A DNA stretch of 64,000 bases, from NCBI RefSeq assembly GCF_964355755.1, contig NC_092670.1:12895201-12959200 (forward strand). The letters are read 5' to 3'. The number at the start of each line of letters is the position of its first letter. The stretch's first letter is position 1. Of the stretch, positions 1-64,000 are shown in pieces. The translations under genes were made by a program, and so were the position numbers. This DNA is from Antedon mediterranea. Its lineage: Eukaryota > Echinodermata > Crinoidea > Comatulida > Antedonidae. A model generated the notes under the pieces. The model did not search any database. It saw nothing but the letters and a program-made list of their open reading frames with translations, and was not told where the DNA came from.

Positions 1-2825
1 AGATTGTGAAATGAACCTTCATTAACCTTCTTGTATTCATTATTGTAATTCAACCAATTAAATACATGGATTGATTAACAAGATAACACTTCTCGCGGCT
101 ATTTAGTGAAACATTATTCTGAAAGACTTAAAACAGCAGCGCCTCCAAGTGTGCAGATGATAGATCAGTACTATAGTAAGGCCAGTATTATATCTTGAAG
201 ATCGTTACTGATATCGGCGCGGGAAACCAAGCTAGAATCGATTGATAAAGCCAGGGGTTTTATGGCACCAGAGCTAGATAATGCAAAAATCAATGTGTAA
301 ACTTGTTTTCGTAAAACATTTAGCACATGGACTATGATTGACAGCGTTTACAAACCACGGTGCAAAAAGGATGTTACTACATGTCTTAATTAAAAGTTTG
401 TACAAATAAGAGTATGTTATATATCGCAATTTGTCTACAAAATAAATTAAGTAAAATAATTAAGTTGATGGAACATATCAGGGGTATTTTTAATTATAAT
501 TATGGCTATAAATGGCGAATGGTTTATCCTCATTTAGAGATGATTATCTAGAAAAAGGAAATGTCGCTCGAAATCATCAAAGATTCTTTTTTAAACCGAC
601 GTTCGTTCATGACTCAGTACACAATGGATTATGCTGTAGGCCTAAACAGGCGACCAATCGATACCTTACTAAAAATACCAAATGACAGAAACCATTGTTA
701 TTAAGCTATTAAGATTATACTAAATATAGATAGGCGTACTATTTTGATGGTGAAAAGATAAATGTGCTGTACCCACGAAGATTATCAGCTATTAATTGGC
801 AAACATTTTTTTTATATTCTCATTGATTTGCTTTTTACTTATGTTTACAATGATCAACATTCCAAATTTTCAGTTCAGTTTTACAGTTTGAGAAACATTA
901 GGCCAAGATTAAAAAGATCCAGAGTCGATGGCAGTGATATTGTTACTAAATAAATCTAAAATGTAAAAAGTTCAGATTTGATGGAGAAAAAATTGAATAG
1001 CGTAGATTAAAACAAACAACAAACATTTAAACATACCGATGTTAGTTGCACACTTTTGGTAAATGTTTGACTTTTGAAAATTTAAATTCGTAAAAATAAA
1101 AACAGTTAGGAAATTAAGAGGCGATGGTAAGAAGAAGTGGAAGAGCGTACCAATTTATTGACACAGAGAGAAAACATTGGTGCCGCCGAGGTCAAGATTT
1201 GACATTTGCAATTGCAAAAACACCAGTTGTTTTCAGACTATTTTGAGCAGACGGAAAACCTTTTTTTCAGTTTTGTGCATAGCCTAACTGTGTTGGCAAA
1301 AATCTAATTTAACAGAATGTTATGCATATAGAAAAAAAGTAAAATTTAGCAAAGTTAAGTCTAGTTATTAAGTCAAGACATATTACAAATACATACCTTT
1401 AAAATACCACCACAGAATATTCGTTGGAATGTTGTTCGTTGATGATGAATCACAACAATATAAAACAATAAAATAAACTCTCCTCGGAACGATCAGATCG
1501 AAGCGCGTGCTCTCAACTAACTTATTAAGTTTGATATTTATTAATCATGTCATAGAGCTATCCGACAAGGAGGAGCAAACCAATGATGGTTTGATCAAGC
1601 GATACCCTTATATTATTGAAACTATTGATGAGTTCAATCGAGTAGAAAACCAGTTCTAACCGCGACCGTGTTGTGACGTAGGTGCGTATTCTTATGGTCA
1701 TCGACGCGTAAAATTCTTACGTCTTATTTAAGCCGATAAACATTAATAATTACAAGGCGTTAAAGCAAAGTGAATTAGAAGTATCATGATGTATCTATTG
1801 CAAACTGACATTTACCGATGTAAAAAACAGGATAACACAATTTAGGAAAATCCAATAACATAACTTTCAAGATGCGTTTAGCCTCCGAATATCGCTGCGC
1901 TTAACACAAACAGCGCATACGTTATTCGTAACTGCAATGGGAACCATGATATTGCGCCGGGACACCAGCTTCAATTATATATGCAGTATTTAAATACCGG
2001 TAATAAATTTGATTTTAAGTACCGTAATTGCTGCATAATACGCCAATACATAATTACGGCTTATTTAATACAACACTATTTTGTTTTAATTAATTAAATT
2101 AACGGCTTATTGATCAATGGAATACATATCATCAGAGAACGTAAGTGCATGATGATTGTAATAAATCTATTTAAAATAGTCGGAGCTGAGCTAATAAAAA
2201 AAGTAAGCTTACTAAACTTGTTTGTGTCCAGAACAGCTACAATAAAGATACGCTTTAAATTTCGTTTTTGTTTCGTTGAAGAATTCGGATAATTATCAAA
2301 GACGTCAGGCTTTAACGTGCTTCTTTTTAAACGAAAACAAAGAACATAAGAAAAGAGTCACACAAACTGCCTTAAAATGTAAATGTGACATGTTTCGAGA
2401 AACTATTCTCATCAACAGAACATAACATTAAAATAGAAAACAACCATTCACCTTTCCAATTTCTTGCCTTGTATTACATTGTAGTTTATCAAGCGTTTTT
2501 CACAATATTAATTATGTAAATAAAATATTATTTCAGAAAATATTTACATAAATAACACATATAATTACTAGTGCAACAAGTGGCATTTTACTATCAGAAA
2601 TTGATTTTTAAATTTAACCCATAACCAGAAATATTATTAGTTGCTTTGAAAATCCAGCAATATTCCTTTAGGCCTACTATAATAATGGAACACTCACAAC
2701 TATAATCATCCAATGTTATATCAAAAATACAGATATTAAATGGAAAATGTACTTCCTAATTCACTTTCAATTCATTTTTAGATGCTCAGTATTATCTAAC
2801 TGGATTTGTTTTACAGATTTTCGTT
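1..2825. other. Region without recognisable gene
   Basis: I see no convincing coding exon, structural RNA or bounded transposon here. The short open frames have no family resemblance and are typical of AT-rich non-coding DNA. Since cathepsin copy A ends at 2826 on the minus strand, the part nearest that gene should include its 3' untranslated region. Confidence 0.5.
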
Positions 2826-5800
2826 TTATACTGCAGTTGCAAACCCCACTCTGTTGTTTGCTCGGTCAAACACGGTATAATATCGTCTCATGAACGGGTG
2901 TCCCAAGATCCACAATGGACTGTCTGTTTTTTGAACATCATCTCGACGAATGAATGCACTTAGGCATTTTGTTGATACCTGATATAAACAAGTGATAGCC
3001 ATTATTTTAGCAAAGAAAAGAAATTAGAAATTACCGTATATGTTACGTTGAATTTTAATTATATTTTGCATGAATCATTTACCTGAAGTACGTAATATCT
3101 GCTTTCAAGTGTAAACCTGTATGTATTGATGGAGAAGGTAATGTCTGGTAGGGTTGGTATCTTATCGCATGGAATGATGTACTAAGAAACAAAAGTAACA
3201 ACCTTATAATAGCCATCAATTTATAATAATAGTTTGTTTGTAGAAAGCAAGTATGTTAACTGAATTTATATTGTTACACCACATAGGCCCTACGTACCTG
3301 TCTTTTTCCAGCTGGAATTGCACCAATTAATGAGTTGATAGCATCGATCTCCGCATCAGGACCAGTAATCATAGAGCTACCCGTATCAGCGATGGCCTCA
3401 CATCCACCATCACAGTAATGTTTTGATACCCTGTAACCACTAACGTTAATCCTTGAAAATAATAATATTAATTTAAGCGCTGATTATAAATAAACTGAAA
3501 ATCAAATTAGTTTTTTGCTTTGTTGTTTCGTGACTTCAGATTATTCCAAAGTACCTAATTGAATTAAAACAAGTCCGTTGAGGACTTTTGTTGGTTATCC
3601 CTGGATGGCATATCGCTATATTTAAAAAAATGTTTTTGATGTTTCGATCTGGAAAAAAGGGAGAGGTAGACCTCACTCGAGATGGAGGAGTAAGCTCGTC
3701 AGACAGACCGGTACAACAGCATGACCAAGATTTACGAAGGATAGGAACAACTGGCACCAATTGGGAGAGGAACTTTCTCACCAGTGGGACGATATGACCT
3801 AATGACTGAACAATATTAATGGGTTAGCGGTTAGGTTAACGATAAATGTAGGCCTAGTGCTGGTGATCACACGTAATAATTATATTGTCATATTGTCCAT
3901 GGTCGAGTACCTCCGCTGCAAAGCCAGGAGACAGCGCATTAAAACAAGCAAGATGAAAAATTCAACCGGACACAGTTTTTTTATAGAAAATCTGATTTTC
4001 AGGATCATTTTAGAAGGAATTAAACAATATTTTTTTCTGTTAGACAATTACTCATTTTTACATACCCGCCCATCTTAAACTGCCAGTAACCTTGCTTAGA
4101 GACAGGGACATAAGTGAAGTCTCCAGTATGATATATTCGGTCTGTACCTCCAAGGATCAGTTCGCCTCCATCAGCATCACTAGACCTACAATTTTAAATT
4201 TCAAACGAAAAAGTGAAACTTATTTCTTACAATTATGTCACCCTTCCACCCTCGGCAAATATACAATGCAAAAAGATTTAGTTTACAACGTAAATTACCT
4301 GTCAAAATAAAATGAAAATTCATGTGCTTGCAGCAAACGCTGCTGATACAAATTTTCAATGAAAGGAAGAGCATTATCATAGGATTGATGGTTTCCTAAA
4401 CCAACAACGCCATCAAACTTAGAATTTATAAACTTTTTAGGCATGGTGGTTACTTGTGTAAACACTTGGGATTTCACAGTGGCTCCGTCAATCTAAAAAA
4501 AAAAGGAAGAGGAAGAATAAGAAATAGAAGTGTTTTTTATTTGCATGAAGCTCTATCTACAATATCAATGTTTACGATGTTATACCACTACTATATTTTG
4601 GCAATCATGAGGATAATAACAATAACAAGTAGTATGCCAATTGCTAACATGAAATAATTTAAAAAAAAGGATACAGATTGCTTCTTTTTATATTTTCCTT
4701 TTTTCGTTTTGTGGTCTAAATATATAGGAAGTTCTCATTTTGTGATTATGATGTTGCAATCAAATCAAGCATATTGATCATCGAACAAAAGCTACATTTT
4801 ATATCAATGACTTTGGTAGGATGCGCAGTTCAACCCACAGAGCCGTATTTATGGAAACAAAATGTTCGATTTTTTGTTGTTGAATATGCCATTTTGATGT
4901 TTCATAATTTGAAAATCCGAAAAAGCTGTAATTTAAAGCAAAAAATAGTCCCATTGTCTGCAAGTGAAAACTTTATATTTTTTTCTGCGGAAGTGATTAA
5001 CTTTATTAAAACTACAAAACCTGATTTTATTAATCAATACATCTTGAACCATTACTATATACTTACTGAAACATGGTCCTTAATTAGGTAACCAGACATC
5101 TCCTTAGATTTATAACAGAATTCAACTGCATTTCCAACCTGTTCGTGAGTTGATGATTTTGTCCTATCATACTTTCTAAGTAACGCTAGAATAAAAATTA
5201 TTTTTATTCATTAAAGATCAAACAGAGGCCGATGTAAAAAAAATACAGGATCGCCATGAAATACAACCTAAAATGTGATTAAAATAACTTTGAATATTAA
5301 CCCTCAGTTTCATTGGACAAAACAACAAAAATACTATTTTTACATTATAATTAACACGAGAATATTGTTTAAATATTGTAATTTAGTATTTACTTAAATA
5401 CATAATTCATATACGACTATGCTATTAAACCATGAAAGTCTGTTTCAACATGTAGGCCTAGATGGTAAGATCACAGTATGGTAATTAGCAGAATTGGACA
5501 TTTTATTTTATTTTATTTCATTTTTTTTTATTCAAACGAAACCAACAGCGATAATTACCGCCACTAACAGGTTAGATCCAAACAAAGCCAGGACTGTTTC
5601 TTGACCTTGATTGGTCCTAACATTGATCAAGGGTCCTTGTCCAGTGCCCACCTTGACCAGAGGAAAGGCATAAGCCAATGCACTTCTGAGGCAGATACTA
5701 GATGCAGGGGCTGCCATAAGAGTTATCATTTTCTATTCAGGATATGGATTACAGAGAGGACATTATAAGCATACCTTAGTGTTACTTTACTGATGACAAA

Positions 5801-8659
5801 AAGAAAAGAAATAGGCCTAAAGAAAGAAATTGGGCTCTATTAAACTTACCACAAGCAGCATCTACACAATGTTCTGATGTAATCAATACGTTTGAACTGC
5901 CAGTGTCGAAAAGTACTTGGAACGTCTGCGGTGGTGTTCCAATTGAAATGGTTCCATAATATTGGGCCTGGGTGCAGAGGAAATCAATATAATTGAACAC
6001 CCAGTATATCTAATATGACACCTTCTTTGCCACCGTTTCAAACGGAATTACAAATTTACTAAACACAAAATGCCATATGTCTTACACACATATTAATATT
6101 TGTTTGATATAGTTCTGATCACTAAAGATCAGTTTGATGCCAGGTAAACACACGTTTATATATAATGAGCAGGTCGAGGTGTTGTCGAGTATTTCACCCT
6201 GGCGATTTATTTAGGGGTCACACCCATTAATAGAATATCTTAATATCAGAACTTACGACCTTTCTCCCTAAAGCGTGGTTCCCACTAGCGACGCAACACA
6301 AGGACGTAACGCAACGCAAGTAAATTGACCAATCACAAGCGATGGCTTATTCGCTTGTGATTGCTAACTGTCTATAACTTCGCTTGTCATTGGTTAAAAC
6401 GCTTGCGTTGCGTTTACGTCCTTGTGTTACGTTCTAGTGGGAACCAAGTTTAAGCTGGAGTTTCGTCGCAACAGCACCGCTTTCATTCTCAGCATGTTTG
6501 GTTCCCACAACGCAAGGACGTAAGCGTAACGTAAATGATATGACCAATCACAAGCGATGGATTATTCGAACTGTCGCTTGTCATTGGTTTTACTAATAGT
6601 GGAACCAAGCTTTAGTGTGTTTCATAACATGGGTTGTAAATATACCTCCTTGGCGGAGGTAAATAAAGGCATTAATGTGGTTTTTTTTTTTGTGTTTTTT
6701 TTTGCATTTTTGGTGATGTTCAACGTAATCTCTGATAGGACAAAAACGCTGCCTTTTCGATAATTTACTATATACTGACCAATCAGAAACAACTTCTAAC
6801 CATTCGTTATCATTACCGCCGTACGCGCCGACATCACAAAATCTAAATCCCATAATAATGAAAATGATTTAGCTATTTTTAAGCTGTGTCTACGCTATCA
6901 AACTTTAGGTGACAAACATGTGATGTGCCCATACATAATGATGATGTCATCACTACCATATTTGGGCATATCACTACCATATTTGGGCACATCACACTGT
7001 AGACAGAGCTTTATACCAACATTCATTTATTCACGTACATCCTGGTAACTATGATCTTCATTTCCAACTTCTTCTTGTGTCTTATGCAAAGTGATTCTGT
7101 ACAATTATATTTAAAATACAACATTTTTGTCATTCATTATAGAGATGTAATGCATATTTTTTAGAAGAAATTATTAGTTAGTAAGATGTTTATTATTGCA
7201 CTACATCTTGATTTAGGCCTAAAGTCGGACAGCAATGTATTTCCACCAAGGAACACATATTTGGAATAATTTAACAGATTATATAAAACAATCCACTCTA
7301 AGTTTGTTTAAACAGAGATTAAAGCAACATTATAACAATAGAAATATTTAAGTTAAGTAAATCGCATTATGTTATTTTGGTTTGTTCTTTTTTGTTTGTA
7401 CAAATGTTTGATCTGTTTTGTTAGGGTTACATGCTTAAAGCACTTGTTAAAGCACTTGCTTAAAGCACTTGTGCTTATTTTGTATCCCATTCCATTATCA
7501 TATTATTTGTATTGTATTTATATATGTTTTGTATATTGATTATTGGATAAAAATGTCGATGATTGATTGACTTGTCTTTGTGTCTTGTCATGTGCAAAGG
7601 AATCTTAGTTAATTAGACACTTTTCGGTTAAATTGAAACAGGATGAAAAATAAAAGCTAAACATTTAGTTATGTTAACACGTTGAATACCAGATGAGCAT
7701 CAAAAAGAGCATTCTTATGAACCGATGCAATATATAGGCCTATAAATAATCTTGGTACTGTGCATATTTTGTGCACACAGGATTAAAGATGTATTGTTCC
7801 CCTGAAAAATAATTTCTGAACATTTTTTTGGTTGAATATGCAGCGCCATTTTAATGTCACATCATAGTTATCTTCTTTGACCAAAAATTGGATGGGAAAA
7901 TGTATATTTACCTGAAAAAAACTCATATTTAAAGAAAAAAATAGTCGAATTGGCTGCCAGTCAATGATGTTTTGGTTTATTTTTTTTAACTGGATTAAAA
8001 CTACAAAATAACCTATTCAAAATCTGATTTTATAGTTAGTCTTAATTGTTCATGGTTTTGGAGGACGATACATCTTTAATAATATTTCATAGTAATATAC
8101 GGTCAGTGTCAGTAAACCAGTCTAAACATTCTGTAATCAAAATTCTTAATCATTATCATTATCAGTGAAATGATTCATTCATCTATGTTGTATTTATCTG
8201 TTGACCCCTCATGGAGTATGATCAACACTTAAATATTTGTATGAGAGACGTAGGCCTACAGTTAAAAAAAGCGTAAGTATACTTCTCAACACTATCTTAT
8301 CACAAATGCACCTAAACATAATATATACAAGTCTTACGTCGAAATAGTTAGGGTGTTTTAATAGTATTTTAAACATATGTTCTCCGTATATTTTAGGCTT
8401 AAAGCAGAACCCTTAAAAACATAATGTATTTCATTGTCTATACAAAGTGCGCAAAGTTTACTTGATTCAACTGGGAAAAAAAAAGAGAGTCTTTAATGTG
8501 GTTAACTTCTGATTTCCACAACGAAAGATTTATTTTACAATAAATAAAAGAATGGATATTTACCAGTTAACTAAGCTAAATTGTGGAAATACTTCATACG
8601 AACCTTAGCAGACCATAGCATACAGAAATGCACATCACCAGTACAATTGCTACTTTCAT
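2826..8659 (-). CDS. Divergent cathepsin D-like aspartic protease, copy A
   Basis: Nine exons read without interruption: 8659-8604, 7096-7039, 5967-5850, 5185-5067, 4492-4299, 4185-4066, 3451-3298, 3181-3083 and 2978-2826, giving about 356 residues. Exon 1 encodes a signal peptide ([16 protein letters not shown]). Both catalytic motifs survive: DTGSS in exon 3 and DTGSS in exon 7. The C-terminal block [20 protein letters not shown] is clearly cathepsin D/pepsin family. Oddities are clear beside copy C. Exon 2 encodes only 19 whole residues of propeptide instead of 50. The conserved LWVPS after the first DTGSS is NVLITS, so that Trp is gone. The flap YGSGS has become YKSKE, and WILGDVF has become WILGHPF. 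The frame, splice sites and phases are intact, so it is probably expressed, but as a zymogen-less or altered-specificity secreted protease. Catalytic activity is uncertain. Confidence 0.85.
5532..5729 (-). other. Open frame with A-rich 3' tail, possible retroposed fragment
   Basis: Within the intron between exons 3 and 4 of copy A, a 65-codon minus-strand frame (starting [10 protein letters not shown], ending in a hydrophobic [12 protein letters not shown]) is followed directly by a run of A-rich AAAAT units down to about 5500. A poly(A)-like tail next to an open frame suggests a retroposed 3' end. I do not recognise the family, and it may simply be part of an unknown retroelement. Confidence 0.3.
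6270..6614. repeat. Palindromic MITE family M1, two copies
   Basis: One copy spans 6270-6452 and a shorter one 6496-6614. The termini are GGTTCCCACTAG and its complement CTAGTGGGAACC, followed inward by GACGCAACGCAAGGACGTAA in inverted orientation. The centre carries ACCAATCACAAGCGATGG. Each copy is nearly one long hairpin and has no coding potential, so this is a non-autonomous DNA transposon. Confidence 0.85.
6884..7011. repeat. MITE family M2 (TCTACACTATCAAAC termini)
   Basis: An imperfect palindrome built from AGCTGTGTCTACGCTATCAA, ATGTGATGTGCCCA and TACCATATTTGGGCA, ending with the complement TGTAGACAGAGCTTT. The same family recurs at 25868-26012, 33161-33286 and three times in 57379-57862. 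Confidence 0.75.
7200..7572 (+). mobile_element. 5'-truncated LINE 3' end
   Basis: A short frame ends at 7350 and translates to [20 protein letters not shown] followed by [14 protein letters not shown] and a stop. This is the usual C-terminal tail of CR1/L2-like reverse transcriptase ORFs (W-N-x-L ... S...FK..L..HY). An AT-rich 3' UTR follows with short repeats around 7436-7472 and ends near 7572. Confidence 0.6.
7783..8075. repeat. Repeat family M4 (AAGATGTATTGT...CCC)
   Basis: It begins AAAGATGTATTGTTCCCCTG and ends with the complement-like GGACGATACATCTTTAA. It contains a stretch resembling TTGAATATG...CATTTTAATGTCACAT. Related copies lie at 23235-23785 and 40882-41230, with a degraded one around 4775-5070. 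It looks like a non-autonomous DNA element. Confidence 0.6.
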
Positions 8660-9176
8660 TGTTCTTATCGATTCAACAGTAATTTGTGTTCTGTATGATC
8701 CGAAATCCGAACTGCACTTCCACACAAAAATCACAGCCGATCGCGAATTAAAATTGAGGCAAAAATATATGCAAGACTCGATTTTTTAGTGATTAAATTA
8801 ATTTAATTTGTTTGTTATGGTAATGGTAACTAACAATAAATTCGTGTATAATTTGTTTTTATTAAACTCAATTGAGCGCAGAGGTGCACATGTGGCAGTT
8901 TCAGAGGTGAATATATTTGTTTAATTATCAGCTTTGCACAGCCAGCAATTTTTCTTTCCAAAATACTAAAACACTCTGTATTATTATGCGTAAATACTGT
9001 AGGCCTACCTAGAGCAATTTCAGCAATACAATCAAACGTACACATTTTCAATAAATCTTACTTCATTGTAGGCCTATACATTATCAAATTTAAATTTGCA
9101 ATATTCACGTTCAATTATTCGCAGATGTTTTAAAATATCTAAAAAGAAAAAACCTTCTACTCAAATTTCGTTTTTA

Positions 9177-9296
<120 letters not shown>

Positions 9297-9369
9297 TTAG
9301 GCATATGGTTTCATCAAGATATGATGAAGATACCTGATACTATAAAATAATTAACCATTAGTACAACAA

Positions 9370-9850
9370 AAAGGTAGAAAAACACACTCTATTTTAAGGT
9401 TATTGTACAGAGAACTATAAATGCTAGTCAACTAGACCCAGAAGACTATATAAGGAAGTGCTTCCAGCATCTTCTATAGACAATAAATACAATGTCCAGT
9501 AGTCATTAAGTTAACTAATTAATGTCTTTGTGTTTAATTTTATATGTAAATAGACTGGGTAATCATCAGGAATAGTCTTGAACAGGGAGATGAGCGGCCC
9601 TGCCCACCGATGAGTTTCGGGATCCCTTTGACCCAGAGGGAGAGTACCCGTCAGAGTCCCTACCTAAGGTTACAGGTCTCAGGTTTTTAGTTTTTAAAAT
9701 TAATTAATGTTCCTTCTCATCAAAATTAATGTCTCTCATTAGTGTGTGTTATGTCAACATAACGGCGAAATGTCCCCAATATGGGGATAGCTATATATGC
9801 AAACAAGTAACAAGTAAGTAAGTACATTGAATCTCATATTTCATAGAATC
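9370..9850. other. Intron 8 of copy B, no recognised element
   Basis: Nothing I can name. The stretch 9580-9670 is locally more GC-rich (GGGATCCCTTTGACCCAGAG) than its surroundings and could be part of an unlabelled interspersed repeat. Confidence 0.3.
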
Positions 9851-11092
9851 ATTACCTTAAGTACATAATCTTCTCCTTCAAGTGTAAACTGGTGCCCATT
9901 GAGGGTGAAGGTAATGGCTGGTAGAGATGGTATCATATCGCATGGAATCATGGCCTGAAAAACAAAATTAACAACCTTAAAAGAGCTATCAATTTATAAT
10001 AACATATATAGTATTATAACGTATTTTACCATTAGAAAGTAAGTAATTGTGATTTAATATTGTTACGCGCGCCACTTACCTCTCCTCTTCCTGTCGGAAT
10101 TGCACCAATCGATGAGTGGATAGCCTGGATCTCCGTTTCGGGACCAGTAATCAGAGAGCTACCCGTATCAGCGATGGCCTCACACCCACCTTTACAGATG
10201 AAGGATGGTGCTGCTTCTACTTCAATCCTTCAAAGTAATAATATTAATTTAAGCGTTTATAATAAATAAACTGAGCGAATATTGAAGAACTAAGCTTTTG
10301 TAAAATCACCGCGGTTTTTTTTTTCTGTCAGACAATTACTCATTTTTTACATACCCATCCATTTTGAACTGCCAGTAATCTTGTTTAGAGACAGGGACAT
10401 AAGTGAAGTCTCCAGTATAATACGTTGGGTCTGTACCTCCAAGGATAAGTTCACCTCCAACGGAATCACTAGACTTATGATTTAAATTTTAAACGTGAAG
10501 TTAAAAGTGAAACTTGTTTCGTACAATGTCACCCCTCCACCCTCGGCAAATATTGAATGCAAAAAGATGTTACAATGTATCATATATGCATTATTAATTA
10601 CTTGTTAAAATAAAATGAAAATTCAATTGCTTGCACCAAATTCTGATGTAAAAAATTTTCAAAGATAGGAAGGCGATTATCAACGGATGGTTGGTTTCCC
10701 AAACCAAGAACGCCATCAAACTTAGCATTTATAATAAACTGTCCAGGCATGTTGGTTACTTCTGTAAATGCTTGAGATTCCACAATGGCTCCGCCAATCT
10801 GAAAAGATCACCAAGAAATAAAAGTGTTCTTTAGTTGCAGATGTCGTATACGATAGCAGTGTTCAGATAATCGTGATCTTAGAAGATGGATAATGACATT
10901 TAGATGAAACAGATTCTATAGTCAGTTAACATTATTCAGTTAGATGATAATCTAAAAATATTGTCGAGGAGGACCACAACAATTGTCCAAATGCGCTTTA
11001 AAAACAACCCAACAACTAGTATGCTCACTGCTAACATGGCTAAACGAAAACAAAGTAAAATATAAAAATTAGGCCTAAGCACTACTGATATC

Positions 11093-11690
11093 AAAGCTTG
11101 GTTCCTACTAGCGACGCAACGTAACGCAATCTAGGCAACATAAGCAAATGCACTTCTAATAATTGTGTTTGCCCCCGCCTACGTGAAATCAAACCTGCGA
11201 TGTTTGCAGCACTATTGCGTCGTCAGTTCCCACTTGTGATTACGCAATACATCACTTTGCCTCGATACGTCGCTGCGTTGCGTTCTAGTGGGAACCACGC
11301 TTAAGCAAGCGCAATTTATAGAAAGTACTCATTGTGTGATTATGATGTTGCAATTGAGTCAAGCATATTGGTCATCAAATAAAGGCTATATTTTCGTGTC
11401 TTTGTGTTAGGATCGGATTCAAAGCTCTTTTCAAACGCACAGAGTCGTGGGTATGGTACTTGCAACTTAACCATAAGCTTGCTTCCCACTAGCGACGCAA
11501 CGTAACGCAATCTACGCAACGTAAGAAAATGCCCTTCTAATAATTGCCCCTGCCTGCGTGAAATCAAACCTACGATGTTTGCAGCACTAGTGCATCGTCG
11601 GTTCCCACTTGTGATTACGCAATACAACACTTTGCGTCGATACGTCGCTGCGTTACGTTGCGTTGCGTTCTAGTGGGAACCACGCTTTAC
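11093..11690. repeat. MITE family M1, two copies of the M1b variant
   Basis: Copies at 11093-11305 and 11470-11690 share the GGTTCC(C/T)ACTAGCGACGCAAC terminus. They differ from M1 in the core (CCTACGTGAAATCAAACCT and GATGTTTGCAGCACTA). Both end CTAGTGGGAACCACGCTT. They lie in intron 4 of copy B, just upstream and downstream of a shared non-palindromic spacer. Confidence 0.8.
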
Positions 11691-12006
11691 TGTACTTACT
11701 AAAACAACATCATTACTAAGGAACCCGGAGATTCTATACGCAGACTTATACCAGAAGAAAGATTCCTTTCCATCCTCTTCGTAAGTTTCAGATTCTGAAC
11801 TATCGTACTTTGTACGTAAAACTGAAACGAACATTATTTTTTCAATACTAGTTTAACGAGAAATAACCAAATTTTACTTAAATACAGAATTATCGACTCG
11901 ACTACTATGCCCCTATAAAATGATTTTATAGAAAGAAGAAGATCACAGCTGTTTACAAGAAGTATAGTTTAATTATATTTTTGGTGAATCATTATGGTTC
12001 ATATTT

Positions 12007-12170
12007 AAGCTTGGTTCACACTAGAGACGCAACGCAAGGACGTAACGCAACGTAAATGAGTTGACCAATCACAAGCGATGGATTATTCGAACAGTGGCTT
12101 GTCATTGGTCAACTCGTCTGCATTGCGCGTACGTCCTTGCGTTACGTCTCTAGTGGGAACCGCGCTTTAG
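12007..12170. repeat. MITE family M1 copy
   Basis: Near-perfect palindrome with TTGGTTCACACTAGAGACGC at one end and CTAGTGGGAACCGCGCTTTA at the other. The core contains GACCAATCACAAGCGATGG and its partner. Confidence 0.85.
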
Positions 12171-12216
12171 AGGACACATAAGCATAATTTGTTGATTGAG
12201 AATTAAAAAAAAATTA

Positions 12217-12453
<237 letters not shown>

Positions 12454-13224
12454 TCAACTTGAATTTGGCCTAGGCCTACTAATTTTAATAAACACAGACA
12501 TTTAAAATGTTGTGTCATAACACTAATTTAATATTTTCTATAGAGTTTAATAGTTCACTATCGCGCGGTTTAACGTCATCTAAACACATGTATAATAAGC
12601 ATGTCGAATATGTTTAGATTTTGTCGACTAAGGATTTCACATTCCTAATTTACGGGACACATCCCCCCGATTACTAGACTACTCTATGGCGCTCACTTCA
12701 ACCTGGAGTTATTAGTTGCAACAGAGAAATTCTCCGCATGTTGGTGATTTGTTGGTGACTTTTAAGTCTAAAAAGTTTAACAATTTGAATGTATTGTTGT
12801 CCTATAGAGTTGTATACGTCGTGGTTTTTAATATGATGTCTTTAATTTGTAATTTTGTGCGGTACGGTATAGAACGTAAAATTTAAATAGACAAAAACGT
12901 TGGTGTTCCCATAATGAACTACTACGTCATCATTACCGCCGTACGCGTACACAAGATAAACGTCTAAACTTCCAAAATAAAAATGTCAGACTTTATTTAG
13001 GTCTATGTATGAATATTGTTATAAGGGCAAAAATGCATTTGTCAATACTAAAAAACATACATCCATGTAATTCCAATCCCCAAACTGTATTTCAAATTCT
13101 TGCGGTAACTTCTGTGACTTAAACAAAGGAATCCTGTACAAATATAGTTAAAATACACATTGTTATCATTATAAGAGATGTAGTTAAAAGACAATTATTA
13201 GTTTTTAGCAAGATAGATATTAAA

Positions 13225-13562
13225 GCGTGGTTCCCACTAGAGACGCAACACAAGGACGTAACGTAACGCAAGTGAATTGACCAATCACAAGCGATGGCTT
13301 ATTCGCTTTTGATTGCTAAAGCGTGGTTCCCACTAGCGACGCAACGCAAGGACGTAACGCAACGCAAGTGAATTGACCAATCACAAGCGATGGCTTATTC
13401 GCTTGTGATTGCTAACTGTCTGTAACTTCGCTTGTCATTGGTTAAAACGCTTGCGTTGCGTTTACGTCCTTGCGTTACGTTCTAGTGGGAACCAAGCTTA
13501 ACTGTCTATAACTTCGCTTGTCATTGGTTAAAACGCTTGCGTTGCGTTTACGTCCTTGCGTT
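13225..13562. repeat. MITE family M1, head-to-tail partial and complete copies
   Basis: A left half (13225-13318) abuts a complete copy (13317-13500), which is followed by a second right half (13500-13562). The pattern looks like one M1 inserted into another, or unequal exchange within a tandem pair. Confidence 0.8.
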
Positions 13563-13644
13563 ATTAGTATTACTTTTTGGTTGACCTTTAAACAGGATGA
13601 AGAAAGATCAACAAGAAGTAGGCCTACAAGGCTAAAAGGTTAGT

Positions 13645-13852
13645 AAAGCTTGGTTCTCACTAGTGACGCAACGTAACGTAATCTACGCAACGTAAGAAAA
13701 TGCCCTTCCAATCATTGTGTTTGACCCCGCCTGCGTGAAATCTAACCTGCGATGTTTGCAGCACAGTATTGAATCGTCGGTTGTGATTACGCAATACAGT
13801 ACTTTGCGTCGTATACGTCGCTGCGTTGCGTTCTAGTGGGAGGGAACCTAAT
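13645..13852. repeat. MITE family M1b copy
   Basis: Starts GCTTGGTTCTCACTAGTGAC and ends GCGTTCTAGTGGGAGGGAAC, with the M1b core (CCTGCGTGAAATCTAACCT). It lies between exons 1 and 2 of copy B. Confidence 0.8.
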
Positions 13853-14769
13853 ACGTTTGATACCAAATTAGACATTAGCATCAAAGAGAGTAGGTCCTAT
13901 GAAGGTAGGATGGATGCATCCAGGAAATAGACTGACACAATATGTGTATACAATATGATACTATGTGTACACTAAACGATTTTGTAATTACAATCTGGGG
14001 GTAAAGACACTTTCAGCCTGTTGTTATTATTTTCATCAGTATCATTTTATAATAAATAGAAAAATGCCTGAATCTAGTCTTAACTTCTGGAAATACTTCA
14101 TACGAACCTTAGCAGACCATAGCATACAGAAATGCACATCGCTAGTACAAATGCGGCTTTCATTGTTCTTGTTGTATTTTTAAAATACACAGTAGTCCTA
14201 CACTCAACTCCAAACACTGCACTAGTCAACACCAGAACAGAGCCGATCAAATTGAAGTTTAAACAAAATATTCAAGTTTTAGTAATTACATTAATTCAAT
14301 TTGTTTTGTTATGGTAATTTAATAAATGTAACAATTAATTTGTGTATATATATTTTTATTTATTAAACCCTATTAAGTGCAAACTGTGTTTAATAACCTG
14401 ATGGCATTTACGTAACACAGACGTGCATAATGTGGGTGAATATGAAATTAAATTTATGACCAAAATTATAAGTTATAATTCGATTTGAATTACTAATGTC
14501 AGGCAAAACATATGGCAAAAAGTAGCAAATTTAACAATAAAAATGGACATATAATTTTGGAGAGAACTGGAAACAATGAAATGATTTATAATTATACGAT
14601 TTGTGGTTAGCCATTACATTGAGACTATTTTTTTTATTGAACGCAACAATCAATTTGTCCATGCATGCATATTTTTTTTTATTAAGTAGTGTAGTTCAAA
14701 ATATTTAAATGAAATACCTGTTTAAATTATTATCGAAGTGCATCAAAACAGTTGCAAATGTATAAGTTA

Positions 14770-15096
14770 AGGCCAATTCAGACAGCGTCGGGAGAAAATT
14801 AAACACGAGTAGGAGTTCCCGCGACGACCTAAAAAACTACGCCCGACGCTATTTTATGACGACTCGTCTCGTCGGGATTCAACTCAGACAACACTGCCGA
14901 CGAGTCAAGTCGTTTCGTCAGAGGCCTCGTTGTACGACGCTGTCTGAGTTGAACTTAAAGCTTGGTTCCCACTAGAACGCAACGACAGGACGTAACGCGA
15001 TGCAAAGTGATTTGACCAATCTCAAGCGATGGATTATTCGAACAGTCGCGTGTAAATGGTCAACGTCCTTGCGTTGCGTCCAGTGAGAATGAAGAG
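14770..15096. repeat. Two adjacent small inverted-repeat elements
   Basis: 14770-14956 is bounded by TTCAGACAGCGTCGGGAG and the complement-like CGACGCTGTCTGAGTTGAAC. It is followed directly by an M1 copy at 14957-15096. Neither has coding capacity. Confidence 0.65.
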
Positions 15097-15170
15097 GCTG
15101 CCGCATTTTATTAAAGTTTGGTCACACTTGAACGCAGCACGAAATTTGCCTAATCACGACGCATGGGTCA

Positions 15171-18100
15171 CAGTGGTGGCGCCAGACGGGGGCTCTAGCC
15201 CCCTCGTCGGGGAGCCTAGCCCCCCCCCCCCCCCCGTCGGGGAACACGGGTACTTTTTGTCGGAGAATATAATATACAGTAAAAAACGTTCGCGTTCACT
15301 TCATAGCTTCAGTGCCTAGAAAACCACGACGTTCCATTGACCGTGAGTACGTCAGAGGGCTAATATGCACTTTTATGCATTCATTTATTGCCAGCGATCT
15401 AACTTACTACTAAACATTAGCTAGGTACGCACTTGTCTGGCGGTATCCCTTTGTACGAATCGTTCAACGTTGGGTGAGACGCGTGATATCAAGTTCCATC
15501 CAGGTACCAAAATGTGTAATGTAGTTATTTTCCAGGCGAAGTTTACCGACGGTTACCGAAGGGAACACGGGTACTTTTTGTCGGGGAATATAATATACAG
15601 TAAAACGGGTTCGCGTTCACTTCGTAGCTAGCTTCAGCGCCTAGAAAACCGCGACGTTTCATTGACCGTGAGAGTACGTCAGAGTGATATTATGCACTTT
15701 ATATGAATTCATTATTGCCAGCGATCTAACTTACTATAGAAAACAATAGCTAGGTTCGCACTTGTCTGGCGGTATCCATTTGTACGAATCGTTCAACGTT
15801 GTCGAGACGCGTGATATCATGTTCCATCCAGCGACCAAAATGTGTACTGTAGTTATTTTCCAGGCGAAGTTTACTGACGGTTACGTCGTGTACTGCGTCG
15901 ACGTACGCTACACTACAGCAAAAACGAATTATGTTAATTGTTCGTATGTTCACCAATTTTTTTAATTTACAAGTAACCTTCTGTACCGTGGGGCACCTGA
16001 AATAAATTTTTCATCCATTACTAAACAAAAAACATGCAACTTAATTTTCGCTTAGCCAACATCTTATTATAGCTAAGTTATTACATTTTCAATGTCCTGT
16101 GTATGTCATGAATTTCTCACCACTCGGAAGTCCAGATGGTACGCACGCATACACTTGGGAGGAATAAACTTATTTCCCCGACTGAAAAAGGTCTACGCTT
16201 GCCAGCGTTGCCAGCGATAAAATTTAAATTATGCCGTATCCTGTCTCAATAATGCCAGATTGGGAAAAATAATGCCAGATCCCCAAAATGTGGCCCTAAA
16301 CAGCGCCACCAACGGTTGTATGTCTAATAAACGTTTGTAAAACCCCAACTGACACAAAATAGGGCCTAAATTGTATCCCTATGTCGTTCAAAAATTGTAT
16401 TTTTAGTTTTGTGAGTAATAAATAATAATTCTAAAAATATCTGGGGTGCGAAAATGGTAATTGCAAATGACACAAACACCAATCCACGAACCCTTCTCCC
16501 CCCCCCCACCCCCCACAAAAAACCTGTTACAGCCATGGAAATTTAGAATTTTTGAGCTGAAATATGAGAGCTGCTCGATCTTTGCACTTAATTTCAAATA
16601 TGAAAGGATCTTAGCCCACCATAATTAGAAAATGGCAATTATAATTTAAAATAGGAAATAAATATATATTAAGTGTCTCCAGGACCTCAGCCCCACCGTG
16701 GTTGATAAGAAAATTTTGAAAAATGCTGATGGCCGGAAATGGCACTTAATTTCAGATATGAAATAAAAATATATTTATTAGTACCTCCAGGATCTTAGCC
16801 CACCATAGTTCGAAAATGGCAATTATAATTTAAAATAGGAAATAAAAATATATATTAAGTGTCTCCAGGACCTCAGCTCCACCATGGCTGGTGCTGAGGT
16901 AAGAAAATTTGGAAAAATAGAGCTGCTCAATGGGCGAAAATGGCACTTAATTTCAAATATGAAATAAAAATATATTTATTAGTACCTCCAGGATCTTAGC
17001 CTATCATAGTTTTGAAAATGGCAATTATAATTTAAAATAGGAAATAAAAATATATATTAAGTGTCTCCATGACCTCAGCCCCACCATGGTTGGGGCTGAG
17101 GTAAAAAAAATTGGAAAAATAGAGCTGCTCGATGGGCGGAAATGGCACTTAATTTTAAATAAAAATTACCTCGCCCACATGGTCACTACTGGGGCTGAGA
17201 GGTGAAGAACATTTGGAAAAATAGGGTTGCTACGACGATGCAAATGGAACATAATTTGAAATATGGAAAACAAATTCTCCTAGAAGAAATTCTTTTTAAA
17301 ATTAGAGCTTATAGTTACTGGAAATTGCCATTTCAAGGGTTGGGGTAGGGGTGCGGCCACTTTATGAACTGAAACAACAAAACCCCTTTCATAATGTTTT
17401 CGTTAAATTGTCTCTATATCTGGGGATCCAATAACCTGCATGGTCTCTGAAATAGAGCAACATAATTGGCCAATAGCCTCTTCGGATTTGTTGTGCTGCC
17501 TATATCGCACACACGGTAGTTTTCGAGCAGCCTTCCTATCCGAAGAGTCTATTTAAGTCCGAAACAAAAGGATGGAAGAACTATTGTACGGAAAACCCGA
17601 ACAGATCTGTTTTGTACGATATGATATTGTGTAAGGTGATATGTATTAAATTGCAAAAATTAAATAAAATATTTTATTTTTGTTCTGTGGTATATTTTTT
17701 TTGGTTGTTCAAAAAACACAAAATTATGCCAGATTATGCTAAAAACGGCTAAATAATGCCGCGGCATTATGCCAGATGCCGTGGGCCTCTAAATAATGCC
17801 AAAAAGCATAATAATGCCAGAAATGGCAACTATGACGCTTGCGTTTTTTAAGCCTCTAGGCCTGATGTTTCCAAAGTATAAAATGCAATTTTTTGAAGAC
17901 CTGCAGCTCTAGTTTTAAAAATTTTCTTAGCTCAGCCCCAACAATAAAGCTGGTCATATTTCGAAGTACAAGAAATGCATTTTCCGGGACCTAACATCTC
18001 TATTTTTCAAACATTTCTTAGCTCAGTCACAACCATGATAGGGACTTATATATTTTGTTTCATGTTTTGAAGTATAAATAAGTCCAATTTCCGGGACCTC

Positions 18101-18430
18101 CAACTCTATTTTTCTAAATTTTCTTTGAACTTTTATTTTTTAAATTGAAAAATATGGATTGAATGAAACAGTCATCGCGCATCGTTTTTTTGCACGCAGT
18201 ATTTTATTTATGCATTATAAAAAATGGAAAAAATGGCTACCCTAAATCTGATTAAAATGACCTCAAATGACGCTAGTACGCGTTGCTTCCGGGGGCTTCG
18301 ACCCCTGGACCCCCACAGGGGGCCCTTGGCGGCCCCCGGTCCCCCAGCCTAGTGATGCTCGCTTCGCTCGCATAGCCCCCTCGTCGGGGAATGTAGCCCC
18401 CGCGTCGGGAAGATCCTGGCGCCACCCCTG
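15171..18430. mobile_element. 3.26 kb non-autonomous hAT-like transposon
   Basis: The left end is CAGTGGTGGCGCCAG and the right end, read on the other strand, CAGGGGTGGCGCCAG: a 15-bp terminal inverted repeat with one mismatch. The element is flanked by a perfect 8-bp duplication ATGGGTCA (15163-15170 and 18431-18438). Both the length of the duplication and the CAG(G/T)G terminus are typical of the hAT superfamily. No transposase is present. The interior holds subterminal TAGCCCCC(T/G)CGTCGGG motifs at both ends, a roughly 320-bp direct duplication (about 15241-15540 and 15561-15884) and about three 200-bp tandem units (16586-17150). Confidence 0.85.
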
Positions 18431-18438
18431 ATGGGTCA

Positions 18439-18698
18439 TCCAAACTGATAAATAACTAAACCTTCACTTTGCTTTGCTAAAGGAAGCGGGTCTAATTCTC
18501 CCTAGATAGCAGTATGTGTGTGACGTAAAAGAACAGAAACTTACAAAAAATGTCAACATGTCAGTCTTTATTTTCTCAAAAATCACTAATACAAAAAACT
18601 AAATCCGCTAACAATATTAACATCTAGTTGCAAGTGCATGCGATTATTTATTATTATTTTACATGTACAAACTGTGTAATGATTTGATGAAATCAATA
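18439..18698. other. Intergenic stretch, nothing recognised
   Basis: AT-rich sequence between the hAT-like element and an M1 MITE. No exon or repeat boundary is visible. Confidence 0.4.
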
Positions 18699-18857
18699 CG
18701 ATTGGTTCTTACCAGAGATGAAACGCAATGACGTAGACACAACGTCAGCGAGCTGACTAATCACAAGAAGCGACAGTTTGAATCCGTGGTTTGTGATTGG
18801 TCAAATGACTTACGTTGCGCTTACGTCATATTGTATCCAAGTTGGAACCAAGCTTTA
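18699..18857. repeat. Degenerate MITE family M1 copy
   Basis: Ends resemble TTGGTTCTTACCAGAGATG and GTTGGAACCAAGCTTTA. The core GACTAATCACAAGAAGCGAC matches the M1 centre. It is more diverged than the other copies. Confidence 0.7.
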
Positions 18858-19456
18858 GAAAAATGACAGCATTCATTCATGCATATCGATGTGAAAACAC
18901 AGTAATTAAAGTAACTACAGTACTACTTAAGAGTCCTGTCCAAGAGTTGTCAGACTCCGTCATCAAATTGATGATGTCATGAGGTTTAGGAACATCAAAG
19001 TGTGACAAACAAAATATGGTGAAACACAACCCTTCACTTTTCCCCTCTTTATACTAATTACTGTAAATAAGCACAATTGCAATATTAATTACAAAAAAAT
19101 AAATTATTTCAGAAAAAAACATTGCATCAATAACAATAAGTAGCAGTGCATTATGTGACATGTTCAAATGTGTTAGTTTATTTTTAAATTCAATACTTAA
19201 CCAGAAATATTACTAATACTAAATTTGTGTTAGTTCACCACTAAATTCTGTATATTTCTATTCCAAATTAACGGAACACTGCTACCCTTATTGTTTGTGA
19301 ATATCGCTATAATTGATGGATAATCATCCAACATACAACAAATATAGTTCCAAAACATACTTTTTAAATGTAGTTATTATTATATTCAAATTTGGATTTG
19401 TTAACTTTTCATTAATTTGCAGATGTGTTTTCATTTTTTGTGTGTAGATTTTGGGT

Positions 19457-27193
<7,737 letters not shown>

Positions 27194-28269
27194 TGTTGTT
27201 TTATTGTTTGCAGTGTTTAAATGCAGGAAACAGTGTACTTAATGTGCTCAACAAATACTAACAAAACACCAACACCGCACATGAAAACGAAACAAGAGAG
27301 ATCGATCGAAAAAGTCATATGATTTGCAGTCACGTGACGATGCCGATTGAGTACAGAGTAGTCTTTAGTTTCCAGGCACCATTTAATCCTTGGCTCTTGA
27401 TGATTATTCATCCTTCCGAGTGGTTAGAAGTTTATTGACATTAATCATCATTACGTAATCGTGATAAACATTGAAAGCATTTAGGCCTATTTATCTTTTT
27501 TGAGATGTGCTCTCAAATAGTCACTTGGCACTATGGCCTATGTCGTGTCGGAGGAGAAAACCAGATCTATAGGCCTAGTTGTAAAAGATCTTTCAAGAGA
27601 AATTTGTGTAATTTTCGTTTTCTTTTCAGTTCACTGTAATTATTTGAATTTGGAATTCAATTTTCAAAAATAAAATGATCAATCAATCATACAGTATATT
27701 TAGGAAAGAAAAGAAGGAATTGTATCATGTATGTGAGAAAACTATATACAGTATTATAATCGCAGAAGAGACGGTCACTCGCAGATGACGTAGCCACAGA
27801 TTGTTGGCTCCCATGATTCCGCGTTATTGATTTTAGATTTCAAATACAATTAAACATGGTAAATATAATAATCCCTTTATTGTTTAAATAACTATTTACA
27901 TTGATTTTATGTTTTCATATTATTGTCCGACTGCTGCCACCCAGTTCAATAGTAAACGTAGGCCTAAGTCTACAAACAAAATCATTCTTCAGCAGAATAT
28001 TGGTTTCAAATTGTTCTTATGTTAAAGGTAGGATAAAATTAGTCTAATTTGTCCTTTTATTTTACAGCTCGCACTATATATAATAAGCATATTTGTTAAT
28101 TTGCATTTTTGTAAAAACAAACTCTATATATGATTTAAATTGTTTGTGTGCGAAACCGCAATTCTATGCTACAATTGAAATGTGACTTTGATCGTTTAAA
28201 ATATAAATTTCTTAGTATAGTTGTGTTGACATATTTGAAAAATGTACAGATATAGGCTTTTACAACAAT
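27194..28269. other. Intergenic region upstream of the cathepsin array
   Basis: Contains the presumed promoter of cathepsin D copy C immediately upstream of 27193. Otherwise it is AT-rich with several AGGCCTA words. I see no exon. The first exon or exons of the GTPase-Hint gene could lie here or just beyond but could not be identified. Confidence 0.4.
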
Positions 28270-29231
28270 GTTTTTGATAATGATAGTTTAACTCTTGTTC
28301 CTTTCTCAGTTAGCAATGTCGAGCGATGTTTGTCAGAATCATATAAATCAGAGTGGTCAAATAATATAATGCAAAAAACCTCATTAAATTTATACTCAAA
28401 ATTGAAACCTTTCCCTAATTTAGAAAAATATTTACTTGATAAAACACATTTTTATGAGACAAGTCTGAAATTTAAATTAAGATCTAACACTCTACCTTTA
28501 GATTGTAAAACTTATAAATGGTCCAATGATGTGTCCGGTCTTTGTACTTTATGTGGGAATGGCGAAATCGAAGACATTAAACATTTTTTATTAAACTGTA
28601 AAGCATTTGATAATATTAGAATGAAAGAATTATCCAATCTACAAATTAATCTTGTACTCTGTAATGATTATGACACATGGAATCGTTACACAACAGCAAC
28701 TGCTGATGATAAATTACAGTATATTTTAGGTGGAGATTCTATCGCGATTTGTAAAGAATCTGAGACCTTTTTTGATTTGTTTTGTAAACAATACACAAGA
28801 GCTGCATGGGAGAAACGGTCAGAACTTAAATCTCCCAATATATAGATTGTTTTTCTTTTGTATTGTTGCTTTTATATATTTGTATTTAGATTTGTAAATA
28901 GTATACACCTGTGATAACAACTATAGGTCTTCAGTACCTGATGTTGAAACACAATGGTTTGTAATGTGAACTCTTTACTATATTTTATGTTTATTTTTAT
29001 ATACCTCTTTATCAACTCAAACCTATGATACCGTAGGACAATTTAATACAGTACCTATATTACCATGTTGGTAATGATTTTTCTTTTATATTTTTGCAAA
29101 CAGTTTAAGAACCTGTATCCGTCATATAATGTATTGTTTTGATGTATTATGTTAAATTGGATGCACCACTTCTGTGTGTGCCACCGATGCAAAGGTGTCA
29201 TTTCCTAATAAATTAATTAATTAATTAAAGC
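28270..29231 (+). mobile_element. 5'-truncated non-LTR retrotransposon (LINE) with RT zinc-binding domain
   Basis: An open frame ending at 28845 encodes about 170 residues. It includes KFKLRSNTLPLDCKTYKW followed by CTLCGNGEIEDIKHFLLNC, the C-x2-C-x8-H-x4-C zinc-binding module (zf-RVT type) found at the C-terminus of many LINE reverse transcriptases. A 3' UTR of about 370 bp follows and ends in a short tandem TTAA/AATTAATTAATT tail at about 29208-29229. The polymerase and endonuclease parts are missing, so this is a dead 5'-truncated insertion. Confidence 0.85.
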
Positions 29232-29885
29232 AGAACACCGATATGATATTTTTTTAAAATTTTTGTTTAGATCTTTGACATGTTGATTTGTAGAAAAATT
29301 GTTCTTATGTTAAAGAAAAAGCATGGTTAACAATTAAATATGGCTTGGTCCTCTACGTGGGGAAATGGTGAAATCCACTAAGTGACTGAAGAAAATCGTG
29401 TCTAAGCATTCTCCATCGTCATGATCCAACCGAAACCGTTGGTTTTCCATTTATAATTGTTTCAATTTCAATCATAATAATGCAGTATTGCCTACAATAT
29501 AATAAAGATATGTTCTTTCTTTTATAGAAGATAAGATCTAGAGAAGAGCGTATGTAAAGTATGACGTCATATCTGCCACAAATAATACAATCGAAAGGTA
29601 CGTAAATAATACGTCACTTGATGACGACACACCATAATACTGTATTCCATAATAATTCTACAAAAAATAATTAATAAAGCCGTCCCTGTTCACCTATTTT
29701 TCAGTAAACGATAACAATAATACCATGGCCTACTTATGACCTGTAGGTTTATTTCTTTTTATTTGACATATTAAAAGCATACTGGCAAATAGTGTCGATT
29801 TTTACTTCCCAGCCACACCCACGTCACACCCAAATCCCGGGTCGGCTGCTGTTGTTAATTGTTATCAATAATTCCGTATTTTTAG
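29232..29885. other. Upstream region of the GTPase-Hint gene
   Basis: No confident exon. One possible micro-exon lies near 29529-29550, between a CTTTCTTTTATAG acceptor and a GTATGT donor, but its phase cannot be tested because the start codon of the downstream gene is unknown. Confidence 0.3.
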
Positions 29886-32123
29886 TTTACAAATGCCCAA
29901 ATCCTCACTGCAGAGCGAACCACGATAAAGACTACAAATACTGCCCAGAATGTGGTACACAAAGAATAGGTGAGTATGTTATCCTTTAGACACCACCAAA
30001 GTTGTAACATCATCTAAGATTCGACTGGAATTGGTCTAATTTATTAGACATCAGTCTTCTGTAATACAATTAATATCTAACACGTTGTCACAAGTTTAAT
30101 TTTGCGAGCCAGTTTTGCTTTTTTCAATTTCATAGTATACCACACGATGATACTTATTTTATTAAAGGTACGTACGTACTACCGTGATAATATTCACATT
30201 ACATTTATTTCAGACGAAAACCCGGAATTACCTCATCTTCCTGCTGGTCCGCCTTTAAATATCGTTGTGATTGGAAAAACTGGGCAAGGAAAAAGCTCAA
30301 CGGGGAATTCAATCCTATTCCAAGACGCTTTCAAGGATTCATGTTCATCATCGTCAGTTACAAAAGCTTGCCAATGGCAGAGTGTAACAATCGATAACCG
30401 TGAGTTGCTAGTAGTTGACACCCCTGGTTATTTAGACACAAGTTTCGACAATCCGTTAAATGTAAAAGAAAGCCTGAAGTTTACTAGCGACGAGGTTGCA
30501 CGAGGGTTGACAGTTCTAAATGACAACATCCATGCGGTTCTACTGGTCATGAAGTTCGGCGAGCGATGTATTGCGTACGACAGAGCTGTCATATTGGCGG
30601 CGGAAGAACTGTTCGGAGGAGCTCTTATGGACTATGGGATAGTCTGCTTTTCACATAAAGATGAGATGGAAAGACAGGAACAAAGAAATAAAATAAACAA
30701 AGAGGAACATTTGAAACAGCTGAAAACGCAGACAATATTTCGAGACATCTTGGGAAAATGTGGAAATCGAGTGGTGTATTTCAATAATCTAGCAGCCAAT
30801 GAGGTTGAACAAAAAGCTCAACTGGTTACCTTGATCAAGTTGATTGACAGAACACTAACCAAGAAGGACTTTGTTCCATTTTCAACTGGAAAGCTTGAAG
30901 AGGCAAGAGAAAGAGTGAAACAACGAAAAGAAAAAGAAATGCAAGAAGCAGAAGAAAGAAAACTCAAAGTTGAAGAAAAAAGAAAGGAAGTTGACGAAAT
31001 TATGGAAAAGCAAAAGATAGCCGACGAAGAAAAGACAACAGAAGCAAAGTCAAAACGTAAGATGAGTTTATTAAGAGCTGTGAAAGAAAGAAATGATAGA
31101 ATTAAAGAAGAAGGAAAAACCAGAAAGTTCACACTTAGAAGAAAGTCGAAGTCTAAACCTAAACTCCATGAACTTCCAGAGGACGATAAACAGTTAGTTG
31201 AAGATAACAAGGTCGATGTGGTAGAGAATGGTGAAGCCATCATTGAAGAAAACGGCGGCGTGAGATCATCAGAGCTGACTGAAGGCGAAGAATCACATGA
31301 AAACAATGAAACAGAATTGAAGGAAGTAGAAGAAAACTCGGATAATAATTCAGAAAAAGCTGTATTGATGGAAATGTCGAGTCTCATACAAGAAAGAATG
31401 ATCAGTGTTGAGGAGAAATTTACCAAGTGGTCAGATAAAGAAAAGACTGAGGGAAAAGAGACTGATGGCAAAGAGAAACCAAAAGACCAGATGTTCACGA
31501 TAGATGGAGACCTTGAGGATATGGGATGTTTTGCATTTGACAGTAAGGTTATCCTTCGAAGAGGAGAGTGCATTAAAGTGCAGGATTTATGCGTTGGCGA
31601 CAGAGTACTCTCTGTTAAATCTGATGGAACAATAGCTTTTGAAGAGGTTTTTATCATAACTCATGTTGTCACCAAAGAAGTGGAAGCCATCAAGGTCAGC
31701 ACGGATAAGGGAAGATCAATTACTTTGACGTCAAATCACATGATGCTCATAAACGGAGGCCTTGGCTTTGAATCGATGATTCCCGCTAGAAACATCAAAC
31801 CTGGCCATTTTGTGCTTGTTCTCAACTCGATTCAAGAACTGCAAATTGAGTTGGTTACTGGTGTGGAACCGGTTCTAGTTGCTGGATGTGTTTGTCCAAC
31901 TACAACAGGCGGTAGGATTATCGTAGATTCTGTTGTCGTTTCATGTTACCCAGATAATTTCCCGCCATTTCTTCAACACTATGGTCTTTACGCACCAATG
32001 AGGATGTTCTATTGGCTAATGCCGAATTATAATGCGGGAAAACAAAATGGAATGCCAAAATGGATTTGGTGGCTGAAGAAACTTGTTCATCCAACATGGA
32101 AAAGGATTCAAGATGCTCTTTAA
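29886..32123 (+). CDS. Zinc ribbon - GIMAP/AIG1 GTPase - Hedgehog-type Hint fusion (5' incomplete)
   Basis: Two exons are supported: 29886-29969 and 30214-32123; an earlier start exon is missing. Exon one encodes a zinc ribbon (YKCPNPHC ... YCPECG). The junction is in phase (AGA ATA G / AC GAA). Exon two opens with an AIG1/GIMAP GTPase: P-loop GKTGQGKSST (from 30273), G3 DTPG (30417) and G4-like SHKDEM. The AIG1 box NIHAVLLVMKFGE lies between G3 and G4. A K/E-rich coiled coil and an acidic linker follow (about 30880-31500). The C-terminus is a Hint domain: GCFAFDS with candidate catalytic Cys at 31527, VQDLCVGDRVLSV, TSNHMM (His at 31737) and VDSVVVSCYP, then an aromatic tail to the stop. That order matches Hedgehog autoprocessing domains. 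Known for the families: AIG1 proteins are membrane-associated, often immune GTPases, and Hint domains self-cleave. Inferred: cleavage before Cys frees the GTPase. Confidence 0.9.
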
Positions 32124-32478
32124 ACAAAAACAATTAAGTTCAATTATAAAGTTAACAATTTAACTATTTTATTTCATAATTTTAACAACTTTATTGACAA
32201 AAGCATTTTAAATTCTAATCTACGGTGATTGAAACTATTTATAAAGATAAATTTCATTTTCGTCATGATTAACCCACCCGCCCTATTAATATTAAGATTA
32301 ATAATCTATACAAATATTATTATTTCTCATACAGTGCATTACACATTTAGAAATCCATATTAAATAATACATTACCAAATTTTTTCCAAATAATCATTTT
32401 ATTTGTCATTTGTTTATTTAAAGATGTCTCATTTGAATATAAATGAGAAATCAAACATTATATTTGTATTTATATTAA

Positions 32479-32492
32479 AATAAAGCTTTATT
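32479..32492. terminator. Palindromic poly(A) signal shared by convergent genes
   Basis: AATAAAGCTTTATT reads as AATAAA on both strands. It lies 356 bp past the stop of the GTPase-Hint gene (+) and 574 bp past the stop of C8orf34 (-), with no nearer obvious signal noticed. Use as a poly(A) signal is an inference. Confidence 0.5.
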
Positions 32493-32699
32493 TAAGTATA
32501 CAGCGAAAGAAGCTAAACTTTAGCAATACTTTTTAATAAACATTTACATTTTATGTTTTTAATCATTGTGAGTTGACCATGTACATTAAAAGTAAAATAC
32601 ATATGAAAACTACTAGATATGTTTATTGTATTTAAAATAAAATAAAAATTCATCATTACTATTATCAATATCCACAGGAAATGAAAGTCCAAGCAACTA

Positions 32700-32900
32700 A
32701 TAACTTTGGGATCATGTCATAATTAATCTACTGCAGTTACTGCAGTACAGTAACTAAATGTTGTTTACTCTCTAATCTCTCTCTTATTTACTGTCACTGT
32801 TTATTTCATGGACTTCTACATTAAAACTAAAATCATGCATTACTGTAATGAAAAAAATAGTTACTGCAGTAACTGCAGTTAGAATAATTTTAACATGATC
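32700..32900. repeat. Repeat family M3 (CTGCAGTTACTGCAGTAA palindromes)
   Basis: ATCTACTGCAGTTACTGCAG near 32727 is mirrored by AGTTACTGCAGTAACTGCAG near 32860, flanking AT-rich sequence in the 3' UTR of C8orf34. The same family occurs around 19648-19695, 50277-50475, 51945-51990 and 57283-57370, often beside GGACCATGT. Confidence 0.7.
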
Positions 32901-33065
32901 AAAAATAAAATATCTAAATTCATATATAAGCTATAAAACTAGGTATGCACTCTATACTTTAAAGCAAAGCAATATACAAATAAATATCTGAAAGAATTGT
33001 TTTTTTATAATAAATATATATATCAATACTTGCTCAGTGTATTAAGACTCAGCAGTCCTGTTTAT

Positions 33066-36000
33066 TTAATTTCCTGATGGTGGCCTACCACTCTTGGTAA
33101 ATCTTGTGGAATTACCTTCTGCAGAAACAAACATGGTAAAATCAATAACATAATATAATTAAGCTCTGTCTACAAACTAGTTTTAACAAAAAGGTATGAT
33201 GTGCACAAATATAGTAGTAACATGACATCTTCATTGTCCATATATGGGCACATCACATTTTTGTGATACATTAACCACAATGCAAGTTTCAATTGATATA
33301 TAAATTATTCTCAACAATGATATGTTAGTTAAAAAGTCATATTCTAGTCAGAAAGGTCATTTGACAGCAAATATTGCAATAATTTTGTACTTTGATCAAA
33401 ACTTACTTCTATCGGTATTCCAGTCAAAGCTAGATCCATCATCTGAGGGCGCTCTATGCCATGATCTTCCTCTGTTTGCCAAGTCGCTTGATTTGGTGGC
33501 CGCCTGTGTTAAAATATACAATTAATAGAGTTGGACTAGAAAACATTATTGGTTTTTAAAGCAAATTAATTAATTCATTGTGAAATTGAATGCAGAAGAA
33601 AAGCTCAAATTTCCTTGAAGAGTAACTTTATTTTGCATATACAGTATTGGTCCTAAAACATAAATATTATCACCAGAAATAAAAGCATAATCTTATAAAC
33701 TTTTGTCGACTGATGATTGGGCGTCGCTACATCCTACACTTACTTCGGTTTCAGATTGCTGTGTCAGTGAACACCATCCTAGACTGGTGTGTGGCGTCTC
33801 AATTACATCAGATATTGGGCTCTCTTTGCCACTGGTTCTGAAAAAAAACCAATTATGATTTATGTTATCCCACAAATTAGCATGACTACATACATTGTAC
33901 AAAATTGTTTAAATAATAGCACTAATAAATTAGATTTCCAGAAATAAAACTTACATATGCTGGTGTCTTTGAGATCTTGAAGTTAGACTGGAATCTGTCA
34001 AAACGGAAATTATATTACTGCATATAACTCGACAATACAAAAGAATCATAATACTATTGTCTATATTGAATTTATATTATTCTAAAGCTTATTAATAATT
34101 TAATAGAACAAAAATGTATAAATGCTTACCATCAGATTCCCAAACTGGATAACGCTTGAAAGAAAAAGATCACTGAATTATTATTTTAACTACCGGTATG
34201 GTATTAATATTATTTCTTTGCCAATTTATGGTATTTAAAAATAATATGTCAAATAAAGGTAAATATAAACATACTGGTCCTTCAACTTGGGAAACACTTT
34301 CAAATTCATCGTCACTAAGTAGCTGACTGACTCGCTGAAAGCCACCTGCCTGGCTGTCGGCATAATCACTGGCAGCCCCAAAGCTACGGTAAGGATTGGC
34401 TGGGCCTCCATACTCACTGCTGTTCTCAGCTCCAGCTAGCCTATAAGGAACAATGCTACTTGTAAAAAGCTGATATGACTGAATACAACCATGCTCAATT
34501 AAAATCCTACCTCCTAATTGACAACAAATTTGGACCACACAAAAATAAAGTAAATCAAGTAAATTGTTAATCCAAACCGAGCGTAAAACTACTAAATTTC
34601 TCAAAATTTCATACCCAAGCACCATGTGTGATAATACTATCATATACAGTATTAATGGTACTATAGGCTGTTGTTGCCTTCTACTTCAAGTGGTGGTGGG
34701 TTCAAATCTTTTCTATGCTCAGTACAAAATGCGAAAAAAGAAAGGAATTGCACTTACTGAATAATGTACAAATGAACTAGGTCAGGCGGTGAAATATAGG
34801 TCAGTATTCAATTACCTAATTTCTCATTTTGTTTATGCAAATTATTGATTGTTATGCAAATTAGGTGACCTTACCTTGCACACCTACTGCAGATGCTAAT
34901 CTTAACAGTAGCTTCAGGCGATTCAAACTGATCCCGCTGAATAAACAAAACAAAATGTCAATAATTATGCTGTACAGAAATGTTATGGTACATGGTATTA
35001 TTAGTAGAAAGTATATAATACATAAAAACACACTCCATACGAATGCCATTGTTACTGAGACCACAGTGTGGTGTTTTATCAAAAAGGATGTAGAGCTTCT
35101 ATTTTAAGGGGATACCCAACCAAGTGTCCTCTTAATAGGGGTTTCTCCTGTTCATTCACAGGAAAATTTCCCCTTAAACTCTTTTGAATAGCAGTTCCCC
35201 AAAAGAGGGTTTCACACTGCAAATAGTGTAATAATTGTTATTAAAATCCGGATTCTAAAAATAGATCTGTACTTACCTTGCTAAGCTTATGTCCAGTTGC
35301 TTTAGCATTTACAACACCTTCACTTCTCAAAGCATCAATGTCCTCTGTAAATTTAAAAAGGTATTCTCTTATGTAACCATAGTCATGCCATTTTAATTTC
35401 TAATTTTTCTCTTATATGTATGTAATTAATGTACTGAAGTATTTGGTAAATTGTACGGTATTTAAATATTTAGTCGAAACAATTGTTTTCAATAAACCTA
35501 ACATTATCAGTAAGTGTGCACCAAGACTTTGTTGGTGGAAAGGCCCTACCAGCAAACTTTAGTAGGCCTACTGTAGCTACCTCTTTTTGTACTCCATAAA
35601 CATGGGAAATATACCTGCTTTATTGTGTTTATTAAATGTCTTTGTATTGATTTACCTAGCATATCAATGGCCGAATCATAATCTCCATCATCACCAGTAA
35701 TAGCATCTTCTCCACCATCCAGATATCCACTGCTGGTGACTTGTTGCTTTGCCAATGCCGCTAATTCTTCTTTATGACCATAACCTCTCTTAGTTGAGGT
35801 CACTTTGGTCTTACTCACCCTTTAACGAAATAAAATGTTTCATTCAAAATCTCATTTAGTATAGATGCTCTCAATAAATTAACCATTAACATCATTAAAT
35901 ATCATTGAAGTCTGCTCTTTTGTGAGATTAATTGACCTCTTCATTTATATGATTAAGTAAATAAATAAGACATTGTTTAACACAAATTCCAACCAGCAAT

Positions 36001-38800
36001 GAATTACGTGACAATATTGTTCAATTTTATATGTACAAAAAACAATATTACATAAACAAAATACAACAACCGCAAAGCAAATGCACGCAGTGGAGGCCTA
36101 GGCCTACTATTGAATTTATAAATCCACACACTCACATTCTTTTGTCTTCCACAGTTTTACGTCCATATTTCTTTTCCAGTTTGTCTGCAGTGAGCTCGCC
36201 ACTGAGTGGATCATCATCATAATCGTAAATTTTTCTGCGGGCTTGTGTCGAGCTGGTGTATTTCAGGTCATCGTCATCATCAATTGCCCACTGAGCATGC
36301 CCAGAAGCACCTTTTGAGAATGCAACAGATTTATTTTTAACTTTCTGTGATTCTTGAAAAAGGTCATCAAAATCCCCAGTACTTTTTGTCACTTTGTTGT
36401 CCCATTCTGGCTTCTCACTTTTCTTATCTGAAAGTATAAAAACATTTATGTGTTATTCTAAAATGTAACAAAAAGAAATATAGACAAAAATAGGAAGATT
36501 CTGTGAAATATCTTGTCTTTTGTAGAATGAAAAATTATAGGGTGGTTAACCTATTTTTATTTTACTCACACCCATCAAGATTTTCGTCTTTCATTGTTTT
36601 GTGCTTTGGTTTTCTCATGTTACTGGACCACGGTTTTTCGTAGCCTCTATCAGTTTTCAATGCAGAGTCTAAACAGAAAGTATAGAGAAATTGAAATTTT
36701 TAAATCTTAAGATTCAAATGTTCATTAAATTATCAAACAAATACAAATGATTCAGGGAGATTATGAATTAATGAATTTAAGTTAAGTTTTTAATTATGAA
36801 AACCCACCTGTAATTGAAAAAAACCCCCCAAAAAACAACTATATAAACAAACGTCTGCAACCATCAGACATGATACCAGAAGAAGATATAAACAAAAAAT
36901 ACAAAATTGACATTAAAATGAACTTTAAAATGTAATTAATTGTTTATTTATGATCAATATTACTATTGTAGGAGTAAGATGATTATAATGAATTCTGAAG
37001 AAATACAGATTTTTCACGCAGGTATGGAAATCCGTCTGTTGTCAGAAGACGTTAGAATAAGCGAGTGTGTTACATACCAGTGGATGCCCACATTGATTTT
37101 GCATCAGCACTTCGACTCAACGGATCGGCGTTCCCGCCAAGAGATTTCCTTCCAGCTGGTAGAGTTGATGATGGCCGCATTTTGTTTAGAGGATTTTCCT
37201 ACAAATGGATTATGAAAATAATATGATTAAAGCAGGGAAGAGTGAGAGTGTAAAATCTCAGTCATCCCAGATTCAAGTAACCTTTTAAAAGATGTCAAAT
37301 ACTTAAAGCCCCATTCCCTACGTTTTTTAGATTTAATTTAAGATCACAAACTATATTTAATGTAAAAATAATACTATATGGTCCTATTGCGATAACTTTT
37401 TTCGTCTTTAAATGGTTAAAAATGTGAAAAATAAGTCGATTCTAATAATTATAGTGGCCCGCTATAAATCCCAAAATGCATTGCGCGCGGATTGATATTT
37501 TTGTTTTTCACCTGTAATTCGCCCACTTTTCGATCGATCGTGAGGCCAAAACAAATGGAAGACTCCTAACTTTTCAGCGAAAATACCGGGTTTTCCCCAA
37601 TTTGTATCAACGGAGTCTGGCAAAAATAGAAAGACAATTAATGCAGCAACTATACAACGTCAGGCTAGGTATATAGCTAGCGTACGATGTTCGTACGTTA
37701 CCGATGTTTACCAGCTAGGCCTACAAAACTAAGCCTAGCTAGGCTAGGCCTAAGACCGTCCACGAGAGGTCGATCGCCGCGAGCTACTTAGGTAGTGCAT
37801 TGTTTTTCACTTTTTATCATAATTTACCATAAAACGTACATTTAAGACAAGGAATTAATGTTTTTAAAGTGATATATATGTATTATTTTCCAAAAAACGT
37901 CCAAAATTGCAGGGAAGGGGTCTTTAAAACAGTGGCTTGAAATTCACACTAGTAATTTTACTAGTTGGGTTGCTCATTCTTTTTATTTTCTCAATGGTTT
38001 TCTAGAGGAAAAAAAAGTAAATTTCTAGCCCTGCTTTTCGATTTTTTTTAGAAATTACCTCATGCAAATAAAGTTTTTCTATTTCATGTTTTTTAATAGT
38101 GTACTGTAGTGTAAATCATTTAAATTTTATTTAATATTTAATAAATACAGTACATACCTGTTTTCTTTGATCTATTCTGTTAAGAACTTTCACAAGATAT
38201 GGAATTGGTTCTGCTGGCAAGTCCTTTATAAGTCTTGACATCAAGTCCTACAAAAATAAAATATTAATAGCCGGTATATAGAGTTAATCTACGCCAAGAG
38301 TTTTATAATAAAAGATTAATAATCATCAATTATTGCCATTATTAGTTTTTTAAATTAAAATATGCATAAAACATAAATCGTAATATTAAAAAATTAATCA
38401 ATAATAAATCAATTATTATCACAATAAAAATACGTTTGCATGTAGCAAAATAAATATAACATTTTATGTATTACAATACATAACAGTTTTTGTCATAACA
38501 CCCTACACCGGGCTCTGTTGGGCGTAGGTTAATATGACTAATCCGGTCCCCAGGTATGTCATATCATGTAGCCGCCTAGCCTCTAGCTACTACAAGTACA
38601 ACTTCTAAGCCTAGCCTAGGGAGGCCTACCTAGGCCTAGTTAGGCTAGGGTCAGGCCTAGCCTAGTAGGCCTAGCCTAGACTCTAGTAGGCCTACAAAGC
38701 AATATTGTTTAGGTCAGCTGATATTAGGCCATACCTCAAAAAGTCCACCAATCCTATGTTTTTCTAAGAATGATTGTACTTTATGTTGAGATGCAGCCAT
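33066..38800 (-). CDS. C8orf34: C8orf34 (VEST-1) orthologue, RIIa-like domain protein
   Basis: Fourteen exons join in phase to about 478 residues: 38800-38735, 38247-38158, 37198-37078, 36668-36570, 36427-36136, 35819-35656, 35344-35277, 34936-34875, 34440-34275, 34154-34130, 33994-33955, 33837-33744, 33503-33407 and 33118-33066. The N-terminus (VQSFLEKHRIGGLFEDLMSR, then PAEPIPYLVKVL) is the RIIa/DPY30-like dimerisation-docking helix pair of human C8orf34 (SFLQRHCIGPLFEEMM, PDEPIPFL). Other conserved islands are GYEKPWSSNMRKPKHK, DIDALRSEGV and VKISICSRCAR (human LNICSRCAR). The rest is low-complexity and acidic, probably disordered. The domain suggests interaction with AKAP-like helices; the molecular function in animals is poorly known. 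Initiation is at the ATG before AASQHK, 323 bp from the divergent TM9SF1 start. Confidence 0.92.
34650..34760 (+). repeat. tRNA-derived SINE fragment
   Basis: TGGTGGTGGGTTCAAATCTT carries a B-box-like GGTTCAAATC, with an A-box-like upstream segment. It lies in an intron of C8orf34. The fragment is degraded. Confidence 0.4.
35100..35220. repeat. Small DNA-transposon remnant
   Basis: GTGTCCTCTTAATAGGGG and AGTTCCCCAAAAGAGGG resemble the ends of Tc1/mariner-like MITEs of the 'tagaacctctattaagtggacacc' type. It is in C8orf34 intron 7. Confidence 0.45.
37220..38157. other. Intron 2 of C8orf34
   Basis: Mostly unremarkable. A denser stretch of TAGGCCTA and CTAGCTAGG words occurs at 37670-37760. 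The stretch 37310-37560 includes GCCCGCTATAAATCCCAAAATG and may be an interspersed repeat, but I cannot bound it. Confidence 0.35.
38590..38700. repeat. AGGCCTA/CTAGCCTA low-complexity cluster
   Basis: Interleaved AGGCCTA, CTAGCC and TAGGCCTAG words cover about 110 bp of C8orf34 intron 1. Similar clusters are at 26940-27095, 37700-37760 and 41840-41890. Confidence 0.7.
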
Positions 38801-39123
38801 TATGTTATAATTATATAAACCATAAAAATTTGGTTAAAAATATAAAATTGACGAGCTCGAGAAGAAAGAGCGTCAGAAAACTAAGCGACGTGATAGACTT
38901 AAATTCCAGACTGCCCGAAATTATAATAATATAAATGAAAATACATTATTTCATTGGTCCTCATTAATATCTACAGTATTTCAAGAAAATTTTGCTATAA
39001 TATATCTCTCATGAATATTGGAAGATTTTTGAATACTAATTTCTAGATTTCAATCGCTCATTCTGTCATTTCAATGTGTGTACTTTCTGGCAATGTTTTG
39101 AACAAGTGACATCACCAATCAAG
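38801..39123. promoter_or_regulatory. Bidirectional promoter of C8orf34 and TM9SF1
   Basis: The two start codons are head-to-head with 323 bp between them, so this segment must hold both 5' UTRs and transcription starts. No TATA box is evident at a convincing position. The sequence is not CpG-rich. Confidence 0.65.
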
Positions 39124-42100
39124 ATGGCAGCCGCCTTGTTGGCAGTTTTGTGCGTTTTCTGCTATATAAATCCGATTTTATCGGAACATTTTAAAGACGG
39201 AGAAAAGGTAATTACTTAGAATCAATCTCATAACATTTGAGTTTAACTATATTTGTATCGCATCAATATAAATAAATTATATGACTCAGGATTAGTTAAT
39301 AAATTGAATCGAAATTGCTAGGCCAGCACCTAACTAAACTAAACACAATCTTTTGTAAATCAGGTGGGTGGTGGTATCTCGGGTGAGAGACGCCTACGAC
39401 CCGGCTATGGTATTTACCTATAGATAGGCCTAACTTTTGTTGAAAAACAATAGGCCCTAGTATTCTGCTTTATTTCTTATGTAATATGATCTTAAGATGC
39501 ACACAGTTTGTTAACTATTCATTTATTGTCAAATTTATTTTTCGCCGTGGTTAGGATTCCGGCACCGGAACTCAACTGCCCAGCGTTAGGGAATCCGACA
39601 CGCTATTGCGCATGCCCAGAGCGAGGTAATCGGCGACTCTATACTTTAATCAACAGCGAAGGATCATTTCATAGCTGCGCCACGGCGAACCAGCCTAGAT
39701 GCCTACTAATACGGGATCCAGTAGTAAATACTAGGCTAGGCCTACCGTACCAGCTAGACGTGACCAGCAGTGGGCCTATTTATTTTGTAATTAAAAAGTG
39801 GTTCATTCATATATAAACTTCATATAATTATGAATTATATAATTACATGACTAGTTTTATGATTTTTCAAGTACAAACTTAAATAATTTCATATAACGCA
39901 TTATAGTTACTGTACATAACATGCAATCACAAGTTGATTTGTTGACGGCAGCCACCGCGTGGATGTGAAAAAACTGTTCGGAAAGTTGGGGTCGCAACGC
40001 TAATTACAGCATTACGATTCTTAGATAGATACATACTGATTCTTATTAATATCATAATAATTATTTTAACGCGTGGCGTAGTCGTATTTTAATTAAATTA
40101 ATTCATGTATGGCCTAGGCCAAGTTTCATCCATCGCTCTCTCACTCGCGCAACGACTATCTAGGCTACAGTAAATCCCTATAACACTCTGACTCTCGGTG
40201 GTGTGGTGTGTGGCAGGTGCAAGCTATAATTCACTTCCCAGAGCTCTGGGCATGCGCAATAGCGTGTCGGATTCCCTAACGGTGGACAGTTGAGTTCCGG
40301 TGCCGGAATCCTAACCACGGCGTTTATTTTTAGTCTCTTCTATTTATATAAAAATGCATTTAAATAATCCACATCGCCATCATTGTGGCTAAAGATACAT
40401 TAATTACCGTATCCATACTTCTAAAAACTAAAAGTATGGTAATTATAAATTGCATTCCTAAAACTTGTACCTAAATATAAAACTCGTTCCTAAATATAAA
40501 ACTCATTCCTAAATATTAAAACTCGTTCCTAAATATTACAAACCTACCCTCTAAATAATCTCTCTTAAATTAAAAACTAAAAAAAAATGTCAAGTAGAGA
40601 ATCCAACCCCTTAAGCCAGAGCCTCATCACAAGCCCACTAAGCTACACAGCTGGCTTGCTGAAAACCATTGCAATAACCTATTTGATTAACATCTATCTT
40701 ACATAGCGCCCTCTAATTACTGTACCTTTAGTTTTTACGATTATTAATTGACATCATATAATCATATTATCATATTATTGGCAAAAAAAACCCGGACATT
40801 ATTAAATGAATATTATTATCTCATATCACAAGATAATGAACATCTCGAGATAGGGCCTACTACAGTATATCCTAGAGATAGTTAAAGATATATTGTCCCC
40901 CTAAAAAAATATTTTTTTTGATTTTTTTGTTGAATATGTTATTTTAATGTCACATAATAGTTATTCACTCTCACAAAAAATTGGGTCTGAAAAAAATTTA
41001 TTTACCTGAGAAAAATGTAATTTAAGCAAAAAATGGTCAAATTGTCTGGAATACAATGAGTTTTTGGGTAATTTAACTGTTTATTTTGTCTTTTTATATG
41101 CGAAATAATTTTTTCCCCCCGTTTTTTTTCTTTGTAAGTGAACAACTTCATTAAAACTGCAAAATGGCCTATTCAAAGTCCGATTTTAAAAATATTTATT
41201 TTTCATGATTTTGGGGGTACATCTTTAATTATATTGGTATGGTAGACTGTACACACCTCCAGATAGAGTGCAATATTAATTAAATTAAAATACAGACATT
41301 TACAATAACTTTTCTATTAGACTTTAATGAATCACTCTTATTCCTTAACACTTTGACTGCCAGAGGTTTTTCCAGTTAGAAACTGCCACCGCCAGCGTTT
41401 TTAGCCCAATTTGATGTTTTTATTAAAGCTGATTGAAACTATGTATGTGATCTGATTTACATGTAATTTAGACTAAAATAATCATAAAGATTTTAGCTTT
41501 ACAATGGTACCAAGAACGATTTTCAAATCGCAATATGTAAATCGTAATAGTAAAATGAAAGTAACCCACTTTTTTAGTTTTTCGTAGTTTCGCGCAAGAA
41601 AGTCGAGATATTCGCGATTTTGAGCAAGACATCACAATATGAAAATATCGCCCGGTGAGATCAACACACAACGAAAAAGTTACTTACACGGCACCGATAG
41701 GCCTATAAAAACAAGTTATCACTATCGAAATATGTATTACATTTTATAAATCATAAATCTTACATCAATGTTTCGCCAAAATCCACATAATAAAGACACC
41801 AGGCCTAGTTAACAAGGCCTAAATTTGGTCCGGAGCCGTTTTACGACTAGGCCTAGGCTAGCCTAGTACTACGTACTAGCCTAGCTAGTAAACTGATGAT
41901 AATGTTCATACCATTTCTAAACAAGTGTGTTGCGTTAAACTCGGCCACTTACAGTGAAACACCAAAACAATTAGGGTATACATACAATAATAAAATTAAA
42001 GACTTCATATTGAAAATGCATCCATTATTTTTTATTCAGATAACAAACAAACATGCCAATGCACATAAACATTTGTAATGCTTCGTCGGCATAGCTAGCG

Positions 42101-45100
42101 CGCGACCGATACACAATGCGCCAAACCATCGCTGTACGCGCTACTGTGATGCGCGGTGTATGTTATTTCGACAGGTACCATTTTGACAATCGTTTGTAAC
42201 CAGATTAGTTACTTTCAAAAAGTTAAATATTCACGGTCCAGACCGAATATAGTGTCCATATTTATAGTATATACCAATAATTAACCTATCTACCGGATTT
42301 CGTAAAAAAACGCGAAAAACGAAGATCTTCGTGTTTGGCAGTCAAGCGTTGTGTTTCCAAAAACGAAGATCTTCGTGTTTGGCAGTCAAAGTGTTAACCA
42401 TCATGTGAATTTGTAAATTTGCATTTATTTTTTAATTAGGTTATAAATTGCTAAACAAAAAAATCCTTTATTTGAAGTATTTTTATTGCAAATTTGCATT
42501 TTAATTGGTAAATAAAAAATTTGATTTCAGGTGGTTTTATATGTCAATAAAGTGGGTCCATATTTCAACCCTCATGAAACCTACCATTACTATCAACTAC
42601 CAGTATGTAGACCTGAGAAGGTAAGAATTATTATTGTGGTTTAGTTACATTTTAGGCATTTTTAGATACATTTTTTATGGTTTCCATAAAGCTATGAATT
42701 TGTCTACTCTCCAACACAAGTGAAAATAAATATTTTTATACATACATTGTATAAATGTATTCCAGTATCAATTTGTCCTTTATCTTTTTTAACAACACAC
42801 AATATTTATTAAAAACTAACATTTAGTATTTTGTATTATCGTGTGAAAAATATTATGTTTTGCGCATTCAAAGTAAAATAAAATAATATATTTATCATCA
42901 TAAAATATGTTTAAAATTCATTTTCGATCATAAAAAAAATACATACAAATTTTAACCATCTGACAATAATTTATTAGTAGATTGTTATACAAGTATTCAT
43001 TAAATTGTAATTACCTTAGTTAAAATGTAATGTAGTCAACTCTAATATTGATGAGTTTAAAAATTGCCATATTGTTGTATAAATAGACTCCCTAATCGTG
43101 TATAGAAAAGTACACACACTTTTGTATTGTGTAAGAACCTATTGTTTGCCATTTTGTGTATACGTACAGTAGTTTGTAGGTTTGTAGTCAGGATTATCAC
43201 AGTTTGCAAAATATTATGTGAATGTTCAATAGGCAATCATTTCAAATACCAGTACTAAAGGTCCAGAAGTAAAAATTATATAATAATACATTGGTAGTGG
43301 GGTTTAGTGTCCATATAAAAATACACAATTTAAACATACTGTACCTATTGTTAAATAATCCCACGGAATTATACAGTCAGTACATACTGTCGTGAGGTGG
43401 TTTCCCGATTAATCGTACGATCAAAACGGTACTGGGTATGATCAAGGTCAAGTTCAATATTGAATATCGAAACGTGGCAGGCTGAAGGCGCTTGACCTTT
43501 GACAAGATCGCCTAAATTTTTAGTTTTTAACTTTACAATACTTAGTGTTGTATATTCTGGTACAGCCGCTCCATGATCTCTTTGCTTTTCTTCCTTATAT
43601 CTTTACTCTTTTTAAAAGTTTTACTAACGATTTTTATTTTATTTTATTATAGGCTATTTATATTTTTTGCTTTATGTACACGACAACTAACGATCAAATA
43701 ACAGTTTTTTCACATCGCAACTTATACAACGTAATTTTGAAAACTACAACCATTTTTTTCTATATACATACAACGTACATTTCTATTTTAACAAAAACAT
43801 TTTTCTAAACTTTCTATTATTTAAAAGTCGAAGATAGCCAGGTCTCGGGTCCATTCTATTGTCGCCACAGATTGATATCTTCATCAGTACTTCTATGAAT
43901 GGATGATTCGGTGGGAACACGAACGCTAGTTGATCATACCCAGTACCGTTTTGATCGTACGATTAATCGGGAAACCACCTCACGACATTATTCAGTCAGT
44001 ACATACTGTCTGCTCAGATAATAAAGCTTAAAGAATATGTTATAGTTTTGTACTCTACAATATTATATGTAAATTGTACAATATTATATGTAAATTGTAA
44101 TACTAGTTGATGATAACATATGTTTGTTTAATTATTCATAGACCATACGGTACATTAAGTTTTTACGTATGACATTTTCTGTTGCTTATTTTGTTTAATT
44201 TCATGATTTATTTAAATCTAAATGATAAATATTATTATATATTATTAGTATATTATTAATACAGTATATTGTATTACCATACCAACCATATAATATTACA
44301 TTAGTGTGTCCCATTAATATACTTTTTTACTGTTATTTATCTTTAACAGGTTGAGACAAGAAGCCTTACTTTAGGTGAAATTCTAGATGGAGATCGTATG
44401 GCAATCTCCATGTATAATTTAAAATTTAAAGGTAAAATGTTTGAATATTTGATATTATCCATACATTACTGTAGTTCCTCCCAATTAGCATACATCACCC
44501 AATTCCCTTTAAATCCAGATTACATTTTTTAGTGAATATATTAATTTAGTACTAAGTAACCTTGCAAAGAAGCAATCATAAATTCTAGATTCAAATGAAA
44601 ATCACCATACTAAGTATTCAGAAAGAAGGCAACATATGCCAAGTATGCACTTTTAGTATTTCACTTCTGTTGCATACAGTGAGCCTTGTGCTATATAAAA
44701 TTAAATAGTCTGATTTGAGTACACATTACATTATATGGCTATTGGTGAAATCAAGTTATGCTTGGATAATTATAATTATTTATAATAAAGATTATTTTAA
44801 TACCTTTAACTCAAAATAATTTCAACCAACCAGTTTTTAAGATTTAAGACACCATGTTTAAATCTTTCAAACTATTTCTTTTTTTACCATATTTAACGAG
44901 GGTGATCCATCCAGCAATTGCTGATCATTAGTGACCCTCATAGATTCACAAGACAAACAAGAGATCCAAAACAAGATGCTCTACATAAACAAAAGTCTTA
45001 TTACAAGTCTTTGAAAAAATCCTGACATGTGACAGGACTTGAACCTAGGACCCTAGGTAGCCCAGCATCATAACCACCAAGTCTCACCACTGTACTCACT

Positions 45101-48100
45101 CATTTTTGTTTCCACATTCAATATTTATAACTTTATATTATTAATTATGTGAAATTATTAAATATTTATAACTTTATTATTAATTATATGTTAAATTATT
45201 AAATATTTAATATAACTTTGTTTTCTTTTCTAGAAAATTCTGAGAACAATGATCTATGTTCTTTAAGTCTGAAGGAGAAGGATGTAGAGACTTTGAGAGA
45301 ATCAATTGAGGATCTGTACTATTTTGAGTTTGTACTTGATGACCTTCCTGTTAGAGGGTTCATAGGTCATCTAGAAGAAGGGGGTTTCATTCCTCATACT
45401 CACAAAATCTACTTATGGATGCACCACCATTTCCACATAGAGTACAATGGCGATCAGGTAACGTTTTGTAAGGCAAATGCAAATTTTGCGGGTCAAATAG
45501 CAAAAAGGGCACAATGCACATAGTGAGAAAGCAAGACAAAAATATAGGTCTGTAGAGCAGTACTGAGTCCAGAAATTCACATGTTTTCAGGTGGACTCTA
45601 TTCACACCCACAAGATCTGCTCCTAGTTTCTGCTATTTCTGCTTCTAAATAACAGCTAAATTTGTTTTTCAAAGTGGCCATAGTATTAACATTTTTTTAC
45701 AAAAAAGAAAATTAAAATTTTGCATAGGTGTTTACAGAAAAGAAAGCAAACTAATATTTCATTCTATGACCGCAGGGACCGTCTAATTTACATACAGTAC
45801 ATACAAAATTGTTTACACTCAAAACTCTTTCCCTTTTTATTTTTGTTCATAACATCTACAGTAAACTCAAAACATGATCCCCAACAGCAGGTTGACCAGG
45901 CAGACTAATAATACACTGTTTCTTTCATAGATAATTTATGCAAACATCAGTACACGTGATCGGCAACCCGTTAGCTTGGATGACGTGACCACCCCACTAG
46001 ATGTCAAGTTCACTTACAGCGTATCGTGGCATGACACCAAACTAGAATACAAGAACAGAGCCGCTCGTCTTGGCAAAACAAGTTTCTTTCCAAAGACATT
46101 GGAGGTAAGATAATGGTAGTAGATTCTCCCTGCGTATCTAGGCAAACATGTTATTTTTTATAGTATCTTATGCAAATTTCTATATACAGTATTACATGTG
46201 ACATTATTTTTACTTTAATTTTAACCTAACCTTACTAATTCCTATGATAATGTTGTAACTTGTGACACAGAAAATTCATAAGATATTTACTGTCCATCCA
46301 TTGTGGTATTTTATTTTCTCCTAAGCAAGAAAACAAAAAAAGATTTTCTGTTTTCATAGGAAGTTACTCCATGCAAATGTTACATGAAATGTAAAATAAA
46401 TCTTTTAATTTTGCTTAGGTTCATTGGTTGTCCATTATCAACTCAATGGTACTTGTTTTTCTTCTCATTGGTTTCGTTGTCATAATTATGGTATGTATTG
46501 GTTGTCAATCAGTAGATAATTAGTAGATTTAGATTTATTTATTCTTTATGTTGAGAAGTCCCTTCAGTACAAGACCGTTCTCCCAGAGGGCCCTGTCCTG
46601 AACCAATATCACCACTCTACACCAGAAGATGATCAAATTCTCCTTTTAAATGAGTGTTCTAGGCTCTTGGTGTACATGTGCAATGTATATGTACATTAGA
46701 CCAATGGCTGTAAGTCATATCTGAAGGACAAGACAATGAGATTAAATTATCTTGCATAAGGATACAAGAAATATTAGAGAGCCCTAATAATAACATCCGT
46801 CTTATTTACATGTCTCCTGATCACTTTTGACCAATGGGTTGTGAGATTATAAAGTGTCAAAAACATTGTTTAACAAGAATACCCACATGACTAGCCAATT
46901 ACTGTACAGGATGGGAAAATGCATAGTAACCCTTGTCTTGTATGACATGAGATTGAGCTGGCTGCTTTGGCCATGATTAAAAACCTGCTAATGTGTCAGA
47001 GCCATGGGTTGAACCAAGAACCCTTGGATTGGTAGACGAGAATGCTAAACCACCTAGGTATTGTACCACTAAATATGTACAGTTACAAGGCTCTATTCAC
47101 ACTCAGACCACCTTTTATAAATCACTTCTTTTAGATGAGGGTTCTAAAGAATGACTTTGCCCGTTATAATATTGATGAAGAAGATGTAGAAGAGTTAGAT
47201 CAAGATGAGAATGGATGGAAGATTATTCACACTGATGTATTTAGATTTCCTGTGTACAAGAACCTCCTTTGTTCAATGCTGGGTAAGTACCAGAGATATT
47301 ATATTAGGGAACAATATAAAAGAATGTACTGTATGTAAATTATGCAATTACGTCAATTGTACAAGTCATTGTCAAGCTCTCTATTTCAATTTTGATTTGA
47401 TTGTGACAACCATACACAAACAAATTTTCAAATGAATATAACTGAATCTAAGGTCTTTACCTGGATATAGAATCATTGAAAAGTCCGACAATTTTGGTCC
47501 TCTATCGACCAAATATACATCTTACAAATGGACACCATCTCATAAGAAATTATCAAGATTTGTTTTAATCTCTCTACATTTAAAATATCAGTATCAGGCC
47601 TGATCAGTATATATCTTTATTAATCCCTCATGGGGAAATTAAACAGAGAAGGAGATGGATTACATCAGCTTACAATAAAAATAAACCATACAAACAGTTT
47701 TTTATTTACTAAAATATCATATTTCTGCAGGTGTTGGCAGCCAGTTCATTGCGTTAGCTACCTGTATTCTGTTGATGGCTCTACTGGGCATGTTCAATGT
47801 ACATCGGCATGGTTCAATGAACACGGCCGCTATTCTTCTTTACGCTTTTACTTCATGTAAGCATATTTTGCATTATTTAAGATTTGTATTGAGTAATATA
47901 TTTAAGATCAATAAAGTATTGTGATAGCTTCAGAGACTGTGCCAATTGTCCAAATTTAATTTGATGATAAATGTGTAAGATCTTTAAAAGAATATAAATG
48001 CACCTCTTTACTGTATGAAAGGTTTGATGAAGCAAAAACTGTGATTTTTAATTACTTGATACACTTGACTGCACAGCATTGCTTGATTTTGAAGAAATAA

Positions 48101-50765
48101 CTGTGATTGTTCTCAATATTTTAGAGGTAATATTTTGGTTGCCATATTACCTCAAATATTGCCACTTGATCTTGTTTAATAGGACAACATGGTTATAATA
48201 TTATAAGGTTCTGTGAGTGTCTTTATGAATATTACTGACTATATGCATGTTCTTGTTTAACCAGGTATATCAGGTTATGTGAGCAGCAACATGTACAAAT
48301 GTCTAGGAGGGGATAACTGGGTTTGGAACATCATCCTCACATCTTCCTTATTTTCAGGTAATTGTTTCGTTTTCTACAAAAAAAGAAAACAATTAAATAG
48401 TGATAACTACATTTGAAACTTGCTCTGGGGCAAGTATACTTGCTAGGACTTATAATTGACTTTATTTTATTATGTATAATATCTCAAATATATCTCTCTT
48501 TTTAGTACCATTCTTTTTTGTTTGGAGTATTGTAAATTCAGTAGCTTGGCACTGGGACTCAACACAAGCTTTACCTTTTACAACCATTCTCCTCCTCATT
48601 ATCATGTGGATACTAAGTAAGTATTTCGGAACTAAACACATTTACATTTTAAGCATAGGTTATTGTAGTGATGCCGTTCATTTGAACTACTTTAGGAAAC
48701 ATTTGAGTTATCTACAGTACTTGTTAGTAGACAAGTAATGAACTGTATTATTTTAATACTGTAATGGAAAAACTTTTTTTGACAAATTATAATTTTCTCC
48801 TTGTAATTACCGTACTGACGCGGGTATAAGCCCATACTCGGGTATAAGCCCACCCCCGACTTTTGACTAATTTTCATGAAAAATGAGGCACTCGGGTATA
48901 AGCCCACCCATTAATTCGAAGATCTACAGTGTGTATCGTAATACATTATTTTGTATTTGGCGACGTCCATACACCGAATACACCTACCTTTGATAAGGCT
49001 AATATAGGCTAGGCTAATATACGCTAGGCCATATGAGGCCTAACGGTCCTGTTTTGTTTACACTCCATCGCGGTCGAAGATCGCTTCACACACGACGCTA
49101 CAAGTCGCCAAAACGGAAAACCACTATTTGGTATCGGCTGCCATAAACAAGCATTAAATTTCTTTGGTACATTTCTATTTAACGAACCATTGTATACTTG
49201 CTTTTCTGCTTGATAAATTCTTGTTCAATTGATGTTTAAAATATGATATTCTACGATAAATTACACGAACTATAAGCTTAATTTTCCGACACTCTACACC
49301 TCGTGTATTTAGAGGCAACGTCGTACACGTAAGGGCGCTCGCTCGCATGGTGGAATGCACAGTGTACATGTGCTGTTTTTGACGATCTGCATTTTTGGAT
49401 CCTCGGGTATAAGCCCACCCCCCAAACTTGACGTGATTTCATGTTCAAGGGGGTTGGGCTTATACCCGCGTCAGTACGGTAAACACAATTTGTTTTTAAA
49501 ATTAAATAAACATCATTTCATATTTATATTATTACAGTTGGCTATCCATTGACGGTAATCGGTGGTATTATGGGTAAGAACTTCGCCGGTAGCTTTGATG
49601 CACCTTGTCGTACCAAGAACATTGCTCGAGAGATACCCACTGTACCGTGGTACCGGTCAGTGTTTATGCACTGTGTCATCGGAGGGTTCTTACCATTCAG
49701 GTATGTAAATGGTGCAAAATTTACCATTTCATTTTTAACATAAATGAGTAAAAAGTCATGATTTTGATATAATAATGATAAGAACAATGGTAGTCTTGTA
49801 TAGCGCCTAATACAATGGTTCTAATATGGCCACTGGGTGATTGGTTGACACATTTTTGTTTCTGTTTTACTATGTTATATCTTTATACAAATATGACTTA
49901 AACCAAATCCAAGCCATATATAATAATAAATAAATTTTTCTTTTTATATTAGTGCTATATCAGTTGAGTTGTACTACATATTTGCCACCTTATGGGGTCG
50001 TGAGCAGTATACACTTTATGGAATTCTATTTGTTGTTTACGGAATTTTATTGAGCGTGACGGCGTGTATATCTGTCGCCCTCACATACTTCCAACTATCA
50101 AATGAGGATTATAGATGGTGGTGGCGTTCGATTTTTAGCGCAGGGTAAGTACTGTATTATTAAGTTTTTAAAATACTGTTTTCTTTGTAGTATAAATTAA
50201 AACAAACAATAGACTTACAGCAATACATTGTCACAATTGGTTAATCATTATTAGTTAATGTGCATATTTTAAAATAAGGGACCATGTCAAATTTAATCTA
50301 CTGCTATTACTGCAGTAACTAAATTTTTGTACTGCAAAATTAATAATAATATAATTTTAATATGTTTCAATGTAAAAGTTTATAAGGCAAAAAATCTTGC
50401 TAAATAATTGCATAAAAAGGTTAAAGAGTAAAATGAAGTTACTGCAGTAACTGCAGTAGAATAATATTGACATGGTCCTAAATTTTACATGGTTGAACCA
50501 TTGTTTTTTTACTTATAATTCAAGAATTTTGTCAGTTTTTAATTGTCTTCATTTTTCTTTCAGATCCACTGGTGTATTTGTGTTCTTGTACTCAATTTTC
50601 TATTACTACAAGCGTTCCAGTATGTCCGGCTCATTGCAAACCGTTGAATTCTTTGGTTACTCGATTCTCGCTTGCTACATGTTCTTTCTCATGCTCGGGA
50701 CCGTATCATTCTTCGCTTCACTGAAGTTCATAAGATATATTTATGTCAACCTAAAGATGGACTGA
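39124..50765 (+). CDS. TM9SF1: Transmembrane 9 superfamily member 1
   Basis: Thirteen exons join in phase to 586 residues (human 606): 39124-39207, 42531-42620, 44350-44431, 45234-45457, 45931-46104, 46419-46490, 47135-47282, 47731-47856, 48265-48357, 48506-48616, 49538-49700, 49953-50144 and 50564-50765. Exon 1 is a signal peptide ([20 protein letters not shown]). The lumenal domain begins [20 protein letters not shown]. The nine-helix membrane part starts at [19 protein letters not shown]. Blocks such as [24 protein letters not shown]-like [15 protein letters not shown] and [20 protein letters not shown] identify TM9SF1 rather than TM9SF2-4. The C-terminus KMD fits the family K-x-D Golgi retention signal. 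The family acts in endosome/Golgi membrane-protein sorting; TM9SF1 is linked to autophagy. Introns contain several bounded transposons. Confidence 0.96.
39543..40322. mobile_element. 780-bp Mutator-like non-autonomous transposon
   Basis: Terminal inverted repeats of about 80 bp (CGCCGTGGTTAGGATTCCGG at one end, complement at the other, with only a few mismatches) are flanked by a perfect 9-bp duplication TTTATTTTT (39534-39542 and 40323-40331). Long inverted repeats plus a 9-bp duplication are typical of MULEs. It lies in TM9SF1 intron 1 and explains the spurious open frame over its left arm. Confidence 0.88.
40590..40680 (-). repeat. tRNA-like SINE remnant
   Basis: Read on the minus strand, TGTAGCTTAGTGGGCTTGTG resembles a tRNA A box and GGGGTTGGATTCTC a weak B box. 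It is short and degraded. Confidence 0.4.
40882..41230. repeat. Repeat family M4 copy
   Basis: TTAAAGATATATTGTCCCCC opens the element and TTTTGGGGGTACATCTTTAA closes it. The interior matches the 7783-8075 copy (TTGAATATG, TTTTAATGTCACATAATAG). Confidence 0.75.
43389..43986. mobile_element. 598-bp inverted-repeat element with an unusually long flanking duplication
   Basis: Terminal inverted repeats of about 55 bp begin GTCGTGAGGTGGTTTCCCG and contain ATTAATCGTACGATCAAAAC. Both sides carry ATTAT(A/T)CAGTCAGTACA followed by TACT: 21 bp with one mismatch (43368-43388 and 43987-44007). No coding capacity. It is in TM9SF1 intron 2. Confidence 0.8.
44960..45110 (-). repeat. tRNA-derived SINE
   Basis: On the minus strand, GTGGTTATGATGCTGGGCTA (A-box region) is followed by CCTAGGTTCAAGTCCTGTCA (B box GGTTCAAGTCC). 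This is the internal RNA polymerase III promoter arrangement of tRNA-derived SINEs. The non-tRNA body continues towards lower coordinates. Confidence 0.6.
46545..47062 (-). repeat. tRNA-derived SINE with body
   Basis: The minus-strand head (about 47062-46990) has TAGGTGGTTTAGCATTCTCG and CTTGGTTCAACCCATGGCTC, matching pol III A and B boxes. Its body fills most of TM9SF1 intron 6. Confidence 0.55.
48807..49482. mobile_element. 676-bp non-autonomous DNA element with GGGTATAAGCCC motifs
   Basis: TTACCGTACTGACGCGGGTA at the left is matched by its exact complement at the right (ending CAGTACGGTAA). Further CGGGTATAAGCCCACCC motifs are repeated inside each end. It lies in TM9SF1 intron 10 and carries no transposase. 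Confidence 0.82.
50277..50475. repeat. Repeat family M3 copy
   Basis: GGGACCATGTCAAATTTAAT at the left and AATATTGACATGGTCCTAAA at the right form terminal inverted repeats. TTACTGCAGTAAC palindromes sit just inside. Located in TM9SF1 intron 12. Confidence 0.75.
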
Positions 50766-52494
50766 ACAATCTGTATTTATTCTACCAAGATAAGGATGCA
50801 TAATAGTATGTGTATAGTGATCAAAATCTGAACTTCAATCCTTAACTGCTGAAAATTATGCAGTAATACTGCCTTTTATAGAGTATCTATTTTGTAAAGT
50901 AATGCAAGGAAAAAAATCAAACAGTGTCTAAATCTGTATTTATTAAGTTATGTAGTTTCATTGATAATGCTAACTTGTTTATAAGAGTTGTAATATTGGA
51001 TAACAATGTAGAAGATCGAGAGACATGATCCTATTGGGGGCCTGACAATGTGTTCCTTTATAGAAGTGTCCTCCCCTGAATAGGTGATGGCCGTAGTGCT
51101 AAAGTGTGTCCCCTGAATGTCCGTCACTACTGTATTTTACTAGCCAATCATCTGATAATCTATAGCACTGGACAGAAACAACACAGAGTTTGATTTGGTA
51201 AATCTCCTCAACAGTCCAGTTTACACAACTTTTATTAAAATTCTAATTTTTAGATAGAACTACTAAACCATCTGCATTAATTCTACCAAGATAAGGATGC
51301 ATTTGTATGTGTATAGTGACATTAATCTGAATATTACTCCTTAACTGCTCAAATTAATTTAATAGTAAAAAGGTTTGTGTAATTAAAAAATAGGGTACTT
51401 CAAAATGTATGTTTATTTAGATTTAAATTCTTTTTTTTTCCAGATATGTTTCTTAGAAACTATTAAATGTAACAACAATAGGTTCAAACTGCAGTATTCA
51501 AGATGGGTTATTTAAACCCAAAATTTTGCACCATAAGGGTATATTTCATGTTATGTAAGAATAGGCTATATATAAAGTGACTTTAATTAATTAAAAAAAT
51601 ATTCTATACCTTATAATATATAAATTAGTCTCTTAATGATAAATATAAACTTTGCAATGAAATATAATTTGTTTAGCTATTCTTATTTCAGAAATTAATG
51701 CATTTGAAGATTTAATAATAGTAATTTTGTCGCTTTATTTACCTTTATTTTTTAAGAGTGTTGGAATTGAGACTTTATTTTAATTAAAGTAGGTTCATTA
51801 GTATTCTGGAACTTTTTAAAGAAAACTATATGTATATTTTGACAATATGATCTTATTGCATTCAGGTTCGACAGTATTTACGTTTGTATATTTTACACCT
51901 CTTTTTGTAATTATTTAGCAAGCTTTTTAGGTAATCATATACACTGTTTACTGCAGTAACTGCAGCAGAATAATTTCTAAGACAGCTTAGCAATTACTGC
52001 TATTAGTATCATAGTTTGACTATTATTTTTAAAAAAATTGGAAGTTTATTAGATTTTAAATTCTACATGTAATTATTAAAAAAAAAAAATGTTATAATAG
52101 TTCTTTAATTTTAGTGATGCTTTTATTTTGTTGTTTATTTTGTGGTTGTATGTCTTTCTATATGCTGGGTTACTAATACTGTTTTAATTTCACATCAATA
52201 ATTGTTTTATGATTAATTTCTGCAAAATTCATATTGAAAAAAAAGGAACAAATGTATTTTTCATTTGATTTTTGTATTTAAATTGGGTGACCATTTTGAA
52301 TTGATTACTAATGCATAAATTGGGTTCAGGTTTTTCTTGTACCAAGTTTTACCGTATAATTATATTTTTTTACTTTCCTGTAGGCCTACTTAGCATGTCA
52401 GTTGATACAGACTCCAACAACATGAATTAAATAGTTTTAAAAATTGTTTTTCTGAAGACTTGTATATTTGATAAATCTCATACGAAGCATAATA
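50766..52494 (+). other. Likely TM9SF1 3' untranslated region and intergenic DNA
   Basis: A duplicated segment is visible: 50767-50860 and 51268-51356 share TTCTACCAAGATAAGGATGC and GTATGTGTATAGTGA. Between them, 51020-51125 holds a remnant related to the 17-bp minisatellite (TGTCCCCTGAAT). An M3 remnant is at 51945-51990. No exon is seen. Confidence 0.5.
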
Positions 52495-52680
52495 CAGTCA
52501 ACTCTCCCAATACCGGACTCTCTGAAAACCAGAAACTCTCCCAATACCAGACTTTTTTTGAGGACCAAATGGTCCCAAATTTATATTTACCATTAAAAAC
52601 ACATTCCGAATACCAGACTTTCCAGAAAACCAGACTTATTTGGCCGGCCCAAAGGTGTCCGGTATTGGGAGAGTTGACTG
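52495..52680. mobile_element. 186-bp pogo/Tc1-mariner type MITE
   Basis: Perfect terminal inverted repeats of at least 24 bp starting CAGTCAACTCTCCCAATACC lie inside a TA duplication (52493-52494 and 52681-52682), as expected for the Tc1/mariner superfamily. Confidence 0.88.
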
Positions 52681-53107
52681 TACTACTATTATTAAACAAG
52701 ATGGGTGTATACTATTTAAAACCCGCCTTTTGCTTCTTATGGAATGTATAAAACAGTCATTTAATTATTAAATTTGTCTTGTATTTGACATCTAGGCCTA
52801 TATCAGTTCTTTTTGTAATTAAAACTTAATAATTTTATGAATCAACATTAAAATTATGAAGTAGTAGATTATTGTAATATTGAAGCCTGTTTTGTGTTTT
52901 TTTGTTTTCACTATTAGCGTAAACAAAGGCATTTTTTTGTTTAAATATAATTTGTTGGAATATAGATCGATTGCCGAAGATCGAAGAAGCAACAATTCCA
53001 AAGATCTTCCATCAAGCGAGGGCGCTATATCAACCCTAAAAAACAACATCGAGCCATATGCGATGATAAGATGGTTATTTTTAGCTGTTAAATATAACAT
53101 TTTAACG

Positions 53108-56100
53108 ATGTTTTCCAGTAACGACATTATTTTTATTATCATAATATTTTTTATTCAACTAATTGATAAAACGTATGCGCATCCACATACACACAAGGGT
53201 AAGTTTTAGTTAGGTTTTAGCTGCTAGGCCTCCTCCTAGGTAGCCTCTATAGAGTCGGCCTAGCTACTAGGAGGCTAGTGTAAGTAACACTACCGGAGGA
53301 CAGCACACCTATTGTAAGTTTTTCGGTCGCAGGCGACCGAAATATTCTCCCGGTAGATTTTTTGATAAAATGTTATCAAGTACATGTCATGCTAACATTA
53401 CATTTAATGTTATTGTGATATTTAATTGTGCGTTTTGTACATTTTTAATTACAAAATAAAAAAAAACTGTTAAAATAATGTTATGTTTAATACTCCGAAA
53501 CTGAAAACCTGTGATATTAGTGATAGACGTTTTGTTTTGTTGTTGTGTTATTATGATTTTAACGGGTCAGTCTAATTACCGAAAACAACCGAAAACAACC
53601 GAAAACAAACCGGAAACAAACCGAAAAAAAACTTAAAAAAATCTAATTACCGAAAACAAATTTTTTTTTATGTCGCCCTCTATATTAATGATATATTGAA
53701 GTAGATAGCACTGCGTTATTACACGTGAGCCTTGGTTTGGTTGTCAGGATCTGACGAGTATTCGGCACCAAAATCAGGGGCGGATCCAGGATTTTGAAAT
53801 AGGGAGGTGTGGGGGGGGGGGGGGAGCAAAGGTAAAGTTTTCCCCTATGACATGTTCATTTCAAACTGAGAAGCAAAAAGCAAAGCTAAATACGTCAGAG
53901 GTGTTTTTTTGTTTTATACTATAGTAGGCCTATACCCCCACCCCACAAATAATCCACTGAAAATTAATTAAATAGTCTATTATTTATTAAACTTTGTTAT
54001 TCGGTGGCCATATAACAGCTAGGAGGCCTACTAAGAAATTTGTAATGCCTGAGATGATCATTGTGGGTGGGTGGGTAAGTTTAGTTCTGATAAAATGATA
54101 AGAAGTATTGGAACCATGGTGGGGCCTGTGGCGAAGCTAATTTACTCCCATGACACCCCTAGCTAGATGGCCGGAAATGGGTACTCTCGCGCGTAAAATT
54201 CATGAAAAATGGAACCTCATAACTCATATCATTTGACGTTATTTTAATGTTGATTCTTGAATTTATTTGTTCACTAAACGAATAACTGTAATTTATTTGA
54301 ATGCAAATAGAGAGAAAATGATGCCTGTGCTCACGCATGAATTTGTTCAAAGTACTTGTTTCATTAAAAAATCACTTTGAAAGAAAGAGTATAGCTAGCC
54401 TTCTGGTGTAATGCCCAATTCACCACTAGACTTTACAAGTATTGTAATACAGTACAAATTAAAATCAAGGTTAAAATAAAAAAAAATATATATAAAGTTA
54501 ATAAAACATTTATTAAATAAGTTAAATTCTTAATTCCAGCAGTGTGCGTTTTAGAGAGGATTCATTTTAAGTCTTTTGCAGCGACAGCTTAATTTTGATT
54601 AAGTTGTTTAACAATTAAACGTAATGTTGTTTCCCCTGATTAATGAGTTAATGAATGTTTTTCTCCGTTGAAATATATACTGGACCTACGGTTTATAGTC
54701 TTTATCCGAGAAGACTCGTCTAACCACCAGAACCACGGAGTGAGTGAGCCTCGAACCCCTGCCGATGTTATGGCTACGTAATTACTGTTCCACTGTCTTA
54801 ACCGCTCGGCCACTCACTCCCTACGAATGTCTACTAATGTTGATTTGCGAAATTATTGGTTTATGTTCCCGACCAAATCAACATTAAACTCAGATTAAGA
54901 TTATTCAGTATCTAACCATTTCCTGTCTACTTTATGAAACATATCAGTCGGTATAAATAATATAATAAATCTCATAGTACGGAAACTGCTCTATCGCGTT
55001 AAAAGTGATATATTATGTTGATGAAACCTGATAAAGGGTGATATATTATGCTATAGTTTTGGCAGTTTTTTTTTTATCCTTTTGATACGATAGATCACGA
55101 CATCCTGATCAGTCGTATGCAGAATGAATTTGGCATTACTGGCTTTTCTTTATTAATTGGGTAGATAGAAATAAAATTACTTCAGCATTACATAAAAGGG
55201 AGTTTTTTATTGGCGTCTTTCTTGATTTTTCAAAGTCAGTCAAATACCACAATACTTCTATCACAATTAATTGATTGGTTTAAAAGTTATTTATTATTTA
55301 CCTCCGCCAAGGAGGGATCTCTAATCGATCGCGACGTGTGTCTGTTTATTTGATTGTCTGTCTGTTTGTTAGCAGAATTACTCAAAAAAGTTATTGCAAG
55401 AAATATGTGGCCAAGGACCACTCCATTACATTTGGAGGCAATCCGGACCACGGTCCCAATTTTTGACCACTTTTTAGTATTATTTTCAGACCTGCTAGTG
55501 TTAAAGCGAATTTACGATTTGCACCGAATAGAGGTGTTTTTCACATGTACAAACTGTTTACATATAAACACAATATACACAAATAAACGTCGTAGAAGTG
55601 GTGTATTATTGTCATGCGGTAAGTACATTTGAAATCGCTGAAATTATACTATGTATTCGAGAACCATCCCTAGTTGTTAAAATTGTTATAAAATACTAAA
55701 AAAGTATTTTAGAAGTGATTATATCGAATTACAGTACTTATATGCTAATATATTAAAATGCTTATATATTATGCGTGGTGCGTGTGAGTGTTAGGCTACT
55801 ATTATGTAGTTTCTTTTATATTATATGTAGGAATACTTTAACTTTCCAACTTGTATCTTTAAAACCTTATTTCATGTTTTTTTCTTTATGATAATGTTTT
55901 ATTTTTCAAAGGGTCTTACGACTACAGACAATTCCTTGTCTCTGTAAGATTCATGTAACATATACATTAAATATCTAACATATTGTAGATTCTGTAAGTA
56001 AATGCACGGTGTTATCATTGAGTTTGTACGATATTGAGTTAAATTTTGTGCACACTTCCATTTCGTATGGTCTCTATCTCCTTGGCTTTGCGCGCGCGGT

Positions 56101-59100
56101 CTTGTTGGCTTTAGAAACACCTATCAATAGAGGGCGACATTAAAAAAATATACTGTAGAAATTTGTTTGGCGTGCGAGGTCAATATAGTAGCTGCATCAA
56201 ATTTGTTTTCGGTATTTAGATATTGTTATTTTGTTTTCGGTTTGTTTTCGGTTGTTTTTGGTTGTTTATGGTTGTTTTCAGTTGTTTATGGTTGTTTTCG
56301 GTTGTTTTCGGTAATTAGACTGACCGATTTTAACTTGTTAAATCTACCACTAAAGCATGTTAATAACATTTACTTAACATTAATACCGGGCCACTACCTG
56401 GTGAAGATTAGTATGACCGCTTACTATTAATATATTATTATTAATTAGGCAGACAGATTGTTTATTATGTACTGAACTTTTTTTTTACTGCTTAGATGTG
56501 TTGATATGCCGACACTGTGGTCATGATATTGTAAAAGCATCTGATTTGGAATACTTTCCAGCTACAAAAGTTGTACAAAGTCGTGAATCCACCATTCTAG
56601 GCATTCCGGACATCCTTGTACAGTTACTTCGTAATCCTCAGGGTAGGTGATTGGTGTAATAAAGTGCAATGTTGGCCCAGCCATCTACACCCCATCAATT
56701 TACATCCCACACATCTACACCCCACCCACCTACACCCCGCCAATTTACACACTGCCCATCTACACCCCACCCATCTACACCCCACCCATCTACACCCCAC
56801 CCATCTACACCCCACCCATCAACACCCCACCCATCTACACCCTGCCCATCTACACTTCACCCATCTACACCCCACCCATCTACACCCTGCCCATCTACAC
56901 CCCGCCCGTCTACTCCCCACCCGTCTACACCCCACCCGTCTACACCCCACCCGTCTACACCCCACCCGTCTACACCCCACCCGTCTACACCCCACCCGTC
57001 TACACCCCACCCAACTAAATTTTGATATGGAAATGTTCACTTCATTTTACAATTTTTAGGTGTCAAATATTAGGTCTCTAGTTTGAACAAAAAATTCATA
57101 TTTTTTGTCTTTTTTAAATAAATTTAAAAGTTTTATATTTGTTTTTTAGGCTCTACATTTGATGTCATAACAGCCACAGATGCTCAAGTTCTGGTAGATT
57201 CAAAGGTAGGTGTGAATATTTTTATTACAACTACAATTTTGTGGAAAATTTGTTTTTAAAGTGAATTATAAATATGGGACCATGTAGGAATTATTCTACT
57301 GCAGTTTACTTTTTCAACAACTATTGGCATCACACACTGTTTATTGCAGTGACTGGCACCTCATAAACTTCTAATTTGAAAGCTCTGTCTACACTATCAA
57401 ACTTAATGTGATGATGTCATATCACTACCATATTTTGGCACATCACACTTTTTTTGTCAAACTAGTTTGATAGTACTCTATAGCTTAATACTATAGAATG
57501 GCCAGGACTCTGTAAGCATTTAGTTAGTCTTGTTTTTTTCTAATTAAGCCATTTATAAGCTCTGTCTACACTATCAAACTTTATGTAATGATGTCATATC
57601 ACTACCATATTTGAGCATATCACTACCATATTTGAGCATATCACTACCATATTTTGGCACAACACACTTTTTTTGTCAAACTAGTTTGATAGTACTACAA
57701 TATAGCTGAATACTATAGAATGGCCAGGACTCTGTAAGCATTTAGTTAGTCTTGTTTTTTTCTAATAAGGCAATTTATAAGCTCTGTCTACACTATCAAA
57801 CTTTAGGTGACAAAATGACATCACACTTTTTGTCAAACTAGTTTAGTGTAGACAGAGCTTCTGTTAATGATATATATATATATATATAACGCCTCGGTTG
57901 GGGCGACTTTTTCTCATTCTCACAGATTTCCTCATCTTTATCGTTTCAAATTAATTAATTAAAATTTCAGTATATCACCGGGCGGTTTAGAATTAATGTT
58001 CTGTGCCTGATTTGTTTATATATATAACTATCTTTATATTTCAGGTTTATCAATCAGATTCCTGGTTTGAAGACACAGCATGGCAGATCACACGCTGCCC
58101 ACGGTGTCATTCACAAATGGGATGGTAAGTATTCAGTGATCTCCCAAAGCAGGTTTTGCTAGCAAGGTTTGCCTGAATAAATTGGCTCCAACCAGTATTA
58201 AAATAAACACTTATCTATTAATGGTAGGTTAGGCCAAGACAAGACATAAAAAAGATAGACAAAGAGCAATCAAAGACTGTATTTTGTCAATTGGATTATT
58301 TTACTCTTTTTGTATTTGAGTATATTAGTTACATCTTATAATATATAGATAATTTGATACTAGAAGGAGGGGAGACTGTAATGTTAAATTTTTCTTATTA
58401 TTTAGGTACATTTTTATTTTGTTATGTTTTCAATTTTCATTTTGTCTAAATGAAAAGCTACAGTATGTATTCTAAATGCAAACAAAACAAATTTGTTAAA
58501 CAAAAGGTCTGAACTGATTTCAAAATGTCGTCATAACAAGAAAATTTACATACCACCTGACTAAAGCCTTATAACAACTCGAGATACGGTATTGTTCAGT
58601 CTATCTGAAGATCGTTTAACGTGAAACACCGTGTAATAGACGCCCGTGTTCTATCTAATTCATAAATATATATTCGCTCTTGATTTCAATTGAGCACTTT
58701 TGCTGCCTCAATGCATCTACATATATATGTATGTATATATTTATCTCTTCAACATCTTTAATATATTTTTGAATAAATTGAAATTAAAATTAATTGAATT
58801 GAAATTAAAAATGATTGATTTACAATTTATTCAACACTCTTTCAATAACATTTCTGAGTTATTCATTCAATTGTTTAATTAATTATTTTTAGGAAATACC
58901 AGCCAAGTGATTCTTATGACGAAGAAGAAGTTTTCCATGGATTAATTTTAAATCACCTTGTGCATGAAGATTGTAAGTAATATATTATTATTATTATATT
59001 TGTGTTGCAAATAACCAGAGATAAAAAATAAACCAGCAACTAACTATCCACATTGATTGGCCCCTTAAGTTACTTGCAATGCATGAGAAACAGTTTCAGT

Positions 59101-60277
59101 ACACCAGCATTGAGTGGATAATATTAATACGCATTGGAGCTGGAGCTTGATGGTTAATACTATTTAATAAATTCATCTGGTTCCAAATATAAATAAACTG
59201 AAAAATGATTATTTTTTTGTTGAACCAAACAATACAGACAAAATTGGTATAACTACCATAGTGATGTTTCATTGACATGCTGTCAACTTCCTCAAACTAC
59301 TGTTTGGAATCATGGCCTGTACAGTCTTTGAGACACTGTGGTTGATGTTCTTGCCTTCCAAACCCAAGGTCCATGGTTCAATCCTGACTTAGTGCCAGGA
59401 TTTTGACTCACACTTTTTTCATATACTCCTTAAGCCTCAAATGAGGTATAGTTTATAAGCATTATAAATTATGAACTAGTTTATCCATCCTGTAGTGGAC
59501 GAGTTTGTGCTCACTGTTGGGTGTGTATGAAATAATAAAATAGAGAAAAATAGCAGAACAAACACAAAAACAAACCATCTGTATATGCAAAAATTAAAAT
59601 GTTCTAATGTTAATTGGCAATGGTGGTACAGTGGAACAGCACAAGTTTTCAATTGAACACGCACAATACAGATATCGAATTTCCCTCGCCTCATTTGGCA
59701 TAAAAAAAGATACAAAAGAAAGAAGACGCATGTTAAAAATCCAAAGCATCTTTTGAAAAGAGGATTCTATGTTATTGTTAAGTGGGGACATGGTCTCTGG
59801 TTACTTAGATATTCAACTGATGAGTTAAACTATTGACAATGCTAAACAATTAAAGAAATGTTCACACCACTTAAATATGATGATGATGCTTATTTAAAGT
59901 ATCTAGTGATTTCCGTAGTGAAAGTAGGAACCAGTATATAAAAGACCACCCAAGTCATGAGAGTTTTTGTAATATTTTGAGTGATTTCCCGGCTGTCTAT
60001 CGCTAAAGATATTCAAATACTGTAGGCCATGCTTGGAAAGTGCCTTGAAAACAGTTTACTACACATTCTAATACCCAAGATTTTTATTAGTGTCCTCTGT
60101 GTTTGGATGTGTTTTCACCTCTATGGTTTGTCCACACTTTTGAAAAGTCTATCAAGATTTTAAAAAATCAGCATTTTAGTACTACATAATAAGTACTTTA
60201 GCCAAATATTTTTATTTATTTTTTATATTACAGATGCTAATGCTGTTGTATTGAAACATATGAACATCGTTAGGTGA
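53108..60277 (+). CDS. Secreted CULT-domain protein (cereblon-type ligand-binding domain)
   Basis: Six exons join in phase to 165 residues: 53108-53198, 56496-56642, 57150-57205, 58045-58124, 58893-58972 and 60234-60277. Exon 1 encodes a signal peptide (MFSSNDIIFIIIIFFIQLI, ending about DKTYA). The rest is a single CULT domain: zinc ligands CRHCGHD and CPRCHSQMGW, and the three cage tryptophans in SWFEDTAW plus MGW. This is the pattern of the thalidomide-binding domain of cereblon (SWFPGYAW, GW). There is no Lon domain and no DDB1-binding region, so it is not cereblon but the known class of stand-alone secreted animal CULT proteins. It probably binds a small ligand in the aromatic cage outside the cell; the ligand is unknown. 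Intron 1 contains a 2.76 kb transposon and intron 2 a minisatellite. Confidence 0.92.
54735..54822 (-). repeat. tRNA-Ser/Leu-like sequence, probably a SINE head or pseudogene
   Basis: On the minus strand it reads GAGTGAGTGGCCGAGCGGTT (canonical D-arm of class II tRNAs), a variable middle, then GGGGTTCGAGGCTCACTCAC. The T-stem does not pair well and the anticodon arm is unclear, so a functional tRNA is unlikely. Confidence 0.5.
55064..55290 (+). mobile_element. LINE reverse-transcriptase fragments
   Basis: FDTIDHDILISRMQNEFGIT matches the conserved AFDTVDH..L...L...GI.G segment of LINE reverse transcriptases. GVFLDFSKSVKYHNTS about 130 bp downstream matches the LDFSKAFD motif just before it in the domain order. 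Two broken, overlapping fragments are present, with stops and shifts. Confidence 0.65.
56684..57017. repeat. 15-bp C-rich minisatellite in CULT intron 2
   Basis: About 22 units of TACACCCCACCCATC (late units have CGTC). The period is a multiple of three, so all frames stay open and produce long repetitive but meaningless peptides. The complementary strand carries regular GGGG and GGG runs. Confidence 0.95.
57379..57862. repeat. Three tandem MITE family M2 copies
   Basis: Copies at about 57379-57485, 57558-57685 and 57779-57862 each start AGCTCTGTCTACACTATCAA. The first two share their flanking sequence (CTATAGAATGGCCAGGACTC, AGCATTTAGTTAGTCTTG), so they arose by segmental duplication rather than independent insertion. 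Confidence 0.8.
58125..58892. other. Intron 4 of the CULT gene
   Basis: AT-rich; no bounded repeat recognised. Confidence 0.4.
58973..60233. other. Intron 5 of the CULT gene, with a SINE-like segment
   Basis: Around 59327-59410, GTGGTTGATGTTCTTGCCTT and GTCCATGGTTCAATCCTGAC resemble A and B boxes of a tRNA-derived SINE on the plus strand. The remainder is unremarkable AT-rich sequence. Confidence 0.45.
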
Positions 60278-61662
60278 CGGCATCAACGATAATGAACTAT
60301 CTATTTAGCTTTAAATTTAATGGTATCTATTTGAGGAGTAAATATTTGTTCTTATCTTGGTGGTGGATATTTTTAGTCTTTCGATTTGTAAGCATCTTTG
60401 AAAGTGCCTCTTTTTATTTATAAGTAATGCAAATGTCTTGCCTATGCTTGGTTTATACCTTGTAATGGTTTTGTTGTTGATGAAAATAACAGATAAACAG
60501 AGGTCTAAAACAAAATACACAGAGGCCCTACTTGTGTGTATGGGTGTAGTTAACGATTTTGCTTAATATTCGTAAAAAGAAATGCATTTTGGCACACTTA
60601 GCGTGTCATATATTTGAGCTGGAATCAAAACGTCCTCTGTTCGCGTTCATAAAGGAATATACCAATGATTTTCTTAGGGGAATACTAACAAACGACACTA
60701 ACAGAAAGACTGTAGAGACGTAGGAAAAGTCTAATATGGGGGTGTATTCAATGTGGAAGAGTATCTGTATAGTTTGGTTGCTTTCGATTTATCCATTTTC
60801 AAGCTTGTTAACAGCTTGTTAACAGTTATGTACTTATATTTATTTGCGACCAATTATTGAAGGAATTGAAAACAGTTTTTTGAGACAAATTTAAGCTTTA
60901 AGAAAGAGTACAGGTATGCTAAATACAAATACTGAAATCTGGTTGTAAAATAAATAACAGCTCATAGTAGATATATATTTAATTGCTTAAAACTTTATTA
61001 CTGGTGTAAAAACTAGGGTGGATAATAAAATGTACAAATTGGTCTGTTTATATTATGGCATTAATGTTTCATACATACTCTATATACAAATTATTATATT
61101 CGTTTTTAAAATGTTATTTAAGTTTGAAATTAATGTTTCATTAAACAAAATCGTCATGTAGACCATGTATAAGTAGTTGATCGTCCCCCACTGTAATTGA
61201 AAAAGTCTCATTGCAAAGCTGTTCAAATCAAACCTTTCCCTTTAAACCCCTCTCTCGGAACTTTCAAAAAGGAACATTAACACTCTTTTTTGCGTGGCCA
61301 TAATTCCAATTCTGATTATTCAATCGGTTTGACGAGATATCCAAGTCCTATGCTGCTAAAAGTGTCGTTATCTTGTGTCATGTTATGTTTCGTATATAGT
61401 TCCGAATATAAAATACCACTATTTCAATATTTCCAAATCTCCTGTTGAATTTGAGTTCGTCTTATACATTTCCCATTTAAATTAAATTTGTTCGTTGATT
61501 CTTTCACATCCAGAAATCGTATGATTATTTATCTGATTTGACCAGATATTCAATGCAAAATCATTTGCCATATTTTCTCCAAATCTCCTGTTGAATTTGC
61601 TTTCGTCTTGTACAGTTCAAATTTACCATCACGTTTTTTCACTTTGAAAATAAACCAGTTTC
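60278..61662. other. Convergent 3' regions of the CULT and SLCO genes
   Basis: AATAAA at 60949-60954 on the plus strand and its minus-strand counterpart (TTTATT, 60994-60999) are 45 bp apart and would end both transcripts in nearly the same place. Repeated ATTTCCAAATCTCCTGTTGA and TATTTTCTCCAAATCTCCTG (61431 and 61571) mark a small duplication in the SLCO side. No exon is seen. Confidence 0.45.
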
Positions 61663-63939
61663 TTATAATTCACAAGTCTCGTCATATCCATCCATTCCAA
61701 ATCTTACATAAGTATTTTTAACCGAGGAATGATCATTCAATCGTACTGATGGCGCTGTTCTTGTTGAACACCATGTTATAGTAAAACATACAATTGACAG
61801 AAACTTCAATACTATTAATGTACCAAAAAATATAAAGCGAAAAGATACAGAATCGTATGCAAGACATTCGTACAGGTGGGTTTTGTCAGAGGGTTGGCTG
61901 AGCATACAGGTGGGTTGTAGAATTGCTGGGAAGTATAGAACGGCAGGCAAGATTCCTGTAATAAAAACATCAATAAATTTATAAGTAGATCGTTTGATTT
62001 ATATTGTTATTATTATACAGTACTTTATTGCCTAATACAGTATTTATTTGGTTAAATAAAACACTGTTTAAACAATTTATAAAAATAGATTGTTGAAATG
62101 GTATGTTTTCAGGATTTTGTACGGTATACTTCCCGTTTTGTTTCATTTTATATACCACACATTACAACTATATCTTTGCCAACAGGCAGGTTGTTGTTTT
62201 GATATCAAAATTTATCGTATCGTATTCGTACATATCCTTTCAACGTAATGCATTCAACTACGTCAAAAAGCGACTTTATACCTTCTATAATAAGTTAATT
62301 GTGGTTTAGGAAAACTTCATAACAGTGTATGTCTACTTACCCAGTACGTAGGTAACAAATATGACTAGACCAACAGCCACAGATCTGTCGCTGTGTGAAA
62401 CACACCTGGTAAAAGATCAAAACAAATTTTTAAATGTGTTAAAGCAAAAAGTTAAACTGATCAAACAAAATCACAATAAACAATATAGTTCATAATACAT
62501 TTTAGACGTCTTTGTGTTGAGTAAAACATGTTGTCTTAAGTAAGCTTTCAATGTATGATGACAAGGACTTAGGCCTACACATTGGTATGCTGTAAATCAT
62601 CGCCTGAACATAGAAACTTTTGGTTAGGATAGTGAGGAAGCATGACGTCCCAACTTCGAATCCCTACATACCCACAATAATTTAACGTGTCGTCGTAAAA
62701 CGAAGCTCCTTATTTATAAATTGTATGTCTCAACAAATTGAGATAGAGTGTTGTACAATTATAAATAACTATACCTTAAAACTACTAAAGTGGCTGGAAC
62801 GTTTTGAATACCAGTGAGTGTAGCTGCGAAGAACAGAAGCAGGAGGATACTCCACATTGGATCGCAGTTGGCACTGCATACGCCAGCCACAGCGCTACCA
62901 TTATTGCCACGTGAAAATGAACAGTTTTCAAAATTCTGATTCATTGAAATACAATTAATTTATACTGTACAGTATTATGTTTAGAAATATGATGTATATA
63001 TATATATATATATATAAATATATATAAAATGTTATCGACAAGAAGGAGATGATATCGGGAAGAAGGAGATGGTATCGGGAAGAAGGAGATGGTATCGGGA
63101 AGAAGGAGATGGTATCGGGAAGAACGAGATCTTATCTGGAAGAGTGAGTTTCAGGAAAAACCAGGTATAGGAATGAGGGATTACTAGTGAAGTATTGGCG
63201 CAATGGTTAGCTAATTTGAACACGTTTTCTCATGATGATAACACATTTGAAAAGAACTTTATAAATAAATATTAAAAGATAAACGCGAACCCGCAAAAGA
63301 CAATTATACGTATAGCGAGACATTATTCAGTAACTGAGGCCTAGTTATTAAACAAAAACAAATGTGTATCGCAATGAGGAAGAAAACGTGTGATTTATGA
63401 ATAGTTCACAGGATTTGGACCATAAAGAAAAAAACTTACCGTGTAGTTTCCCTGGGAACAGCCAGCGTAACATGGAGACGCGTATACAACGCCATTTGAA
63501 CCGCATACTGGGAAATATTTATCAGAACAACTATGGCATGTTGTCAAGTTTGCAGTCCTGAAAAGTGTGGAGAAATCATCTCAGAAATGTGTTCAAAAGA
63601 TGACATGAATAGGAAAAAAAGTAAAAGAACCTAGGCTTAGGCTGTTTAATGTTCATCATAATTTGTTTGTTTGCTAAATGAATGGCGATAGAAAACTTAA
63701 AACCAAGCCGTAGGTTCCTTCTATGTTTTCGAACTCGAAATGATCTTACCCGTCTTTAAATGGAGATATATTTATTCCGTCACAGTGTGGTGAGAAGAAA
63801 GTCCAATATAGTCCCCAAGATAGCAGACCGAACACCAGAACTGAGCGACAGAGTTGCTTGAGCTGTGAAACCTGACCTCTGATAAGTACCAAGGCTGCAA
63901 TTGTACCACCGATGACCAAACCAAAAACTACAGATATTG
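61663..63939 (-). CDS. Solute carrier organic anion transporter (SLCO/OATP), 3' part
   Basis: Five exons continue from beyond the window edge: 63939-63750, 63557-63440, 62935-62775, 62405-62341 and 61955-61663, about 275 residues. The first encodes a membrane segment ([18 protein letters not shown]) and ends [17 protein letters not shown], like the GC...IAG.T.PY loop of OATPs. The second and third form the Kazal-like extracellular loop ([38 protein letters not shown] ... CSANCDP). Next come [20 protein letters not shown] and [15 protein letters not shown], the OATP LRCV...RS.A.G signature. The last exon begins [18 protein letters not shown], carries one more hydrophobic helix, and ends DGYDETCEL. 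It should be a plasma-membrane carrier of organic anions; the subfamily cannot be set from this fragment. Confidence 0.92.
63040..63140. repeat. 20-bp minisatellite and (AT)n tract in SLCO intron
   Basis: Four clean units of AAGAAGGAGATGGTATCGGG (the first has GATGAT) plus one degenerate unit. A TA dinucleotide tract lies just before at about 62995-63028. Confidence 0.9.
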
Positions 63940-64000
63940 CTGTTGAGGAGAATGTACAAGATGTTAGGGGCAAGCACGAGCTTCCCATGGATTATCAACC

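What the first reader, a model, noticed from the sequence alone, without database searches (positions are those of the whole stretch)
29886..32123. GIMAP/AIG1 GTPase fused to a Hedgehog-type Hint autoprocessing domain
A single open exon carries a P-loop (GKTGQGKSST), DTPG and the AIG1 box, then a charged coiled coil, then a Hint domain with GCF at its start, TSNH in the right order and VVVSCYP near its end. I know AIG1 GTPases and Hint domains separately; I do not know this fusion as a described protein class. Both halves are on one uninterrupted frame, so it is not a gene-prediction join. It could be a self-processing GTPase.
Basis: partly seen in the sequence, partly recalled or inferred. 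Interest (0 to 1): 0.92.

Follow-up and report, generated by a model that had tools for sequence, protein, structure and literature searches.

The report
Immune-type GTPase fused to hedgehog autoprocessor
A marine animal gene really does join an immunity-type GTPase to the self-cutting, sterol-attaching tail domain of hedgehog proteins; such fusions are already in print, but this one carries an unusual histidine at the catalytic-base position and suggests a GTPase that pins itself to membranes with a sterol.

Summary
One open frame (30081-32123; coding exon from 30214) encodes an AIG1/GIMAP GTPase (Pfam 1.3e-43), a charged linker and a Hedgehog-type Hint domain (8.8e-27) continuing into a sterol-recognition-like tail. 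A separate zinc-ribbon exon (29886-29969) precedes it in matching phase, so the quoted interval holds two exons.

The claim that the fusion is undescribed is wrong: AIG1-Hint proteins are in print for a Glomus fungus, a coral, a snail and amphioxus. New here: (i) the genome looks echinoderm, perhaps crinoid, whereas a 2013 survey found no AIG1 locus in a sea urchin; (ii) Gly-1, Cys1, TxxH and the late Cys are kept, but catalytic-base Asp46 is His, while the animal's own Hedgehog has Asp. Engineered in fly Hedgehog, that swap keeps activity and widens sterol range.

Most likely mechanism (inferred): self-cleavage at Gly438-Cys439 leaving a sterol on the GTPase's C-terminus as membrane anchor. 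Main rival: cleavage without sterol. No transcript, first exon, orthologue or usable structure model was obtained.

The parts
29886..29969 (+). Zinc-ribbon exon (28 codons, phase 1-1), predicted upstream coding exon of the same gene
   Evidence: CX4C...CX2C; Pfam Zn_Ribbon_1 1.5e-4, 21.9 bits, BELOW its curated cut-off of 25. Donor among the best 0.11% of 3590 GTs in the window; acceptor weak, 10.8% of 3264 AGs score as well (splice matrix of my own, recalled consensus). Phase matches 30214. The search found no second copy in the genome.
30214..32123 (+). Main coding exon: AIG1 GTPase, charged linker, Hog (Hint + sterol-recognition-like region), stop TAA 32121-32123
   Evidence: ORF; acceptor AG 30212-30213 (3.5% of 3264 AGs score as well)
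30255..30929 (+). AIG1/GIMAP GTPase domain (P0001 residues 15-239)
   Evidence: Pfam AIG1 1.3e-43; human GIMAP7 2.3e-27, then GIMAP5, GIMAP4, GIMAP2, GIMAP1 by phmmer
30930..31526 (+). Highly charged linker (residues 240-438), ending in Gly438 (Gly-1)
   Evidence: K/R/E/D 50% over residues 239-437; coiled coil not tested with a dedicated program
31524..31529 (+). Predicted scissile bond Gly438-Cys439 (Gly-1/Cys1)
   Evidence: GCF aligned with fly Hh GCF; NCBIfam intein_Nterm 1.2e-7, over its cut-off, begins at residue 439
31527..31949 (+). Hint fold up to SCY (residues 439-579)
   Evidence: Pfam Hint 8.8e-27; 1AT0 and 6TYY matched over this stretch; vs own Hh Hint z 14.3, 0 of 10000 shuffles
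31662..31664 (+). His46 (CAT), in place of the catalytic-base Asp46/Asp303 of Hedgehog
   Evidence: aligned with His in 6TYY (fly D303H, 48.5 bits) and Asp in 1AT0 (wild type, 44.8 bits); aligned with Asp in own Hh; codon
31728..31739 (+). TxxH motif (TSNH; Thr68, His71 in Hint numbering)
31944..31946 (+). Cys140, counterpart of fly Cys143/C400 (SCY, motif J)
   Evidence: the own Hedgehog has Ser here
31950..32120 (+). Sterol-recognition-region-like tail (57 aa); helix-1/motif K 31968-32018, helix-2/motif L 32058-32084 (IWW in place of HWY)
   Evidence: vs own Hh tail: whole 37, helix 1 10, helix 2 91 of 10000 shuffles reach the score; phmmer to fly Hh extends into helix 1

Best explanation
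One gene encodes a (zinc ribbon)-AIG1 GTPase precursor with a C-terminal Hog autoprocessing domain. Proposed mechanism: Cys439 attacks the Gly438-Cys439 bond (N-S acyl shift, helped by Thr68/His71); the tail helices bring the precursor to a sterol-bearing membrane; His46 acts as the general base that activates the sterol hydroxyl; the sterol displaces the thioester. Product: AIG1 GTPase plus linker with a sterol ester on its C-terminal glycine, and a freed Hog fragment. The sterol would do what the C-terminal hydrophobic segments of vertebrate GIMAP1, 3 and 5 do: hold a GTPase on a membrane. Shown: the domains, the residues and their alignment, the lack of a strongly hydrophobic segment. Inferred: expression, cleavage, sterol attachment, cytosolic location, immune role.
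For: AIG1 and Hint far over cut-offs. Gly-1, Cys1, TxxH and late Cys kept although the Hog is only 29% identical to the Hog of the animal's own Hedgehog. His46 aligns with the engineered D303H of 6TYY, a swap reported to keep structure and cholesterol activity and to widen sterol tolerance (section 11 of PMC9163320). Tail resembles the own Hedgehog tail beyond chance (37 of 10000 shuffles) and keeps His, Pro and Arg of helix 1; H374, F377 and R381 are the sensitive residues there in human SHH (section 7 of PMC7242414; position match partly recalled). No intein-type C-end. Highest 19-residue mean hydropathy 1.58, inside the Hint part, so no obvious transmembrane anchor. SHH SRR alone moves EGFP to puncta that overlap Golgi markers (section 9 of PMC7242414). 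Vertebrate GIMAP1, 2, 3, 5 are membrane-associated (passages of PMC8201404).
Against: Helix 2 keeps only W of the HWY motif (IWW), and Ala at each HWY residue cut SHH processing strongly. The Pfam Hint match stops at model position 190 of 213, against 210 for the own Hedgehog. Asp46 is not kept. Hedgehog is processed in the secretory pathway (recalled); here no signal peptide was seen, but exon 1 was not found. AlphaFold with two rows was uninformative (mean pLDDT 41.0; the true Hedgehog control also failed, 37.2). The tail test rests on one comparison sequence. No transcript data, no orthologues, so no test of selection.
Confidence: 0.5

Rival explanations
1. Hint cuts but does not lipidate: a thioester forms at Cys439 and is resolved by water or cytosolic thiols, so the domain is a self-cleaving release switch for the GTPase (or for the membrane-binding tail).
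For: Thioester-forming residues kept. Helix 2 is weakened (IWW for HWY). Hh lacking the SRR is cut without cholesterol. D46A speeds DTT thiolysis 2-6 fold in frog and zebrafish SHH domains (passages of PMC13060885), so losing the Asp can favour it.
Against: Tail still resembles the SRR, helix 1 best (10 of 10000 shuffles); His is reported to work as the base.
Confidence: 0.27
2. Hog attaches another hydroxyl or amine compound, not a sterol (an adduct recognition region as proposed for nematode Hog proteins).
For: His46 plus altered helix 2; nematode tails differ from the SRR and were named ARR for that reason (passage of PMC2362128).
Against: Tail is nearer Hedgehog than chance.
Confidence: 0.1
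3. Catalytically silent Hog, kept as a binding module, or a gene on the way out.
For: No transcript evidence; exon 1 not found; catalytic Asp changed.
Against: 636 codons open; Gly-1, Cys1, T, H and Cys kept at 29% identity; GC content by codon position is coding-like in the AIG1, linker and Hint parts and not in a flank.
Confidence: 0.1
4. Assembly or gene-prediction join of two genes.
For: None found; the searches show one locus that carries it.
Against: One frame without a stop, no intron needed between the domains; same order in print in four other lineages.
Confidence: 0.02
5. Protein splicing like an intein (the wording used in the coral paper).
For: NCBIfam intein_Nterm over cut-off, 1.2e-7.
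Against: No HN followed by C/S/T in the Hog part; Pfam Intein_splicing 16.8 bits against a cut-off of 35.8; the protein ends in the tail, with no C-extein domain.
Confidence: 0.01

Closest known systems
Coral AIG1 + C-terminal Hint proteins (Acropora millepora; Weiss 2013, PMC3723955, passages seen)
   Same: Same two domains, same order; four sequences reported
   Different: Paper infers splicing; no residue-level comparison could be made here; zinc ribbon not mentioned in the passages seen
Biomphalaria glabrata AIG with C-terminal hint/hedgehog domain (PMC7053062, passages seen)
   Same: Same architecture in an animal
   Different: Word 'zinc' occurs 0 times in that main text; sequence not available here
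Amphioxus CARD-AIG1-HINT (PMC12373286, passages seen)
   Same: AIG1 followed by C-terminal HINT
   Different: N-terminal CARD; here a zinc ribbon, and no CARD in a Pfam scan of the three + strand frames of 22.0-30.0 kb
Fungal GmGIN1 (Glomus mosseae; section 9 of PMC2362128)
   Same: AIG1-like GTPase plus Hog with motifs J, K and L-like region, no signal peptide
   Different: Fungus; residue 46 not seen by me
Drosophila Hedgehog Hint, wild type 1AT0 and D303H 6TYY
   Same: Hint match from Cys1 to SCY; His46 as in 6TYY
   Different: D303H is an engineered mutant of a secreted morphogen
Vertebrate GIMAPs (GIMAP7, 5, 4, 2)
   Same: AIG1 domain, E 2.3e-27 to 3.8e-19
   Different: No Hint; GIMAP1, 3 and 5 use a C-terminal hydrophobic segment

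Membership tests
AIG1/GIMAP GTPases | AIG1 domain over curated cut-off | tested here: met
   149.3 bits vs 27
AIG1/GIMAP GTPases | P-loop, DTPG, AIG1 box, lysine-containing G4 motif (labels recalled) | tested here: met
   GKTGQGKSST, DTPG, AVLLVMKFG, SHKDEM; aligned with GIMAP7, 5 and 4
AIG1/GIMAP GTPases | Coiled coil after the GTPase (GIMAP subset) | tested here: inconclusive
   linker 50% charged; no coiled-coil program run
AIG1/GIMAP GTPases | GTP binding and hydrolysis | not testable with these tools
   needs protein
Hedgehog-type Hog autoprocessing domain | Hint domain over curated cut-off, Gly-1/Cys1, TxxH | tested here: met
   94.5 bits vs 29.7
Hedgehog-type Hog autoprocessing domain | Catalytic-base Asp46 (D303) | tested here: not met
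   His46, codon CAT at 31662; D303H reported active in fly
Hedgehog-type Hog autoprocessing domain | Late cysteine of motif J (SCY) | tested here: met
   Cys140
Hedgehog-type Hog autoprocessing domain | SRR helix 1 / motif K | tested here: met
   10 of 10000 shuffles reach score vs own Hh; H, P, R kept
Hedgehog-type Hog autoprocessing domain | SRR helix 2 / motif L with HWY | tested here: inconclusive
   IWW; 91 of 10000 shuffles
Hedgehog-type Hog autoprocessing domain | Self-cleavage and sterol attachment | not testable with these tools
   needs protein
Hedgehog ligand | N-terminal Hedge signalling domain | tested here: not met
   no HH_signal match among the families listed for P0001; the own Hedgehog has it, 7.8e-43
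Hedgehog ligand | Signal peptide | tested here: inconclusive
   exon 1 not found
Intein (protein splicing) | C-terminal HN followed by C/S/T (rule recalled) | tested here: not met
   no such motif in the Hog part
Vint domain | PF14623 over cut-off | tested here: not met
   13.8 bits vs 27
AIG1-Hint fusion proteins (published) | AIG1 followed by C-terminal Hint in one protein | tested here: met
   against

The most novel reading that the evidence does not exclude
A natural general-base-swapped (His46) Hog domain makes a sterol-lipidated, intracellular immune GTPase: a second, non-secreted class of covalently sterol-modified proteins, with a sterol range wider than cholesterol, in an echinoderm although a sea urchin was reported to lack AIG1 genes.
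Probability: 0.3. Interest if true: 0.78.

Novelty: new variant of a known kind. Interest (0 to 1): 0.45.

Why it matters
The abstract of PMC7242414 calls Hedgehog proteins singular across life in their covalent ligation to cholesterol (listing). A Hog domain on a GTPase without a seen signal peptide makes it testable whether sterol attachment is also used to anchor intracellular defence GTPases. His46 gives a natural test of the engineered D303H result. The scattered occurrence of AIG1-Hint (fungus, coral, snail, amphioxus and now an echinoderm-like genome) also bears on whether the pairing is old or arose repeatedly; the amphioxus paper calls its commonest architectures (N-terminal CARD, C-terminal HINT) unique to amphioxus among animals, which the coral and snail reports and this locus qualify for the Hint part.

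Tried and rejected
Phylum guesses: mollusc haemocyanin and GFP gave no match, but their controls did not ring either, so neither counts as evidence; COX1 found nothing. A first thought of a sea anemone or mollusc was dropped after the Hox search.

Exon 1: one phase-1 ATG exon candidate with a donor score over 6 in 15 kb upstream, 26081-26108; it lies in a 40-nt inverted repeat and is more likely part of a mobile element, so it was dropped. The splice scores come from a consensus matrix of my own, from recall. A Pfam scan of the three + frames of 22.0-30.0 kb gave four families at E up to 1 (three zinc-ribbon models and Dzip-like_N, E 0.23), none over its cut-off.

Homologues for a deeper alignment: viral-contig scan 0 confirmed of 2 stretches; genome-contig scan 0 confirmed of 60. 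AlphaFold of the Hog (pLDDT 41.0) and of the own Hedgehog Hog as control (37.2) both failed; I ran no fold search on them. An earlier version of the tail test (5000 shuffles) gave 170 for the local and 19 for the global score; its Hint numbering was off by two and is replaced. Rfam found nothing in the window. Papers not held: the cnidarian GIMAP survey PMC8857920 and the D46H paper (DOI recalled), so D303H is cited from a review. Whether published AIG1-Hint proteins also have His46 could not be checked.

Full report
Observation. The + strand frame 30081-32123 is open for 680 codons; the longest stop-free run in 30 simulated windows was 194. Read from 30213 it gives 636 residues (P0001; its first codon, 30213-30215, is the one split by the intron). 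Pfam places AIG1 at residues 15-239 (1.3e-43) and Hint at 435-610 (8.8e-27), both far over their cut-offs. phmmer against the PDB gives human GIMAP7 (2.3e-27), GIMAP5, GIMAP4, GIMAP2 and GIMAP1 for the first part, and Drosophila Hedgehog (2.5e-13) for the second.

Gene anatomy. The quoted start, 29886, is the first base of another predicted exon, 29886-29969, which encodes a CX4C/CX2C zinc ribbon. Its donor is strong, its acceptor weak, its Pfam score below the curated cut-off. Both of its ends and the start of the main exon are phase 1, so the parts would join in frame (read). The search found no second copy of this peptide in the genome. No convincing first exon was found; the one candidate lies in an inverted repeat. 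So the start codon, and any signal peptide, are unknown.

Source organism. The window's genome has 354 Mb in 18 contigs. Contig 11 is 22.3 Mb and contig 12 only 0.57 Mb, so there seem to be 11 large contigs (lengths of 8 of contigs 1-11 were seen, 22-41 Mb). An Antp-type query gives 37 matches, 12 of them in 7.83-8.21 Mb of contig 2, 11 of these 12 on the + strand; one reads as an ambulacrarian-type Hox9/10 (label recalled). The best of 46 matches to a Distal-less-type query is on the same contig; the hemichordate genome paper states that Hox and distalless are on different chromosomes in hemichordates but on one in sea star, sea urchin and amphioxus (passages of PMC11175523). Together this suggests an echinoderm; 11 chromosomes suggests a crinoid (recalled). 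This is an inference, not an identification. A 2013 survey found no AIG1 locus in Strongylocentrotus.

Copy number. Two Hint loci were found: this one and a Hedgehog on contig 2, whose upstream exon carries the Hedgehog signalling domain (HH_signal 7.8e-43). Of 17 AIG1 candidates scored, seven matched, all over the cut-off: this one, one strong on contig 9 (no Hint in its frame, no strongly hydrophobic end segment) and five weak ones in a cluster on contig 3, of which the one scanned is a stonustoxin-like/thioredoxin/fn3/GTPase protein. Such counts are lower bounds.

Active site. Against the own Hedgehog Hog, identity is 29%. Gly-1, Cys1, Thr and His of TxxH are kept; the late cysteine is kept here while the own Hedgehog has Ser. 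The catalytic-base Asp46 is His (CAT, 31662-31664), but Asp in the own Hedgehog. The alignment is direct: the PDB entry of the fly D303H mutant, 6TYY, scores 48.5 bits against 44.8 for wild-type 1AT0, with His on His. A review reports that D303H keeps the structure and a similar catalytic efficiency, and gains over 200-fold on coprostanol and over 300-fold on epicoprostanol (PMC9163320, section 11; original paper not held).

Sterol-recognition tail. After SCY, 57 residues follow. In 10000 shuffles, 37 reach the score of the tail against the own Hedgehog tail; for helix 1 it is 10, for helix 2, 91; for the Hint part 0. An earlier run gave 170 (local) and 19 (global) of 5000 for the tail. The phmmer match to fly Hedgehog runs into helix 1 (APMR). 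Helix 2 has IWW for HWY. In human SHH, H374, F377 and R381 and each residue of HWY matter for processing (PMC7242414, section 7); here the first set reads H, Y, R (position match partly recalled). So helix 1 is well kept and helix 2 partly. Two-row AlphaFold models are uninformative, as the Hedgehog control shows.

Mechanism. Splicing is very unlikely on sequence. The best reading is Hedgehog-like: thioester at Gly438-Cys439, sterol attack with His46 as base, product a GTPase with a C-terminal sterol. The protein has no obvious membrane helix; vertebrate GIMAP1, 2, 3 and 5 are membrane-associated, GIMAP1, 3 and 5 through a C-terminal hydrophobic segment (PMC8201404, passages), so a sterol anchor would fill the same role. 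Plain cleavage by water or thiols is the main rival, because D46A speeds thiolysis in frog and zebrafish SHH domains and helix 2 is altered. None of these steps was tested.

Literature. Ten searches led to the fusion in a fungus, coral, snail and amphioxus. I saw passages or named sections, not whole papers. None of the passages seen proposes sterol anchoring of GIMAPs; the coral paper infers splicing; [quoted passage not shown] These searches cover open-licence PMC only, so absence in print is not shown.

Verdict. A real AIG1-Hog gene, found once in its genome: a further member of a published architecture with a natural base swap and a likely zinc ribbon. Whether other members share His46 is unknown; if they do, this is only a new member, not a variant.

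Noticed in passing
L001 (G000 contig 2, 3267255-3267878, - strand): The genome's own Hedgehog has SSY instead of SCY at the late-cysteine site, while the AIG1-Hint keeps SCY.
   Followed up: partly
G000 contig 3, 26.54-26.71 Mb (L007-L011): Cluster of five large ORFs (1022-1332 aa) with a weak AIG1 match; the one scanned (L007) has stonustoxin-helical, SNTX-thioredoxin, fn3 and septin/AIG1-type GTPase domains.
   Followed up: partly
window 28216-28842 (+): Remnant of a reverse-transcriptase ORF (zf-RVT 7.2e-4, below cut-off) about 1 kb upstream of the zinc-ribbon exon.
   Followed up: partly
window 26071-26110 and 26334-26373: 40-nt inverted repeat, 83% complementary, 223 nt apart; looks like a small mobile element.
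   Followed up: no
window 56601-57059 and 19694-20513 (+): Minisatellite-like repeats in open frames (HPTHLHPT... and [11 protein letters not shown]...) seen in the ORF lists.
   Followed up: no
L012 3018-3989 (G000 contig 9): The other strong AIG1 gene reads VDSP where this one has VDTPG (G3) and has no Hint in its frame.
   Followed up: partly
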